From contig CAIYYX010000099.1 of NCBI GenBank assembly GCA_903930535.1, positions 1 through 64,000 of the forward strand: DNA of 64,000 bases, written 5' to 3'. Of this stretch, positions 1 through 64,000 are shown piece by piece. The notes under the pieces were generated by a model. It saw nothing but the letters and a program-made list of their open reading frames with translations, was not told the origin of the DNA and did no database searches. The stretch comes from an uncultured Sterolibacterium sp. (GTDB taxonomy: Bacteria > Pseudomonadota > Gammaproteobacteria > Burkholderiales > Rhodocyclaceae). The translations under genes were made by a program, and so were the position numbers. Each line of letters starts with the position of its first letter. Within the stretch, counting starts at the first letter, position 1.

Positions 1-797
1 CGCAAAACCTCCAGCAAGTCGCGGCATTGCTGTTTGGTATTGCAAAAAGCCAGGGTGCTGACCGGGCGGAAGTGCCGGAGCAAAAGCCCTACGGCCGACA
101 GCCGCCCTTCTTCCTTGACCTCATAGAAACGCTGACGAATCTTGCTGCCCTCGTGCTGCTCCAAAAGCTTCACTTCCTGCGGCTGGCGCAAAAACTGTCG
201 GCTGAGCCTGGCAATGCCCTCGGGGTAGGTGGCTGAGAAGAGCAGGGTCTGGCGCTCCGCAGGGCAGGCGCTGGCAACGACGACCATGTCGTCGATAAAG
301 CCCATGTCCAGCATGCGATCGGCTTCGTCGAATACCAGGGTGTTCAACGCATCCAGCCTGAGGCTGCCACGCTCGATGTGATCCATGATGCGTCCCGGCG
401 TGCCCACCACGATGTGCGCGCCGTGCTCCAACGAGGAGATCTGCGGGCGCAAGGGGGTTCCACCGCAAAGGGTGATGATCTTGATGTTGTCTACACTGGC
501 TAAGCGGCGGATCTCCTTTGTCACCTGGTCGGCCAGCTCGCGCGTAGGGCACAGCACCAGGGCCTGCACGGCAAAGCGGCGCACGTTCAGCCGGGTCAGC
601 AGGGTCAAGGCAAAGGCCGCCGTCTTGCCGCTGCCCGTCTTGGCCTGGGCGATCAGGTCATGGCCAGAAAGGGTGATGGGCAGGCTGGCTGCCTGAATCG
701 GCGTCATCAGGAGATAGCCCTGGCGATCCAGATTGGCGAGAATGGCTGGTGATAGAGGCAGTTCTTTGAAGGACAGGGATGGCGTCGGCAGGGGCAT
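1..797 (-). CDS. dbpA: ATP-dependent RNA helicase DbpA, 5' part (runs off left edge)
   Basis: DEAD-box RNA helicase; the DbpA type works on 23S rRNA during assembly of the large ribosomal subunit. About 265 N-terminal residues are present. Visible in order are the Q-motif region (MTPIQAASLP), Walker A AKTGSGKT, PTRELADQ, TPGR, DEADRMLDMGF, the SAT motif and the start of the second RecA lobe (FCNTKQQC). Motif spacing and wording resemble E. coli DbpA as I recall it. The diagnostic C-terminal RNA-binding domain is outside the window, so a RhlE-like paralogue is possible. No Shine-Dalgarno is visible before the ATG; a TATAAT sits only a few bases upstream. Confidence 0.85.
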   Translation of the reverse strand, partial: MPLPTPSLSFKELPLSPAILANLDRQGYLLMTPIQAASLPITLSGHDLIAQAKTGSGKTAAFALTLLTRLNVRRFAVQALVLCPTRELADQVTKEIRRLASVDNIKIITLCGGTPLRPQISSLEHGAHIVVGTPGRIMDHIERGSLRLDALNTLVFDEADRMLDMGFIDDMVVVASACPAERQTLLFSATYPEGIARLSRQFLRQPQEVKLLEQHEGSKIRQRFYEVKEEGRLSAVGLLLRHFRPVSTLAFCNTKQQCRDLLEVL

Positions 798-875
798 GCC
801 GGATTATAGCGGGTAAGCTGGCCTGACCCGCCACGCCCGCTGCAGAAAGCGGGCGTGCTTTCTCAACTTCCAGGC

Positions 876-1877
876 TTACTTGGCCGGGATGCCTGCGACT
901 TCCTTGCGGATGGCAGCAAGGATTTCCTTGCCAACGCGCGATGCCATCTCATCCTGCACCGGCGTCATGGCCTTGATCCATGCCGCCTTCTCGGCCGCTG
1001 TGGGAATATGGATTTCGGTCTTGCCTGAAGCCTTGATGGCGGCGAAAGCGGCAGCAGCATCCTTGTCCGCGACATCATCATTGTAGGCCGTCGCATCCTT
1101 CATCGCGCCTTCGAGAAGGGTGCGGACATCCGCAGGCAAACCCTCCCAGAACTTCTTGTTCACGACGACGGCGTAGCCGCTAAAGGTGTGACGGGTATCC
1201 GTCACGTACTTCTGGACCTCGTAATGTTTCTGCGTGTAAAGGTTTGAAATGGGACCGTCAGTACCATCCACGACGCCCGTCTGCAGCGCCTGATAGACCT
1301 CGGAAAATGCCAGGGACTGCGGCAGCGCGCCGACAGAGCGCATGATCGCCGAATTCACCTTGGAGGAATTGATGCGCATCTTCAGACCCTTCATGTCCCC
1401 GGGCTTGTAGATCGCCCTGTTGGCGCTCATGACCCTGAAGCCGTTATCCCAGAAGGCGAGGCCGATGACCCCACTTTTCTCCAGGCTTTTCAGGAGACGC
1501 TTGCCGATCGGTCCGCGCGTCACCTTGTGCAAGGCCTCTTCGCTGGTGAACATGTAGGGCAGATCGAGCGCCTCGAATTCAGGCAGCCCCATCGGGCCGA
1601 ATTTGCTGGTCACCGGCGCCAGCATCTGCACCGCACCGAGTTGCAGCGCTTCGAGCTCCTCCTTGTCCTTGTAGAGCTGGCTGTTGGGATAGACCTCGAC
1701 CTTGACCCGTCCCTTGCTGCGTTCTTCGGCTAGCTGTTTGAACCTGTCCGCTGCCTGGCCCTTGGGATTGTCGGAGGCGGCGACATGGCTGAACTTGATG
1801 ACGATGACGGGATCCGCGGCGAACGCGGATTCCATGAGCGCCAGAGAGGCGGTCAGCAAAGCGAGCATGAGTTTCAT
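876..1877 (-). CDS. TRAP-type solute-binding protein, DctP family
   Basis: Periplasmic receptor of the TRAP transporter family, 333 residues, the usual length. A signal peptide ends near residue 20 (SAFAADP). The body shows the DctP pattern: IKFSHVAASDNPKGQAA near the start, the PNSQLY segment, and the RINSS and EVYQALQTGVVDG motifs that contact a substrate carboxylate in characterised members. A Shine-Dalgarno AGGAGA precedes the ATG. It is the last gene of a nine-gene leftward operon, 33 bp after the lyase gene. No DctQ or DctM membrane partner is encoded nearby, so it must use a distant transporter or act as a stand-alone receptor. The ligand is probably an organic acid related to the operon's substrate (inference). 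Confidence 0.85.
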   Translation of the reverse strand: MKLMLALLTASLALMESAFAADPVIVIKFSHVAASDNPKGQAADRFKQLAEERSKGRVKVEVYPNSQLYKDKEELEALQLGAVQMLAPVTSKFGPMGLPEFEALDLPYMFTSEEALHKVTRGPIGKRLLKSLEKSGVIGLAFWDNGFRVMSANRAIYKPGDMKGLKMRINSSKVNSAIMRSVGALPQSLAFSEVYQALQTGVVDGTDGPISNLYTQKHYEVQKYVTDTRHTFSGYAVVVNKKFWEGLPADVRTLLEGAMKDATAYNDDVADKDAAAAFAAIKASGKTEIHIPTAAEKAAWIKAMTPVQDEMASRVGKEILAAIRKEVAGIPAK

Positions 1878-1910
1878 GATTTGTCTCCTGATGAGTTACA
1901 GCTGCCAATC

Positions 1911-3260
1911 TTAAGCTTTGAGTTTGCGCAATACCCGATCGACCATTTCCCCCGAAAGACCGAGGTAATTTGCCGGGTCGCAGAGCTTGGCCAATGCGGC
2001 TCTGTCCATATGTTTTGCTATCTCGGCATTGGCCACGAGCAAATCGAGCAGCGGCCTGTCTTCCTTGATGGCTACACGGCAGATGTCGTAGACCAGGTCG
2101 TGCGCATACTCACGACCAAGATGCGGCCCAAGGCCCATCATAACCGCCTCGGACACCACCAGTCCATTGGTCATGTCCAGATTGGCGCGCATCCTCTTGA
2201 CATCGACTTCCAGGCCCTCCGCGACAAAGCGCGATTGTGCCAGCGCGCCGGCCGTCAGACAAAAAGCCTCCGGCAGCACGATCCATTCTATCTCCCAGGG
2301 GCCGGTCGATCGTTCATGATCGGCGATATTGGCATCGAGCAAGGCTGCGACATGCTGGCGCACGACGCTGGCACAGGCGTGGATGTAGCAGGATGAAATG
2401 GGATTGCGCTTTTGCGGCATGGTGCTGCTGGAGCCGCGACCATGCGCGAAGGGTTCGTACACTTCGCCGACTTCGGTCTGCATCATGAGCTTCACATCGG
2501 TCGAGAACTTGCCCAGCGTGCCGGTGACGAGGCCGAGAAAGCATCCGACTTCGGCGATGTTGTCGCGGATGGTATGCCAGGCGATGTCCGGCTGGCCGAG
2601 ACCGAGCTCCTGCATCAGACCGGCCTGGGTCTCCAGGCCGCCCACCGCCAGGGAGGCCAGCGTTCCCGAGGCGCCGGCGAATTCCCCGACCAGGATGCGC
2701 GGGCGGATTTCCGTCAGGCGCTGGCGATGCCGCTCGACGGCAGAAAGCAGCCCGGCAATCTTGTAGCCGAAGGTGATGGGTACGGCCTGCTGCAGATTGC
2801 TGCGACCTATCATGGGCGTGTCGCGATGGCGCTTCGCCAGATCGGCCAGCGCCTTCGAAAATGCCGTCAGTTCGGAGTCAACAATCTCCAGTGCTTCGCG
2901 GATCTGCAGGATGGTCGCCGTATCCGTGATGTCCTGGGTCGTCGCACCCCAGTGACAGAACTCGCCAAGCTTGTCGCGGCACAGAGCGTTGATCTGCGAC
3001 ACCACGCCGAGTATTGGATAGCCAATGCGCTGCGTCTGTCCGGCAAGCTTGACCATGTCGATCTTGTCCAGCTTGCAATTCCTGACAATTTCTTCCGCCG
3101 CATCGGCAGGAATGATGCCAAGGCGTCCCTGAACTCGGGCCAATGCCGCTTCGATATCCAGATATTTCTGCGTGCGGTTCTCGTCGGACCAAACTTTGCG
3201 CATGGCTTCCGTGCTGAAGATATTCCCGAATATGACGGAATCGATGATTGTTGCTGCCAT
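1911..3260 (-). CDS. Fumarase/aspartase-superfamily lyase (PcaB/adenylosuccinate lyase-like)
   Basis: Homotetrameric lyase/cycloisomerase of the fumarase II superfamily, 449 residues. The superfamily signature is seen as GSSSTMPQKRNP near residue 275, with the upstream TTQD motif (HWGATTQDITDTA) carrying general-acid residues. The C-terminal part has the EYAHDLVYDICR helix typical of 3-carboxy-cis,cis-muconate cycloisomerase (PcaB) and adenylosuccinate lyase relatives. Purine PurB is unlikely: the gene sits in a catabolic operon between a class II aldolase gene and a solute receptor, and the signature is MPQKRNP rather than the usual MPHKRNP or MPYKRNP. The likely reaction is an elimination or cycloisomerisation on a dicarboxylic intermediate (inference). 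A GGAGGC Shine-Dalgarno supports the start. Confidence 0.75.
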   Translation of the reverse strand: MAATIIDSVIFGNIFSTEAMRKVWSDENRTQKYLDIEAALARVQGRLGIIPADAAEEIVRNCKLDKIDMVKLAGQTQRIGYPILGVVSQINALCRDKLGEFCHWGATTQDITDTATILQIREALEIVDSELTAFSKALADLAKRHRDTPMIGRSNLQQAVPITFGYKIAGLLSAVERHRQRLTEIRPRILVGEFAGASGTLASLAVGGLETQAGLMQELGLGQPDIAWHTIRDNIAEVGCFLGLVTGTLGKFSTDVKLMMQTEVGEVYEPFAHGRGSSSTMPQKRNPISSCYIHACASVVRQHVAALLDANIADHERSTGPWEIEWIVLPEAFCLTAGALAQSRFVAEGLEVDVKRMRANLDMTNGLVVSEAVMMGLGPHLGREYAHDLVYDICRVAIKEDRPLLDLLVANAEIAKHMDRAALAKLCDPANYLGLSGEMVDRVLRKLKA

Positions 3261-3291
3261 GTTGCCTCCAGAGTGATTGACCGCCGGTCAA

Positions 3292-4011
3292 CTAGTCGAT
3301 CTTGCCGACGCTTCTTTTCCAGAGTTCCCACGGCCGGCCGATCACGCCATTGTTGGTCTCAGTGGCGAGTCTTGCCTCCTCAGGATCGAGAAAGGTGATG
3401 GGCCCGAGCTTGCCGGCCTCCGACTGGAGGTGGGCATTGACCTCGGTGTAGATCGCGCGGAACACTGCCTGCGGAATCGAGTTTCCCACGGCGGTCGAGC
3501 CGTGGCCGCGCATCAGCACCACGGCCTGGTCGCCAAGAGCGCGGGCGAGAGAAGCGCCGAGGGTGTTGTCGCGAATCAGCATGTCTGTCATTCCTGCTTC
3601 CTTGCGGATGTCGAAGATAGGCGTACCGTTGCCGAGGAAAGAACTCATGTGATAGAGGGGACGCAGGTTCGCGCCAGTCACGCCGAAGGGGATAACGCTG
3701 GGCGAATGGCTATGAACCACGGACTTCACATCGGGCCTGGCCTTGTAGATGGCGCCGTGGATGAATATCTCCAGATAGACCGTGCGCCCGTTCGCATTGA
3801 TCGCATTGCCGTCGAGGTCGAATTCGATGATGTCGGCAGAAGTCACCAGGGCTGGCGCCATGCTGCGCGCAAGCAGGAAGCGGTTCGGATTTTTGTCGTG
3901 GCGCGCGCTCACATGTCCGAAGCCGTCGACGACCCCCTGGGCCGCGAGTATGCGATTCGCTGCCACCAGATCCTCGATCAGATTGCCATCAGGTTCGCCT
4001 GCTGTAGTCAT
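3292..4011 (-). CDS. Class II aldolase/adducin-family protein, possible decarboxylase
   Basis: A 239-residue protein of the class II aldolase/adducin fold, a metal-dependent lyase. The metal-binding pair is visible as VVHSHSPS near residue 100 and MRGHGSTAVG near residue 165, with an N-terminal GHVSARHDKNPN loop that binds acid groups in relatives. The fold includes fuculose-phosphate aldolase. It also includes decarboxylases of aromatic or ring-cleavage acids, for example 3,4-dihydroxyphthalate decarboxylase (PhtC) and HCOMODA decarboxylase, from memory. The neighbouring aldehyde dehydrogenase, PcaB-like lyase and dihydroxyphthalate-decarboxylase-like gene make a decarboxylase role more likely than a sugar aldolase (inference). 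It is 20 bp after the aldehyde dehydrogenase gene and clearly co-transcribed. Confidence 0.75.
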   Translation of the reverse strand: MTTAGEPDGNLIEDLVAANRILAAQGVVDGFGHVSARHDKNPNRFLLARSMAPALVTSADIIEFDLDGNAINANGRTVYLEIFIHGAIYKARPDVKSVVHSHSPSVIPFGVTGANLRPLYHMSSFLGNGTPIFDIRKEAGMTDMLIRDNTLGASLARALGDQAVVLMRGHGSTAVGNSIPQAVFRAIYTEVNAHLQSEAGKLGPITFLDPEEARLATETNNGVIGRPWELWKRSVGKID

Positions 4012-4031
4012 GCCGTTCTCCTATGTCGAAA

Positions 4032-5507
4032 TCAATCTCGTGCCTTCGCCGGCTTGAGACTGATGTGAATGTTTTTTTCCTGAGTGAAGGCTATCATTTC
4101 TTCCAGGCACTCCTCGCGGCCGATCCCCGACTGCTTAAAGCCGCCGAAGGGCGCGCCCAGGAAGTGTTTTGAGACTTCATTGACCCAGACGAAGCCGGCC
4201 TGTACCCGCATCGCCGTGCGGTGTGCCGTGACAAGATCACGGGTCCAGATCGAGCAGCTCAGGCCATACTCGAGCGCGTTGACGTCCTCCAGCATGGCTG
4301 CCTCGTCGCTCCATGGCAGAACGGACAGGACGGGGCCGAAAATCTCCTCGGTCGCTATCCGCATCTTTGGCGTGACATCGGCGAACACCGTCGGCTCGAT
4401 GAAGAAGCCGCGGGCTAACGCCGGGTCATCCGGCCGCCCGCCGCCGCAGACAAGCCTCGCTCCCTCGGCTCGCCCCACTTCGATGTAGCCGAGAACGCGA
4501 TCGAACTGCACTTGGCTGACAAGGGCGCCCATGCTCGTTTCCATGTCTGTCGGGATGCCCGGCTTGAATTTGCTGCAGTGCTTCTTGATGTTTCCGAGCA
4601 CGGCATCGTATATGGACTGGTGGACGAAGGCCCGGCTGGTCGAGCCGCAGGACTGTCCGCACCAGGTGAAATTCATGCCGGCGACCATGGCCGCGGCAAC
4701 CTCGTCCGGGTCAGAATCGGGAAAAGCGATCAGGGCGTTCTTTCCTCCCAACTCAAGCATCACCGGCTTCACCGTGTCCGCCGCCGCCCGCATCACCGCT
4801 CGCCCGGCCGGCACGCTGCCTATCAAGGCAATCTTGTCGACACCAGGGTGCGATGCCAGCGCCGCACCGGCATCCCGCCCGCCCGGCAGAAGATTGAATA
4901 CGCCTGCCGGCAACAGACCTTCTATCAGTTCCGCGAAGCGCAGAGCAGACAATGGCGCCTGCTCCGGGGGCTTCATGATCACCGCATTGCCGACGGCCAA
5001 GGGCGCAGCCGATTTGCCGGCACAGAACATCAGCGGATGGTTGAAGGGGATGATTTTACCGACCACCCCCAGCGGCTCGCGCACAGAATAGTTCACCGCA
5101 TCCGGACCCATGGGGATGGACGAGCCCTTCGCTTCGGTGACCAGGCCGGCAAAGAATTCCATCTGCGCCGCAGCGATCAGCGCATCGCTGGTCATCTCGC
5201 GCACCGGATTGCCGCAGTCGGCGGCATCGAGCAGCGCGAATTCCTTGGCATGGCTACGCAGGAGCTCGGCTATCCTTCTCAGGATCTTGGCGCGCTCCAA
5301 GGGCAATACTCGACTCCATTCCTTGAAACCCTGCCGCGCAGCGGCGACCGCGGCGTCCACGTCAGCGGCACCGGCCTGCGCCACGCGGCCGAGGATTTCT
5401 CCTGTGCCAGGGCTGGTGATCTCGGCATAGAGACCCGACTGCGGAGCATGCCAGCCGCCGCCGTAATAGAGATCGAAATGCTTCGGCAATACTTTCTTGT
5501 GGGGCAT
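4032..5507 (-). CDS. NAD(P)+-dependent aldehyde dehydrogenase
   Basis: Cytosolic aldehyde dehydrogenase superfamily enzyme, 491 residues, full length. Visible are the NAD-binding segment PFNHPLMF, IMKPPEQAPLSAL, the nucleotide-loop ALIGSVPAGRAV, the general-base motif LELGGKNA, the catalytic-cysteine region WCGQSCGSTSR and EEIFGPVLSV. The catalytic motif GQSCGSTSR differs from the common GQxCxA form; the second Cys is the expected nucleophile. It probably oxidises a semialdehyde or aldehyde made by the operon's ThDP enzyme or ring-cleavage decarboxylase (inference). It lies 11 bp after the gene for the ABC substrate-binding protein and 20 bp before the aldolase gene. Exact substrate unknown. 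Confidence 0.88.
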   Translation of the reverse strand: MPHKKVLPKHFDLYYGGGWHAPQSGLYAEITSPGTGEILGRVAQAGAADVDAAVAAARQGFKEWSRVLPLERAKILRRIAELLRSHAKEFALLDAADCGNPVREMTSDALIAAAQMEFFAGLVTEAKGSSIPMGPDAVNYSVREPLGVVGKIIPFNHPLMFCAGKSAAPLAVGNAVIMKPPEQAPLSALRFAELIEGLLPAGVFNLLPGGRDAGAALASHPGVDKIALIGSVPAGRAVMRAAADTVKPVMLELGGKNALIAFPDSDPDEVAAAMVAGMNFTWCGQSCGSTSRAFVHQSIYDAVLGNIKKHCSKFKPGIPTDMETSMGALVSQVQFDRVLGYIEVGRAEGARLVCGGGRPDDPALARGFFIEPTVFADVTPKMRIATEEIFGPVLSVLPWSDEAAMLEDVNALEYGLSCSIWTRDLVTAHRTAMRVQAGFVWVNEVSKHFLGAPFGGFKQSGIGREECLEEMIAFTQEKNIHISLKPAKARD

Positions 5508-5518
5508 CGTGGGTCCTG

Positions 5519-6481
5519 TTACTTGATGGGAGTCTGTATGTGGATCATGGGGGCAATCTGTTCACGGGTCATCGGCGACGGGATGAATTTTCCAGCGTAC
5601 GCCTCGGCCAGCGTCGTCTCCAGGCCCAGGATCTTGTCGGGATCCAGCATGGCCTTGCTGAAGAACTCGTCACGCGTACGCTTTGCCTGAGCTTCGGTCA
5701 CCTTCGCGAACTCGGCGTAGATCGTCATCGCCTGCGGACTGCTGTACATCCAGTCAACCGTTTCGCGATAAGCCTGCATGAACTTTGCGATCGTCTCCTT
5801 GCGCTTGTCCAGCACGCCTGCATTGACGATGACAAAACGCACCGTCTGGCCCTTGATCGACGGGATGTCGTTACCGCGGGCGAGGATGCGGATCTTGCCC
5901 TGCTCCATGGCCTCGAGCCCGAACGGGGGAGCAGACCAGCCGACATCGATCTGGCCGGACATCACCTGGGTGAAGGTTGCCGCAGGCCCGCCGGTCGCCG
6001 TCAGCTTGGGCTTGGCGCCGGACATCTTGACGAATTCCAGCACGATACTGTGGGTCGAGGAGCCGTTGGTCGAGTAGGCCATGGTCTTGCCGGTGGTGTC
6101 GGCGAGGGTCTTGATCGGGGAGGCAGTCGGAACATACCAGTAGTCGGCCGCCCCGGTCGTCTCGGCGCCGAGCACGCGAACCGGCGCGCCCTTGACATAG
6201 GCGCTTATGACGCCGGCCGCACCGGCGGCAATACCGATATCGACGCTGCCGGAAATCACCGCTTGCTGGGTTTCCCCACCACCCTGCGTATAAACCAGTT
6301 CGAGGTTGAGTCCTCTCTTCTTGAAAATGCCGGCCCTTTGTCCCAGTTCGGGCACCGAGGTATCCCAGTTGCCGCGCTGGCCGATGGCCAACTTCAACGT
6401 TTCCTGGGCGAAGGCCGACGGGCCCGGCAGCGAACCCAGCAGCACGATTGCCACTAGGGCAAAATATTTGGACCAATTCAT
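5519..6481 (-). CDS. ABC transporter substrate-binding protein, NitT/TauT (SsuA/NMT1-like) type
   Basis: Periplasmic binding protein of 320 residues with a signal peptide ending near SAFAQ. It follows the NMT1/SsuA pattern: LKLAIGQRGNWDTS at the mature N terminus, AGIFKKRGLNLELVYTQGG in the first lobe, and SGQIDVGWSAPP near residue 180, where these proteins recognise small organic anions. It is encoded immediately downstream of its two permeases and ATPase, so the importer is complete (SBP, 2 TMD, 1 NBD). Family ligands include sulfonates, taurine, nitrate, thiamine precursors and aromatic carboxylates. Context favours an organic acid consumed by the adjacent enzymes, but the ligand cannot be read from sequence. 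Confidence 0.85.
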   Translation of the reverse strand: MNWSKYFALVAIVLLGSLPGPSAFAQETLKLAIGQRGNWDTSVPELGQRAGIFKKRGLNLELVYTQGGGETQQAVISGSVDIGIAAGAAGVISAYVKGAPVRVLGAETTGAADYWYVPTASPIKTLADTTGKTMAYSTNGSSTHSIVLEFVKMSGAKPKLTATGGPAATFTQVMSGQIDVGWSAPPFGLEAMEQGKIRILARGNDIPSIKGQTVRFVIVNAGVLDKRKETIAKFMQAYRETVDWMYSSPQAMTIYAEFAKVTEAQAKRTRDEFFSKAMLDPDKILGLETTLAEAYAGKFIPSPMTREQIAPMIHIQTPIK

Positions 6482-6498
6482 GGTTCAGTCTCCTTAAG

Positions 6499-7239
6499 TT
6501 AGATTTCTGAAACTGCCAGGCCGCCCAGCCTGCTGATGATTGCATTGACCAGAATGGCGAGCGCAAAGACCACGAGCAGCAACGCATACATGCCCGGCAT
6601 GTCGAACTGGCTGTAGCTTTGCATGACCAGGAAACCGAGGCCGCGATTGGACAGTTTGGTCTCCGCGAGCAGCACCCCGATCACCGAGACGCCGAAGCCG
6701 AGCCGTAGGCCATTCAACATGGGATGGCGCATCGCCGGAAAATAAATCTTGGTCACCATTTGCCAGGTGGAGGCGCGAAAGCTCCGGCCGACCCGGATCA
6801 GGACTTGGTCGATCTGCCGCATCCCCGCCGCCGTGATCAGGGCCACGGGAAAGAAGCAGGAGATCGCGCCCATGGCAATCTTGGAACCGGGGCCAATGCC
6901 GAACCACATGATCATGACGGGAAAGAAAATGATTTTCGGGGTCGGGCCGAGATAATGGATGTAGGGCTCGAAAGACTTTCCCAGGAGGCGACTGCCGCCG
7001 AGAAGCAGGCCCGCCACCACGCCGATGGAGCCGCCGATGGCGAGCGAGATACCGACCTCGCCTGCCGTCGCCGAGAGATTATGATAGAAGTCCGCATTGA
7101 CGCCCAGATGTCCGAGTGCCGAGGCGATCTTGAGCAGGGACGGGACGACATCGCGAAACAGCAGACCGGATGCCGCCACGGCTTCCCAGAACAGCAGGAT
7201 ACTGCCGAGTATGGCCAGCCGCAGGAGGTTGAGCTTCAT
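6499..7239 (-). CDS. ABC transporter permease, NitT/TauT (SsuC-like) type
   Basis: Inner-membrane permease of about 246 residues with six predicted membrane segments and the cytoplasmic EAA loop (region GRSFRASTWQMVTKIYFPAM, near residue 150), the docking site for the ATPase. I chose the ATG that overlaps the preceding permease stop by 4 bp (ATGA), which implies translational coupling; a GTG four codons upstream is an alternative. With the next gene it forms a heterodimeric pore of an organic-anion importer. The adjacent SBP gene starts 18 bp downstream. Confidence 0.85.
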   Translation of the reverse strand: MKLNLLRLAILGSILLFWEAVAASGLLFRDVVPSLLKIASALGHLGVNADFYHNLSATAGEVGISLAIGGSIGVVAGLLLGGSRLLGKSFEPYIHYLGPTPKIIFFPVMIMWFGIGPGSKIAMGAISCFFPVALITAAGMRQIDQVLIRVGRSFRASTWQMVTKIYFPAMRHPMLNGLRLGFGVSVIGVLLAETKLSNRGLGFLVMQSYSQFDMPGMYALLLVVFALAILVNAIISRLGGLAVSEI

Positions 7240-8000
7240 GAGACCAACCACCGCTCGAGCTTCTCGCTGGCGATGAAAAAACAGATGCTGACCAGGATCA
7301 CGAAACAGATCGCCGCATACATGGCAGCCAGGTCGTAACGCTCGGCCAGCTCATTGACGAGTTGCCCGAGACCGCCGAAGTTGATCAGGAACTCGACGCC
7401 GACGATGTTGATCAGGGAAAACATCAGCCCCAGGCGCACACCGACGAAGATCACCGGCAAGGCCGAGGGAAAGCGTATTTTCCAGAATAGCTGCGAGGGA
7501 CTGAGACTGAAACTGCGGCCGACATCGAGCAGCACCTTGCGCGTTCCCGAGAGGCCTTCCACCGTTTTCAGGATGGCCGGCGGCAATCCTGAAACGAAAC
7601 CTATCATGACGATGGTCAGCGCGTTGCGGCCGAAGATCACCAGGAACAGGGGGTAGAGCAGCACCAGGGGAGCCGCGGCCAGGCCCGCCACCCATGATTC
7701 GCAGGCGCGGCGCAGGAGCCGGTTGCCGTGCAGAAGAGCGCCCAGCGCGACACCGACAAACGAGACCAGAAGCGCTGCCGCCAGGGCCTCGCCGGCGGTC
7801 GCCAGGAAGCGGCTCAACACATCCTCCTCGAGGATGATGCGCTCGAAACTCATCAGGACATCGCTGGGCAAGGGTACGATAAAGCGGCTTAACCATTCCA
7901 TGCGGATCGCGAGTTCGGCCAGCAGCAGGGCAACGGCAATCCCCCCCAGGCCCAGGGTCGCGGGCAGCCACTTTGCTTCGGCAAGAGGCCGGGTCGTCAT
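7236..8000 (-). CDS. ABC transporter permease, NitT/TauT (SsuC-like) type
   Basis: Second inner-membrane permease of the same importer, 254 residues, hydrophobic throughout, with an EAA-type loop (DVGRSFSLSPSQLFWKIRFP) that contacts the ATPase. It follows the ATPase gene by 4 bp and overlaps the next permease by 4 bp. The two permeases are only distantly similar, so the channel is heterodimeric rather than the homodimer common in SsuC or TauC systems. The C terminus EKLERWLVS is the short cytoplasmic tail usual for this family. Confidence 0.85.
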   Translation of the reverse strand: MTTRPLAEAKWLPATLGLGGIAVALLLAELAIRMEWLSRFIVPLPSDVLMSFERIILEEDVLSRFLATAGEALAAALLVSFVGVALGALLHGNRLLRRACESWVAGLAAAPLVLLYPLFLVIFGRNALTIVMIGFVSGLPPAILKTVEGLSGTRKVLLDVGRSFSLSPSQLFWKIRFPSALPVIFVGVRLGLMFSLINIVGVEFLINFGGLGQLVNELAERYDLAAMYAAICFVILVSICFFIASEKLERWLVS

Positions 8001-8004
8001 ACCC

Positions 8005-8820
8005 TCAATCCGCCTTCGGCAGGTGCGCCTCGGCGTCCTTCATGCCGAGGCTCGCTTCATCGCGCAGGTCGTTCCAGATCTCGGCCACATATTGACCGAA
8101 CTCCTTGCTGCCGATGATCTCGGCCGTACGCGGCCGCGGCAGTTTGATGTCTACGATGCTCTTCACCCTGCCCGGTCGATAAGTCATCACCAGGACGCGG
8201 TCGGACAATTGCACCGCTTCGGCAATGCTGTGGGTGATCAAAAGCGTGGTCTGGGCGAGCTCCTGCTGAATCTGCAGCACCTTGTCGCCCAGGAGCAGTC
8301 GCGTCTGTTCGTCGAGCGCAGCGAAGGGCTCGTCCATCAGCAGAACCTTGGGGGCGAAGGCGAGCGTCCGGGCAATCGCCACGCGCTGCCGCATGCCGCC
8401 GGAGAGCTGCGCCGGATGATGCCTCTCGAAACCCTTCAGGCCGACGAGTTGAAGATAGTGATGCACTCTTTCGATCCGTTCCTTCTTGGCAAGGCCTGCA
8501 AGCTCGAGCGGGAAGGCGACGTTGTCGGCGACCGTGCGCCAGGGAAAAGTGGATTCCTCCTGGAATACCATGCCTATCGCCGGATCCGGGCCGGACATGG
8601 TCCTCCCCTCGACGGCCACACTGCCTTCGTCGCCCTTGACGAGGCCGCCGATGACGTTGAACAGCGTCGACTTGCCGCAACCCGACGGTCCGATGATGGC
8701 CAGAACCTCGCCCTGAGCGACGGTGAACGAGACATGGTGGACCGCCGTGACGGTTTCGCGCGCAGTCACGAAACGCTTGACGATATTCTCGACGCGCAGT
8801 ACTTCTACGTTGGCATTCAT
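8005..8820 (-). CDS. ABC transporter ATP-binding protein, NitT/TauT (SsuB/TauB-like) type
   Basis: Nucleotide-binding subunit of 271 residues. Walker A is GPSGCGKSTLF (about residue 45), the Q-loop is in VFQEEST, the ABC signature reads LSGGMRQRVAIAR (about residue 145), Walker B is VLLMDEPFAALDEQTR, and the switch His is in LLITHSIAEA. This is the SsuB/TauB/NrtD layout. The start ATG overlaps the stop of the ThDP-enzyme gene (ATGA), so enzyme and importer are made from one transcript with coupled translation. That ties the imported compound to the enzyme's substrate (inference). Confidence 0.9.
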   Translation of the reverse strand: MNANVEVLRVENIVKRFVTARETVTAVHHVSFTVAQGEVLAIIGPSGCGKSTLFNVIGGLVKGDEGSVAVEGRTMSGPDPAIGMVFQEESTFPWRTVADNVAFPLELAGLAKKERIERVHHYLQLVGLKGFERHHPAQLSGGMRQRVAIARTLAFAPKVLLMDEPFAALDEQTRLLLGDKVLQIQQELAQTTLLITHSIAEAVQLSDRVLVMTYRPGRVKSIVDIKLPRPRTAEIIGSKEFGQYVAEIWNDLRDEASLGMKDAEAHLPKAD

Positions 8821-10640
8821 GGTTTTGATTTCGTCTGTGCCGCCGCCATGGCCGGGCTGTTTCCCCCAGCCAATACACGGACATCGACAACGGCGACCGC
8901 ACCCTTCTCCACCGCCGATATCGCCGCCAGGAAGACAGCTTCCAGCTCAGGCTCCGACCTCACGGGCCCAAAGCCAAGCGCTCCCTGAGCCTGCGCCAAT
9001 TGCACGAGATCGAGTTCAGGATCCGACATGCGAATGCCTATGCCGCGATTCTCGACAGGGCGCTCGCGCATGCGCGCGACGCGCTCCTGATGGATCTCGT
9101 CGTTGAAAAATGCCTGATTGTTGGCCACCACGATGAGCATGGGGATGCGGTAATGGACAGCCGTCCAGAGCGCCGTCACCCCCATCAGGAAGTCACCATC
9201 GCCGAGGATGCCGATGGGCAGCCTGCCGCTGTCGCTATCACGCAAGGCAAGCGCTGCACCCACCGCGATTCCCGGTCCGCCGCCGATGCCGCCGCCACCG
9301 TCCGAGCCAAGGAAGTGGAGCGGGTGATGCAAGGGCCAGATCGCGGCATTCCATGAGAGAGGCAGGTGCAGCAGCGAATATTCGCGGCTTCCTAGCGCAG
9401 ATCTCAGGCTTGAAGCGAGTTGATCGACAGTGATGCCTGTGGCACCTTCGGGAACAGCAACCTGCGGCGGCGCGAGAGTATCGCGCCGCGCCGGCGGGGC
9501 TTTGACGGGCGCCGCCGATTTTACGCTGAGTTCCGCCAGCAGGGCCGCGGCGAAGCTGTCAGTGTCCATGGAGAAGAACAGGTCGGCCGGCGGCAGGGAT
9601 TGGTGATCCATGCTCCAGCCATTGTGAATTGCATGGTCGAGAGATACCTGAACAATGGTCGCTGTCGGCGCTGCAGAGCCGAAGGCCGCCCGCAGCGTGC
9701 CGCCGAGATCGACCCAGTCGAGGCTGAGGATGACGTCGGCAGCGCGGATCGCGGCAATCGTTTCCGCTCCCGCAAAGATGGCCGGCGCACCGGCATGCAG
9801 CGGATGATCCGTGGGAAAGCCCGCGCCTATCTTGAGGTCGGTCGCGACGATTGCGCCCAACCGCTCGGCGAGTTCGATGCGCGACCGCCAGGCTTCCACG
9901 CTGCGCGATACGCGCCCGACCAGGAGCACGGGACGCTTTGCCGATTCGAGCAGCCTCGCCGCTTTCTTCAACAGTTCTGCCGGCGCGCCGGTCGCAGCCT
10001 GCGGGATGAAGCGGGCGTAATCAATGACGGGCAGCGGTGCCTCGAGGCGGCCTTCCTGCATCTCTGCGTCGAGGTTGATATAAACGGGACCCATGGGCGT
10101 CGTCTGCGCTATCCATGCCCCTCGCAGCAGCGCCTCGCGTGCAGCGGCGGGGGAGGCCGGCTGATCATCCCATTTGACGAAATTCCTGATCACGCTGCCC
10201 TGGTCGCGCGCAGTGTGGATCCAGTCTATCCAGGGGCGACGCTTGCTCGCGTCGACGGGGCCGGTGGCGCCTATCACGATGACCGGCATGCGGTCGCACC
10301 AGGCGTTGAAAATCGCCATGGTGGCGTGGAAAAGCCCGACATTCGAATGCACCGCCGCCGCCATCGCCCGGCCCGTGACCTTGGCGTAGCCTTGCGCGAT
10401 CGCGACCGCGTGTTCCTCGTGCAGGCAGAGAAGCATCATCGGCCGCTCGTTGCCCAGATAATTGACAAGGCTGTCGTGGAGGCCCCTGTAACTTGCCCCG
10501 GGGTTCAACGCAATATATGGGATGTCCAGGGCGCGCAGGGTATCGGCAACCACGTCGCTGCCGAAGGCAGCCGCTTCGGCGGCATTCCCCGCGAGCGGCC
10601 GCTCGGCGGTCGGCAAACCCTGGCTTGGTACTGAACCCAC
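8817..10640 (-). CDS. Thiamine diphosphate-dependent enzyme (acetolactate synthase/benzoylformate decarboxylase superfamily)
   Basis: Cytosolic ThDP enzyme of 607 residues with the three-domain layout PYR, central, PP. The PYR domain carries the catalytic glutamate in CLHEEHAVAIAQGYAKVTG (about residue 75). The PP domain carries the ThDP/Mg motif starting ILGDGDFLMG and closing VVANNQAFFND (about residues 480-515). The superfamily covers acetolactate synthase, benzoylformate and phosphonopyruvate decarboxylases, oxalyl-CoA decarboxylase and sulfoacetaldehyde acetyltransferase. I cannot fix the reaction. It starts on GTG behind a very strong AGGAGGAGG site, is the first gene of the operon and is divergent from the dihydroxyphthalate-decarboxylase-like gene. 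Release of an aldehyde for the operon's aldehyde dehydrogenase would be coherent (inference). Confidence 0.8.
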   Translation of the reverse strand: MGSVPSQGLPTAERPLAGNAAEAAAFGSDVVADTLRALDIPYIALNPGASYRGLHDSLVNYLGNERPMMLLCLHEEHAVAIAQGYAKVTGRAMAAAVHSNVGLFHATMAIFNAWCDRMPVIVIGATGPVDASKRRPWIDWIHTARDQGSVIRNFVKWDDQPASPAAAREALLRGAWIAQTTPMGPVYINLDAEMQEGRLEAPLPVIDYARFIPQAATGAPAELLKKAARLLESAKRPVLLVGRVSRSVEAWRSRIELAERLGAIVATDLKIGAGFPTDHPLHAGAPAIFAGAETIAAIRAADVILSLDWVDLGGTLRAAFGSAAPTATIVQVSLDHAIHNGWSMDHQSLPPADLFFSMDTDSFAAALLAELSVKSAAPVKAPPARRDTLAPPQVAVPEGATGITVDQLASSLRSALGSREYSLLHLPLSWNAAIWPLHHPLHFLGSDGGGGIGGGPGIAVGAALALRDSDSGRLPIGILGDGDFLMGVTALWTAVHYRIPMLIVVANNQAFFNDEIHQERVARMRERPVENRGIGIRMSDPELDLVQLAQAQGALGFGPVRSEPELEAVFLAAISAVEKGAVAVVDVRVLAGGNSPAMAAAQTKSKP

Positions 10641-10880
10641 AACCTCCTCCTTTTAGCGCAACGGAATCGCAGCTGTCATGACTCTTCGCGCATATCCGCT
10701 TGCCACTTTAAAACATGCGAAGCGGCACTTTGCGACAGAACCCGATAAACATCCAGTATTATTAATAAAGTAGAGCCTAAAGGTTTCCGTCTTACTGGAT
10801 TGCTTCATCAAGCTGGTATTAAATCCCCCAACTCGGGCATGCCGGCTAGTGTCGCAGAATAATAATCGTGAGGAAGCAAT
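10641..10880. promoter_or_regulatory. Divergent intergenic region between the ThDP operon and the decarboxylase-like gene
   Basis: This 240-bp gap must hold both promoters of the catabolic locus. The middle is AT-rich (around 10745-10790). Inverted heptamers TGCGACA (near 10731) and TGTCGCA (near 10851) lie about 120 bp apart. I see no clear -35/-10 pair and no sigma-54 site. No regulator gene is adjacent, so the controlling factor is encoded elsewhere. Confidence 0.45.
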
Positions 10881-11873
10881 ATGTCTAAACTTAATCTGTC
10901 GATAGCCGTCGGCAACTATGATCGCACCCGCCCCCTGCTCGATGGCACAGTCACCATCGATGGCGTCGATCCAGTCTATCTGGCCCTGGAACCCGAAGAG
11001 ATATTCTTCCGCGCTTTCCGCCATGCGGATTTCGATGTCTGTGAACTGTCCCTCTCCAGCTTTACCGTCAAGACCGCCCGCGGAGACAACCCCTATGTCG
11101 GCGTCCCCGTCTTCCCGTCCCGCGCATTTCGCCACACCTCCATATTCATCCGCACCGACCGCGGCATCAAAAGCCCGGCCGACTTGAAGGGCCGGCGCAT
11201 CGGCATCCCCGAATACCAATTGACCGCCTGTGTCTGGGTGCGCGCCATCCTCGAGGACGATTACGGCCTGAAGCCTTCTGAAGTGATCTGGGTGCGCGGC
11301 GGCGAAGAGACTCCGGGACGGCCCGAGAAGATCCCCCTCAAGCTTCCCGCGGATATCAGGATCGAGCAGGCGCCCGAAGGCACCACCCTGAATGCCATGT
11401 TCGCGGCGGGGGAGATCGACGCCGTCATCGCCCCGCGGGCGCCGACATGCTTTGATAAAGGCCACCCCAATATCGGCTGGCTTTTTCCCGACACCGTGGC
11501 GACGGCCAAGGACTACTTCAGGCGAACCGGCATTTTCCCCATCATGCACATGCTGGGCATCAGGCGGGAACTGGTGGAAAAGCATCCCTGGTTGCCAGGC
11601 ACCATGCTCAAAGCCTTCGAACAGTCCAAGGCTGCCGGCTACGCTCATCTCGCCGATACCGCCGCAACCAAGGTGGCGCTACCCTTTGTCGAGGAACAGT
11701 TGAAAGCTGCGCGCGACCTGATGGGGGCGGACTTCTGGTCCTATGGCTTTGATGCCAACAGGAAAGTCCTGGACAGCTTTCTCCATCACCATCATTCCCA
11801 GGGACTGTCGGTTCGCCGCGTCAAGCCCGAGGAACTGTTCCATCCATCGACCCTGGAAACGACCAAGATCTAG
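10881..11873 (+). CDS. 4,5-dihydroxyphthalate decarboxylase-like protein (Pht5 family)
   Basis: A 330-residue protein matching the size and pattern of 4,5-dihydroxyphthalate decarboxylase (Pht5), a cytosolic enzyme with a periplasmic-binding-protein-like fold that turns 4,5-dihydroxyphthalate into protocatechuate. Seen are the N-terminal NYDRTRPLLDGTV motif, FDVCELSLSSF, the GRRIGIPEYQ segment, and FPIMHMLGIRRELVEKHPWL near residue 220. It begins MSKLNLSIAVG with no signal peptide, which argues for an enzyme rather than a transport receptor. It stands alone, divergent from the nine-gene operon. The family is broad and many members are uncharacterised, so the substrate may be another hydroxylated aromatic acid. 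Confidence 0.75.
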   Translation: MSKLNLSIAVGNYDRTRPLLDGTVTIDGVDPVYLALEPEEIFFRAFRHADFDVCELSLSSFTVKTARGDNPYVGVPVFPSRAFRHTSIFIRTDRGIKSPADLKGRRIGIPEYQLTACVWVRAILEDDYGLKPSEVIWVRGGEETPGRPEKIPLKLPADIRIEQAPEGTTLNAMFAAGEIDAVIAPRAPTCFDKGHPNIGWLFPDTVATAKDYFRRTGIFPIMHMLGIRRELVEKHPWLPGTMLKAFEQSKAAGYAHLADTAATKVALPFVEEQLKAARDLMGADFWSYGFDANRKVLDSFLHHHHSQGLSVRRVKPEELFHPSTLETTKI

Positions 11874-11981
11874 GCTCCTCCCCTTCTGTTCACCATTGTT
11901 GTTCGACTTATTCAGCAGCTTGAAGATTGCCGCGCTCCTGCGGACGCTGCCGCACCGTCTTCGCCTGCGCAAGCGGAACTG

Positions 11982-12569
11982 CTAAGCGGCAGGGCTGAAA
12001 GCGGCGGCAAATGCCTGCGCGGCGGGAAAGAATTCGAAGAAGTCGTCCTCAAACTGGCCATAGGCACTGCGCAATTCCTCCAATGCGCCGGGCAGCGCAT
12101 TGGGTTGGCGACGCAAGCGTAGCGACATCCGGTCCAGCGCATAACCTATCGTCTCCGCCGAGCGATAGGAAGTCAGCCAATCATGCTTGCTCATCGCCGC
12201 CGCCATTTCACGGTAGTTGTCCGGCAGGAGGTGGCCGTGCTCGGACAGCAGCCGGTAGCTGGACGCCGCATAGGCATCGAGAGGCTCGTCGCTGAATCGT
12301 GCCCAATGATGCGCCAGAAAATGGTCGTAGAACATGTCGACCATGACACCGGCGTAGCGCCGTCTAAGCGGCCCGACGCGCGCGCAACTTCTGCGAAAGG
12401 CTGGATGGGCATCGGCGAAACCGTCGATGCGCCGGTGCAGCATTACTCCCGCAGCGATTGACAGGGGCAGTCGGCCGGGCAAGACGCCCTTGATGAAGTC
12501 GCCCATCAGTCCACCGACGCGCATTTCCGGGTCGGGACCGGCGAGCAAGGCATGGGCAAGGAAATTCAT
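11982..12569 (-). CDS. acpH: Acyl carrier protein phosphodiesterase AcpH
   Basis: Cytosolic hydrolase that removes the 4'-phosphopantetheine arm from holo-ACP. It is 195 residues, the usual length, beginning MNFLAHALLAG, the conserved start of the family. The HD-like metal ligands are spread through LMGDFIKG, VMLHRRIDGFAD (residues about 45-55) and MFYDHFLAHHW (about 80). The C-terminal half has the conserved MSKHDWLTSYRS segment. It is convergent with the decarboxylase-like gene, 108 bp away, and 20 bp downstream of the small KTSC gene, with which it may be co-transcribed. Confidence 0.88.
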   Translation of the reverse strand: MNFLAHALLAGPDPEMRVGGLMGDFIKGVLPGRLPLSIAAGVMLHRRIDGFADAHPAFRRSCARVGPLRRRYAGVMVDMFYDHFLAHHWARFSDEPLDAYAASSYRLLSEHGHLLPDNYREMAAAMSKHDWLTSYRSAETIGYALDRMSLRLRRQPNALPGALEELRSAYGQFEDDFFEFFPAAQAFAAAFSPAA

Positions 12570-12589
12570 CGGGTGGCAGAAGATACGGA

Positions 12590-12853
12590 CTAAGGCTTGC
12601 CGAACAAATCATCCAGCGGGTTCTTCCCGGCAGCTGCGTTTCCGGACATTCGCTGCGCACTGAACTCTTCCTCGATATTGTCCCGATAGTAGCTCCAGGC
12701 GGTACTCGAACTGCTGAGCCTGCGCCAGACTTCTTCGCCGACACCGCTGTACTGGACGATGCTGCCGTCGTCAAATTGAATCTGCAACATGCGGGCCCGG
12801 CCATCGTAGCCGATGGCGCGCAGCTTGCCGGAATTGATTTTCTTCATTTCCAT
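12590..12853 (-). CDS. KTSC-domain small protein
   Basis: An 87-residue protein whose residues 5-65 fit the KTSC domain, a small alpha/beta domain of unknown function found alone or attached to other proteins. The family pattern is visible as INSGKLRAIGYD, MLQIQFDDGSIVQYSGV and WRRLSSSSTAWSYYRDNI. A tail of about 22 residues (SGNAAAGKNPLDDLFGKP) looks disordered. The cysteine for which the domain is partly named is absent. It lies just upstream of acpH on the same strand and is divergent from the haem/PQQ dehydrogenase gene. No function can be assigned. Confidence 0.75.
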   Translation of the reverse strand: MEMKKINSGKLRAIGYDGRARMLQIQFDDGSIVQYSGVGEEVWRRLSSSSTAWSYYRDNIEEEFSAQRMSGNAAAGKNPLDDLFGKP

Positions 12854-12969
12854 CTTGAAACCTCGGCGATGGAAACCATTCTACCGCAGCCGCTTGCGCC
12901 AGATCCGCTACCGCCGCTATTGCCAGTGCTAACATGAACGGAAGATATCTTCCGGAGGAACCTCTTCCA

Positions 12970-14796
12970 ATGAACTGGCTTGCCGTCTTGCTCGCATTCA
13001 CCGGCCTCATCCTGACCGATTCCGTTTCAGCGCAAGAGCCGGCTGCCCTGTTCAAAACCTTTTGCGCCGCCTGTCACGAGTCCGACGGCGAAGCTCGCGC
13101 GCCGGGGCGAAATGTATTGCAGCAGATGTCACCGGAACAGATACTCTCAGCGCTGGAAAAAGGTTCGATGATCAAGGTGGGCGCAGAGCGCAGCCGGGCG
13201 GAGCGCCGCGTTCTGGCCGAGTACCTTTCCGGGAAGAAGTTGGGAGACGCGCCCCTGGCCGCCATCCCGCAATCGGCATACTGCAGCGCTTCGGCGTCCC
13301 GCTTCCAGGACGGCATGTCCGGCCCATCCTGGAACGGCTGGGGGGTGACGAAGGCAAACACGAGGTTCCAGCCGGCCAAGGACGCAGGCATGGGCGAGAG
13401 CGACCTGTCGCGCCTGAGGCTGAAGTGGGCCTTCGGATTTCCCGGGGCGAGTTCAGCGAGTTCGCAGCCGGTGGTACTGGGCGGGCGGGTCTATCTGTCC
13501 AGTTGGGAGGGTGATGTCTTCTCTCTCGACGCCAGGAGCGGATGCATCCATTGGCGTCTGGAAACGGAAGCCGGCATCCGCAGCGCAATCACGCTCGGGA
13601 TGGGCGCAGAAAACAAGCTGGTGGCCTACTTTGCCGATCTCGCGGCAAACGCCTATGCGGTGGACGCAGCAAGCGGCAAGGTCCTCTGGAAGACCAGGGT
13701 GGATTCCTATCCGTTGGCGCGCGTCAGCGGCTCGCCCGCGCTCTATGCCGGACTGCTGTACGTTCCCGTTTCCTCACGCGAGGAATCCACGGCCGCCGAC
13801 CCGAAGTATTCCTGCTGCCGCTTTCGCGGCAGCGTGGTCGCTCTCGATGCCGCCACCGGAAAGCAGGTCTGGAAGACATTCACGATTTCCGACGAGGCTC
13901 GCCCGACGAAGAAAAGCAGCGCCGGCATACAGGCATGGGGGCCGTCCGGAGCGGCGGTATGGATCTCTCCCACCATTGATGAAAAGCGCAATGTCCTCTA
14001 CATCGGTACGGGCAACTCCTATTCGGCGCCGGTGGCGCCGATGTCCGATGCCATCGTCGCCATGGATCTGAAATCCGGCAGGATCCTCTGGTCTCGCCAG
14101 ATCACGCCGAATGACACCTGGAACGGCAGCTGCCCCGAGACCGCCCGCGACCATGCCAATTGCGCCAATCAGGAAGCCCCCGACTACGATTTCGCCTCTT
14201 CACCCATCCTGCTCGAGAGCAGCAAGCCGATGCTCATCGCCGGCCAGAAGTCGGGCGTTCTTTTCGCGCTGGACCCTGACAGGAAAGGCGAAACCCTGTG
14301 GGAGCAGCGCGTCGGCGTCGGAGGAACCTCCGGCGGCATCATGTGGGGATCGGCCACCGACGGCGAGCGGGTGTATGCGGCCATCTCGGACACCATAAGG
14401 CTCGGGAACAAAACCGATCCCAACTCCGGCGGCGGGCTGGTCGCCGTCGACATCCAGTCGGGGAAGCTTCTCTGGAAGACGCCCCATCCCGACTGCGGCA
14501 GCAGAAGGCCGTGCGGCAAGGCCCAGGTTGCCGCCGTCACCGCGATACCCGGAGTGATTTTTTCCGGCTCGGTCGACGGCAATATGCGCGCCTATTCTGC
14601 CAAGGATGGCAAGATTATCTGGGAGTTCAACACGGTCAGGGAGTTTGCCACCGTAAACGGGGTCAAGGCCAAAGGCGGCTCCATCAGCAACGGCGGCGTC
14701 GCCGTGGTCGACGGCATGCTGTTTACCAATTCCGGTTACTCGCACCATTCCGGCATTATCCCAGGCAATGTATTCCTGGCATTTGAATTGGAATAG
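12970..14796 (+). CDS. Cytochrome c / PQQ-type beta-propeller dehydrogenase (polyvinyl-alcohol-dehydrogenase-like)
   Basis: Periplasmic quinohaemoprotein-like dehydrogenase of about 608 residues. A signal peptide ends near residue 21 (SVSAQ). A haem c motif C32-A-A-C35-H36 opens a short cytochrome domain, and from about residue 100 an eight-bladed PQQ propeller follows, with repeats such as GRVYLSSWEGDVFSLDA, SGKVLWKT, GKQVWKT, SGRILWSRQ and GKLLWKT. The order haem first, propeller second is that of polyvinyl alcohol dehydrogenase, not of the C-terminal-haem alcohol dehydrogenases. I prefer the ATG behind GGAGGA over one 12 codons upstream. The natural substrate, probably a secondary alcohol, is unknown. 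Confidence 0.82.
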   Translation: MNWLAVLLAFTGLILTDSVSAQEPAALFKTFCAACHESDGEARAPGRNVLQQMSPEQILSALEKGSMIKVGAERSRAERRVLAEYLSGKKLGDAPLAAIPQSAYCSASASRFQDGMSGPSWNGWGVTKANTRFQPAKDAGMGESDLSRLRLKWAFGFPGASSASSQPVVLGGRVYLSSWEGDVFSLDARSGCIHWRLETEAGIRSAITLGMGAENKLVAYFADLAANAYAVDAASGKVLWKTRVDSYPLARVSGSPALYAGLLYVPVSSREESTAADPKYSCCRFRGSVVALDAATGKQVWKTFTISDEARPTKKSSAGIQAWGPSGAAVWISPTIDEKRNVLYIGTGNSYSAPVAPMSDAIVAMDLKSGRILWSRQITPNDTWNGSCPETARDHANCANQEAPDYDFASSPILLESSKPMLIAGQKSGVLFALDPDRKGETLWEQRVGVGGTSGGIMWGSATDGERVYAAISDTIRLGNKTDPNSGGGLVAVDIQSGKLLWKTPHPDCGSRRPCGKAQVAAVTAIPGVIFSGSVDGNMRAYSAKDGKIIWEFNTVREFATVNGVKAKGGSISNGGVAVVDGMLFTNSGYSHHSGIIPGNVFLAFELE

Positions 14797-14878
14797 CAGC
14801 TTGCCGGCTGCAAAGGAATGAACTGTTTATACTCACGGCAATTAGATTGACGTACCTGATGCTGACTGGAGGAGTCTG

Positions 14879-15688
14879 ATGCAAGCAAGGAAAGCAAGAT
14901 CGATCGCTCTACGCTTATCCCGGCTGACGGCTGCGGCCGCCCTGTTGATCGCCGGCGCAGCGGCTGCGGCCGAAGTGCATGTGATGATCTCGGCCGGTTT
15001 TTTTAACGTCTATTCCGAGCTGGCCCCGGCTTTCGAGCGCGCGAGCGGCCACCATCTGGTCACGACGCGCGGCCCCTCGATGGGTGACTCGCCGGAGGCG
15101 ATTCCCACCCGCCTCATGCGCGGCGAGACCGCAGACGTCGTGATCATGGATGGAGGAGCCGCCGACGAGCTCGGGAAGCAGGGATTGGTGCGCGAGGACA
15201 GCAAGGTCAACCTCGCCCGTTCGATGATAGGCATGGTGGTGCGCGCCGGCGCTCAGAAGCCCGACATCGGCAGCGTCGCTGCTTTGCGCAGCACGCTGCT
15301 CGCGGCGAAATCCGTCGCATACTCGGACAGCGGCAGCGGCACCTATCTCTCCACCACGATGTTCGCCAAGCTCGGTATCGCAGAACAGCTCGCTGGCAAG
15401 AGTCGAAAGGTACGGGGGCCGCCGTCCGGCGAACCGGTGGCCGCGGTCGTCGCGCGCGGCGAGTCGGAGATCGGCTTTCAGCAGGTCAGCGAGTTGATAC
15501 ATGTCCCCGGGGTTAGCTTCGTCGGCACGCTTCCGGCCGAGCTCCAGCCGGTGATTTTCTTCACGGGTGCGATCACCAGTTCAGCCAGGCAACCGGAGGC
15601 GGCCAGGGCGCTGATCCGCTTCCTCACATCGCCCGAGGCGGCGCCGGTGATCCTGAAAGCCGGGCTCACGCCATTGCCGGGAAAGTAG
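14879..15688 (+). CDS. ModA-like periplasmic solute-binding protein
   Basis: A 269-residue exported protein with a signal peptide ending near AAAAAEVHV. The fold pattern is that of molybdate-type binding proteins (ModA, PBP_like_2): VMISAGFFNVYSELAPAFE at the mature start, VVIMDGGAADELGKQG, SVAYSDSGSGTYL and ARALIRFLTSPEAAPV near the end. A strong GGAGGAG precedes the ATG. No ModB or ModC partner is nearby, and the usual oxyanion-binding Ser/Thr residues are not obvious, so molybdate is only one possibility; many such orphans sit beside catabolic or redox genes. It is 82 bp after the PQQ dehydrogenase gene on the same strand. Confidence 0.72.
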   Translation: MQARKARSIALRLSRLTAAAALLIAGAAAAAEVHVMISAGFFNVYSELAPAFERASGHHLVTTRGPSMGDSPEAIPTRLMRGETADVVIMDGGAADELGKQGLVREDSKVNLARSMIGMVVRAGAQKPDIGSVAALRSTLLAAKSVAYSDSGSGTYLSTTMFAKLGIAEQLAGKSRKVRGPPSGEPVAAVVARGESEIGFQQVSELIHVPGVSFVGTLPAELQPVIFFTGAITSSARQPEAARALIRFLTSPEAAPVILKAGLTPLPGK

Positions 15689-15799
15689 CGCGTGCAAGTT
15701 TGAATTGACCTTACTTTCCGGGCGAATAGTCTGTCATGCGCATGCAGACCCGGTCGGGTGCCTTGAGCAGGAATGGCCGGCGATCCCTGATCTGAACTA

Positions 15800-16402
15800 T
15801 CAGGACTTGCAGGCCAAAATTTGCGCGGTGCGTTGCACGCCGATGTGATAGTTGCCTTCGTTCAAGCTGCGCTCTTGCTCCTGCGCCAGGGAAATCGTCA
15901 GGGGCGCGATTTCCCCGCAAAGAATCCGCACGCCGGGGTAGCGGTCTGCGGCCGTCGCATTCACATCGACCTTGCTTTCCAGAACGAGTCTGCCTTGGGG
16001 GCGCAAGGCTTGGTGCAGCTGGCGGTAAAGGCGCTGCCGAACAGGGCTGGGCGGCTGGGCAAATATCGACACCACGAGATCCCAGCGCGCGTTGCCGAGA
16101 TCGAAATCGGCCAGATCGGCGACCAGGGTCGTGATCGCTACACCCTGCTTTTCTGCCAATGCGCGGGCCTTCGCCAGGCCGACCTCGGAGAAATCGACCG
16201 CCGTCACCCGGAATCCGAGACGGGCCAGATAGACCGCATTGCGACCTTCCCCTTCGCACAAGGACAATGCATCGCCCACCGCGCTTTGCCGGCATGTCGA
16301 ACGGAGGAAATCGTTGGGCTCTTCGCCATAGGCATATCCGGCCTCGCTGAAGCGCGAATCCCAAAATTCCCTGCCGTGGGCTTGCCGCGCTTCGAATGTC
16401 AT
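15800..16402 (-). CDS. SAM-dependent class I methyltransferase (TehB/thiopurine-type)
   Basis: A 200-residue cytosolic methyltransferase. It opens with EFWDSRFSEAGYAYGEEPNDFL, typical of the TehB/TPMT-like group. Motif I reads LSLCEGEGRNAVYLARLG, where the usual Asp-Gly is replaced by CEGEGRN, itself a family hallmark. Motif II is VTAVDFSEVGLAKA, followed by VADLADFDLG and WDLVVSIFAQPPS. Relatives methylate small thiols, tellurite, selenite or thiopurines. It starts 13 bp after the end of the TctC receptor gene on the same strand and is probably the last gene of the hydantoinase-type operon, though its link to that pathway is unclear. Confidence 0.8.
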   Translation of the reverse strand: MTFEARQAHGREFWDSRFSEAGYAYGEEPNDFLRSTCRQSAVGDALSLCEGEGRNAVYLARLGFRVTAVDFSEVGLAKARALAEKQGVAITTLVADLADFDLGNARWDLVVSIFAQPPSPVRQRLYRQLHQALRPQGRLVLESKVDVNATAADRYPGVRILCGEIAPLTISLAQEQERSLNEGNYHIGVQRTAQILACKS

Positions 16403-16415
16403 GTCTGCTCTGCCA

Positions 16416-17381
16416 TTACTGCATGGTCGTACCGGATATGCGGATCACCCTGTCCCAACGCTCTGTCTCCTGCTTGGTGAACTGCGCCATCTCCGCCGGC
16501 GAGCTGCCGACCGCATCGAGGCTGAGCTCGTCCAGGCGTTTGGCGATATCCGGCTGCTTCAGAATCTCCACCGCTGCAGCGGACAGCTTGTTGACAATCG
16601 CCGGCGGCGTTTTCGGCGGCGCGGCCAGCGCAAACCAGGTGCTGGAGACGAAACCGGGCAATACCTCGGAGACGGCAGGGACATCGGGCAGCAGGGGATT
16701 GCGCTTTTCGCTGCAGACGGCAACGATGCGCACGGTCCCGGCGCGAATGTGCCGCAGGACCGAACTGAGTTCGACGAACATCATGTCGACCCGACCGGCC
16801 AGGAGTTCCAGGATCGCCGGGGCGCTGCCCCTGAAGGGCACGTGCGTCACCTTGACCCCTGCCGCCGATTTGAAGAACTCGGCAGTCAGATGCGAGGTGC
16901 TGCCGTTACCCTGCGAGGCATAGTTGAGTTCCTCCGGGTGGGCCTTGGCATAGGCAATCAGCTGCGGCAGGCTGTCGGCCGCAAGATTGTTGCGCGCGAT
17001 CAGCACATTGGAGCTCGCCGCGATCAGCGATACCGGCGTAAATGTTTCCGGCTCATAGCCGATGTTTCCGTAAAGGCTCTTGTTGGTCGTGAGCGTCCCG
17101 GGCGAAGTGAACATCAGCGTATAGCCGTCCGGCGCCGCCCGCCATACCGCTTCCGCGCCGATGTTGCCGTTGGCGCCGCCGCGGTTCTCGATAATCACGG
17201 ACTGTCCCCATTTCGCACTCAGCTTTAGCGCGAACAGACGCGCCAGGGCATCGGTCGTGCCGCCAGCCGGATAGGGAACAATGATCTTGATCGTTTTGGC
17301 AGGATAGTCTTCCGCCTGGGCGATACCGGCGCATGCGATTATTGCGGCCAGCAGCAATCGGCCCCACAGGTTTTTGCTCAT
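16416..17381 (-). CDS. Tripartite tricarboxylate transporter receptor (Bug/TctC family)
   Basis: Periplasmic receptor of 321 residues with a signal peptide ending at AQAEDYP. Hallmarks are IKIIVPYPAGGTTDALAR, VIIENRGGANGNIGAE, the PDGYTLMFTS loop and VPFRGSAPAILELLAGRVDMMF, all typical of Bordetella Bug proteins. Such receptors are highly expanded in betaproteobacteria and usually stand without TctA or TctB, as here. Known ligands are carboxylates, amides, nicotinamide and aromatic acids. It belongs to the leftward operon with the HyuA/HyuB-type enzymes, so the ligand is probably a cyclic amide or an acid derived from one (inference). Confidence 0.9.
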   Translation of the reverse strand: MSKNLWGRLLLAAIIACAGIAQAEDYPAKTIKIIVPYPAGGTTDALARLFALKLSAKWGQSVIIENRGGANGNIGAEAVWRAAPDGYTLMFTSPGTLTTNKSLYGNIGYEPETFTPVSLIAASSNVLIARNNLAADSLPQLIAYAKAHPEELNYASQGNGSTSHLTAEFFKSAAGVKVTHVPFRGSAPAILELLAGRVDMMFVELSSVLRHIRAGTVRIVAVCSEKRNPLLPDVPAVSEVLPGFVSSTWFALAAPPKTPPAIVNKLSAAAVEILKQPDIAKRLDELSLDAVGSSPAEMAQFTKQETERWDRVIRISGTTMQ

Positions 17382-17432
17382 TGTCGTTGTCTCCTCGGTA
17401 TCGCCGGCATCGGCATTAGTCTTGAACGAACC

Positions 17433-18269
17433 TTATTTTAGATTGCCCGTCCAGTTCGGCGGATTGCTTGCCTTGATGCGGCGCGCCTCCTTCACCAGTT
17501 CCTTCACCGCGCCAGTGACCGGCAATGACAGGCCGGCCTGGTCGGTCATTTTAGACACAATCTGCATGTCTTTCAGCGCCCAGGTAAACGAGGTCTGGTC
17601 CCAGTCCTCGAGGGCCTGCGACTTGGCGGAACTCATCATCAGCGCTTCGCGCAACTTGACGAGGTTTATCCCGGTCGATTCGGCGATCCGGCCAGCCTCG
17701 ATCAGGCCGATGGAAGTGACCCAAAGCAGCAGATTATTGATTGCCTTGGCCACCTGCCCCTGGCCGACCTCGCCAAGATGCGCGATGTCTGAACAGAATG
17801 TTCCATAGACGACCCGTCCGCGCAGGACGACAGGGTCGTCGCCGCCGAACAGCGCGAGGAGCTTGCCTTCATCGGCGAACCAGCGACCGCGGCAGATCGG
17901 CGCATCGAGTATGCCTATGCCTTTGCTGCTTGCCGCCTGGTTCAGCGCCTTCACCGTGTCCGGCGCGACCGTCGATGAGACGGCGATGATGGAGCCCTTG
18001 GCCATCGAATCGAGCAATCCTTCCTGCCCCAGCACGACCTGGTTCACTTCCTCATCGTAGCCGACGCCGAGAATCGCGAAATCGACCTCTTTGCCCAGCG
18101 CCGCCGGAGAGCCTGCAGCCACCGCGCCCATGCCGACCGCCTTGGCGACATTGTCTGCGTTGATGTCCACCACCGTCACTGCATACCCTGCCTTGATCAG
18201 GTGCTTGACCATGGCCATGCCCATGCGGCCGATACCGATCACGCCAATGCGTTCCTTGCTGTCTGTCAT
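17433..18269 (-). CDS. NAD(P)-dependent oxidoreductase, 3-hydroxyisobutyrate dehydrogenase family
   Basis: Beta-hydroxyacid dehydrogenase of 278 residues. The Rossmann motif is GVIGIGRMGMAMVKHLIKAGY, and the substrate-binding stretch IGILDAPICRG stands where the family has DAPVSGG. The catalytic lysine lies in GQGQVAKAINNLLL (about residue 170), followed by the helical C-terminal domain. Relatives oxidise 3-hydroxyisobutyrate or reduce tartronate semialdehyde and succinic semialdehyde. The Pro-Ile-Cys-Arg-Gly replacement of the usual SGG loop suggests a different substrate acid. Its ATG overlaps the HyuB stop (ATGA), so the two are translationally coupled in the hydantoinase-type operon. Confidence 0.85.
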   Translation of the reverse strand: MTDSKERIGVIGIGRMGMAMVKHLIKAGYAVTVVDINADNVAKAVGMGAVAAGSPAALGKEVDFAILGVGYDEEVNQVVLGQEGLLDSMAKGSIIAVSSTVAPDTVKALNQAASSKGIGILDAPICRGRWFADEGKLLALFGGDDPVVLRGRVVYGTFCSDIAHLGEVGQGQVAKAINNLLLWVTSIGLIEAGRIAESTGINLVKLREALMMSSAKSQALEDWDQTSFTWALKDMQIVSKMTDQAGLSLPVTGAVKELVKEARRIKASNPPNWTGNLK

Positions 18270-19933
18270 ACTATCCTCGACTTTTCTATTGAATAATCTC
18301 TTGAGCTGCCTTCTGCCGATACATATCCTTCCGCGAGATCGCCGGCGAGCGCTTCAGGATCGCGACGGTGCGGATCACCGAAGCCACCGCCGCCTGCGCT
18401 TTGCAGCAGAAAGCGCTCACCTGCGCGCATCTCGAAGCGGCCGGAACCCTGGGTTTCCTGCTGCTGTTCCGAGCCCAGCCGGAGCACGAAACGGCTGCGG
18501 CTGCCGTGGCCGCCGCCGTCCATGCCATTGGGCGGAAAGCGGGTGCGATCGAAGCGGCGGGTCACGGTCGCATCTTCCAGCAGTTCATACTCGCGCTGAA
18601 AGCTCAGGCCGCCGCGCCACTGGCCGGCGCCGCCTGAGTCCGGGACCAGTTCGAAGCGCGTGATCCGGCAGGGATTTTCCGTTTCGAGAATCTCGATCGG
18701 CGCGATGTGCAAATTGCTCAGATGCGTGGCAGTACCCGAAGCGCCGTCATGTCCCATGCCGCCGCCATAGGCCGATCCCATGATTTCATACTGGATGTTC
18801 GATTGGCCGGGCCGTCCCTTCGACCACGCGATGCCCAGCGCGCTCGACGATCCGGCGTTGGCCGTGGCGCGCTCGGGATTGAAATGGGCCAGCGCCTCCA
18901 GGATCACGTCGACCAGCTTCAGGTTGGTCATCTGATAGTTGGACACGGATGCAGGCGCCTCGGAGTTGGTCACCGTGCGCGGCGCATAGACGAAGCGCAA
19001 CACGTCGCGCATGCCGTCGTTGAACTGCAGCGTAGGACCGAGGCTGCCGAGCAAGGAATAAAACACGCAGGCTTCCACCATCGACGGGCGCAGATTGATC
19101 GGTCCCTTGGTTTGCGGCCCGCTGGCGGAGAAGTCGAAACTGGCGCTGCCATCCGCGACCGTGATGGTGACGGCCAGCTTCACCGGCTTGTCGAGATCGA
19201 AGCCATCCGAGTCGAAGAAGCCTTCGGCCGAAGCCGTGCCGGCCGGAAGCTTCACTATCGCCTGGCGCAATTCCGCCGCAGCGCCGCCCAGGATTGCGGC
19301 GAATGCCTCGCGCAGCGTGGCCGCCCCGAAGCGGCCGCAAAGCTGTGCGACGCGCGACGCGCCCATCTGGGTAATTGCGATCTGGGCGCGCATGTCGCCG
19401 CGAACCAGTTCGGGCTGCCGGCTATTGGCCAGGATCAGCCGCTCGATGTCGGGTAGTTCGCGGCCGGCATCCCATATCTTGAGCGGCGGCAAGAGCAGGC
19501 CCTCCTGGAAGATTTCCGTCGCATTGGCGGATGTCGAACCTGGGATGGTGCCGCCTATGTCCGCCTTGTGGGCGATGCTCCCGGCGAACGCGATGATCTC
19601 GCCGCCGGAGAATATCGGCGCCACGAATGCCATGTCGGAGACGTGCGGCAAGCCACCCTCATAGGGATGGTTGGACACGAAAACATCGCCTTCCCGGATG
19701 CCCGCATCAGGATAAAGTTCGAGGATGCGGCCGACCAGATGGCGATACACCGGCGCGTGGAAGAACATGGGCGGGGCAACGATCAGGCGCCCCGTGCGGT
19801 CGAGGATGACGCAGCTGAAGTCGCGCGATTCGCGAATGATCGAAGAGTAACCGGAGCGATAGAAATGGTAATGCATTTCCTCGACCAGGCTGGCGATCTT
19901 GTTGCGCAAAATCTGGATGGTGATCGCGTCCAT
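18266..19933 (-). CDS. Hydantoinase B/oxoprolinase family protein (HyuB)
   Basis: Subunit of an ATP-dependent N-cyclic-amide hydrolase or related carboxylase, about 555 residues. The family start is MDAITIQILRNKI; further motifs are RTGRLIVAPPMFFH, VFVSNHPYEGGLPHVSD and YGGGMGHDGASG. It is encoded directly after HyuA; the ATG chosen lies 2 bp beyond the HyuA stop with GGAG upstream, while a GTG four codons earlier would overlap HyuA. HyuA/HyuB pairs include N-methylhydantoinase, 5-oxoprolinase, caprolactamase and acetophenone carboxylase, so the reaction is not fixed. Its neighbours (dehydrogenase, SDR, TctC receptor) point to catabolism. Confidence 0.88.
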   Translation of the reverse strand: MDAITIQILRNKIASLVEEMHYHFYRSGYSSIIRESRDFSCVILDRTGRLIVAPPMFFHAPVYRHLVGRILELYPDAGIREGDVFVSNHPYEGGLPHVSDMAFVAPIFSGGEIIAFAGSIAHKADIGGTIPGSTSANATEIFQEGLLLPPLKIWDAGRELPDIERLILANSRQPELVRGDMRAQIAITQMGASRVAQLCGRFGAATLREAFAAILGGAAAELRQAIVKLPAGTASAEGFFDSDGFDLDKPVKLAVTITVADGSASFDFSASGPQTKGPINLRPSMVEACVFYSLLGSLGPTLQFNDGMRDVLRFVYAPRTVTNSEAPASVSNYQMTNLKLVDVILEALAHFNPERATANAGSSSALGIAWSKGRPGQSNIQYEIMGSAYGGGMGHDGASGTATHLSNLHIAPIEILETENPCRITRFELVPDSGGAGQWRGGLSFQREYELLEDATVTRRFDRTRFPPNGMDGGGHGSRSRFVLRLGSEQQQETQGSGRFEMRAGERFLLQSAGGGGFGDPHRRDPEALAGDLAEGYVSAEGSSRDYSIEKSRIV

Positions 19934-19935
19934 GT

Positions 19936-22020
19936 CTATGTGCACTCCAGCATCAGGTTGCGGTAGCCGTCGACCCGTGCGCGCCAGCCCGGCGGCAGTA
20001 TCGTGGTCGCATCGAATTGCTCGATGATCGCCGGCCCGGCGATCTTGTCGTCGATGTTGAGGCCATCGCGCTCGAAGACAGTGGCTTCGATGGCCGCATC
20101 GCCGTTCAGATACAACAGGCGCTTGCCCTTTTCCGCGATCGCACCGGAGCGAGGCGATACAACCTCTTCCCGCTGCTGGTACTTGGGTACCGCCACGCGC
20201 ACACGCAGCCGGTAACTCACCACTTCCACCGGCCGGTTCGCGGCAGAGTGCCCATGAATCTGCGCATGACGCTCGTCGAAGCGCGCACGCACGGCGAGCA
20301 GCGACTCATCCGTGAGCCGCTTATCGAACAGGCCATCGAGCGGCGTGCGCAACTCATAGCCCTGGCCGCTATAGCGCAAGTCGAGTTCGCGCGAGAAGCG
20401 GGCGTCAGCGGCATTCATCCCCTCTTCGGAAAGCTCGCCGCGCGCTTTCGCCTCGAGTTCGCGATAGATGCCATCGATGTGCTCAGGCGTGACCAGGGCC
20501 AGGGGTTTGAGATCCGAGCGGATGTAGTCGTGCACTACGTCTGTGCACAGCAGGCCCAGGGCCGAGAATGCGCCCGGACGCGCAGGCACCAGGATGCGCC
20601 GCATCCCCAGTTCCTCGGCGACGGCGGCCGCATGAACGGCGCCGGCGCCACCAAAGGGCAGCAACGTGAAACTCGACAGATCGACGCCCCGCCTTGCCGC
20701 AAAGACGCGCACTTCATCGGCCATGCGCATATCGACAATGCGCCGGATGCCCGCCGCGGCTTCCAGCACGCTTATATTCAGAGGGCCGGCGACATGTGTC
20801 GCTATCGCTTCCCATGCGGCGTCTACGCTCAAGGCCTGCGCTCCGCCGAGGAAGTAGCCGGGATTGAGAAAACCACAGACGAGGTCGGCATCGGTCACGG
20901 TCGGGCGTTTGCCGCCGCGTCCGTAGCACGCCGGGCCGGGATCCGCGCCGGCACTTTCCGGACCGATGCCGAGAAAGCCTGCCGCATCGACCCAGGCGAT
21001 CGAGCCGCCGCCTGCCGAGATGGTCGTCATGTCGAGCGCGGGTACATCCACCTGGCGGCGCGCGATGATGCCCTCGGTGACCTCCAGCGGCACACCGCCC
21101 TCGATGAAAGCAATGTCGGCGCTGGTGCCGCCCATGTCCAGCGTCACCAGACCGCTTTTGGCGGCTTCCTCTGCCAGATAGGCGCTGGCCTGGGCACCCG
21201 CCGCCGGCCCCGAGAGCAGGGTATGCACGCTCTTGCCGCCGGCGATGGCGGCTGAAAAAGGCATGACGCCGCCGTTCGACTGCATCAGGAAACGCTGAGA
21301 AGTGACGACGCCGGCTTCGTCCAGGCCCTTGTTCAGGTGGGAAATGTAGCGCACCAGGACGGGCTCGAGATAGGCATTGAGCAGCGTGGTAGACATTCTC
21401 GACCATTCGCGGATGCGCGGCAGAACCTCACTCGAGAGAGACACGGAGACGCCCGGGAATTCCTCCTGAATCAATTCGCGTGTCTGCTCTTCATGTGCCG
21501 GATTCATGAAGGAGAACAGGTAACACACCGCAACCGACTGAACGCCGGCGGCCTTCAACTCGCGGGCCGCCTGCCGCACCGCCTCCTTGTCCAGCGACAG
21601 CAGCACCTGGCCCGAATAATCCGCGCGCTCCGGGATTTCCTTGGTCAGGCTTTGCGGCGCAATGGGCGATGGCTTCTTGTAAAAATAATCAAACAGGCTG
21701 CCGTCTCGCGCCTGGTTCTGCACTTCCTGCACCGCGCGATAACCCTTGGTGATCAAGAGGCCTACCTGTGCACCGCGCATCTCCAGCAGGGCATTGGTCG
21801 TGATCGTCGTGCCGTGCGCGAAGAACTCGATGTCCTGAGCCCGGTAGCCGCGCGCGATGAACTTGGCAATGCCGTTGTGCACCCCCTGTGCCGGATTCTT
21901 TGGCGTGGTCGGGACCTTCTCGACCAGCAATTCCCCGTTTGCCATGTCCAACAGCACGAGATCGGTGTGGGTGCCACCGACGTCGACGCCCAACCGGTAA
22001 CGCGTATTCTTGGTTGTCAT
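19936..22020 (-). CDS. Hydantoinase A/oxoprolinase family protein (HyuA)
   Basis: ATP-binding partner of HyuB, 694 residues, full length. The ATPase fold starts with RLGVDVGGTHTDLVLLD, then EFFAHGTTITTNALLE, the LSGPAAGAQASAYLA segment, and VTLDMGGTSADIAFI around residue 290, which together form the phosphate-binding loops. The C-terminal domain contains ELDLRYSGQGYEL. The enzyme phosphorylates a cyclic amide, or a carbonyl in carboxylase relatives, to drive ring opening. It lies 10 bp after the SDR gene. With HyuB it is the core of a leftward operon running from the SDR to the methyltransferase. Confidence 0.9.
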   Translation of the reverse strand: MTTKNTRYRLGVDVGGTHTDLVLLDMANGELLVEKVPTTPKNPAQGVHNGIAKFIARGYRAQDIEFFAHGTTITTNALLEMRGAQVGLLITKGYRAVQEVQNQARDGSLFDYFYKKPSPIAPQSLTKEIPERADYSGQVLLSLDKEAVRQAARELKAAGVQSVAVCYLFSFMNPAHEEQTRELIQEEFPGVSVSLSSEVLPRIREWSRMSTTLLNAYLEPVLVRYISHLNKGLDEAGVVTSQRFLMQSNGGVMPFSAAIAGGKSVHTLLSGPAAGAQASAYLAEEAAKSGLVTLDMGGTSADIAFIEGGVPLEVTEGIIARRQVDVPALDMTTISAGGGSIAWVDAAGFLGIGPESAGADPGPACYGRGGKRPTVTDADLVCGFLNPGYFLGGAQALSVDAAWEAIATHVAGPLNISVLEAAAGIRRIVDMRMADEVRVFAARRGVDLSSFTLLPFGGAGAVHAAAVAEELGMRRILVPARPGAFSALGLLCTDVVHDYIRSDLKPLALVTPEHIDGIYRELEAKARGELSEEGMNAADARFSRELDLRYSGQGYELRTPLDGLFDKRLTDESLLAVRARFDERHAQIHGHSAANRPVEVVSYRLRVRVAVPKYQQREEVVSPRSGAIAEKGKRLLYLNGDAAIEATVFERDGLNIDDKIAGPAIIEQFDATTILPPGWRARVDGYRNLMLECT

Positions 22021-22030
22021 GCCGGTGCGA

Positions 22031-22780
22031 TTACTCGCCCACCATCATCGAAGTGACGCCGCCATCGACGAACAAGATATCGCCGACAATGAAATCCGAG
22101 TCGTCGGAAACCAGGAACAACACTGCACGCGCAAGGTCGATCGGGACACCCGGCCGGCCACGCAGGTTCACGACCGGACGGCTTGGGTCGAACTCGCTCT
22201 TGCCGACAGGCGAGCCGATCTTGTTCGGTATGGCGGCATTGACGCGAATATTGTGCGGCGCCAGCTGCACGGCCAGCGCGCGGGTCAGCGAGACGACGCC
22301 ACCCTTTGCGGACGCATAGGCGACCGCCCGCTTGCGCCCGTAAAAGCCCGAGGTCGAGCCGACATTGACAATTTTGCCGCCGCCGCCTTGCTTGACCATC
22401 TGCGCAGCGACATATTTGCTCATCAGGAATGGCCCCGTCAGGGTGACAGCGATCACCCTGTCCCACTCTTCCTTGGTGATTTCGAGAATATGCTTGTTGT
22501 CGGAGACCGCGGCATTGTTGACCAGGATGTCTACGCGACCCCATTGGCTGACCACGTCATTCACCAGGCTGGTGATATCGGATTCACTGGCGACATCGGC
22601 GACAAATCCCTTCGCGTCGCCACCGGCGCTATTGATCTGGGCAGCGACATTGTCGCCACGGCCCTTGTCAGAGTCGACGACAGCGATCTTCGCGCCTTCC
22701 GATGCCAGCAGCTTTGCGGTTTCCTCGCCGATATTGCGTCCTGCGCCGGTAATGATTGCCACTTGCCCCTTGAGCTTCAT
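22031..22780 (-). CDS. Short-chain dehydrogenase/reductase (SDR)
   Basis: Classical SDR of 249 residues. The cofactor motif is ITGAGRNIGEETAKLL, NNAAVSD is the NAG-type motif, and the catalytic set is Ser in VGSTSGFYG, Tyr and Lys in VAYASAKGG (about residue 155). Asp in IAVVDSDKG after beta-2 suggests NAD+ preference. It resembles 3-oxoacyl-ACP reductase-like catabolic SDRs. As first gene of the hydantoinase-type operon it probably oxidises an alcohol or reduces a ketone of the same pathway (inference). An AAGGATAG Shine-Dalgarno supports the start. Confidence 0.88.
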   Translation of the reverse strand: MKLKGQVAIITGAGRNIGEETAKLLASEGAKIAVVDSDKGRGDNVAAQINSAGGDAKGFVADVASESDITSLVNDVVSQWGRVDILVNNAAVSDNKHILEITKEEWDRVIAVTLTGPFLMSKYVAAQMVKQGGGGKIVNVGSTSGFYGRKRAVAYASAKGGVVSLTRALAVQLAPHNIRVNAAIPNKIGSPVGKSEFDPSRPVVNLRGRPGVPIDLARAVLFLVSDDSDFIVGDILFVDGGVTSMMVGE

Positions 22781-22898
22781 ATTTCTATCCTTGTCTGAAA
22801 TCCATCATGATGCCTAAGCAACGGCGCAAGCAGCAATATACGTGTGAAGCAGGTAAAGAAGAACCCCAGATCTGAAAATCTGCTCTCACAAAATAAAT

Positions 22899-22917
22899 GC
22901 AGGGGTGAGGCCCCTGC
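22899..22917 (-). terminator. Rho-independent-type terminator
   Basis: Perfect 7-bp stem GCAGGGG/CCCCTGC with a 5-base loop. Read on the minus strand it is followed by ATTTATTTTG. It would end leftward transcripts from the 76-residue gene before the SDR/Hyu operon promoter. Confidence 0.6.
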
Positions 22918-22960
22918 TTAGCGACCATCGTCAATAGCGAAAAATCCGCGTGATGGTCTG

Positions 22961-23079
22961 GGGAAACGCTGATCAAGTAACTTCGTCATTGCGATTGCCA
23001 CGGCCCTGCGGACTTCGCAATGACTTAAGCGAAGCAATCTGAGAGCCATGCAAGATGACGGACTTATTCAGACATTCCC
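22961..23079 (+). repeat. Dispersed repeat with inverted ends, copy A
   Basis: Begins GGGAAACGCTGATCAAGTA and ends GACTTATTCAGACATTCCC; the ends are imperfect inverted repeats. Between them is a hairpin, GTCATTGCGA ... TTCGCAATGAC, followed by GCGAAGCAATCTGAGAGCC. Four further full or partial copies lie in this window (26233-26270, 26391-26482, 35732-35869, 61626-61710). It has no coding capacity. Confidence 0.8.
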
Positions 23080-23105
23080 TAGGCGGACATTCGCAACCAT
23101 AGCCA

Positions 23106-23336
23106 TCACTCGATAGTCGCCTGCAAGGCTTCTACTGCTGCGTCATAAAGGGCGACTTTCCACTTGCGGCCGTCGAAGTTTCCCTTTCTACGGACAGGCG
23201 CAGCTCCCAAGCTAAAGCCGTGCATCTTCTCACTTACGGTGACGGAGCCCTGGCCATCGGGAGCGTTGATGACTGTTCCATAAGAGTTCTCCTCGTCAAC
23301 AGTCCAGCCTTCCGGCAATACGATGGGGATGCGCAT
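23106..23336 (-). CDS. Hypothetical small protein, 76 residues
   Basis: A 76-residue soluble protein, MRIPIVLPEGWTVDEENSYG at the start, with alternating hydrophobic residues that suggest a small beta-sheet domain and a C-terminal helix (YDAAVEALQATI). No signal peptide, membrane segment or recognised motif. A GGAAAGG element precedes the ATG and a T-rich hairpin lies downstream at 22899-22917, so it looks like a real single-gene unit. It sits in the repeat-rich accessory stretch. Function unknown. Confidence 0.55.
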   Translation of the reverse strand: MRIPIVLPEGWTVDEENSYGTVINAPDGQGSVTVSEKMHGFSLGAAPVRRKGNFDGRKWKVALYDAAVEALQATIE

Positions 23337-23547
23337 GAGGCCTTTCCAGCTAAGCCGGGTCGAGGATTGGTTCAGCAGCCTGCAGCTTACTCTGATTCTC
23401 TCGGCGGCCAGCCTCCATATCGCCGCCTCTTAGGCATACGCGCCGGGGCGACCGAGAGGCAAAAACTGGCGGCAATTATTGCCTCTATCCCACCTAGGCC
23501 CCATACCGAGGCTCTCTACTGCACTGTTTTGTCGTGATTAATTATTG

Positions 23548-23563
23548 TGGCACCGAGTTTGCT
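23548..23563 (+). promoter_or_regulatory. Sigma-54 (-24/-12) promoter
   Basis: TGGCACCGAGTTTGCT matches the sigma-54 consensus TGGCAC-N5-TTGCW exactly, with GG and GC ten bases apart. It lies about 48 bp upstream of the ATG of the 62-residue gene and in the right orientation. It would need an activator of the NtrC type, not encoded nearby. Confidence 0.7.
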
Positions 23564-23610
23564 AGGGAGTTGGTACCAGAGCGAATCATAACCCCCGTAA
23601 GGAGACCATC

Positions 23611-23799
23611 ATGTTCCGTACCCAAGACCTTTATAAAGCCGACTTTATCAGCGCACATTCGCAACCGGCGCATTACTTCTGCGACAACATCGAGGTGAAT
23701 CTCAATGGCGGCATGCTCCTGCTTGAAGAACAGACGGCGCTGAGAGATAGCGAATACCTGGATTTCATTGCTTCACTTGAACTCGAGAATCTCAACTAG
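23611..23799 (+). CDS. Orphan small acidic protein behind a sigma-54 promoter
   Basis: A 62-residue, acidic (about 11 Asp/Glu against 3 Lys/Arg), soluble protein; I do not recognise a family. It starts MFRTQDLYKADFISAHSQ, holds one Cys (HYFCDN), a GGMLLLEEQ stretch, and ends LDFIASLELENLN, probably a helix. Evidence that it is real: an AAGGAGA Shine-Dalgarno seven bases before ATG and a near-perfect sigma-54 promoter upstream. No co-transcribed gene follows; the next rightward gene is a dodecin 390 bp away. The promoter suggests control by nitrogen supply or another NtrC-type signal. A regulatory or adaptor peptide is a guess. Confidence 0.65.
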   Translation: MFRTQDLYKADFISAHSQPAHYFCDNIEVNLNGGMLLLEEQTALRDSEYLDFIASLELENLN

Positions 23800-24189
23800 G
23801 AAGCGGTTCGTCCAACCTGACGCGCACACGGCTGGATACCCTTAGGGACGGGGCTGTGCGGCTAGGACTAAGCCGCTGAGCTATGTGAATCCGGCTTCTC
23901 TGAGATATGACTCAGGCGGACTCCGGGTCTGACAGCTTCAGCCCCAGCCGCAACAGAATCTAATCGACGTGAGCAAGCAATATCCAGCCATTTTCCTGCT
24001 CGACCCAGTCAAGCTCTCCCAGTGTCACAACCCTACCTCATTGTTCCAGCCACACATCAATGAGACCGGGTATCCACATTCCCTCTTACATCAACAAAGC
24101 GCACTTGTAGTCACCGTCTCGGAAGCCTAGACTACGGGTAGTTGGACACCAGCCAGGATCATTTCATTGATAATGAACGGAGGTTTGTG
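23800..24189. other. Gene-free 390-bp stretch with several hairpins
   Basis: No convincing gene. The first third folds readily: CGCACA (23823) can pair with TGTGCG (23855), while the overlapping GCGGCT (23858) can pair with AGCCGC (23871), so the two pairings exclude each other; another stem CTGAG/CTCAG is at 23900-23915. On the minus strand a 22-codon GTG frame around 23960-24030 has an AGG-like site but is too short to call. The remainder shows nothing. Confidence 0.4.
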
Positions 24190-24432
24190 ATGACAGACAG
24201 CATATACAAAATCATCGAGGTGGTCGGCACCAGCGGCTCCTCATGGGAGCAGGCTGCCAAGAACGCCGTGGCCGCTGCCGGCATGAGCGTGCGTGATTTG
24301 CGTGTCGCCGAGATCACCAAGCTAGACATGACCCTAGGCGACACCGGCGCTGTTACTTTCAGGGCACGCGTGAGCCTTTCCTTCCGCTACGAGACACCGG
24401 CGAAGCCCAAAGCCAAGGCCAAGTCCAAGTAG
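24190..24432 (+). CDS. Dodecin family flavin-binding protein
   Basis: Small flavoprotein that assembles into a hollow dodecamer and stores or buffers riboflavin/FMN in the cytosol. Residues 3-68 match the family closely: IYKIIEVVGTSGSSWEQAA, AVAAAGMSVRDLRVAEI (with the Trp that stacks on flavin in SSWEQA), and VTFRARVSLSFRYE. It is 80 residues, longer than the usual 65-71, because of a Lys-rich tail KPKAKAKSK. The ATG chosen follows GGAGG with good spacing; an earlier ATG 16 codons upstream lacks one. It is a single gene followed by a perfect 11-bp inverted repeat. Confidence 0.88.
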   Translation: MTDSIYKIIEVVGTSGSSWEQAAKNAVAAAGMSVRDLRVAEITKLDMTLGDTGAVTFRARVSLSFRYETPAKPKAKAKSK

Positions 24433-24450
24433 TCCGGACATCCCGGTTCA

Positions 24451-24477
24451 CTGCTGGCTGCTAGCCGCAGCCAGCAG
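24451..24477 (+). terminator. Perfect inverted repeat after dodecin, probable terminator
   Basis: CTGCTGGCTGC and GCAGCCAGCAG form an 11-bp perfect stem with loop TAGCC, 19 bp after the dodecin stop. The following bases are not T-rich, so termination may be factor-assisted or the structure may stabilise the 3' end. Confidence 0.5.
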
Positions 24478-24626
24478 ATCTCATGCGCGGAGCCAGCCGC
24501 TTTACTCTTTACCCGAAGGCGTAATGCGTCGCTGGTTTTAATCGGTCGCGATCTCACATAGGGTGGTTTCTTGTGTGTTGCATCCACCGGTAGAATCTGC
24601 AAAGTAACTCAAACATGGGGGAGACA

Positions 24627-25136
24627 ATGAGCAGAAACCTCTCAGGCTACAGCCTAACGCTGGCCATGGCACTTGCCGGCGTGACCAGTATTGTGCAGGC
24701 GGCGGATTTGGCCATCGCCAAGCAAGCCGACAACGAACAAATCGAGCGCGGGCGCTACATGGTAAAGACCGGGCATTGCAACAACTGCCACACTGCCGGG
24801 TTTGCCAACAGCGAAGGCCAGATGCCTGAGGAGAAGTGGCTGCTGGGCAGCGGGGCGCAAGGTTGGCGCGGGCCCTGGGGTACAACCTACGCGTCCAATC
24901 TGCGAATCAATGTCCATGCCATGTCCGAGACCCAGTGGGTGGACTACGTCAAGAGCATGAAGACGCGCCCGCCGATGCCATTCTGGAGTACGGCGGCGAC
25001 CACGCCGCAGGACCTGGCCGCCATGTACAAGTACATCAAGCAACTGGGATCTGCAGGCGAACCGGGACGGCAGTACCTGCCGCCGGATCAGGAGCCCAAG
25101 CCGCCGTTCATCCAATACCCGATGCCAGTAAAATGA
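24627..25136 (+). CDS. Periplasmic c-type cytochrome
   Basis: An exported monohaem cytochrome c of about 169 residues. A signal peptide ends near VQAADLA (residue 26), and the haem motif is C51-N-N-C54-H55 after RGRYMVKTGH. Candidate axial methionines lie in the PPMPFW region. The GPWGTTYASNLR and DYVKSMKTRPPMPFW segments recall small cytochromes that serve periplasmic dehydrogenases. The ATG behind GGGGGAG was preferred over one four codons upstream. Its TGA overlaps the ATG of the metallohydrolase gene (ATGA), so the two proteins are made together and may act together in the periplasm. Confidence 0.85.
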   Translation: MSRNLSGYSLTLAMALAGVTSIVQAADLAIAKQADNEQIERGRYMVKTGHCNNCHTAGFANSEGQMPEEKWLLGSGAQGWRGPWGTTYASNLRINVHAMSETQWVDYVKSMKTRPPMPFWSTAATTPQDLAAMYKYIKQLGSAGEPGRQYLPPDQEPKPPFIQYPMPVK

Positions 25137-26104
25137 AAGCCATTTTCTTGAAAGCTGAGATCTTTCTGGCGACACTGCTGGCTTTTGCCTTGGCAGCACC
25201 GGCGTTGGCCGATCATATGACCGGCTTGCCGCCCTCGGCGCGGCACCAGGAACTACCGATCGAGCTCAAACAGGTCGCACCCGACCTGTATTTCTATTAC
25301 AACGACAGTTCATCCAACTCGGCATTTCTGGTGACCGGCGAAGGCGTTCTGGTGGTGGATAGCGGTCAGCATCCGGCCGACGCACGCGAACTGCTTGCGC
25401 ACATCCGCAAAGTCACCGACAAGCCGATCCGCTACGTCATCAACACCCATTTCCACGGCGACCATGTATTCGGCAATACAGTGTTTCATTCCCAGGGCGC
25501 CACCATCATTGCGCATCGCGACACGGTGACGATGATGCGCACGCACTACACACAGGAAATTGCGCGCCGCGCCGACTACTACAAACGCTTCGGGCGAGAC
25601 CCGGTCGAACTGCGCATGGATCTGCCTGACCTGGCGCTGGATGGCAACCTGAGCATCACGCTGGGTGGCCGCACCATCAACCTCATTCATCTTGGGGCAG
25701 GACAAAACCCGGGCGACATGCTGGTGCACTTCCCGCATGCGCGCACGGTGTTTGTCGGCGGGCCATTTGCCCGACGCAACTGGTCCAACACTTCGTTCAC
25801 GCCTTCGGTAGACAACTGGATCGCGATGCTGAAAAAAATCGCCGCCATGGATGTGGATCGCTTCCTGCCAGGCCACGGCGATATCGGCAACCAACAAGAC
25901 GTGTTGGACGAAGCACGCCTGCTCGGAGATTTCCAGGCAGCCATGAAAACAGGCATGGCCCAGGGCATGGGGCGCGAGGCGCTGGTCAAGAACCTGCGTT
26001 TTCCGCAGTACCAGGACTTGCGCAACTACGACCGCCTGCACAACTTCATCAACGGCTTGCACCACCTTTACAGCACAGGCAAGCCGCTGACGGGACTGCC
26101 GTAG
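25133..26104 (+). CDS. Exported metallo-beta-lactamase-fold protein with altered metal ligands
   Basis: A 323-residue periplasmic MBL-fold protein; the signal peptide ends near ALADHM. The first metal motif is intact as H106-F-H-G-D110-H111. The usual third histidine (GHTPG-type) is replaced in GAGQNPGD (Gln191), and the bridging aspartate (TGD-type) is Gly210 in VFVGGPF; the last ligand is kept as LPGH248GD. A mononuclear site or a non-hydrolytic role is therefore possible, or this is a trait of the subfamily. It recalls SoxH/quinoprotein-associated MBL proteins that occur beside cytochromes. It starts inside the stop of the cytochrome c gene. Substrate unknown. Confidence 0.8.
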   Translation: MKAIFLKAEIFLATLLAFALAAPALADHMTGLPPSARHQELPIELKQVAPDLYFYYNDSSSNSAFLVTGEGVLVVDSGQHPADARELLAHIRKVTDKPIRYVINTHFHGDHVFGNTVFHSQGATIIAHRDTVTMMRTHYTQEIARRADYYKRFGRDPVELRMDLPDLALDGNLSITLGGRTINLIHLGAGQNPGDMLVHFPHARTVFVGGPFARRNWSNTSFTPSVDNWIAMLKKIAAMDVDRFLPGHGDIGNQQDVLDEARLLGDFQAAMKTGMAQGMGREALVKNLRFPQYQDLRNYDRLHNFINGLHHLYSTGKPLTGLP

Positions 26105-26456
26105 GCGCGTCAAAAGCTGTCACTCGGCGCGCGCGCCCTGCGCTCTTGGCGGACGATCTGATCGCAGCCAAAAGCAAAGGGCTTTATCGCCTCCTCTTCA
26201 CTGCCCTGTTTGATCTTAAGGCTGACCAAAGCCGTGGCAATCGCGATGACGAACTTATTCAGACATTCCCAAGCTCCGAACCAATGACAGCTTTTGAGAA
26301 GAATTGCCAGTGGCCGCTCACCACCGAAACACTGCGCCTCTTTTCGGCTTGCAGGAAGTAAAATGCAGCCATGACATCGAATAAAGCTAAGGAAACGCTG
26401 CTCAAGTATAACTTCGTCATTGCGCGCAAAGTGAAGCCATCTAAGAGCCAGGCAGG
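26105..26456. other. Intergenic stretch made largely of repeat copies
   Basis: Between the MBL gene and the 170-residue gene I see no gene, only a partial repeat (26233-26270) and most of a full one (26391-26482). A 71-codon frame across 26146-26361 is partly repeat sequence and has no other support. Confidence 0.5.
26233..26270 (+). repeat. Dispersed repeat, partial copy B (right end only)
   Basis: GTGGCAATCGC followed by GATGACGAACTTATTCAG and ACATTCCC matches the inner arm and right end of copy A (one change in the GACGGACTT core). The left inverted end is missing. Confidence 0.65.
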
Positions 26457-26482
26457 ATGACGGACTTATTCAGCCCATTTCC
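26391..26482 (+). repeat. Dispersed repeat with inverted ends, copy C
   Basis: Left end GGAAACGCTGCTCAAGTATA, inner CGTCATTGCGCGCAAAGTGA and CTAAGAGCCAGGCAGGATGA, right end CGGACTTATTCAG then TTTCC. It is flanked by TAA on both sides, a possible 3-bp target duplication. The ATG of the following gene lies in its right end. Confidence 0.75.
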
Positions 26483-26969
26483 TAACGAGGCCGTCGAGGC
26501 AGATATGCCCAGCTTGATAAAAGAGGCGCGACTGTGGTGCAACAACGGTTGGACCGCTCGCGTCATCGAAAACGAGGACGATGAGGGATGGGCTGTCGAG
26601 ATGATCAAGGACGGCGAACCCGAGCCTGCGTTGGTCGGCCCATGGACGATGGGGCGTGACAAAAAGAATCCGAAGCCGCTTGACGCATCCGCATTCAACA
26701 CCCTGGTCAAAACAGCCTCGGAGTTTCTGCAACGTCAAGTTCAACAACTGCGTGCGGCGCACCACCAGAACATTACAATTAACACTCAGTCCGGACGGAT
26801 CGGCATTACACTCGACATCGTGGCCGAGGAAGACGATCCCCATGCCCTGCTTTCTGCACACGATGCCAACGGAGCACAACTGGCCCAGGTGCGCGTGGAG
26901 CCTGGATTCAAACTAAGCAAAGCCAGTGCAAGCGCATGGATCCAGGATGATTATCGTAAGCCAAGTTGA
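26457..26969 (+). CDS. Hypothetical protein, 170 residues, first ATG inside a repeat
   Basis: A soluble 170-residue protein of unrecognised family, with no signal peptide or membrane segment. Residues 30-70 (NNGWTARVIENEDDEGWAVE) look like a compact beta domain; a helix around residues 90-105 (LVKTASEFLQRQVQQLRAAH) is followed by a second beta region (NITINTQSGRIGITLDIVAE). The first ATG lies in the right end of repeat copy C, so the N-terminal residues TDLFSPF may be repeat-encoded. A second ATG at 26505 (MPSLIKEARL) would give 154 residues. Neither has a strong Shine-Dalgarno. Function unknown. Confidence 0.6.
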   Translation: MTDLFSPFPNEAVEADMPSLIKEARLWCNNGWTARVIENEDDEGWAVEMIKDGEPEPALVGPWTMGRDKKNPKPLDASAFNTLVKTASEFLQRQVQQLRAAHHQNITINTQSGRIGITLDIVAEEDDPHALLSAHDANGAQLAQVRVEPGFKLSKASASAWIQDDYRKPS

Positions 26970-27165
26970 TGGAAAGTGGCTTTGTCAGGAACCGTGTAGC
27001 GGCATAAAAGGTGCGGCACAAAATATCCCTTGGATCGGTCCGTCCGCCTGCACCGTGTGGACTGCTCGCTACAAATAAGCATATGAATGGTATCCGAGCC
27101 TGCCGCGCTCCTCATGGCCGTTTATAATTTCATCGCTCTGTTTTAACAACCCCTGCGGATATCCT

Positions 27166-27510
27166 TTGAAAACTATTACGACTAAGTCCAGCCTCAAGTC
27201 TGAGGTCGATGCCCTGCTTCTCAAACTCCCCGGGGTCAGCGCAAGAAGAATCAACAACCTTGACGCCTACTTCGTCAACGACAAGATGTTTGCCTGCATC
27301 AGCGGCAACGGCGTTGGATTGCGCTTGCCCACTGCCACTGCGACTGAGTTGCAGTTCTCAAGGGACAACGTCGTTCCGTTTCAGCCTGGCGGAATTACGA
27401 GTACGAGGGAGTGGATACAGATCAACCGCGCCGAGGCGGCCGGGTATGAGAAGGATCTTGAACTGTTTCAGGCCTCGTTAGATTTCGTCAAAGGGGCCCG
27501 GGCTCGCTAG
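27166..27510 (+). CDS. TfoX/YjbR-like small protein (TTG start)
   Basis: A 114-residue protein resembling the N-terminal domain of TfoX/Sxy, a small alpha/beta domain also found as stand-alone proteins. The pattern LPGVSARRINNLDAYFVNDK-MFACISGNGVGLRLP, then FQPGG...REWIQI, follows the family order (GxxxRxMFG, KMFA, LRLP, REW), although the MFGG turn is degenerate. No ATG is available in frame upstream; TTG is the most likely start, and no strong Shine-Dalgarno is visible. Sxy controls competence in enterics, but stand-alone relatives like this have no known role. It is a single gene in the accessory stretch. Confidence 0.55.
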   Translation: MKTITTKSSLKSEVDALLLKLPGVSARRINNLDAYFVNDKMFACISGNGVGLRLPTATATELQFSRDNVVPFQPGGITSTREWIQINRAEAAGYEKDLELFQASLDFVKGARAR

Positions 27511-27746
27511 GTTGGGACCTCCTGCGGATGCATTTTGGCGGGGAGAGGCCGCCTGCAGAAAGGCATGTCGAGTACCGACCTCATGTAAGGTATGTTCAGC
27601 GCCCCTGGTTCACTCCAGCAGGAAGCGGTACAAACCGCAGGGGGGATGAGACGTAAAAGCCAGGACGCGAGCCGCTGCGTGGAAGGCCTCGAAACGATCA
27701 AGGATTAAAACAGTATGCGGAAGACATGCTCGGTAATATTGTTCAA

Positions 27747-28619
27747 TCACATCTTTGGAGTTGTTGCGCGAATGGAATCGACTGCTCTGGCCAGCAGTGC
27801 ATCAAACCCAGGGTAACCATCAGGCGTCAGAACAAACTTGCTTGTAAAGTCGCTATGGGAGTCCCCGCTCTTCAACGCAGCAATGAATCCCGCCCCGTCG
27901 CATATCCAGCTTCCACCCAGTAGCGTTACGCCTCGCGCAAAGAGCGCATCGGGAAGGCAGCCTGCGCTAGGCCCGATCATTGCGAACCAGCGGGCATTGC
28001 TGCAGCATCCTGCAACGTGATCCAGGGTGTCGTTTAGGAGCAGCGTGCTCGTCGATAAAACCTTGCTGCAACCGGAGAGTTCTTTTGCATCAAGGGTCAC
28101 TCGATAACCATCATGCTCACCCACCAGGTCTTCCTTCAATTCCACCACAGTGAGCCTGACACCGCTTTCAATGAGTCGTCCAAGGAGCGGCTTGAAAAGT
28201 CCGATCATCCCGACATGTTCGCCCGGTTGAGGATTCATCTGCCCAATCGAGTCGGCACTGTTCTCAGGACGGAATCCTGCGCGGTCGAACAGGCAGCGCG
28301 TAATGGCGTTGGCGGATGCGAATCCGATGGTCTTCCAGATCCCCTTGTCTTGTGCGAACCGGCGTGCGACCTCGAGCGCATCGGCTCCGCGCAGACCAAA
28401 GCCGTCTATCCCGTCTCGCAATCGTGCGAGGGTGTCATCAAGAAGAACGTAGGACAAGCCGAGAGACCCATCCTCAAGTTCCAGGGCACAGAATTCTCCC
28501 CTGTTGTCGGGGGCAGTCTGGACAGCAGGAAGGTGCAGGTCGCGGATGCGGGGCAAGGGGCCTAGCGCTGCGAAAGCGTGCAGTTGAGCAAGGTATTCGA
28601 CAGCAAAGCTCATCGGCAT
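27747..28619 (-). CDS. DUF364 (putative heavy-metal chelation) protein with DUF4213 N terminus
   Basis: A cytosolic protein of about 290 residues. The C-terminal half follows the DUF364 Rossmann-like pattern: GEHVGMIGLFKPLLGRLIE (a glycine-rich nucleotide-type loop near residue 135), TVVELKEDL, STSTLLLNDTLDHV, MIGPSAGCLPDALFARGVTLLGG. The N-terminal half (ALELEDGSLGLSYVL) fits DUF4213. Family members are linked to metal or molybdopterin contexts and proposed to bind a metal, but none has a firm function. I prefer the ATG behind GAGG over a TTG 11 codons earlier. It lies downstream of the purine operon on the same strand, about 110 bp after allA, possibly by chance. Confidence 0.75.
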   Translation of the reverse strand: MPMSFAVEYLAQLHAFAALGPLPRIRDLHLPAVQTAPDNRGEFCALELEDGSLGLSYVLLDDTLARLRDGIDGFGLRGADALEVARRFAQDKGIWKTIGFASANAITRCLFDRAGFRPENSADSIGQMNPQPGEHVGMIGLFKPLLGRLIESGVRLTVVELKEDLVGEHDGYRVTLDAKELSGCSKVLSTSTLLLNDTLDHVAGCCSNARWFAMIGPSAGCLPDALFARGVTLLGGSWICDGAGFIAALKSGDSHSDFTSKFVLTPDGYPGFDALLARAVDSIRATTPKM

Positions 28620-28729
28620 GGTTTCCTCATTGTTCTGCAGAGTAATTGGCAATTACCGGATCAGAGCAATGCCCTGCTAGCTAGGCATGCCGCCGGATTC
28701 CATAATCATGGCAGAGGGCCAGGATCAGG

Positions 28730-29254
28730 TCAGGTGCCGCGCGACGCCGCAAGGGCTTCGGCTGTCAGGGTGACGTCGCCAGCCAGTGCAATTTCGTCGC
28801 AGTTATTGCCGCTGCCAGCGCGATCGACGATCACAAAGTCGCTGACCTTATGCAGGGTAATCAGGGGATGATGCCAGACCCCGCGGGCGTAGCTGACTCC
28901 CTGGAAGCCCCTGGCAAGAAACGCCTTCAGCCCCTTAGTGGAAAATTCACCCGCAGGAGCAACGACTACCAGATACTCGTCCTCCATGGAATGCGTCACC
29001 GGGATGAAAGCCTGGCTGCCCAGGGGGTGCCGCTCCATCACTGTGATGGCCAGAGGCAGGGCGCGCGGCTCGCCGCGAAATAGGCTGATTACAGGCTTGC
29101 CTCCCTGCTCCGTGGCATCGATTGTGGCCAGGGCATCGAAACGCTCGGTGGTCCCGGCATTGATGGGATAGTGCTTCGCGCCTTCCAGCATGATCACATC
29201 GCCGAAGGGAGCGAACGCCTCGCGGGTCAAGGGCGAGATAGCCAGAGCGCTCAT
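28730..29254 (-). CDS. allA: Ureidoglycolate lyase AllA
   Basis: Cytosolic enzyme of about 174 residues that splits ureidoglycolate into glyoxylate and urea, the last step of allantoin use. Family features are the opening LTREAFAPFGDVI, the cupin-fold stretch LAITVMERHPLGSQAFIPV with the conserved His and Gln, and WHHPLITLHKVSDFVIVDR. The ATG directly after a TTG was taken as start. It lies 19 bp after the allantoicase gene in the leftward purine operon and is the last clear member of that operon. Confidence 0.9.
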   Translation of the reverse strand: MSALAISPLTREAFAPFGDVIMLEGAKHYPINAGTTERFDALATIDATEQGGKPVISLFRGEPRALPLAITVMERHPLGSQAFIPVTHSMEDEYLVVVAPAGEFSTKGLKAFLARGFQGVSYARGVWHHPLITLHKVSDFVIVDRAGSGNNCDEIALAGDVTLTAEALAASRGT

Positions 29255-29273
29255 CAATGGCTTTCTGCGCGCA

Positions 29274-30281
29274 TCAAACCAGCTTGCCCCAGAGGCGCAA
29301 TCTCGAAGTACCGCCGTCCGGATTCATGTTGTAGCGAATGTGGGTAAGAATCCCCAGGCTCGCGATTTCTTTCTCAAAATAGTGCTGCAAGTCCATCTGC
29401 AGCTTCTGCTCCGGCAGGAGCAGTGGCCAGAACATGCTTTGCGTGATCAGCGATTTTTCGCTGCCGCCTTCGACGCATGCGGCCTGTATGGAACAACTGT
29501 CGGGATAGTTGCCCTTGTAGTGACAGGTATCGACCTCGATCTTGGCTATCCTGCCAGGCTGGCCCAGGGCGATCACGCACCAGTCGTTGCCTGGCTCGCG
29601 GCGGCGGCGGGTCTCCCAGCCGTCACCCATGTTGACGCCACGCCCGGGCATCAGGATGTTGCTGGCCAGGCCGAAGTGCTGGTTGTTGGCGGCCACCACA
29701 TAAGCGCCGTTTTCGACGCTGGCCAGATCGATGAGTTCGCTGCGGCTCGCCTTCCCCCAGTCGCGCTGCGGCTGGCCGTAGATGCGCAGACGCGCGACGC
29801 CGCCGTCCGGATAGATGTTCAGGCGCACGTGGGTGAAGGCCTGCTCGCCTGACAACGCATGGTATTGGTGGCAGTCACCCTGCAGGTCCACCGAGCCCAG
29901 GATTTCCGTCCACTTCGTGGCGGCGACCGGATCGCCCTCGCAGTCGCAGGCTTGCAGCGATGCCGCAGGCGGAAAGTTTCCCGTGAAATGGCTGGTGTCG
30001 ATATCGATGCCGCGGATCACGCCGCGCCGCGCCAGGCGCACGATGGCATGGTCGTGGCCATTGACGCGCTTGCGCCGGCTCTCCCAACCGTCCATCCACT
30101 TGCCATGCTCGTCGTATTTTCCCGGGATAAAGACGGCAGGCTCGGGATTCAGCATGCGCGACATGGGCGCAAAAAAATCATCCGAGCAGGCTATCGCCTC
30201 CGCGCCCAGGCGCGGGTCCGCGAGATTCATGTAGCGGTGGATGAAGTCGGGAGCGTTCGCATCGTATTGAATGACTGCCAT
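29274..30281 (-). CDS. alc: Allantoicase
   Basis: Allantoate amidinohydrolase of 335 residues that turns allantoate into ureidoglycolate and urea. The two repeated beta-sandwich lobes of the family are visible: the first with [19 protein letters not shown] and [19 protein letters not shown] (about residues 65-110), the second with [19 protein letters not shown] and [20 protein letters not shown] (about 225-270). Each lobe ends with the signature [17 protein letters not shown] or [17 protein letters not shown]. Start supported by AGAGG. It lies between puuD and allA in the leftward purine operon. Confidence 0.93.
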
Positions 30282-30296
30282 GATTTGCCTCTTCTG

Positions 30297-31517
30297 TTAT
30301 TTCGCGCCGGCCTCGAACCATCGCCCCAGCGCCGCGCGCTCTGCTTCCGTGATCCCCGATGCATTGTTCATCGGCATGAGCTTCTGCACCACCACCTGCT
30401 GGTAGATCAGTTGCGCATTGGCCTTGATCGCGTCGGCCGAATCCAGGCGGATATTCTTGTTGGCTATCTGCGCATTGTGGCAAATCACGCAGCGCTGATC
30501 GATGATGGTCTTGATCTCCGCCATGAGCGGCATTGCCGTCGCTGCGGCGGGCGCTGCAGGAAGCGGACGCGGAGCGAGCCAGGCTGCCACGGCCAGCAGG
30601 AGGACGACGCCCGCGGCAGGGTAGGGCCAGACCCATTGACCCTTGTGCTTCAGGATGAAGAACTGACGGATGAAAACACTGGCCAGCATGATCAGCAGGA
30701 GTACGACCCAGTTGTAGGGATGCGCATAGGTCATGCTGTAGTGGTTGGAGATCATGGTGAACAACACGGGCAGGGTGAAGTAGGTGTTGTGCACGCTGCG
30801 TTGCTTGCCGCGCTTGCCATGGATCGGGTCGGGCGTCTGGCCGGCCTGCATCGCCGCCACCACTTTGCGCTGACCCGGGATGATCCAGAAGTAAACGTTG
30901 GCACTCATGACGGTCGCGATCATGGCGCCGATCAGCAGAAAGGCGGCCCGGCCCGAAAAGAGATGGCACGCCAGCCAGGAAGAGATGGCGACATAGAGAA
31001 TCACCTGGATTGCCACGATGCGATCGCCGCCCTCTCTCTGGCCGAAAGCCCGGCAGATGCCATCATAGGCCAGCCAGCCGACGACCAGAAAGGACAGCGC
31101 AGCGACTATCGCCGTCGCTGGCGCCATGTCAAATACGCTGCGGTCCACCAGGAAGACATTGGGGTTGAACAGATAGAGAATCGTGAATAAGCCAAAACCG
31201 GAGAGCCAGGTGCTGTAGGACTCCCAGTAAAACCAGTGCAGGTGATCGGGAAGCTTGGCCGGGGCCACCATATACTTTTGCGGATTGTAGAAGCCGCCGC
31301 CATGAACGGCCCAAAGCTCGCCGCTGACACCCTTGGCGATCAACTCCGGATCCTGCGGTGCGAGCAGGCTGTTGTCCAGCCAGACGAAATAAAAGGAAGA
31401 GCCTATCCAGGCGATGGCGACGATCACATGCAGCCAGCGCATCAGCAGATTGGTCCATTCGAGCGCATAGGGAAGCAGTGTTTCCATCATCGAGTCCTGA
31501 AGGTCATGGGGCGTCAC
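30297..31517 (-). CDS. puuD: Urate hydroxylase PuuD (membrane, cytochrome c tail)
   Basis: Inner-membrane urate oxidase that replaces soluble uricase in many proteobacteria, turning urate into 5-hydroxyisourate with electrons passed to the respiratory chain. It is 406 residues. About eight membrane segments come first, opening WTNLLMRWLHVIVAIAWIGS with His residues kept in the family, then a C-terminal cytochrome c domain with C343-V-I-C346-H347 and a likely Met ligand in KLMPMNN. The GTG start overlaps the uraH stop (GTGA); ATGs 9-10 codons later are alternatives. It is the central gene of the purine operon. Confidence 0.92.
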   Translation of the reverse strand: MTPHDLQDSMMETLLPYALEWTNLLMRWLHVIVAIAWIGSSFYFVWLDNSLLAPQDPELIAKGVSGELWAVHGGGFYNPQKYMVAPAKLPDHLHWFYWESYSTWLSGFGLFTILYLFNPNVFLVDRSVFDMAPATAIVAALSFLVVGWLAYDGICRAFGQREGGDRIVAIQVILYVAISSWLACHLFSGRAAFLLIGAMIATVMSANVYFWIIPGQRKVVAAMQAGQTPDPIHGKRGKQRSVHNTYFTLPVLFTMISNHYSMTYAHPYNWVVLLLIMLASVFIRQFFILKHKGQWVWPYPAAGVVLLLAVAAWLAPRPLPAAPAAATAMPLMAEIKTIIDQRCVICHNAQIANKNIRLDSADAIKANAQLIYQQVVVQKLMPMNNASGITEAERAALGRWFEAGAK

Positions 31518-31867
31518 GAACCTCTGTAAGTCGAATAGCTCCAGGGCGTCACCACCAGCGGCACGTGATAATTCTGGCTGCTGTCGGCGACGCCAAAGCG
31601 CAGCGTCACCACATCGAGAAAGGGCGGGGCGGTTTGCGGCACCCCCAGGGCGGCGAAGTAGGCGCCGACCTGGAAATCCAGTTCGTACACTCCCGGTTCC
31701 AGGGCGTTGCCTTCGAGTAGCGGTTGGTCACAGCGACCATCTGTGTTGGTCATCGCTGTCGACAATATTTTTCTTGCATTGTCGATAATTCTGTACAGGG
31801 TAACGGCCACTCCTCTCCCCGGTTTGCCCTGGGCGGTATCGAGCACATGCGTCGTTAAGCGTCCCAT
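31514..31867 (-). CDS. uraH: 5-hydroxyisourate hydrolase (HIUase)
   Basis: Transthyretin-like enzyme of 117 residues that hydrolyses 5-hydroxyisourate to OHCU, the second step of urate breakdown. Diagnostic features are RLTTHVLDTAQGKPG at the start (catalytic His), the KILSTAMTNTDGRC loop, and the C-terminal tetrapeptide YRGS that defines HIUases. I start at the ATG behind GAGAGGG; an upstream in-frame start would add 40 residues of non-conserved sequence running into the divergent promoter region. It is the first gene of the leftward purine operon. A pair of TGTCGACA-like repeats lies within its coding sequence. Confidence 0.92.
   Translation of the reverse strand: MGRLTTHVLDTAQGKPGRGVAVTLYRIIDNARKILSTAMTNTDGRCDQPLLEGNALEPGVYELDFQVGAYFAALGVPQTAPPFLDVVTLRFGVADSSQNYHVPLVVTPWSYSTYRGS
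31757..31788. promoter_or_regulatory. Operator-like repeat pair inside uraH
   Basis: TGTCGACAA at 31757 and TTGTCGATAA at 31779 lie two helical turns apart. The same motif recurs between uraH and the GntR gene, which suggests a second binding site for the local regulator downstream of the promoter. Confidence 0.4.
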
Positions 31868-31901
31868 AGTCCCTCTCTGGCCAACCCCGGGCTTACCGGG
31901 G

Positions 31902-31935
31902 TGTCGACAAAACAAGAAGTGATTGTTGACAATAA
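31902..31935. promoter_or_regulatory. Operator-like repeat pair in the uraH/gntR divergent promoter
   Basis: TGTCGACAA at 31902 and TTGTTGACAATAA near 31923 lie in the 119-bp gap between the leftward purine operon and the rightward GntR gene. The spacing matches the pair inside uraH. They are the best candidates for the GntR binding sites. Confidence 0.5.
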
Positions 31936-31986
31936 TAGGGGGTTGGGGATAATAGTCAATACATAAAATTCGACATTCCATGTCCA

Positions 31987-32679
31987 ATGGTCAAGCGCAA
32001 GGCAGCGGGGCAGATCAGTAGCGACGAAGACCGGATGTATACCGACATCTACGATGCAGTCATGGGACATCGCCTGCCGCCGCAGACCAAGCTGACCGAG
32101 TTGGGGCTTTGCGAAATCTACGGACTAGCCCGTCATAGCGTGCGCAAGGTGCTGGCGCAGTTGGCCGAAGACGGCCTGGTCGATCTTCTCCCCAACCGCG
32201 GCGCCTATATCGCCAGCCCTTCTCCGCAGGAGGGCAGCGAGATGTTCGAACTGCGTCAGGCGCTGGAACGACTGGTGATACACAATGTCGCCGAGCAGGC
32301 GCCGGCGACAAAACTGGCGCACCTCAAGGATATGGTGCGACATGAGCGCGAAGCATGGAACAAAGGCGACCGCCCGACCTGGATCCGGCTGTCGGCCGAT
32401 TTCCACGTCGAACTGGCCAAACTCTCGGGCAACGCCCTGCTCACCGACATACTGCGCCGCCTGGTTTCACGTACCACGCTGCTGATTGCCAGCATCGAGT
32501 CGCCCGGGCAGAACGTCTGCTCGTTCGATGACCATCTTGATATCCTTTCCAAACTCGAAGCCGGCGACAAGACCGGAGCATTGAAAAGCATGGCCCGTCA
32601 CCTGTCCGACTGTGCCCAGCGTTCGGCCAAGACCGAAGAAAAGCGGTTTGACCTGCGCAGTGCGCTGATGCAAAGTTGA
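31987..32679 (+). CDS. GntR-family regulator (FadR/FCD subfamily) of purine catabolism
   Basis: A 230-residue DNA-binding regulator. Residues about 15-75 form the winged helix (LTELGLCEIYGLARHSVRKV, then LAQLAEDGLVDLLPNRGAYI). The rest is an all-helical FCD ligand domain with metal-binding candidates Asp/His in FHVELAKLSGN and FDDHLDIL near residues 140-190. The gene diverges from the urate operon and is followed after 25 bp by the transporter gene, so it probably controls both arms in response to urate, allantoin or a product (inference). Relatives near purine genes include PuuR/HpxS-like regulators. Confidence 0.85.
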   Translation: MVKRKAAGQISSDEDRMYTDIYDAVMGHRLPPQTKLTELGLCEIYGLARHSVRKVLAQLAEDGLVDLLPNRGAYIASPSPQEGSEMFELRQALERLVIHNVAEQAPATKLAHLKDMVRHEREAWNKGDRPTWIRLSADFHVELAKLSGNALLTDILRRLVSRTTLLIASIESPGQNVCSFDDHLDILSKLEAGDKTGALKSMARHLSDCAQRSAKTEEKRFDLRSALMQS

Positions 32680-32704
32680 CCCCGAAGCCCATAAAGGAGA
32701 AATC

Positions 32705-34207
32705 ATGAATGCAAGCACCAGCGCCGGAGTCCATCCGGTAGACGAAGTATTGCCGGCCGGCAAACTGACCGCCCTCGGGCTGCAGCATGTGTTGGTCATG
32801 TATGCCGGCGCCGTCGCCGTCCCCCTGATCATAGGCCGAGCCTTGAAGCTGTCGCCGGAGCAGGTGGCGATGCTGATTTCTGCCGACCTGTTCAGTTGCG
32901 GCGTCGTCACCCTGATCCAGGCGCTGGGTCTGACCCAGTGGTTCGGCATCCGCTTGCCGGTGATGATGGGCGCGACCTTCGTCGCCGTCGGTCCCATGGT
33001 CGCCATGGCCAATGCGAACCCGGGCATGGCCGGCGCTCAGGCGATCTTCGGCGCAGTCATCGGCGCAGGTGCGGTGTCCGTGTTGATTGCCCCGTTCGTC
33101 AGCCGCATGTTGCGTTTCTTTCCGCCCGTGGTCACCGGCACCGTGATTACCGTCATCGGCATCTCTCTGATGCGCGTCGGCATCAACTGGATATTCGGAA
33201 ACCCCTTCGGCCCGACGGCACCTTCCATCGTCAACCCCGAACACGCGCAGTGGCTGAAAGACATCGGCTCAGCGGCGGCGGCGGCAGGATCGGCTCTTCC
33301 CGCCGTGCCAAAAGGTTTGGCACTCGTACCTTCCGTGACCAACCCCGCTTATGCGCCGCTATTCAATATCGGCATGTCGGCCTTCGTTCTCGTCACCATT
33401 CTCCTCATCACCCGCTATGCCAAGGGATTCATCGCCAACATCGCCGTGCTCCTGGGAATCGTCGCCGGTTCGCTGGTCGCCGCGATGATGGGCGTGATGA
33501 ATTTCGACAAGATAGGCAAGGCGGAATGGTTCCAGTTCGTCGTGCCCTTCCAGTTCGGAATCCCGACCTTCGACCCCATTCTTATCCTCACCATGGTCCT
33601 GGTGATGATTGTGGTGATGGTCGAATCCACCGGCATGTTTCTCGCGCTGGGCGACATGACCGGCCGCAAGGTGTCCCAGCCCGACCTCGCCCGCGGCTTG
33701 CGCGTCGATGGCTTGGGCACGCTGATCGGCGGCATCTTCAACACCTTCCCCTACACGAGCTTTTCGCAGAACGTCGGCCTGGTCGGGGTGACCGGCGTCA
33801 AGAGCCGCTTCGTCTGCGTCGCGGCCGGCGTCATCCTGCTCGTCTTGGGCCTGCTTCCAAAACTCTCGGCGCTGGCCGAAGCGGTGCCGGCTTTTGTCCT
33901 GGGCGGCGCAGGCCTGGTGATGTTCGGCATGGTGGCCGCGACAGGCATCCGCATCCTCTCCGGTGTTGATTATGCGAACAACCGCAACAACCTCTTCGTG
34001 GTTGCCATCTCGATCGGCTTCGGCATGATTCCGCTGGTCGCGCCGAACTTCAAGCAGTGGCTGCCGCACGGTCTGCATCCCCTGATCGAGAGCGGCATCC
34101 TTCTGGCGTCTCTCTCTGCCGTGCTGCTCAATGTCTTCTACAATGGCGTGAAGTCGGATGCCGATGCCGCCAGTGAAGCAGCGGCCAGCACGCACGGCGC
34201 GGAATAG
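32705..34207 (+). CDS. NCS2-family purine (urate/xanthine) permease
   Basis: Inner-membrane nucleobase:cation symporter of 500 residues with about 12-14 membrane segments. NCS2 motifs are seen: QHVLVMYAGAVAVPLIIG at the start, GIRLPVMMGATFVAVGPM, and the family signature region VESTGMFLALGDMTGR near residue 305, which carries the substrate-binding Glu, followed by FNTFPYTSFSQNVGLVGVTG with the second conserved polar site. Urate (UacT/YgfU) or xanthine is the likely substrate, given that all the following enzymes degrade urate. Strong AAGGAGAA site. It is co-transcribed with gntR, puuE and uraD. Confidence 0.9.
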   Translation: MNASTSAGVHPVDEVLPAGKLTALGLQHVLVMYAGAVAVPLIIGRALKLSPEQVAMLISADLFSCGVVTLIQALGLTQWFGIRLPVMMGATFVAVGPMVAMANANPGMAGAQAIFGAVIGAGAVSVLIAPFVSRMLRFFPPVVTGTVITVIGISLMRVGINWIFGNPFGPTAPSIVNPEHAQWLKDIGSAAAAAGSALPAVPKGLALVPSVTNPAYAPLFNIGMSAFVLVTILLITRYAKGFIANIAVLLGIVAGSLVAAMMGVMNFDKIGKAEWFQFVVPFQFGIPTFDPILILTMVLVMIVVMVESTGMFLALGDMTGRKVSQPDLARGLRVDGLGTLIGGIFNTFPYTSFSQNVGLVGVTGVKSRFVCVAAGVILLVLGLLPKLSALAEAVPAFVLGGAGLVMFGMVAATGIRILSGVDYANNRNNLFVVAISIGFGMIPLVAPNFKQWLPHGLHPLIESGILLASLSAVLLNVFYNGVKSDADAASEAAASTHGAE

Positions 34208-34210
34208 CGC

Positions 34211-35152
34211 ATGACTTTAGCCTACCCTCGCGACCTGGTCGGCTACGGTCGCGAGGTTCCCCATGCCAACTGGCCCGGGGCTGCACGCATCGCCGTGCAG
34301 TTCGTCCTCAACTATGAGGAGGGTAGCGAGAACTGCGTGCTCCACGGCGACAAGGCCTCCGAGCAGTTCCTATCGGAAATCATCGGTGCCGCCGCCTACG
34401 AGGGGCGGCACCTGTCGATGGAGTCTATTTACGAATACGGCTCACGCGCCGGCGTCTGGCGCATCCTGCGCGAATTCGAAAAAAGGGGACTGCCGCTGAC
34501 GATTTTCGGCGTGTCAATGGCGCTCGCGCGCAATCCGGAAGTCACTGCCGCCTTCGTCGATCTGGGCCATGAGATCGCCTGTCACGGCTGGCGCTGGATT
34601 CATTATCAGAATCTCGACGAGGCCACTGAGCGCGAGCACATGAAAACCGGCATCGAAATCATCCGCGAAATGACCGGCAGCACTCCTCTGGGCTGGTACA
34701 CCGGCCGCGATTCACCCAACACGCGCAAACTTCTGGTCGAGCATGGCGGCTTTGCCTACGACTCTGACTATTATGGCGACGACATTCCCTTATGGACAGA
34801 AGTGGAAACTGATTCCGGCGAGAAGAAACCGCATCTCATCGTGCCCTACAGCCTGGACTCCAACGACATGCGCTTTTCGACTGCGCAGGGCTTCAATAGC
34901 GGCGAGCAGTTCTTCCAGTACCTCAAGGACAGCTTCGACGTCTTGTACGACGAAGGAGATCCGCAAGGGCTAGACCGACCGAAGATGCTTAGCATAGGCA
35001 TGCACTGTCGCCTGCTCGGACGCCCAGGCCGCTTCCGCGCATTGCAGCGCTTCCTCGATCATATTCAGGCGCATGACAAAGTCTGGATTTGCCGCCGCAT
35101 CGATATCGCCGAGCATTGGACGCAGAACCACCCTTTTTCGAGGAGTCCATGA
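34211..35152 (+). CDS. puuE: Allantoinase PuuE (polysaccharide-deacetylase fold)
   Basis: Metal-independent allantoinase of 313 residues that opens allantoin to allantoate, unrelated to the amidohydrolase AllB. The family opening YPRDLVGYGREVPHANWPG is present. The deacetylase-type core shows VQFVLNYEEGSE, ESIYEYGSRAGVWRILREFE, IACHGWRWIHYQNLDEATER and GWYTGRDSPNTRKLLVEHGG. It starts 3 bp after the permease stop, and its TGA overlaps the uraD ATG (ATGA). Position and motifs make the call firm. Confidence 0.93.
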   Translation: MTLAYPRDLVGYGREVPHANWPGAARIAVQFVLNYEEGSENCVLHGDKASEQFLSEIIGAAAYEGRHLSMESIYEYGSRAGVWRILREFEKRGLPLTIFGVSMALARNPEVTAAFVDLGHEIACHGWRWIHYQNLDEATEREHMKTGIEIIREMTGSTPLGWYTGRDSPNTRKLLVEHGGFAYDSDYYGDDIPLWTEVETDSGEKKPHLIVPYSLDSNDMRFSTAQGFNSGEQFFQYLKDSFDVLYDEGDPQGLDRPKMLSIGMHCRLLGRPGRFRALQRFLDHIQAHDKVWICRRIDIAEHWTQNHPFSRSP

Positions 35153-35667
35153 AAAGCAACATCACGCTGAAGGAGTTGAATGCCGCCGCTGCGCCAGTAT
35201 TCACAGAGATACTCGGCGGCATCTTCGAGCACTCTCCGTATATTGCAGAACGCGCGGCCGAAAAGCGGCCCTTTGCCTCCGGCGCCGCTCTCCATGCGGC
35301 CATGGTGGCAGAGATCGAAGCAGCAGGAGTAGATGCGCAATTGCAGTTGATCTTGTCCCACCCGGAGCTTGCCGGCAAAGCGGCCATCCGTGGCGAACTG
35401 ACTGAAGAGTCGTCGCGCGAGCAAAGTGGCGTTGGCCTGGATCGATGCAGCCCGGAGGAGTTCGTCAGACTGCAAAACCTGAATACCCGATACAAGAAGC
35501 AATTCGGCTTTCCATTCATAGTCGCCGTTCGCGGCCACACCCGACAAAGCATCATCGCGCTTTTCCAGCAAAGGCTAGAAAACGACCGGGAAACGGAACT
35601 GCGCGAATGTCTGCGGCAGGTCTATAGAATCGGGCAGCTCAGGCTCGAGGAGCTCTTGGCGAGCTGA
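35149..35667 (+). CDS. uraD: OHCU decarboxylase UraD
   Basis: Cofactor-free 2-oxo-4-hydroxy-4-carboxy-5-ureidoimidazoline decarboxylase, 172 residues, producing S-allantoin. The catalytic His is expected in the PYIAERA/RPFASGAALHAAM region; the family signatures LILSHPELAGKAA and FGFPFIVAVRGHTRQSII, and the ERLENDxExE-like LENDRETEL are all visible. The start is the ATG inside the puuE stop; an upstream in-frame start would lie within puuE. It is the last gene of the rightward purine unit. With UraH it makes the three-step oxidation of urate to S-allantoin complete. Confidence 0.93.
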   Translation: MKSNITLKELNAAAAPVFTEILGGIFEHSPYIAERAAEKRPFASGAALHAAMVAEIEAAGVDAQLQLILSHPELAGKAAIRGELTEESSREQSGVGLDRCSPEEFVRLQNLNTRYKKQFGFPFIVAVRGHTRQSIIALFQQRLENDRETELRECLRQVYRIGQLRLEELLAS

Positions 35668-35731
35668 CCTGTTTCGTTTTCCGATTGCTGAAGACGAAGG
35701 GCTTCTCGACGAACATCAGCGGAATTGCCGA

Positions 35732-35869
35732 GGGAACCGCTGATCAACCACAACTTATCATTGCCACTGCCGCGGTTCTGTCATTGCAAGGCCTCCAGCG
35801 CCGTGACAGAAGAGAAGCGATCCCCACTGTTCTTGGCAGTGACGATTGGGTACTTGATCAGCTTTTTCC
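35732..35869 (+). repeat. Dispersed repeat with inverted ends, copy D
   Basis: Left end GGGAACCGCTGATCAACCAC; the right end read in reverse is GGAAAAAGCTGATCAAGTAC, so both ends carry GCTGATCAA and both continue into TCATTGCC or TCACTGCC. The inner part holds CTGTCATTGC and GTGACAGAAGAGAAGCGATCC. It lies between the convergent uraD and gyrB genes and is the longest copy. Confidence 0.7.
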
Positions 35870-35894
35870 TGGTTCTTGGTGGGGTCCTACACAC

Positions 35895-38339
<2,445 letters not shown>

Positions 38340-38351
38340 TTAAACCTGTGT

Positions 38352-39455
38352 TCAGATGCGCATCGGCATCACGACATACTTGAAACTCTCGTTGCCGGGC
38401 AGCGAAAGAAGTGCGCTGCTATTGGAATCGCCGAGGCGACACTCTACCTCTTCTGCCGCGACGTTATTGAGTACATCGAGGAGGTAATTGACATTGAAAC
38501 CGATGTCTATCGAATCACCCTGAAAGTCGATCTCGATCTCTTCCTGGGCTTCCTCGCGTTCAGTGTTGTTGCTGATTATTTTCAGGCTGCCGTTGGTGAA
38601 AACAAGGCGCACGCCCGGTGTTTTCTCGTTGGTCAGAATCTTCGCGCGCAGCAAGGATTGCAACAGTCCGGTGCGCGAGAGTTTGATCAGGTTGGCATGA
38701 CCCTGGGGAATGACGCGCTCGTAATCCGGAAACTTGCCGTCTATCAGTTTGGAGATGAATTCGATCGCGCCGAAACGGAACAGCGCCTGCGTCGGCGATA
38801 AAACGATTTCCAGAGCATCGTCGTTATCCGACAGTTGGCGCGAGAGTTCAAGCACAGTCTTTCGCGGCAAAATCACCTCAATGGGCTGTTGCTGCTCGCC
38901 CAGGGTCTCAGAGGCATAGGCTAAACGATGGCCGTCGGTTGCAACCATCCTCATTTCATTGCCCTTGACCACCAGCAGCAAGCCGTTGAGGTAATAACGG
39001 ATGTCCTGCTGTGCCATGGCGTATTGCACCAGGGCGAGCAAGCGCTTGAACTGCTTTTGGGTGACATTAAGGCGTGTCTGGCCTGCTTCGGCCTGCGCCA
39101 TGCGCGGGAAATCTTCGGCAGGCAAGGTCTGCAGGTTGAAACGGCTCCTGCCCGCCTTTAGCTGCAGACGCTTGTCCTCAAAGCTCAGGTTAACCTCGGC
39201 ATCTTCCGGCAGCGAGCGCAGGATATCCTGCAACTTTCTTGCACCAACCGTCAGCGCTGCCGTGTCGCTACCCGTGGTGGCAGCTCCGGTCTTGATCTGG
39301 ATCTCGATATCGGTGGCCAGCAGCGTCAGCCTGTCGCCCTGCTTCTCCATCAGAACGTTTGAGAGGATAGGCAAGGTGTGGCGTTTCTCGACAATTCCGC
39401 AGACCGATTGCAACGGTTCGAGAATTTGGTTACGGGGGCCTTTAAATAAAAGCAT
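38352..39455 (-). CDS. dnaN: DNA polymerase III beta sliding clamp
   Basis: Ring-forming processivity factor of 367 residues, a homodimer of three-domain subunits. Opening LQSVCGIVEKRHTLPILSNV, the inter-domain EDFPRMAQAEAG, and the C-terminal FKYVVMPMRI (MPMRL-type tail that lines the protein-binding pocket) are all seen. A strong AGGAGG (39463-39468, reverse) precedes ATG. It lies 206 bp after dnaA and 27 bp before gyrB. The dnaA-dnaN gap contains DnaA boxes, so dnaN may have its own DnaA-sensitive promoter. Confidence 0.97.
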   Translation of the reverse strand: MLLFKGPRNQILEPLQSVCGIVEKRHTLPILSNVLMEKQGDRLTLLATDIEIQIKTGAATTGSDTAALTVGARKLQDILRSLPEDAEVNLSFEDKRLQLKAGRSRFNLQTLPAEDFPRMAQAEAGQTRLNVTQKQFKRLLALVQYAMAQQDIRYYLNGLLLVVKGNEMRMVATDGHRLAYASETLGEQQQPIEVILPRKTVLELSRQLSDNDDALEIVLSPTQALFRFGAIEFISKLIDGKFPDYERVIPQGHANLIKLSRTGLLQSLLRAKILTNEKTPGVRLVFTNGSLKIISNNTEREEAQEEIEIDFQGDSIDIGFNVNYLLDVLNNVAAEEVECRLGDSNSSALLSLPGNESFKYVVMPMRI

Positions 39456-39493
39456 ATTTAAACCTCCTAATAATAATAAGCAAAGGCTCGAAC

Positions 39494-39502
39494 TGTGGAT
39501 AA
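39494..39502 (-). promoter_or_regulatory. DnaA box (perfect), dnaA-dnaN gap
   Basis: TGTGGATAA is the exact reverse complement of the consensus box TTATCCACA. It lies 40 bp upstream of the dnaN start in an AT-rich segment. Confidence 0.65.
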
Positions 39503-39617
39503 CACTAATAAATTATTTAATTTCACGGAGTTGCTCATTGTATAAGGCTCTGGACAAGCCACCGCAATGCCTGGGGACGAATGTGCGCAGTTTCTTGAGA
39601 AAACACTATTCAGGCAC

Positions 39618-39626
39618 TTACCCACA
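39618..39626 (+). promoter_or_regulatory. DnaA box (one mismatch), dnaA-dnaN gap
   Basis: TTACCCACA differs from TTATCCACA at one position. It sits between the dnaA stop and the perfect box nearer dnaN. Confidence 0.45.
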
Positions 39627-39661
39627 ATCCACCCCAAGCTTTTCCCGTGGTTATTCATCCC

Positions 39662-41020
39662 TCATCCTCTGAGGGTTTGCATCAGCACATGTACGTCATT
39701 GTTGAGCTGCGCATCCTTGCTGCGCAGGTCGGCTATAGTGCGGCAGGCGTGCAATACCGTGGTGTGGTCGCGGCCACCGAAAGCCTCGCCTATCTCTGGC
39801 AGGCTGTGGTGGGTCAGATCGCGCGCCAGCGACATGGCAACCTGGCGCGGTCTTGCGATGGCGCGGGTGCGCTTCTGCGAATACATCTCGGCCACCTTGA
39901 TCTTGAAATAGTCGGCTACGGTCTTCTGAATCAACTCCAGGGTGAGTTGGCGGTTGTTCGCACCAAAAATATCTTTCAATGCTTCCTTCGCCATTTCCAT
40001 GCCGATGTCGCGGCCATGAAAGCGGGCAAAAGCAATCACCTTGTTGAGAGCGCCTTCCAGTTCGCGCACGTTGGAGCGCAGATTCTTGGCAATGAGAAAG
40101 GCGACGTCATCTCCCAATGCGATTTTCGATGCTTCGGCTTTTTTCTTCAGGATGGCGACGCGCATTTCCTGCTCGGGCGGCTCTATCTGTACCGTCAAAC
40201 CCCAGTCGAAGCGAGATATCAGCCTTTCCTCGAGACCACTGATATCCTTTGGATAGGTGTCACAGGTGATGACGATTTGCTTCTTGGCTTCGACCAGCGC
40301 ATTGAAGGCGTAGAAAAATTCTTCCTGGGTGCGCGCCTTGTTGATGAAAAACTGGATGTCATCAACCAGGAGCAGGTCAAGCGAGCGGTAGTAGCGCTTG
40401 AAGACGTCGAAGGATTTCTGCTGGTACGCACGCACCACATCGGAAACATAATCCTCGGCATGAACGTAACGGATGACGAGGTTTGGGTTGTTGCGCCACA
40501 CCTCGTTGCCCAAGGCGTGGATCAAGTGGGTTTTACCCAGGCCGACGCCGCCATAGACGAAAAGCGGGTTGTAGGAGGTGCCGGGATTTAGCGCTACCTG
40601 CTGTGCGGCGGCGCGGGCGAGATCGTTGGCGCGGCCGGTGACCAAGGTGTCGAAGGTAAATTCCGGATTGAGTCTGGACTTTTCGTAGGGATTCTCAGAG
40701 TGCCGCGGCGCACTTTTTGCTGGGACCTGTGGTGCAGCGTGGGTAATGTCGGCGGCGCGTGGCGCCTCGATGACATTTTCCCCCAAGCCCAGGCTGATGG
40801 TGACGGGTTCCGGGAAAAACTGGCGGCTTATGTTCTCTATCTGTTCCAGGTAGCGCTCGCGCACCCATTGCAGCACAAAGCGGTTGGGCGCTATGAGGCG
40901 CAGACGACAGGGCGTCTCCGCGTCGTTTTCCAGGCGCAGGGTTTTGATCCATGTATTGTACTGCTGTGCAGGCAGTTCCTTTTCGAACCGGCTCAGGCAG
41001 GTAGACCAGAATTCGCTCAT
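39662..41020 (-). CDS. dnaA: Chromosomal replication initiator DnaA
   Basis: Initiator ATPase of about 452 residues. Domain I is [20 protein letters not shown]; a variable linker follows; domain III holds Walker [19 protein letters not shown], Walker [10 protein letters not shown] and the arginine-finger region [11 protein letters not shown]; domain IV ends with the DNA-binding signature [12 protein letters not shown] and [14 protein letters not shown]. The ATG MSEFW was chosen over a GTG two codons earlier. The gene diverges from rpmH across a gap of about 210 bp with a perfect DnaA box and an AT-rich stretch, a usual site for the origin or for dnaA autoregulation. Confidence 0.97.
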
Positions 41021-41146
41021 CGTCACGCGGAAACCTGATTTTATTCAGGTAATTGATTTATTTGTAGTATTTTCCGTTTTGTGGGGTGGCTGATACAGCC
41101 TTCACCCCGGTTATGGGCTGGCACATTCTAGCGGGTTTGATGGGAG

Positions 41147-41155
41147 TTATCCACA
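41147..41155 (+). promoter_or_regulatory. DnaA box (perfect), dnaA-rpmH gap
   Basis: Exact TTATCCACA within GGGAGTTATCCACAGGC, between the divergent dnaA and rpmH genes. An AT-rich tract and a small hairpin (CCTGA/TCAGG at 41032-41047) lie on the dnaA side. Confidence 0.65.
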
Positions 41156-41175
41156 GGCCTATCGAAAAATACATC

Positions 41176-41204
41176 TTGACACAGAGGGCCTTAAACGATG
41201 TAAT
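41176..41204 (+). promoter_or_regulatory. Sigma-70 promoter of rpmH-rnpA
   Basis: TTGACA, a 17-bp spacer and TGTAAT (five of six bases of TATAAT) end 29 bp before the rpmH ATG. It is the clearest housekeeping promoter in the window, fitting a highly expressed ribosomal gene. Confidence 0.75.
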
Positions 41205-41233
41205 CACGGGTTCTCTTTTCGAGGAATATTCCC

Positions 41234-41368
41234 ATGAAACGCACTTATCAGCCTTCGGTCGTGCGCCGTAAGCGTACCCACGGCTTTCTCGTGCGCATGC
41301 GTACGCGTGGCGGCCGTGCCGTAATTCGCGCCCGTCGCGCCAAGGGTCGTACCCGTCTGGCCGTCTGA
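41234..41368 (+). CDS. rpmH: 50S ribosomal protein L34
   Basis: A 44-residue, very basic ribosomal protein of the large subunit. Translation reads [20 protein letters not shown], then [20 protein letters not shown] and ends LAV; this is the invariant L34 pattern. A strong sigma-70 promoter lies just upstream and a GAGGAA site before the ATG. It heads the conserved rpmH-rnpA-yidD-yidC-mnmE unit and diverges from dnaA. Confidence 0.98.
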
Positions 41369-41379
41369 CGTTGTAACGG

Positions 41380-41748
41380 GTGGTGGCGGGCGCTCCGGAC
41401 TTCAGGTTCTGCAACGGGTACAGGCTGCACGAGGCGGATGAATTCTCCGCCGTTTTCGCCTCCCGCCGTGTTTTGCGCGGCAACCGCTTCGATCTGCATT
41501 ACAGCACCGGGAGCGATTCCGGTGCTCGTCTTGGCTTGATCATCGCCAAGAAACTGGCCCGCCGTGCCGTTCACCGCAATTTGCTGAAGCGTCTCGCCCG
41601 CGAGGTTTTTCGCCAAGCTCGCCCGACACTGCCAAAATATGATCTGGTGTTGCGTCTGGCACGAGCGCCCGGGGAGAGTCTGGGCGCTGAGTCGCGTTTT
41701 GCCTGGCGTAGCGATGTCGAGCAGTTGTTGGCCAGGTTACCAAGATAA
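41380..41748 (+). CDS. rnpA: Ribonuclease P protein component
   Basis: Protein subunit of RNase P, 122 residues, which helps the catalytic RNA trim tRNA 5' ends. Family marks are the opening [18 protein letters not shown], the Arg-rich motif region [25 protein letters not shown] (described here by its ends LGLIIAKK and KRLARE), and [12 protein letters not shown]. Start is GTG 11 bp after rpmH; a second GTG follows immediately, so the exact start is uncertain by one codon. Confidence 0.95.
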
Positions 41749-41753
41749 GCGCG

Positions 41754-41963
41754 ATGAAAATGCTATTCACCGCACTCATCCGCTTCTATCAGTACTTCAT
41801 CAGTCCGCTGCTGGGAAGCCGTTGCCGCTTTTATCCGAGTTGCTCGGATTATGCCATCGAGGCGCTGGATAGGCATGGCGCCCTGCATGGAACCTGGCTG
41901 GCAGTGCGGCGCCTGTGCCGCTGTCACCCTTGGCATCCGGGTGGGTTTGATCCGCTGCCTTGA
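41754..41963 (+). CDS. yidD: Membrane protein insertion efficiency factor YidD
   Basis: A 69-residue membrane-associated protein that aids YidC-dependent insertion. The family pattern is complete: [32 protein letters not shown], and the Cys-His stretch [18 protein letters not shown]. It starts 5 bp after rnpA and lies in the usual order before yidC. Confidence 0.96.
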
Positions 41964-42007
41964 GCCTTTAACTTTATCTGCTGGCCTCCTGAATCGAGAG
42001 ATTGTCG

Positions 42008-43663
42008 ATGCAAAATCAACGTTTGATCCTACTGCTGGTGTTCTCGTTTTCTCTGGTCATGCTCTGGGAGGCCTGGCAGAAGCAGAATCAGCCCAAGCCA
42101 ATACCTGCGGTAGCCACGCAGAGCGCTCAGGGCGCCGCCGGTTCTGCCGCCATTCCGACGCCGAGTTCGACCGCGCCGCCGACCGTTGCCACCGCCTTGC
42201 CTGCTGCTGCCGCGCCGCAGATTGGCGCGACAACGTCCGTCAAAGCGAAGGTCAAGACCGACCTGTTCAACGCGGAAATTTCCGCCGAGGGAGGCAACCT
42301 GGTTCGGCTCGAACTCACCAAACACCACGCCACCGGAGACGTGAGCAAAAGCTTCGTCCTCTTCGACAACGGCGAGAAGCATATCTACGAGGCGCAAAGC
42401 GGCCTGATCGGCGTGGGCCTGCCCAGCCACAAAACCCTGTATGAACTCGCCGCCAGAGACTATCAGCTCAAGGATGGCCAGGAGGCACTGGAAGTTCGTC
42501 TGGTCGCCCCGGCAGCAAATGGGATTCAGGTAGCGAAGATTTACACCTTCCACCGCGCGAGCTACCTCATCGACATCGGCTACGAGATTGTCAATGGAGG
42601 CCCGGCGCCGATCAACTCTTCCGCCTATTTCCAGACGGTCCGCGATGGCAAATCGCCCGACGACGACCCCAACATGGTCAGCACCTTCACCGGCCCTGCC
42701 GTTTATACGGAACAGGAAAAGTTTCAGAAGCTGGATTTTGAAGACATTGCCAAGGGCAAGGGCAAGCACGCGCAGAAGGCCGACAATGGCTGGATTGCCG
42801 TGGTCCAGCACTACTTCGTCTCGGCCTGGCTGCCGCAGGGCAAGGTCGAGCGCGAGTTCTTCACGCGCAAACTGGCCGACAATCTCTATGGCATCGGCGT
42901 GATCGTGCCGGTGGCCGCGATTGCCCCCGGCGCCAGCGGCAAGATGACGGCGCAGCTCTATGCCGGCCCGCAGGAACAGGAGAATCTGGCCAAGATCGCG
43001 CCGGGGCTGAATCTGGTCGTGGATTATGGTTGGCTGACCGTGGTCGCAGCACCGCTGTTCTGGGTGCTTGAGTTGATCCACCACTGGGTCGGCAATTGGG
43101 GCTGGGCCATCATCGGTCTCACCGTCCTGCTTAAGCTGATTTTCTTTCCCCTGTCGGCCGCCAGCTACAGGTCGATGGCGAAAATGAAACTGGTGACGCC
43201 CAAGCTGGCGAAGTTGAAGGAGCAGTACGGCGATGACCGCGCCCGCCTCAACCAGGAAATGATGGAGATGTACAAGCGCGAGAAAATCAATCCGCTTGGT
43301 GGCTGCCTGCCCATCGTCGTTCAGATTCCCGTCTTCATCGCCCTCTACTGGGTTCTGCTTGGCACCGTCGAGATGCGCTACGCGCCTTGGCTGGGCTGGA
43401 TCCAGGATCTCTCGGCGAAGGATCCGTATTTCATCCTGCCCTTGATCATGGGTGCGACCATGCTGGTGCAGACCCGGCTCAATCCGACGCCGCCGGACCC
43501 GATCCAGGCCAAGGTGATGATGTTCATGCCCATTGTGTTTACCGGCATGTTCCTGTTTTCGCCTTCCGGTCTGGTGCTCTACTGGACGGTCAATAACCTG
43601 CTGTCGATCGCGCAGCAATGGCAGATTACGCGGCTCATCGAGGGTGGAAAGAAAGCCGCCTAG
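42008..43663 (+). CDS. yidC: Membrane protein insertase YidC
   Basis: Inner-membrane insertase of 551 residues. A first membrane segment ([18 protein letters not shown]) is followed by a low-complexity Ala/Pro/Thr linker, the large periplasmic beta domain (about residues 75-330), and five C-terminal membrane segments. The core opens with [20 protein letters not shown] and has the [18 protein letters not shown] coiled cytoplasmic loop and [20 protein letters not shown]. The ATG (MQNQR) is preferred to a TTG two codons before. Its last 20 bases overlap the likely mnmE start. Confidence 0.96.
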
Positions 43664-44996
43664 CCGGGTCCGCGACACCATCGCCGCCGTCGCTACCGCA
43701 CCCGGGCGCGGTGGCATTGGTGTGGTGCGCCTCTCCGGCACCGATCTTCTCAGCTTGGCGGAGAAGATTAGCAGCAGCAAGCCGCAACCCCGCGTGGCTA
43801 CGCTCGCGAGATTCCGCGATTGCTCAGGCGTCACCCTCGACCAGGGAATCCTGCTCTACTTTCCGGCGCCCTATTCCTTCACCGGCGAAGATGTGCTGGA
43901 ACTCCAGGGACACGGCGGCCCGGTGGTTCTGCAACTCCTGCTCTCCCGCTGCCTTGAGCTTGGCGCGCGTCTTGCAGAGCCGGGCGAATTTACCCGCCGC
44001 GCATATCTCAACGACAAGCTCGATCTCGCACAGGCCGAGGCGGTTGCCGACCTGATTGAGGCATCTACGGCGCAGGCGGTTCGGGCTGCGCTGCGTTCGC
44101 TGTCCGGAGAGTTTTCTCAAGCCGTTCATGCCCTGGTCGAGCGCCTGATCGAATTGCGCATGTTGGTCGAAGCAACACTCGATTTTCCCGAAGAGGAGAT
44201 CGATGTCATCAAAGACGCCGCGCCGCGCCTGGAGAAACTGCAAGCGGATCTGGCGACGCTTCGCCTCCGCGCCAGGCAGGGCAGCCTGTTGCGCGGCGGC
44301 CTTCATGTAGTGCTTGCTGGTCCACCGAATGTCGGCAAGTCCTCACTCCTGAATCGCTTAGCCGGTGAGGATCGTGCCATCGTGACGGCCATCGCTGGCA
44401 CCACCCGCGATACTGTCAGGGAGACGATACAGATCGAGGGCATCCCCCTGCACATCATCGATACCGCCGGCCTGCGCGATACTGAGGATGCGCTCGAGAT
44501 GTTGGGCATAGAACGAACTTGGCGCGAGATCGAGCGTGCCGACGTCGTCCTGCAATTGGTCGATGCCGGTGCCGGCACCACTGCCGCGGATAGGGTGGTC
44601 GCCGCGCAATTGCCGGTGGCTGTTCCCCGTGTCATTGTTCATAACAAGTGTGACCTCGCCGGAATGCCCGCCGGAAGACGGATGGAGGATGGACACGTTC
44701 ACCTCATCCTGTCCGCCAAGACCGGCGTCGGCATCTCCCAGCTCCACGATGAACTGCTGCGCATCGCCGGTTGGTCTGGCCACGGTGAGGACGCAATCCT
44801 TGCCCGGGCGCGCCATCTCCAGGCGCTGGCTGCGACCGAGACACATCTCGCCCAGGCTGCCAGCGAGTTGCAGCGGCTCGAGCTTTGCGCCGAGGAATTG
44901 CGGCAGGCACAGGAAGCCCTGGCGGCGATCACCGGGGAATTCAGTGCCGACGATTTGCTCGGCGAGATATTTTCGCGTTTCTGCATAGGCAAGTGA
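43644..44996 (+). CDS. mnmE: tRNA modification GTPase MnmE
   Basis: GTPase of about 450 residues that, with MnmG, makes the cmnm5U wobble modification. The N-terminal folate domain opens [20 protein letters not shown]. The G domain (about residues 215-375) has [14 protein letters not shown], the [10 protein letters not shown]-like G2 loop as [21 protein letters not shown], and HNKCDLAG. The protein ends with the catalytic C-terminal FCIGK. No ATG fits; the GTG that overlaps the end of yidC by 20 bp gives the standard length. Its stop overlaps the TSUP start (TGATG). Confidence 0.93.
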
Positions 44997-45760
44997 TGCC
45001 AGGCATTGATTGGGTGATGCTCTCGGGCGCGGCTTTCATAGCCGGCCTGGTCGATGCTGTGGTCGGCGGCGGCGGTCTGATCCAGATCCCGGCCTTATTC
45101 ACTGCCCTGCCTCAAGTGACGCCTGCGGCAATCTTCGGCACCAACAAGTTCGCCGCCATCTTCGGCACGGCCAGCGCAGCGCTGCGCTACGCGCGGCGTA
45201 TCGAGGTGCCCTGGCGGGCGGCGCTGCCGGCCGCTGCCGCGGCATTCGTGTTTTCCTACCTGGGCGCCATGGCGGTTTCCCTGCTGCCCAGAGAGATATT
45301 ACGCCCCCTGGTGCTGACCCTGCTCATCCTGGTCACTCTCTATACCTTGGCGCGCAAGGACTTCGGCAGCATCGACGAAAATCGCCAGCACGGCATCGGC
45401 GACATGATTATGGCCCTGCTGTTCGGCGCCTTGATTGGTTTCTACGATGGTTTCTTCGGGCCGGGCACCGGCAGCTTCCTGATCTTCTTGTTCATCCGAT
45501 TCTTTGGCCTGGATTTCCTGCGCGCCTCGAGTGCGGCGAAAATCGTCAATGTTGCCACCAATGGCGCCGCGCTGCTTTACTTTGGCGCGCATGGTCATGT
45601 GCTGTGGGCGCTGGCGGCGGTGATGGCGGTGTTCAATATCGCCGGTTCGCTGCTCGGCACCCGCCTTGCCCTGCGTCACGGCAGCGGCTTCGTCAGGAAG
45701 GTTTTTCTCGCAGTGGCGACTGCGTTGATCGTCAAATTCGGCTACGATACCCTTACATGA
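44996..45760 (+). CDS. TSUP-family permease (TauE/SafE, YfcA-like)
   Basis: Inner-membrane protein of 254 residues with about eight membrane segments, a TSUP exporter or importer of sulfur-containing or organic anions. The two repeated family signatures are seen: GLVDAVVGGGGLIQIPALF near residue 20, and FYDGFFGPGTGSFLIFLFIR near residue 150, followed by ASSAAKIVNVATNGAALL. The start overlaps the mnmE stop, so it is co-translated with a housekeeping GTPase despite an unrelated role. Substrate unknown; YfcA-like members are often called sulfite exporters without proof. Confidence 0.88.
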   Translation: MPGIDWVMLSGAAFIAGLVDAVVGGGGLIQIPALFTALPQVTPAAIFGTNKFAAIFGTASAALRYARRIEVPWRAALPAAAAAFVFSYLGAMAVSLLPREILRPLVLTLLILVTLYTLARKDFGSIDENRQHGIGDMIMALLFGALIGFYDGFFGPGTGSFLIFLFIRFFGLDFLRASSAAKIVNVATNGAALLYFGAHGHVLWALAAVMAVFNIAGSLLGTRLALRHGSGFVRKVFLAVATALIVKFGYDTLT

Positions 45761-45850
45761 ACTAGGTGAATTGCATTATGATTCAGAAAAGTTCAATAGC
45801 CTGTTAAATCTGTATCGTTAATCACAATTCAAATCAATAAGGAGGGGACT

Positions 45851-46990
45851 ATGAAAACCAAAATGCTGCTGCTGGCATTGGCGTTTGTTGCAACCGCTGC
45901 TCAAGCCGACATCAATGTTGGCGTTCTGGTATCTGCGACGGGCCCGGCTGCATCTCTCGGTATTCCGGAGAAGAACACCTTCGCCCTGATGCCGACCACG
46001 ATCGCCGGTCAGAAGATCAACTACATCGTTCTCGACGATGCCTCGGATACCACCAAGGCGGTTACCAACACCAAGAAGCTGATCAGCGAGGACAAGGTCG
46101 ATGCCATTCTCGGCTCGACCATCACGCCCAATTCTCTGGCCATGATTGACGTCGTTGCCGATGCCGAGACGCCGATGATCTCGATGGCGGCCTCTGCGCG
46201 CATCATCGAGCCCATGGACGCCAAGCGCCGCTGGGTGTTTAAGACGCCCCAAAACGACGCCCAGATGGCCATTGCCATCACCGAGCACATGAGCAATGCC
46301 GGGGTGAAGACGGCCGCCTTCATCGGCTTCTCCGACGCCTATGGCGAGGGATGGTGGAATGAGTTCAGCAAGATCGCCGAGGCGCGCCGCATCAAGGTCG
46401 TCGCCAACGAGCGCTATAACCGTTCCGACACCTCGGTTACCGGGCAGGCGTTAAAAATTATTGCGGCCCATCCTGACGCCGTGCTCATCGCCGGTTCCGG
46501 CACGCCCGCGGCAATGCCGCAGGTGGCTTTGAAGGAGAAGGGTTACAAGGGCGTTGTCTATCAGACCCACGGCGTTGCCAACAACGATTTCCTGCGAGTC
46601 GGCGGCAAGGACGTCGAGGGAACATGGCTGCCTGCCGGGGCGGTTCTGGTCGCGAACCAGCTTCCAGACTCCAACCCGATCAAGAAGGGGGCGCTCGAGT
46701 ATGTCAAGAAATATGAGGCCGCCTACGGCGCCGGCAGTGTCTCCACCTTCGGCGCCCACGCCTGGGATGCCGGCCTGCTGCTGGCCCATGCGATTCCTGT
46801 TGCGCTGAAGAAGGCCAAACCGGGAACCAAGGAGTTCCGCGCTGCGTTGCGCGATGCCCTCGAATCCACCAAGGAACTTGCCGGTGCTCATGGCGTATTC
46901 AACATGTCGGCAAGCGACCACCTCGGCTTCGATCAGCGCGCCCGCGTCATGGTCAAGGTAGAGGGCGGCAAGTGGAAGCTGGCGAAGTAA
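45851..46990 (+). CDS. Branched-chain amino acid ABC transporter substrate-binding protein (LivJ-like)
   Basis: Periplasmic type I binding protein of 379 residues with a signal peptide ending at AAQADINVG. The Leu/Ile/Val family pattern follows: VGVLVSATGPAASLGIPEKN, ILGSTITPNSLAMIDVV, TPMISMAASARI, and FIGFSDAYGEGWW. A strong AAGGAGGGG site precedes ATG. Many betaproteobacterial members bind aromatic acids, amides or other ligands rather than leucine, so the substrate is open. It heads a four-gene ABC operon and is separated from it by two hairpins that may raise its relative expression. Confidence 0.88.
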   Translation: MKTKMLLLALAFVATAAQADINVGVLVSATGPAASLGIPEKNTFALMPTTIAGQKINYIVLDDASDTTKAVTNTKKLISEDKVDAILGSTITPNSLAMIDVVADAETPMISMAASARIIEPMDAKRRWVFKTPQNDAQMAIAITEHMSNAGVKTAAFIGFSDAYGEGWWNEFSKIAEARRIKVVANERYNRSDTSVTGQALKIIAAHPDAVLIAGSGTPAAMPQVALKEKGYKGVVYQTHGVANNDFLRVGGKDVEGTWLPAGAVLVANQLPDSNPIKKGALEYVKKYEAAYGAGSVSTFGAHAWDAGLLLAHAIPVALKKAKPGTKEFRAALRDALESTKELAGAHGVFNMSASDHLGFDQRARVMVKVEGGKWKLAK

Positions 46991-46998
46991 GCAAAACG

Positions 46999-47061
46999 GC
47001 GGGGCGCGAGGCGTCCCGCTGATCCTTCTACTCGGGGCGCTCACGGTTACATCGGCGCCCC
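46999..47061 (+). terminator. Tandem hairpins between the binding-protein and permease genes
   Basis: GCGGGGCG pairs with CGTCCCGC (46999-47019, one G-U), then GGGGCGC pairs with GCGCCCC (47034-47061) followed by AATTATTTT. They probably act as a partial terminator or mRNA 3' protector, so that the periplasmic receptor is made in excess over the membrane parts. Confidence 0.5.
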
Positions 47062-47082
47062 AATTATTTTGAAGGCCGTCGC

Positions 47083-48120
47083 ATGGATCTGCAAATTGCG
47101 CTCCTGCTCGGGCAGGATGGCATCACCAACGGCGCGATTTATGCGCTGCTGTCCTTGGCCTTGGTGCTGGTGTTTGCCGTTACCCGCGTCATTTTTATCC
47201 CGCAAGGCGAGTTCGTCGCCTTAGGCGCGCTGACCCTGGCAAGCTTCCAGGTCGGCAAGACGCCTGGTACGCTCTGGCTGCTCGCCGGGGCGGGCCTCGC
47301 CGTGGCCCTGATCGATGTTTCGTTGTCGCTGCGCAGCGGTGCTACGAAGCGCATACCGAAGATACTGTTGTGGAACCTGGTTTATCCGGCGGCGGCGGCC
47401 GCCGTCATATTATTTGCCAAGCCTGTCGAATGGCCCATGCTGGCCCAAGTGCTTCTCTCTCTGGCGCTGGTGGTGCCGCTGGGGCCCATGGTCTACCGCC
47501 TCGCTTTCCAACCAGTGGCGGAGGCTTCGGTGCTTGTTCTCTTGATCGTCGCGGTGGCGGTGCATCTGGCCCTGGTTGGCTTGGGCCTCTTGTTCTTTGG
47601 CGCCGAGGGTTCGCGCACCACGGCGTTTTCAGATGCCTCGTTGCAGTTGGGTAGTATCGCCGTCAGCGGCCAGACTCTTTGGGTGCTGGGAGCGAGCGTC
47701 TTCCTGATCGTCGCCCTCTACCTGTTCTTCGGCCGCACCATTTCCGGCAAGGCCTTGCGGGCTACCGCCATCAATCGAACGGGTGCGCGCCTGATGGGCA
47801 TATCGACGGTGCTGGCAGGCAAGCTGTCCTTCCTTCTGGCGGCGCTCATCGGCGCCTTCTCGGGGATCCTGATTGCGCCCATTACCACCATCTACTATGA
47901 CACCGGCTTCCTGATCGGCCTGAAAGGCTTCGTCGGCGCAATCGTCGGCGGCCTTGCGAGCTATCCGATTGCCGCCGCAGGTGCGCTGCTGGTCGGTTTG
48001 CTCGAAGCCTATTCCTCCTTCTGGGCCAGCGCCTTCAAGGAGGTGATCGTGTTTACGCTGATTATCCCGGTGCTGGTGTGGCGCTCATGGACCACGCGTC
48101 ACGTCGGGGAGGACGAGTGA
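47083..48120 (+). CDS. livH: Branched-chain amino acid-type ABC permease (LivH-like)
   Basis: Inner-membrane permease of 345 residues, hydrophobic with 8-10 membrane segments. It opens with LGQDGITNGAIYALLSLALV, and the family region near residue 235 reads RATAINRTGARLMGISTVLAG, then GAFSGILIAPITTIYYDTGF and GLKGFVGAIVGGLASYP, the cytoplasmic loop that docks the ATPase. It is about 40 residues longer than typical LivH, mostly between residues 80 and 140. Its TGA overlaps the GTG of the next gene. Confidence 0.88.
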   Translation: MDLQIALLLGQDGITNGAIYALLSLALVLVFAVTRVIFIPQGEFVALGALTLASFQVGKTPGTLWLLAGAGLAVALIDVSLSLRSGATKRIPKILLWNLVYPAAAAAVILFAKPVEWPMLAQVLLSLALVVPLGPMVYRLAFQPVAEASVLVLLIVAVAVHLALVGLGLLFFGAEGSRTTAFSDASLQLGSIAVSGQTLWVLGASVFLIVALYLFFGRTISGKALRATAINRTGARLMGISTVLAGKLSFLLAALIGAFSGILIAPITTIYYDTGFLIGLKGFVGAIVGGLASYPIAAAGALLVGLLEAYSSFWASAFKEVIVFTLIIPVLVWRSWTTRHVGEDE

Positions 48121-49907
48121 ACTCGCGCAAGATGTTAGTGGTCTTTCTCTTCCTGCTGGGGTTGGGCCCGCTCGTGCTGCCCGAGTTCTATGTGACGCTC
48201 CTCAATTACATCGGACTCTACGCCATCGTCGCGCTGGGTCTGGTATTGCTCACCGGTGTCGGGGGGTTGATCTCTTTCGGCCAGGCCGCCTTCGTTGGCC
48301 TGGGTGCATATACCACCGCCACCCTGACCACCGCGACCGGATTGCCTGTCTGGTTGGCGCCTTTTGGCAACTCGCCCTGGTTCGCGCTTTTGGCGGGGTT
48401 GTTGCTGACCGCAACGGTGGCCGCTGTGCTCGGTGCCCTGACCCTGCGTCTGTCCGGCCACTACCTGCCGCTTGGTACCATCGCTTGGGGCATCAGCATC
48501 TTCTTCCTTTTTGGCAATCTCGAGCTCCTCGGCGGCCACACGGGCATCACCGGCATTCCAGCCATTAACCTCGCCGGCCTGGAAGTGAAGAACGGGCGTG
48601 AGTTCTACTATTTGATCTGGCTGGTGCTGATGGCGGCGATCTGGGCCAGCAACAACCTTCTTGACTCGCGCGCAGGACGCGCCATCCGCGCCCTCAAGGG
48701 CGGCACGCTGATGGCGGAGGCGATGGGGGTCGATACCGCCCGTCTGAAGATGGCGATTTTCCTCATCGCGGCCTTGTTAGCCTGCGTCTCGGGCTGGCTG
48801 TATGCGCACTTGCAGCGCTTCGTCAATCCGACGCCGTTCGGCCTGGGCATCGGCATCGAGTACCTGTTCATGGCGGTGGTCGGTGGTGCTGCCAGCGTCT
48901 GGGGTGCTGTGGTTGGTGCTGGTGTCATCACGGTCCTCAAGCAGTGGCTGCAGGATTTGCTGCCGAAGATACTGGGCAGCAGCGGCAATTTCGAAATGAT
49001 TGTTTTTGGCTTGATGATGGTGTTGATGCTGCAGCGGGCGCGTGACGGTCTCTGGCCCATGCTGGCCAGGCTTGTTCCAATGGCGCGAGGCGGCGACAGG
49101 GCTGTGCCTGCTGCCCCGCCGCTGCTGAAGAAGGTCATGGCGCAGGCCGGCAAGCCGCTGCTCGAAGTGCGTGGCGCGAGAAAGCAGTTCGGCGGCCTGG
49201 TGGCCAGCAACGACATGAATCTCACGGTCAATGCCGGAGAAGTGCTGGCCTTGATCGGTCCCAATGGTGCTGGCAAGACTACTCTATTTAATGTGATTTC
49301 CGGGGTGATGCCGCCCTCCGCCGGCGAGATACTGTTCCTCGGCGAGCGTGTAGAGGGCCTGACTTCGCGCATCATCGCCCGCCGCGGCATGAGTCGCACC
49401 TTCCAGCATGTGCGTCTCTTGCCCACCATGAGCGTGCTTGAGAATGTCGCCATCGGCGCCCACGCGCGCGGCGCCAAAGGGGTGATCGCTGCAGCGTTGC
49501 GTCTCGATCGGGCCGAGGAGAGGTGCTTGCTGGCCGAGGCGGCGCGCCAGATCGAGCGCGTTGGCTTGCAGAATAATATGTTCGACCCGGCTGGCAGCTT
49601 GGCCTTGGGACAGCAACGCATTCTCGAGATCGCGCGCGCGCTCTGTGCCGATCCCTGCCTGCTGCTGCTTGACGAACCCGCTGCAGGCCTCCGTTATCTT
49701 GAAAAGCGTGCGCTTGCCGACTTGTTGCGGCGGTTGCGCGCCGAAGGCATGGGAATACTGCTGGTCGAGCATGATATGGATTTTGTCATGGGACTGGCCG
49801 ATCGCGTCATCGTCATGGAGTTCGGTGAAAAAATCGCCGAAGGATTGCCGGAAGAGGTGCAGCGCGATCCGCTCGTCCTCGAAGCCTATCTCGGGGGTGT
49901 GGTATGA
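48117..49907 (+). CDS. livM-livG: Fused LivM-LivG: permease and ATPase in one protein
   Basis: A 596-residue protein that joins two ABC subunits. Residues about 1-320 are the LivM-type permease (NYIGLYAIVALGLVLLTGVG, GQAAFVGLGAYTTA, LKGGTLMAEAMGVD, FMAVVGGAASVWGAVVGAG). After a short linker, residues about 345-596 are a LivG-type ATPase with Walker A GPNGAGKTTLFNVI, signature LALGQQRILEIARAL, Walker B LLLLDEPAAGL and VEHDMDFVM. Signature motif LALGQQR replaces the canonical LSGGQ, and the usual N in DEPAAGLN is R. The GTG start overlaps the LivH stop. Such fusions are known in some proteobacteria. Confidence 0.9.
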   Translation: MNSRKMLVVFLFLLGLGPLVLPEFYVTLLNYIGLYAIVALGLVLLTGVGGLISFGQAAFVGLGAYTTATLTTATGLPVWLAPFGNSPWFALLAGLLLTATVAAVLGALTLRLSGHYLPLGTIAWGISIFFLFGNLELLGGHTGITGIPAINLAGLEVKNGREFYYLIWLVLMAAIWASNNLLDSRAGRAIRALKGGTLMAEAMGVDTARLKMAIFLIAALLACVSGWLYAHLQRFVNPTPFGLGIGIEYLFMAVVGGAASVWGAVVGAGVITVLKQWLQDLLPKILGSSGNFEMIVFGLMMVLMLQRARDGLWPMLARLVPMARGGDRAVPAAPPLLKKVMAQAGKPLLEVRGARKQFGGLVASNDMNLTVNAGEVLALIGPNGAGKTTLFNVISGVMPPSAGEILFLGERVEGLTSRIIARRGMSRTFQHVRLLPTMSVLENVAIGAHARGAKGVIAAALRLDRAEERCLLAEAARQIERVGLQNNMFDPAGSLALGQQRILEIARALCADPCLLLLDEPAAGLRYLEKRALADLLRRLRAEGMGILLVEHDMDFVMGLADRVIVMEFGEKIAEGLPEEVQRDPLVLEAYLGGVV

Positions 49908-50641
49908 ATGTGAAAGCCATCCTCGAGGTGACGGACCTTTGTGTTTCCTATGGCAAGGTCGAGGTGCTGCACCACGCCAATTTGCGCGTCTCTCCGGGAC
50001 AGATCGTCACCGTCATCGGCCCCAACGGTGCTGGCAAGACCACCATGCTCTGCGCCATCATGGGTCTGCTGCCCAAGAACCGGGGTGAGATCGCTTTCCT
50101 GGGAACTCAGCAGAGCGAGGTCGAGGTTGAGCGCATGGTGGGTTTGGGCATGAACCTGGTGCCCGAAAAGCGCGAACTGTTCGGCGAGATGAGCGTCGAG
50201 GACAACTTGCTGCTCGGGGCCTTCATGCGCTATCGAAGGGGGATGCGCGACCAGCGCGAAACGATGTCAGAGGTATTTGACATCTTCCCGCGCCTCAAGG
50301 AGAGGCGCGGGCAACTGGCCGGCACGCTTTCAGGAGGCGAGCGGCAGATGCTGGCGGTCGGTCGTGCCTTGATGGCCAAGCCCAAGCTCTTGATGCTCGA
50401 CGAGCCCAGCCTCGGTCTTGCGCCTCTGGTTGTGCGCGAAATATTCCGGGTCATTGCCGACCTGAAACAGACCGGCGTCTCCATTCTGCTGGTCGAACAG
50501 AACGCCCGCGCCGCCCTGCAGATCGCCGACTACGGCTACGTCCTGGAGACCGGCGAGATCGCCCTTGAGGGACCGAGTGCCAAGTTGATCGACGACCCCA
50601 AGGTGGTCGAGAGCTATCTCGGCCTCGGCGGAAAGCACTAG
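49904..50641 (+). CDS. livF: Branched-chain amino acid-type ABC ATPase (LivF-like)
   Basis: Second ATPase subunit, 245 residues. Walker A is GPNGAGKTTMLCAIMG, the Q-loop region holds the LivF-typical LVPEKRELFGEMSVEDNLLL, the signature is LSGGERQMLAVGRALMAKP, Walker B LLMLDEPSLGLAP, and the switch His position reads LLVEQNARAAL, as normal for LivF. The ATG overlaps the end of the fusion gene by 4 bp. It completes the importer: receptor, LivH, LivM-LivG, LivF. Confidence 0.92.
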   Translation: MNVKAILEVTDLCVSYGKVEVLHHANLRVSPGQIVTVIGPNGAGKTTMLCAIMGLLPKNRGEIAFLGTQQSEVEVERMVGLGMNLVPEKRELFGEMSVEDNLLLGAFMRYRRGMRDQRETMSEVFDIFPRLKERRGQLAGTLSGGERQMLAVGRALMAKPKLLMLDEPSLGLAPLVVREIFRVIADLKQTGVSILLVEQNARAALQIADYGYVLETGEIALEGPSAKLIDDPKVVESYLGLGGKH

Positions 50642-50715
50642 CGCTGCCCCCCCACCCCTTGCCCAGTAAAGTGGGTGACGGGGGTTCGTCTGCGCGGCCC
50701 GGCGCCGAGGACTGG

Positions 50716-50731
50716 TGTTTCACGTGGAACC
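50716..50731. promoter_or_regulatory. parS: parS-like site 1
   Basis: TGTTTCACGTGGAACC matches the ParB site consensus TGTTTCACGTGAAACA at 14 of 16 positions. It lies in the livF-mnmG gap, 2.6 kb before parA. Confidence 0.8.
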
Positions 50732-50741
50732 AGTCGGTAGA

Positions 50742-50757
50742 GGTTTCACGTGGAACA
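50742..50757. promoter_or_regulatory. parS: parS-like site 2
   Basis: GGTTTCACGTGGAACA matches the consensus at 14 of 16 positions. Its start is 26 bp from that of site 1 and it points the same way. Confidence 0.8.
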
Positions 50758-50820
50758 AGTCCCCTGTAATTATCCCGGCGGGAAGGGTATGATTGCGCCT
50801 CTTTTGTCTTAGCCGCTCCG

Positions 50821-52713
50821 ATGCTGTTTCCCACGCGTTTCGACGTAATTGTCATTGGCGGCGGCCATGCCGGCACCGAGGCGGCGCTTGCCGGCGCACG
50901 GGCCGGCGCGCGCACGCTGCTGCTTACGCACAATATCGAGACGCTCGGGCAGATGTCGTGCAACCCTTCCATCGGCGGCATCGGCAAGGGCCACCTGGTC
51001 AGGGAAGTGGATGCGCTCGGCGGCGCCATGGCGGCGGCTACCGACGAAGCCGGGATCCAGTTCCGCATCCTGAATTCGAGCAAGGGTCCGGCGGTGCGGG
51101 CGACCCGCGCCCAAGCCGACCGCATTCTCTACAAGGCGGCGATCCGCCGGCGCCTTGAGAACCAGCCCAACCTGACTCTGTTTCAGCAGGCGGTCGACGA
51201 TCTTCTGGTTTCCGGCGATCGCGTGAGCGGCGTCGTTACGCAACTGGGCATCCGCTTCGAGGCGCAGGCAGTGGTCCTGACGGCGGGCACCTTCCTCGGC
51301 GGCCTGGTCCATGTCGGGCTCGCCAATTACCATGCCGGTCGCGCCGGTGATCCGCCGGCGATCTCCTTGGCGCAGCGTTTGCGGGAGTTACAACTTCCGG
51401 TTGGCCGCCTCAAGACCGGTACGCCGCCGCGCCTCGATGGTCGCAGTATCGATTATTCGCAGTTGCAGATCCAGCATGGCGACGATCCGGTGCCGGTGTT
51501 TTCCTTTCTCGGCAGAGCAGAACAGCACCCTCGTCAGGTCCCTTGCTGGATAACCCACACCAATGCACGCACCCACGAGATCATACGCGCCGGCCTCGAC
51601 CGCTCGCCGATGTTCACGGGGGTGATCGAGGGTATCGGTCCGCGCTACTGCCCCTCGATAGAGGACAAGATCCATCGCTTCGCCGGCAAGGACAGCCACC
51701 AGGTTTTCCTCGAGCCGGAGGGGCTGGATACCCACGAGATCTATCCGCAGGGCGTATCCACCAGCCTGCCTTTCGATGTGCAACTGGCCCTCGTGCGCAG
51801 CATGCGCGGCCTGGAAAACGCGCATATCCTGCGTCCCGGCTATGCCATCGAATACGACTATTTCGATCCGCAGAACCTCAAGGCATCGCTCGAGACGAAG
51901 TCGATTGCCGGCCTGTTCTTTGCCGGCCAGATCAACGGCACCACAGGTTATGAAGAGGCCGCCGCCCAGGGACTTCTCGCCGGCATCAATGCCGCGCTGC
52001 AGATTCAGGGTCGGGGGGCCTGGTGCCCGCGGCGCGACCAGGCTTATCTCGGCGTGCTGGTTGATGACCTCATCACCCGTGGCGTTTCCGAGCCCTACCG
52101 GATGTTTACCAGCCGCGCCGAATACCGCCTTTCCTTGCGCGAGGATAATGCCGACCTGCGCCTGACCGAGATAGGCCGCGATCTGGGCCTGGTCGACGAT
52201 GCCCGCTGGAGAGCCTTCTGTGTCAAAAGAGAGGCCATTGAACGCGAGCGCGAGAGGCTCAAGACGACCTGGGTCAATCCGCGTATTGTCGGCGAGGCGG
52301 ATGCCTTGCGCGTCCTGGGCCAGCCGCTGGAACGCGAATATCGTTTGCTCGACCTGCTTTGCCGGCCGCAGGTGCACTATGCCTCCCTGATGTCCTTGCC
52401 GGGCGCCGGCGAGGCGGTCAACGATCCGCAGGTGGTGGAGCAGGTCGAGATCCAGGCCAAGTATCAGGGCTATATCGACCGTCAGCTGGAGGAGGTTGCC
52501 AAGAGCCAGGCCAATGAAACCCTACGCCTGCCCCAGGACCTGGACTACGGCGAGGTGCATGGCCTTTCCATAGAGGTACGGCAAAAGCTCAATCTGCACA
52601 AACCGGAAACCCTGGGACAGGCCTCGCGCATCCAGGGCATAACGCCCGCAGCCATTTCTCTTCTGCTGGTGCATCTCAAGCGCCGCTCGACGCGGGAGAA
52701 GCAGAGCGCATGA
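50821..52713 (+). CDS. mnmG: tRNA uridine-5-carboxymethylaminomethyl modification enzyme MnmG
   Basis: FAD-dependent partner of MnmE, 630 residues. The FAD motif is [20 protein letters not shown] at the N terminus, followed by the GidA signatures [23 protein letters not shown] (given by its ends SCNPSIGG and REVDALGG), [24 protein letters not shown] and [17 protein letters not shown]. The C-terminal domain has the [20 protein letters not shown] helix that meets MnmE. It starts the mnmG-rsmG-parA-parB unit; two parS-like sites lie just upstream. Its end overlaps rsmG by 4 bp. Confidence 0.97.
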
Positions 52714-53336
52714 GTTCGAGAGAGCAACTCCATTCAGGCATTAATGAAATCGGCCTCGATCTGTCTTCTGAAACCGAGGATAAGCTGCTTGCTTACCTCG
52801 CCTTGATAGCCAAGTGGAACCGTACCTACAATCTTACAGCCGTGCGCGACGAGGCCGCCATGGTGGGTAATCACTTGCTCGACTCGCTAGTCGCTCTGCC
52901 GCACCTTGCGGGAGCCGGGTCGTTGGCTGATGTCGGCAGCGGCGCTGGACTGCCTGGCATTCCCCTGGCACTGGCACGGCCCTCTTTGGCCGTGACGCTG
53001 GTCGAGTCCAGCCAGAAGAAGGCGAGTTTCCTGCAGCAAGCGAAAATCGAGCTGAAGCTCGCTAATGTGAGCATACACTGCGAGCGTGTGGAATATCTGA
53101 AGCCAGAAGTTCCATTCGATGCGGTGATCTCCCGGGCATTTTCCGACCTTGCCGAGTTCGTTCGTCTGGCCGGGCATCTGACGGCTTCGGGCGGGCGTCT
53201 CCTGGCAATGAAAGGCATCGATCCGCATGAGGAAATCGCCCAACTGCCGGCCGGCTGGCGGGTTACGCAAACCATCCCCCTGACCGTGCCAGGCTTGGCG
53301 GTGCAGAGGCATTTGATAGCTATCGAAAGGGTGTAG
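52710..53336 (+). CDS. rsmG: 16S rRNA (guanine-527-N7)-methyltransferase RsmG
   Basis: SAM-dependent methyltransferase of 208 residues acting on G527 of 16S rRNA. The N-terminal helices contain [21 protein letters not shown] (ends [10 protein letters not shown]), then HLLDSL, motif [34 protein letters not shown], and [12 protein letters not shown]. Order and length are standard. It overlaps mnmG by 4 bp and precedes parA by 3 bp. Confidence 0.96.
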
Positions 53337-53339
53337 TTC

Positions 53340-54107
53340 ATGCATATTTTTGCGATTGCCAACCAGAAGGGCGGCGTCGGTAAGACCACCACCACTGTGA
53401 ACCTTGCCGCGGCGCTAGCCGCCGCCGGCCAGCGCACGCTGCTGGTGGACCTCGATCCCCAGGGTAACGCCACCATGGGCAGCGGTGTGGACAAGCAGTC
53501 GCTGGAAAACTCCGTCTATCAAGTGCTGCTCGGCCTGGCCACTCTGGCCGAGGCGCGCGTCGTCTCGCCATCCGGAAAGTTCGACCTCCTGCCCGCAAAC
53601 CGCGACCTAGCTGGTGCTGAGGTCGAGATGGTTGGCCTTGAACAGCGGGAGATGCGGCTTAAGGAAGCGCTCACTCTTCATAACGAAGACTACGATTTCG
53701 TCCTTATCGACTGCCCGCCGTCACTGTCTCTTCTGACACTGAACGGCCTGTGCGCAGCCCACGGCGTGGTGATTCCGATGCAATGCGAGTACTACGCCCT
53801 GGAAGGGCTGTCGGACCTCGTGAACACCATCAAGAAGGTGCATGCCAACCTCAACCCTGACCTCAAGGTCATCGGTCTGTTGCGGGTGATGTTCGATCCG
53901 CGCGCCGCGCTCGGCCAACAGGTTTCCGCCGAGTTGGAGAAGCATTTTGGCGACAAGGTCTTCAAGACCATAGTGCCGCGCAACATTCGCCTCGCCGAGG
54001 CGCCAAGCTACGGCGTGCCTGGCGTGTTGTTCGACAAGGCATCGAAGGGTGCGCAGGCCTACCTGGCCTTCGCCGCAGAAATGATAGAACGCGTGAAAAC
54101 GCTGTAA
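53340..54107 (+). CDS. parA: Chromosome partitioning ATPase ParA (Soj)
   Basis: Deviant-Walker ATPase of 255 residues that, with ParB, moves the newly copied origins apart. Walker A is KGGVGKTTTTVNLAAAL; A' is DLDPQGNATMGSG; Walker B region is VLIDCPPSLSLLTLN. No N-terminal DNA-binding extension, so it is the chromosomal, not the plasmid, type. It starts 3 bp after rsmG and is followed 10 bp later by parB, close to the parS-like sites. Confidence 0.96.
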   Translation: MHIFAIANQKGGVGKTTTTVNLAAALAAAGQRTLLVDLDPQGNATMGSGVDKQSLENSVYQVLLGLATLAEARVVSPSGKFDLLPANRDLAGAEVEMVGLEQREMRLKEALTLHNEDYDFVLIDCPPSLSLLTLNGLCAAHGVVIPMQCEYYALEGLSDLVNTIKKVHANLNPDLKVIGLLRVMFDPRAALGQQVSAELEKHFGDKVFKTIVPRNIRLAEAPSYGVPGVLFDKASKGAQAYLAFAAEMIERVKTL

Positions 54108-54117
54108 AGGAAGAAAA

Positions 54118-54969
54118 ATGAACCCCACGAAAAAGAAAGGCCTCGGCCGCGGACTCGACGCTCTTCTGGCAGCCAATAGCGGCAATGAGCCGTCGCGTCA
54201 GGACAAACTGTCCGTCACCGCCCTGCAGCCGGGCAAGTACCAGCCGCGCACGCACATGGATCAGGAGTCGCTGAACGATCTGGCTGCCTCGATCAAGGCC
54301 CAGGGCGTGATGCAGCCAATCCTGGTGCGCCCGGTCGGCATCGGCCGCTACGAGATCATCGCCGGCGAGCGCCGCTGGCGCGCCGCCCAACTCGCGGGAA
54401 TGAACGAAGTGCCGGTGCTGGTGCGCGATATTCCGGATGAGGCAGCGCTGGCGATGTCGCTGATAGAGAATATCCAGCGCGAGAACTTGAACCCGCTCGA
54501 AGAAGCCGCCGGCATCCAGCGCCTGATCGACGAGTTCGGCATGACCCACCAGGAGGCGGCAGATGCCGTGGGCCGTTCGCGCCCGGCGGCGAGCAACCTG
54601 CTGCGCCTGCTGCATTTGGCCAAGCCGGTGCAGGAATGCCTCTATTCCGGGGAACTCGACATGGGCCATGCGCGCGCCTTGCTGCCCTTGTCGAAATCCG
54701 AACAAGCGCGGCTCGCCGCCCAGGTGGTGCACAAGGGCTTATCGGTGCGCGAGACGGAGAGGCTGGTTGCCCGCGAACTCAATCCGCCGGCGAAGAAGGC
54801 CGCTGCCCATGAGGCCGACCGTGATCTCTTGAGTCTCGAAGAGGAACTCGCAGATGCAATAGGCGCAGCGGTCAAGATAAGCGCCAACAAGAAGGGCGTA
54901 GGCAGCCTGACCATACGCTATAGCGGGCTGGAGCAACTTCAGGGAATTATCGAACGGCTGCGCCGCTAA
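54118..54969 (+). CDS. parB: Chromosome partitioning protein ParB (Spo0J)
   Basis: parS-binding CTPase of 283 residues. The N terminus KKKGLGRGLDALLA is the ParA-contact motif. The CTP-binding/ParB box shows QPILVRPVG and IAGERRWRAAQLAG, then SLIENIQRENLNPLEEA, and the helix-turn-helix LIDEFGMTHQEAADAVGRSR around residue 150. The C-terminal dimer domain ends LEQLQGIIERLRR. AAGGAAG Shine-Dalgarno. In many betaproteobacteria the ATP synthase operon follows; here a convergent MFS gene does instead. Confidence 0.96.
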   Translation: MNPTKKKGLGRGLDALLAANSGNEPSRQDKLSVTALQPGKYQPRTHMDQESLNDLAASIKAQGVMQPILVRPVGIGRYEIIAGERRWRAAQLAGMNEVPVLVRDIPDEAALAMSLIENIQRENLNPLEEAAGIQRLIDEFGMTHQEAADAVGRSRPAASNLLRLLHLAKPVQECLYSGELDMGHARALLPLSKSEQARLAAQVVHKGLSVRETERLVARELNPPAKKAAAHEADRDLLSLEEELADAIGAAVKISANKKGVGSLTIRYSGLEQLQGIIERLRR

Positions 54970-55047
54970 GCTCCGCAGCAGGGTCGCGCTGTAGTCAACT
55001 TTTGGCTGCGGCGGCACGGAGCAATGCTCCACGAAACCCCGCCTTCG

Positions 55048-55062
55048 CCCCCAGGGAGGGGG
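55048..55062. terminator. Short GC hairpin between convergent parB and MFS genes
   Basis: CCCCC-AGGGA-GGGGG followed by TTT; an outer AAACCCC/GGGGTTT pairing is also possible. It may end the parB transcript. Confidence 0.4.
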
Positions 55063-55080
55063 TTTAGAGGAAGGTTCTTA

Positions 55081-56376
55081 TTAGGCAGTCCGCGCCGCCC
55101 GTCGCCCGCGTGCGAGGTCTATGCCGCCAAGGAGCAGTAGTCCGATCACGAAATAGCTGCCTGTGGCGAGTATAGCCAGGCGATGATTGCCTGCGGTCAG
55201 CCAGGTGACCAGTCCGTAGGTGAGCGGGCCGAGGATGGAGGAAAGTTTCACTGCCAGCCCCCAAAGCCCGAAGAATTCCGCCCGCCTTGCTGCCGGACTG
55301 AGCATGGCGATGGCGGCGCGGGCGGCAGACTGGCTGGCGCCCAGACAGATTCCTGCGAGCGCGGCGGCCGCCCAGAAACGCGAAGCGTCTTCTGCCGACC
55401 AGGCGAGAAGCGTCATGACAATCCAGCCTACCAGCGTCAGGGCTATGCTGCGTATGTGTCCGACCCTGTCCTGCAGGTAGCCGAAGGAGAAAGCGCCGGC
55501 AGCGGCCATCAGGTTCACGACGACGATAAGAGCCAGGGTCTGCTGGGTGGTGAATTTCATTGCCTGCTCGGCATAGACGGCCGCCAGGGTGATGACCGCC
55601 TGGATGCCGGCCTGGTAGAACACGATGCATATCAGGAGCCGGCGCAGGTCCTTGAAGTCTTGCGCATGATGCAAGGTCGCCTTGATCCGGGTGAAGGCGC
55701 TGCCGACCCAGCCGCGGCTGACTTCGCCTTGGGGCAAGGCACGCTCGCGAAGGTAAAGAAAGGTTGGCACGCTGGCGAGAGCGAACAAGGTCGCCGTGAT
55801 CAGCATGGAGACAGGCACGAAGTGCGATGCGCCCAGACCCTGCGCCTGCGCCCAACTGATGTAGGCGAGACACAGGCCGAGACTCAGCAGACCGCCGAGG
55901 TAACCTAGGCTCCAGCCCCAACCAGAGATGGTTCCCAGGCTGTCTTCCTGCGCCAGTTCGGGCAGGAAGGCGGCGATCAGGTTCTCGCCGCTGCCGAAAA
56001 AGAAATTCGACAGCACCACGAAAAGGATGGCCAGGACGAGGTCGCCCGGCCCGGCCAGGGCCAGTCCGGCCGTACTGATCACACAGCCGATGGTGGTGAT
56101 GAGTAGCAGTTTTTTCTTGGCGGCGTGAATGTCGGCCCAGGCTCCGACCAGGGGTGCGCTGACCATGATCAGGGCGTAGGAGGCGGCGAGAGCGGAAGTC
56201 CAGGCGAATGTTGCCCACGGCGCGCCGGCTGCGACCACGGAGACGAAATAGGCATTGAACAGAGCGGTGATGACGACCGTGGTGTAGCCGGAATTGGCGA
56301 AGTCATACATTGCCCAGGCCCACACTTCGCGGCTTGTGGCGCCGCTGGCAAGACGGTTTGACGGGCTAGACTGCAT
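55081..56376 (-). CDS. MFS transporter, UMF1/Atg22-like
   Basis: Inner-membrane major facilitator protein of about 431 residues with 12 predicted segments. The family opening is WAWAMYDFANSGYTTVVITA, diagnostic of the UMF1/Atg22 group, whose yeast member exports amino acids from the vacuole; bacterial members are mostly uncharacterised. Further marks are VGAWADIHAAKKKLLL (the MFS A-motif) and GASQSAARAAIAML. I start at MQSSPSNRL, 5 bp after the exonuclease gene; a start 14 codons earlier would overlap that gene. The two are probably co-transcribed. Confidence 0.88.
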   Translation of the reverse strand: MQSSPSNRLASGATSREVWAWAMYDFANSGYTTVVITALFNAYFVSVVAAGAPWATFAWTSALAASYALIMVSAPLVGAWADIHAAKKKLLLITTIGCVISTAGLALAGPGDLVLAILFVVLSNFFFGSGENLIAAFLPELAQEDSLGTISGWGWSLGYLGGLLSLGLCLAYISWAQAQGLGASHFVPVSMLITATLFALASVPTFLYLRERALPQGEVSRGWVGSAFTRIKATLHHAQDFKDLRRLLICIVFYQAGIQAVITLAAVYAEQAMKFTTQQTLALIVVVNLMAAAGAFSFGYLQDRVGHIRSIALTLVGWIVMTLLAWSAEDASRFWAAAALAGICLGASQSAARAAIAMLSPAARRAEFFGLWGLAVKLSSILGPLTYGLVTWLTAGNHRLAILATGSYFVIGLLLLGGIDLARGRRAARTA

Positions 56377-56381
56377 CCCGC

Positions 56382-57002
56382 TCACAGACCGAGCCTGCGC
56401 TTGGCATTTTCTGCACAACTATTGATCTGGGCCTTCGGCGTTATCTGTAATATGCGCAGGATCTCATGGGGCACGCTCAGCAGGGAATACTTCTGTTTCA
56501 GGTCGGCGGCCATCTTCAGCATCAGATGTGCCGTCATTTCGGCATCCGCCAGGGCCCGGTGATGGCGGCCGGTGCTGGGCAGTCCCAGGTGTTCCGCAAG
56601 CGTCGCCAATTTGTGATTCGGCGCAAGCGGATAAATCCTGCGCGCCAATAACATCGAACAGACGAATTCCTGATTTCTTTTTCTGCTGATCCTCTGCAAC
56701 TCGGCATCCAGAAACATACGGTCGAAGGAGGCGTTGTGGGCTGCCAGGGGAAAATCGCCGAGGAACTCAGCCAGTTCTTTCATCACCTCGGTCACAGGCG
56801 GGGCCTTGCGAATCATGGCATCGGAGATTCCTGTGAGCGCTGCGATGTATGCCGGTATCGCCATGCCGGCATTCATCAGGCTCTGGTAGCGATCGACGAT
56901 ACGGCCTTCTTCCAGCAACACGACTGCCACCTCGGTGGCCCGATCGCCCATCCCGGGGGATAGGCCTGTCGTTTCGAAGTCGATGACAGCAAGCCTATCC
57001 AC
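56382..57002 (-). CDS. DnaQ-fold 3'-5' exonuclease
   Basis: DEDDh exonuclease of 206 residues. Exo I is VIDFETTGLSPG (Asp7, Glu9), Exo II is AAHNASFDRMFLD, and Exo III is HRALADAEMTAHL with the catalytic His and Asp. It resembles the PolC/epsilon-type stand-alone exonucleases found next to DNA repair or polymerase genes, but a role in proofreading, repair or RNA turnover cannot be told apart by sequence. It lies between tRNA-Arg and the MFS gene on the same strand. Confidence 0.88.
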   Translation of the reverse strand: MDRLAVIDFETTGLSPGMGDRATEVAVVLLEEGRIVDRYQSLMNAGMAIPAYIAALTGISDAMIRKAPPVTEVMKELAEFLGDFPLAAHNASFDRMFLDAELQRISRKRNQEFVCSMLLARRIYPLAPNHKLATLAEHLGLPSTGRHHRALADAEMTAHLMLKMAADLKQKYSLLSVPHEILRILQITPKAQINSCAENAKRRLGL

Positions 57003-57070
57003 GTTTGCATCCGATAACTCCGGTGACTGCAGAGCGGACTGCGTATTCCACGGGATTAAGCCTATCTGAT

Positions 57071-57147
57071 TGGTGCGCCCGACACGATTCGAACGTGCGA
57101 CTTCTACCTTCGGAGGGTAGCACTCTATCCATCTGAGCTACGGGCGC
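57071..57147 (-). tRNA. tRNA-Arg (anticodon CCG)
   Basis: A 77-nt tRNA read on the minus strand: acceptor GCGCCCG pairs with CGGGCGC, then ACCA with CCA encoded. The D arm is GCTC-AGATGGATA-GAGT, the anticodon stem CTACC/GGTAG with loop CTCCGAA (anticodon CCG), and the T arm GCACG-TTCGAAT-CGTGT. It reads the CGG codon. Confidence 0.96.
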
Positions 57148-57267
57148 GTGGGGCGACAGCATAGCGGTTTTGCCCTGATACGTCCATGCGTGGCCTGTGC
57201 CACCGTGGACAAAGTCGCTATAATTGTTCGCTCTCTAACATGCTTCCCAGTCATCAAGGATCCCACC

Positions 57268-57762
57268 ATGGCCGACCATGAACATACCAGCGGCGGTTTC
57301 AAGCTGCCTAAAGAGGTGGCTCTCTCCATCCTCGCTCTCGTTTTCCTCATCACAGTCATCATCTTCGCCGCAAACTACATACCTTCAAAAGCCATGGGCG
57401 ATCGCAAGAAGGTAGACGAAGAGGCTGTCGCCACGCGCATCCAGCCGGTAGCCAAGGTTGAGTTGGCCGCAGCCACAGCGGGCGGCGCCAAGGTTTCGAG
57501 GAGCGGCGAAGAGGTTGTCAAGAGCGCTTGCTTCGCCTGCCATGGAACCGGGGCCGCAGGTGCGCCCAAAATCGGCGACAAGGCTTCCTGGGGACAGCGC
57601 CTCGCCATGGGTCTGGACGGACTGTTGAAGTCGGCCATTGCCGGCAAGAATGCCATGCCACCGAGGGGTGGCTCGGATGTCAGCGATATCGAACTGGCGC
57701 GAGCCATTGTCAATATGGCGAACAAGTCCGGGGCGAGCTTCAAGGAACCGGCCGCGAAGTAA
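57268..57762 (+). CDS. Membrane-anchored cytochrome c5-type protein
   Basis: Monohaem cytochrome c of 164 residues. An uncleaved N-terminal anchor (VALSILALVFLITVIIFAAN, residues about 17-36) is followed by a linker and a cytochrome c5-like domain with C88-F-A-C91-H92, GAPKIGDKASWGQRLAMGLD and the Met ligand in AMPPRGG. The ATG MADHEHTSGG behind GGATCCC is the likely start; longer frames run into the tRNA region. TATAAT at 57219-57224 may be its -10 element. Probably an electron carrier between the bc1 complex and a terminal oxidase (family knowledge). Confidence 0.9.
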   Translation: MADHEHTSGGFKLPKEVALSILALVFLITVIIFAANYIPSKAMGDRKKVDEEAVATRIQPVAKVELAAATAGGAKVSRSGEEVVKSACFACHGTGAAGAPKIGDKASWGQRLAMGLDGLLKSAIAGKNAMPPRGGSDVSDIELARAIVNMANKSGASFKEPAAK

Positions 57763-57884
57763 GGACCTTTCCCCCGCCCCGGAGCCTCCGCTTCGCTCCG
57801 TCACTCAGCCGACGGCGAACAGCGATCGCCGAACTCCCTGCCCCGTCTTGAGGCGGCCCGGCGATGAGGCGAGCACTTGCTCCG

Positions 57885-57898
57885 CGGCACAAGTGCCG
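57885..57898 (+). terminator. Hairpin with T tract between cytochrome c and rep
   Basis: CGGCAC-AA-GTGCCG, extended by weaker pairs and followed by TGGGTTTTCC, about 120 bp after the cytochrome stop and just before the convergent rep end. Confidence 0.45.
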
Positions 57899-57926
57899 TG
57901 GGTTTTCCATTGGACAACTACGGCTA

Positions 57927-59909
57927 CTAGGCGCTACTCAGCAGCGCCTTGAACTGGGCCAGTTTGGCTCGACCGGCAGCCTTGTCCGGGGACGCTCCCT
58001 CCTTGCCGCCTGAAATTTTCAGGTCGTCGCCCATCTCGGCGATGAAGCGCGAGGGTGCGCAATCGCGCCATTCCTTGCCCTGCTTGCGTCGTGTGCACCA
58101 GGAGAGGTGCAGGCTCTGCTGGGCACGCGTGATGCCGACATACATCAGACGCCTCTCCTCTTCGAGGCGGCCGTCCTGCTCGGCGTCTCGATGCGGCAGG
58201 ATTCCTTCCTCGACGCCGACCAGGAACACATGCCTGAATTCCAGGCCCTTGGCGGCGTGCAGGGTGGCGAGCTGCACCGCGTCGATGTCCTCCTCCTGCT
58301 TGTCGAGCATGGTGATGAGTGCTACTGTCTGGGTCAGTTCCTGGAGATTCTTGCCTTCCTCTTCGCCCTTTCTGCTGAGCCAGTCGATGAAGTCGCGGAC
58401 GTTTGCCCATTTTGTCTCGGCCTCGCGCGGATCGAGGGTGTCGAACAAGTAACTCTCGTAGCCGATGGCCTTGACCAGATCCTCAAGTACCTGCGAAGCC
58501 GGCTCGCGCGTGGCACGCCATTCCATGCGGTTGATGAATGCGCCGAATTCGCGCACCCCCTCCAACTGCTTGGGGTTGACGTGGCTTGCCGCTCCGGCTT
58601 CGAAGGCGGCGGCGAACAGGCTGACATGGCGGCTACCGGCATAGTTGCCCAGCGCCTCCAGGGTCGTGCTGCCGACGCCCCGCTTGGGACAGGTGATGGC
58701 GCGGATGAAGGCGGGATCGTCGTCGCCGTTGGCTATCAGGCGCAGGTAGGAGGTGATGTCCTTGATCTCGGCGCGATCAAAGTAGGACTGTCCGCCCGAC
58801 AGCAGGTAGGGAATCTTATGGGTGCGCAGTTGCTGCTCGAAGGCGCGCGCCTGGTGGTTGCCGCGGTAGAGGATGGCGTAGTCCTTGTGGGTACCGCGAT
58901 GGTCGAACTTGTGAGCCATCAGCTTCACCACCACCAACTCGGCCTCATGCTCGCCGTCGCGGGTTGCCGTGGCTTGTATCGCTTCGCCATGGCCGCGGTC
59001 TGACCACAGGCGTTTCTCGAACAGCTTCGGGTTATTGCCGATGAGACTGTTTGCAGCCTTGAGGATGGTCGTGGTCGAACGGTAATTCTGTTCGAGCTTG
59101 ATGACTCTCAGGAGCGGAAAATCTTTTGTCAGAAGATTCAGGTTCTCGACGTCGGCGCCGCGCCAGGCATAGATCGACTGGTCATCATCGCCGACCGCAG
59201 TGAAGGCGGCGCGTGCTCCGGCGAGGAGTTTCAGAAGCCGGTACTGGCAGTGATTGGTGTCCTGGTACTCGTCGACCAGCAGGTAGCGCAGGCGGCCCTG
59301 CCAACGTTCCAGCGCCTCGGGCGAGCTGTCCAGAAGCTCTGCCGGCAGTTTGATCAGGTCGTCAAAATCGACCGCCTGATAGGCCGAGAGCGTCCTCTGG
59401 TACTCGGCATAATTCAGCGCGGCGGCTATTTCCAGCGGACCCTCCGCCTCGTTCATGGCCTGCCCGGGATCCACCAGGGAGTTCTTCCACATCGAGATCC
59501 GGCTTTGCACGGCACGTATATGCGCCTTGTCGTGGTCTTTCGTCAGATCGGCGACGATGGCGGTGCTGTCCGAGGAATCGAGGATGGAGAAAGAGGGCTT
59601 GAGACCGCAGAGCTTCGCCTCCTGGCGCAGGATGCGCGCGCCCAGGGCGTGGAAGGTGCTGGTCGTCAGGCCCTTCAGCGGCCGACCGGGCAGGAGCTTG
59701 GCGATGCGTTCCTGCATCTCGCGCGAGGCTTTGTTGGTGAAGGTGATGGCGGCGATATGCGTAGGCAGAATGCCGCATTCCTCGACCAGGTAGGCGATCT
59801 TGTGGGTGATGACGCGCGTCTTGCCCGAGCCGGCGCCGGCCAGCACCAGGACGGGACCGTCGAGATACTTGACCGCTTCGCGCTGCGGCGCATTGAGTTT
59901 GGAGAGCAC
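57927..59909 (-). CDS. rep: ATP-dependent DNA helicase Rep
   Basis: SF1A 3'-5' helicase of 660 residues that clears proteins from DNA ahead of the replication fork. Motifs in order: Q-type start LNAPQREAVKYLDGP, Walker A LAGAGSGKTRVITHK, ITFTNKASREMQERI, STFHALGARILR, motif II LLVDEYQDTNHCQY, GDDDQSIYAWRGA, QNYRSTTTIL, LYRGNHQARAFE, TLHAAKGLEFRHVFLVG and YVGITRAQQSLHLS. Closer to E. coli Rep than UvrD by the pattern NYRST and ILYRGNHQ. It starts 2 bp before the end of the DUF4197 gene upstream and is likely co-transcribed with it. Confidence 0.95.
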   Translation of the reverse strand: MLSKLNAPQREAVKYLDGPVLVLAGAGSGKTRVITHKIAYLVEECGILPTHIAAITFTNKASREMQERIAKLLPGRPLKGLTTSTFHALGARILRQEAKLCGLKPSFSILDSSDSTAIVADLTKDHDKAHIRAVQSRISMWKNSLVDPGQAMNEAEGPLEIAAALNYAEYQRTLSAYQAVDFDDLIKLPAELLDSSPEALERWQGRLRYLLVDEYQDTNHCQYRLLKLLAGARAAFTAVGDDDQSIYAWRGADVENLNLLTKDFPLLRVIKLEQNYRSTTTILKAANSLIGNNPKLFEKRLWSDRGHGEAIQATATRDGEHEAELVVVKLMAHKFDHRGTHKDYAILYRGNHQARAFEQQLRTHKIPYLLSGGQSYFDRAEIKDITSYLRLIANGDDDPAFIRAITCPKRGVGSTTLEALGNYAGSRHVSLFAAAFEAGAASHVNPKQLEGVREFGAFINRMEWRATREPASQVLEDLVKAIGYESYLFDTLDPREAETKWANVRDFIDWLSRKGEEEGKNLQELTQTVALITMLDKQEEDIDAVQLATLHAAKGLEFRHVFLVGVEEGILPHRDAEQDGRLEEERRLMYVGITRAQQSLHLSWCTRRKQGKEWRDCAPSRFIAEMGDDLKISGGKEGASPDKAAGRAKLAQFKALLSSA

Positions 59910-59911
59910 GG

Positions 59912-60589
59912 TCAGCGCAGTGCGCTGAAAACCATCTGCGCCAGGTTGCCGGCAGCGCCCAGCGGATCCTTGCGGATTTTTTTCTCCTCCTCGGCAATCA
60001 TCAAAAACAGACCGTCGAGTGTTTTCTGCGTGACATAGTCATCGAGATGGGCGTCCTGTTCCTTGATCAGGCCCAGTTTCGCCGCGCGGCCGGCGAACTC
60101 GTCATACTTTTCGGCGAGCTTGACCTTGGCCATCGCCTTCCTGACGATGGGGCGAAATTTCTCCGTCAGTTGAGTTGAAGTGGTGCGCCTGAAGTACTGC
60201 GTCGCGGCATCCTCGCCGCCGGTCAGAATGCCCTTGGCGTCACTGAAAGACATCTGCTTGACGGAATTTACGAGCAGCGCCTTCGCCTCGGGCACTGCCG
60301 CTTCTGCGGCACGATTCATGGTAATCACCAGTTCATCGGCGGATTTGCTCATCCCCAGTCCGCGCAGCAAACCCTCGGCCTTTTGCAGAGCTTGCGGCAG
60401 CGCAATCCTGACCTTCGGGTTGCCGAGGAATCCGTCGCTCTTGCCCAGGAGGTCGACAGACTTGCCGGCACCCTGGCTGAGCGCCTGCTTGAGACCTCCC
60501 CCGGCGTCCTTGCTGCTGATCTGGTCGAGTGTGAGCGCTTGGGCCGAGACCGAGAGGAAAAGGCCGAGCCATAGTGCGATTGCACGCAT
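59912..60589 (-). CDS. DUF4197 exported protein
   Basis: A 225-residue exported protein with a signal peptide ending at SAQALT. The mature part is all-helical and fits DUF4197: LSQGAGKSVDLLGKSDGFLG, VRIALPQALQKAEGLLRGLG, MNRAAEAAVPEAKALLVNSV, GILTGGEDAATQYFRRTTST, and TLDGLFLMIAEEEKKIRKDP. No catalytic motif is known for the family. It is just upstream of rep on the same strand. Function unknown. Confidence 0.85.
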   Translation of the reverse strand: MRAIALWLGLFLSVSAQALTLDQISSKDAGGGLKQALSQGAGKSVDLLGKSDGFLGNPKVRIALPQALQKAEGLLRGLGMSKSADELVITMNRAAEAAVPEAKALLVNSVKQMSFSDAKGILTGGEDAATQYFRRTTSTQLTEKFRPIVRKAMAKVKLAEKYDEFAGRAAKLGLIKEQDAHLDDYVTQKTLDGLFLMIAEEEKKIRKDPLGAAGNLAQMVFSALR

Positions 60590-60878
60590 TTGAACGCTCC
60601 GGAAAGTATGGGTGAGAAAGCCTTGCGGGGACTGGCGATTGCAGCAGCGCTATTTTCTCACAAAAGCTTGCCGCAGCTTGACGCTCCTGGCAACAGGACA
60701 AGCATTCTTGCTATTCAAAGAGAATAGCAGCAAGTCGTGCAGCCACGTCATCCATTATTTCCGACGGGACCGCTTCCCAACTGATGGCAATGGACTGCGC
60801 CACCGGCTGAACTTTCTTTCCATATTTCGCGAGCGGCAACAAATAGGCGGGATCGCCCGCTACTTCAGCTTGTATTTC

Positions 60879-61514
60879 CTATGCAGCAACCGTTTGCGTC
60901 GGTAGAGGTTCTTGAATCCCTGCGTTAGATGAAAGGTAACCAGATAGAGCCCGAACGATAAAAATGCCAAAACGGGGCTCTTGATAAAACAGTTCCACAA
61001 CTTTATCGCCCGTGATGCTGAAAAGAACGCAGTCTTCTGCGCAAACAGCGGTAGAGGTTCTACGCCTGTGTTCGGAGAAAACGCCAACTTCGCCAAACAT
61101 ATCTCCGTCGACCAGCGTCTTGCCGTATTCGACAATACTAACTGCCCCCTGGCGCAGGAGATAGATATGGTTGGCTTCATCCCCTTTATGAAACAGCACC
61201 TGCCCACTGGAAGCGGATACTCTTGTCATGTAGGGAATCAAAAAGTCTAGCGAGTGATGGTGGTCGACAACTTCACGAACACTTTGAATCGTCGCATTCA
61301 CTTCTCTCAAGCGTAAGAAGTTTAATGGCAGCAGGGAGACATGGAGCACCAGAATCGGAAACACCTTGCTGAAAATGCCATAGTAGAGGCCCATCAGCGC
61401 ATAACCGATAAAAACAAGGTTGCTCGCAATGGCGACCGTGCGCAGCGGCACGATGGTCTTCATGAAGAAAGATGAGAACACCAAAGCTGCTGCTACCCAA
61501 GCAACTAATTCCAT
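60879..61514 (-). CDS. Membrane protein with C-terminal cyclic-nucleotide-binding domain
   Basis: A 211-residue inner-membrane protein. Three hydrophobic segments (LVAWVAAALVFSSFFM, TVAIASNLVFIGYALMGLYYG, VFPILVLHVSLLPLNFL) precede a CRP-type cNMP-binding domain at about residues 95-190: VSASSGQVLFHKGDEANHIYLL, then the phosphate-binding cassette GEVGVFSEHRRRTSTAVCAE with its Arg. No DNA-binding domain follows. The layout recalls Popeye-domain proteins, that is, a membrane sensor of cyclic nucleotides without an obvious output. ATG was preferred to a TTG two codons earlier. It stands alone. Confidence 0.8.
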   Translation of the reverse strand: MELVAWVAAALVFSSFFMKTIVPLRTVAIASNLVFIGYALMGLYYGIFSKVFPILVLHVSLLPLNFLRLREVNATIQSVREVVDHHHSLDFLIPYMTRVSASSGQVLFHKGDEANHIYLLRQGAVSIVEYGKTLVDGDMFGEVGVFSEHRRRTSTAVCAEDCVLFSITGDKVVELFYQEPRFGIFIVRALSGYLSSNAGIQEPLPTQTVAA

Positions 61515-61932
61515 TGCCAAGATTCGATTACCAGGGAATATTCAGGCCTCAATAATACCGGATAAAAGATATGCTCAGGTAGTAGATAGATATGCTGTAG
61601 GCACGATTTTACCCACCTACGTTTAGAGAATGCCTGAGCAAGTCCATCATCGCGAGCCCAAAAGGGCCGGGGCAAGCGCAATGACGAGGTTGTACTTGAT
61701 CAGCGTTTCCTTGGATTAATGTTGAACATCCTTGAACCCGGTCGATTAATCGGTGTCCGCTGTTCAAATGTTTGTTCGTCTGCGCAGGGTCGCTGTGATC
61801 TCGGCTTTTTTGAGCAGACAATCAAATCAGAATCTGTGAGTTATGCCTTGGCATCGCGCCAGTGGCAGGTGTGGTCGAGAGGCAGTCGGTCGCGATGCTG
61901 TTGAAAAATTCAGGTGATGGGTTTAATTAGCA
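61515..61932. other. Intergenic stretch with a repeat copy
   Basis: Between the cNMP-binding gene and lipA I see one dispersed repeat (61626-61710) and otherwise no gene. A 70-codon minus-strand frame across 61609-61821 overlaps the repeat and has no further support. AT content is high around 61540-61620, a likely promoter area for the cNMP-binding gene. Confidence 0.5.
61626..61710 (-). repeat. Dispersed repeat with inverted ends, copy E
   Basis: Read on the minus strand it begins GGAAACGCTGATCAAGTA, continues CGTCATTGCGCTTGCCC, and ends GATGGACTTGCTCAGGCATTC. It matches copy A at both ends and lacks the middle hairpin part. Confidence 0.75.
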
Positions 61933-62871
61933 TCAAACGCCGGCGGCGTGAGCCTGTTGATCGGCATGATAGCTCGAGCGCACCATCGGACCGCAGGCGG
62001 CATTCGAAAAACCCATAGCCATCGCTTCTCTCTCGAACTGGGCGAAAACATCAGGATGCGCATAACGCAGCACCGGCAGGTGGTGGCCTGAGGGCGCGAG
62101 ATACTGGCCGATGGTGAGCATGTTGACGCCATGAGCGCGCAGGTCGCGCATCACTTCGAGGATCTCTTCGTCTTTCTCGCCGACGCCGACCATCAGCCCG
62201 GACTTGGTCGGAATGTGCGGATTCCTCGCCTTGAATGCCTTGAGCAGCGCCAGCGAGTGGGCATAGTCGGCGCCAGGCCGCACTGACTTGTAGAGGCGTG
62301 GCACGGTCTCCAGATTGTGGTTCAGGACGTCCGGCGGCGCCGCTGACAGGATGTCTATGGCAATATCGAGGCGGCCGCGAAAGTCAGGCACCAGCACTTC
62401 GATGACGGTCTGGGGAGAGAGTTTGCGTACCCTGCCGATGCAGTCTGCAAAATGCTGCGCGCCGCCATCCTTCAGGTCGTCGCGGTCTACGCTGGTGATC
62501 ACCACATATTTGAGTTTCAACGCCGCGATGGTGTGGGCGAGCTGCTCCGGTTCGTTGCTATCGGGTGGCAGGGGCTTGCCGTGGCCAACGTCGCAGAAAG
62601 GGCAGCGGCGGGTGCATAGGTCGCCAAGAATCATGAAGGTGGCCGTGCCCTTGCCGAAACACTCGCCGATGTTGGGGCAGGAGGCTTCCTCGCAGACGGT
62701 GTGCAGCTTCTGGCTGCGCAGGATGTTCTTGACCTCGTTGTAGCGCGTGGCGTCCGAACCGGCCTTGACGCGTATCCACGAAGGCTTCTGCAGTGTCTCG
62801 GCGGGCACGATCTTGATCGGGATGCGCGAGGTCTTCGCACTTCCCTTCTGCTTGACGCCGGCTTCAGCCAT
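61933..62871 (-). CDS. lipA: Lipoyl synthase
   Basis: Radical-SAM enzyme of 312 residues that inserts two sulfurs into octanoyl-protein. The auxiliary cluster motif is [13 protein letters not shown] (about residues 60-72) and the radical-SAM motif is [10 protein letters not shown] (about 87-96); the C-terminal RSSYHADQQ holds the conserved Arg-Ser-Ser-Tyr. Its start overlaps lipB by 8 bp. It is the last gene of the dat-ybeD-lipB-lipA block. Confidence 0.97.
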
Positions 62872-63484
62872 GGGAATCTCCGAGATGATTTTGCAGATGG
62901 GTGAGGAGAGCTTCGCCCACGCTTTCCTGATTTATCGACACACCTAGATCGTGCAGCTGGGTGATGGCCATGTTTTCATAGCCGCAGGGATTGATCGCCG
63001 CGTACGGCGAGAGATCCATGCCTACATTTAGCGACAGGCCATGATAGCAGCAGCCGTTTTTGACGCGCAGGCCGAGTGCCGCAATCTTGGCGCTGCCGAC
63101 ATAGACTCCCGGTGCGCCGGATAGTCTCTCTCCCTTGATGCCGCAGCCTGCGAGAAAATCGATGAGAGCCTGCTCCATGCACGTCACCAGTTCGCGGATA
63201 TTGAGCTTGCGCCTTCTGAGATCGAGCAGCAGGTAAATGATGACCTGGCCGGGCCCATGGTAGGTGATCTGACCGCCGCGATCGGTCTTGACCAGAGGTA
63301 TATCGATCTCACGCAACAGGTGTTCCGATTTGCCGGCGAGGCCAAGCGTGAATACCGGAGGATGCTCCAGCAACCAGATCTCGTCGGTGGTTTCTGCGGT
63401 GCGGCTGGCCGAGAAATTCTGCATGGCGAGCCAGGTCGGCTGGTAATCGACGCGGCCAAGCCGCCGGACGAGGGTGCCGTTCAC
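62864..63484 (-). CDS. lipB: Octanoyltransferase LipB
   Basis: Lipoyl(octanoyl) transferase of 206 residues that moves octanoate from ACP to target proteins. Motifs are [30 protein letters not shown] with the catalytic-site His, and [22 protein letters not shown] with the conserved Lys. The acyl-thioester Cys is expected in the [12 protein letters not shown] segment. GTG start overlaps the stop of the DUF493 gene (GTGA). Confidence 0.96.
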
Positions 63485-63753
63485 AGCACGACCTTCACCA
63501 GCGGGTGTGCCGACAGCTCCCTATACAGGTCGTCGAGCTGGCTGCGTGAGCTTGCGCGAATGGTGCAGGTCAGACCAACATAGCGGCCTTTGCTTGAAGC
63601 GCGCATCTCCACCGTGGCCGGGTCGAAGTCGGGGGCATGGCAGATGACGACTGCCGTCACTGCCTGGGCGAAGCCGGGAACGGCGGCACCCATGATCTTG
63701 ATCGGGAAGTCGCAGGGAAATTCCAGCAAAGACTGTTCTGTGGATTCAGCCAC
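63481..63753 (-). CDS. ybeD: DUF493 (YbeD-like) protein
   Basis: A 90-residue cytosolic protein of the YbeD/DUF493 family, an ACT-like small domain. Typical pattern: LEFPCDFPIKIMGAAVPGFA, VEMRASSKGRYVGLTCTIRA and [20 protein letters not shown]. It is usually placed directly before lipB and thought to bind a small molecule or regulate lipoylation, without proof. GTG start lies within the end of the dat gene; the stop overlaps lipB. Confidence 0.92.
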   Translation of the reverse strand: MAESTEQSLLEFPCDFPIKIMGAAVPGFAQAVTAVVICHAPDFDPATVEMRASSKGRYVGLTCTIRASSRSQLDDLYRELSAHPLVKVVL

Positions 63754-64000
63754 GGCGATGCATCACGGACTGTTTGAACTTCTGATACCAGCCGTACATC
63801 TGCCCGAACACCTGACCGGGTTTCCCGTCCCCGACCGGCCTGTCATCGAGGCTGACGATGGGCAAGACCTCCTTGGTCGAGGAGGTCATCCACAGCTCGG
63901 AGGCGGCGCGCACTTCTTCCTCACGCACGTCGCGCACTTCGTGCGGCAGGCCGTGGGCGAGCGCGAGTTCCAGAATCACGTCGTAGGTGATGCCCGCGAG
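63746..64000 (-). CDS. dat: D-amino acid aminotransferase, C-terminal part (runs off right edge)
   Basis: The last 84 residues of a fold-type IV PLP aminotransferase. The visible part LAGITYDVILELALAHGLPH, VREEEVRAASELWMTSSTKE and VSLDDRPVGDGKPGQVFGQM matches D-alanine transaminases, including the SSTKE phosphate-contact region. The catalytic Lys is outside the window. Position before ybeD-lipB-lipA is the usual betaproteobacterial order. Confidence 0.88.
   Translation of the reverse strand, partial: LAGITYDVILELALAHGLPHEVRDVREEEVRAASELWMTSSTKEVLPIVSLDDRPVGDGKPGQVFGQMYGWYQKFKQSVMHRRG

Follow-up and report, generated by a model that had tools for sequence, protein, structure and literature searches.

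The FlrBC/FleSR class III (middle) genes of Vibrio cholerae and Pseudomonas aeruginosa combine a -24/-12 promoter with an enhancer for a flagellar regulator of the NtrC family (PMC7064773, PMC3930126), and FlrBC and FleSR work with sigma-54 on the rod and hook genes (PMC7064773). The ftr elements of Caulobacter, which are bound by FlbD (PMC3930126, PMC3096577), are likewise motifs of a flagellar sigma-54 activator with an FlrC/FleR-like binder, a likeness that we draw by description and not by motif sequence. FlbD is under the control of FliX, whereas the flagellar activator of the genome studied here adjoins a sensor kinase. A further parallel, again by description only, is with the small or accessory proteins that regulate flagellar activators, such as FliX and FlrD, which are likewise tied to a flagellar sigma-54 programme.

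The window analyzed here, a stretch of 64,000 nucleotides of DNA from an uncultured Sterolibacterium sp. (Rhodocyclaceae), contains a 62-codon gene that resembles the FlrBC/FleSR class III genes in having a -24/-12 promoter and an enhancer, the latter common to flgB, flgK, flgE and flgH in Rhodocyclaceae. Unlike those genes, however, it is unlinked to flagellar clusters, codes for no known flagellar part and occurs in only some Rhodocyclaceae; and unlike FliX and FlrD, its product belongs to a protein family with no Pfam or NCBIfam match.

Results

The gene, its promoter and its ribosome-binding site lie exactly where the preliminary description of this DNA had placed them (Table 1). The promoter has the form TGGCAC-N5-TTGCT, with the -24 GG and the -12 GC at the spacing proper to such elements, and is the one exact match to TGGCAC-N5-TTGCW in the 64 kb window; across the genome (4.03 Mb) that pattern occurs eight times, as against three for the reversed control pattern. 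Of the other seven matches, four immediately precede fliK, fliE, flagellin and a TPR gene that diverges from flagellin; three fall within unrelated genes. With score weights set after the published consensus, so that only relative values count, none of 5000 Markov shuffles reached the sigma-54 score of the 62-aa gene at 45-110 nt before the ATG, and of 344 control ORFs with a length of 150 aa or more, one had a score of 10.8 or higher at 51-110 nt upstream. RpoN is encoded in the genome (Sigma54_DBD match at C87, E 2.1e-64). No flagellar gene lies close to the 62-aa gene, and no activator gene adjoins it, as had been said of it before. A dodecin gene (24190-24432) lies about 390 bp 3' of it, with no sign of an operon between the two.

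Table 1. Features at the 62-codon gene (positions in the window)
Feature	Position	Strand	Basis or remark
Enhancer (upstream activating site) CGGCAATTATTGCCT	23470-23484	+	proposed FlrC/FleR-type activator site
Sigma-54 -24/-12 promoter TGGCACCGAGTTTGCT	23548-23563	+	sequence; conserved in 20/22 family members
Predicted transcription start	23573-23574	+	inferred from promoter geometry, about 12 nt past the -12 GC
Ribosome-binding site AAGGAGA	23599-23605	+	sequence; ATG 5 nt further on
62-codon ORF, ATG to TAG	23611-23799	+	62-aa acidic protein, net charge about -8

A single-sequence search with the window protein retrieved only the C246 paralogue of this genome (G000), at about 35-36% identity, and a single-sequence scan of a named genome collection yielded no homologue; profiles were needed. 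A profile of two sequences added G000:C262 and G020, and one of four sequences, run against 399 genomes of the same family, added 14 further confident members (E 8e-10 to 6e-18). Three paralogues, the window gene included, are present in this genome, and the named carriers of homologues are Sulfuritalea, Sterolibacterium, and Rhodocyclales and Rhodocyclaceae MAGs. No confident member was found outside the Rhodocyclaceae among 399 sampled genomes of the same order, nor any member in virus contigs and plasmids, and searches of Pfam, NCBIfam and PHROGs with the family proteins gave nothing credible. We dismissed the weak sequence matches in the PDB, 3ggy (E 0.01) among them, as fortuitous. By sequence, then, this is an undescribed small-protein family, limited to the Rhodocyclaceae as far as sampled.

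About 44 N-terminal residues are common to the members (MFHVLDHxDVVYSGDLSQxTQYVxEHYGKxLDEAIRSGIxIxY; the family consensus begins MFHVLDHADVVYSGDLSQxTQYVIEHYGK), followed by variable tails, some of which end in WxPxEDWxxD. The 62-aa short form comprises the window, C246, G020 and G128 proteins. The window protein is a divergent short member of the family, judged by alignment: it is 13-35% identical to the family consensus and lacks the GIxI strand segment, and keeps M1, F2, D6, S17 and Q18. The AlphaFold model of a long-form homologue shows a strand-strand-helix-helix-strand order, with block means of pLDDT 82-89 over the N-terminal 40 residues, and its comparison with the PDB by Foldseek gave no fold match (best E 4.4); the model of the window protein itself (pLDDT 58) is not good enough to be used. 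Seventeen homologues compared over their first 44 codons have a mean pN of 0.14 and a mean pS of 0.57, so that this part of the protein is under purifying selection. Between homologues L118 and L122, 44% of the synonymous sites differ and no nonsynonymous site does; the window and C246 proteins are divergent, with a dN/dS of about 0.5. In one homologue (L083:1501-1836, also L121) the first 49 residues run on in the same frame into the C-terminus of a short-chain dehydrogenase (SDR; PF13561, 8.5e-7), near a contig end, which may reflect recombination or an assembly artefact.

The comparison of neighbourhoods revealed no conserved neighbours beyond one close group of four, except for a cluster of signalling-type (PAS-containing) proteins that recurs in seven genomes at varying positions. 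Behind the C246 paralogue come another 62-aa ORF of no known family (MFRILFLALGGEEQEI..., L003:1261-1446, minus strand) and then, in the same orientation, an Hsp20 gene; the three may share one transcript. Besides this genome, 14 of 15 carriers have flgB; since flgB is present in 349 of the 399 family genomes overall, co-occurrence of the gene with flagella is uninformative. Four congeneric genomes have no detectable homologue; three of these have flgB, so flagella in general do not require the protein.

Of the 22 family members, 20 have a -24/-12 element with a score of 10.8 or more, located 57-82 nt upstream of the ATG. The C246 paralogue, with its own promoter TGGCATTGAGATTGCT, is one of them; the two exceptions are G128, whose promoter is degraded, and G048, whose promoter is lost. 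Ribosome sites of the GGAGGCGATC type precede nearly all homologues. Upstream of the window promoter, and not mentioned in the preliminary description, lies CGGCAATTATTGCC (23470-23483), 77 bp before the -24 box, with the palindrome core GGCAATTATTGCC at 23471-23483. Its counterpart at C246, GGCAATTCCTGCC, has precisely this spacing of 77 bp to the -24 box, so that the two genes share one architecture. With a matrix built from 18 flgB upstream sites, all from other Rhodocyclaceae genomes, the window enhancer ranks first in the 64 kb, at 21.4 bits versus 13.9 for the next independent site. An enhancer match at nominal p <=0.03 is present in 18 of the 22 members and none is seen in the other four; among long-form members the match is as a rule of the CTGCAGTTTTTGCCG type, which is weaker, and usually lies 100-120 bp upstream.

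The combination of palindrome and -24/-12 element was found 20 times in 18 of 300 related genomes, and the reversed pattern 4 times. Leaving aside the two in this genome, most of these matches precede flagellar genes, namely flgB (6), flagellin (2), flgE, flgK, flgH and a FliD_C protein, and a few of the 20 precede genes without assignment. Sites of the CGGCAAnnnTTGCC type stand before flgB in nearly all genomes with a readable flgB start, this one included, and here the site accompanies flgB, flhB, flgK and the TPR gene. In front of the latter (L179:9972-11678; C68:14971-16677), which diverges from flagellin, both the -24/-12 element and GCGGCAATTATTGCCGC are perfect; its end is weakly glycosyltransferase-9-like and it perhaps codes for a flagellin-modifying enzyme. 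At flgK (C44:27731-27790) the enhancer sits downstream of the promoter: the palindrome falls about 40 bp past the first base of the -24 box and ahead of the ATG. In G020 a promoter region very similar to that of the window gene (GGCAATTTCTGCCTCTATTCC ... TGGCATCGAGTTTGCT) precedes the gene for a FliD_C-type protein (L051:1600-2541; G020:C52), and in G173 the same enhancer and a -24/-12 element precede a 151-aa ORF (L050:1034-1486), which is globin-like by eye and has no Pfam match.

Five full sigma-54 activators, including the flagellar one, are encoded in this genome. The C44 activator, whose gene immediately precedes fliE, combines REC, AAA and HTH_8 domains and is accompanied by a sensor kinase, as in FlrBC and FleSR. 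The promoter, the enhancer, the family and the conservation of both promoter and protein are established at the level of sequence.

Discussion

The 62-aa gene probably belongs to the flagellar RpoN-FlrC/FleR regulon as an unlinked target with an accessory product. The FlrC/FleR-type activator whose gene adjoins fliE, a member of the NtrC family, would bind CGGCAATTATTGCC and, once bound, remodel the sigma-54 polymerase at TGGCACCGAGTTTGCT, the gene forming a stand-alone RpoN-dependent transcription unit; if this activator drives TGGCACCGAGTTTGCT, the gene would be co-expressed with the genes for rod, hook and hook-associated proteins. We infer the identity of the binding protein as FlrC/FleR, the ensuing transcription and the task of the protein, which is most likely a small accessory factor in the cytoplasm that serves flagellar assembly or motility.

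The same promoter could be read by another activator (NtrC, a HoxA/HupR-like or AcoR-like protein, or a fifth), in which case the gene would belong to a metabolic or nitrogen response. The genome does hold four full activators besides the flagellar one, and the enhancer of the long-form members, with its more distant position, is only partly like the flagellar palindrome. Yet the region upstream of the 62-aa gene departs from the flagellar consensus CGGCAANNNTTGCCG at one position, versus four in its best match to the NtrC box TGCACY-N5-RGTGCA, and the same palindrome stands before flagellar genes family-wide, which leaves another activator unlikely. Nitrogen control, to which the preliminary description had pointed by naming nitrogen limitation as a check, is not supported because there is no NtrC box upstream: the site is an enhancer of the flagellar type, and nothing NtrC-like with fewer than four mismatches is present. 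Its suggestion that the protein regulates or adapts a sigma-54 response likewise finds no support, the gene having the appearance of a flagellar sigma-54 target and not of a controller. What holds of that account is that the gene is a real and conserved sigma-54 gene and belongs to a new family: the promoter before an orphan small gene is well supported, the homologues that it called for exist and keep the -24/-12 element in 20 of 22 cases, and 'no recognised family' agrees with the lack of any match among Pfam, NCBIfam and PHROG models.

It is also conceivable, though quite improbable, that the gene is a remnant or a fast-evolving by-product, once functional and now drifting near a promoter that is still active. 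The low identity of the window protein to the consensus, its missing GIxI segment and its poor model would fit such decay, as would the lost promoter of G048 and the homologue with the SDR tail. Against this, the reading frame is intact and the ribosome site good, the enhancer, the promoter and their spacing are conserved with C246, and the five residues M1, F2, D6, S17 and Q18 are kept. That the conserved unit is instead a sigma-54-driven small RNA or regulatory leader, with the ORF incidental to it, we regard as very improbable; a short transcript is indeed expected, the position is orphan and the 3' half of the ORF is variable, but selection in the first 44 codons acts at the level of the protein, L118 and L122 being an example, and a conserved ribosome site precedes the ATG.

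A flagellar target of the RpoN-FlrC/FleR regulon is therefore the reading that we prefer for the 62-aa gene. Whether the Rhodocyclaceae family as a whole, with its scattered units of sigma-54 promoter and flagellar enhancer and its copy number of at most three, amounts to a branch of the flagellar assembly programme with an accessory or feedback role is a more tentative matter; it may do so, and we hold this to be possible rather than probable.

Genes under flagellar control that are unlinked to flagellar clusters are easily missed, because annotation looks only within those clusters. The gene described here would bring a small-protein family not described before into the sigma-54 flagellar regulon, and CGGCAAnnnTTGCC is offered as a family-wide enhancer motif for the flagellar activator of the Rhodocyclaceae; both the new family and the motif yield concrete, testable predictions. 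The 62-aa gene and almost all of its relatives carry what appears to be the same on-switch as the flagellar rod and hook genes, which suggests that they code for an overlooked flagellar accessory protein.
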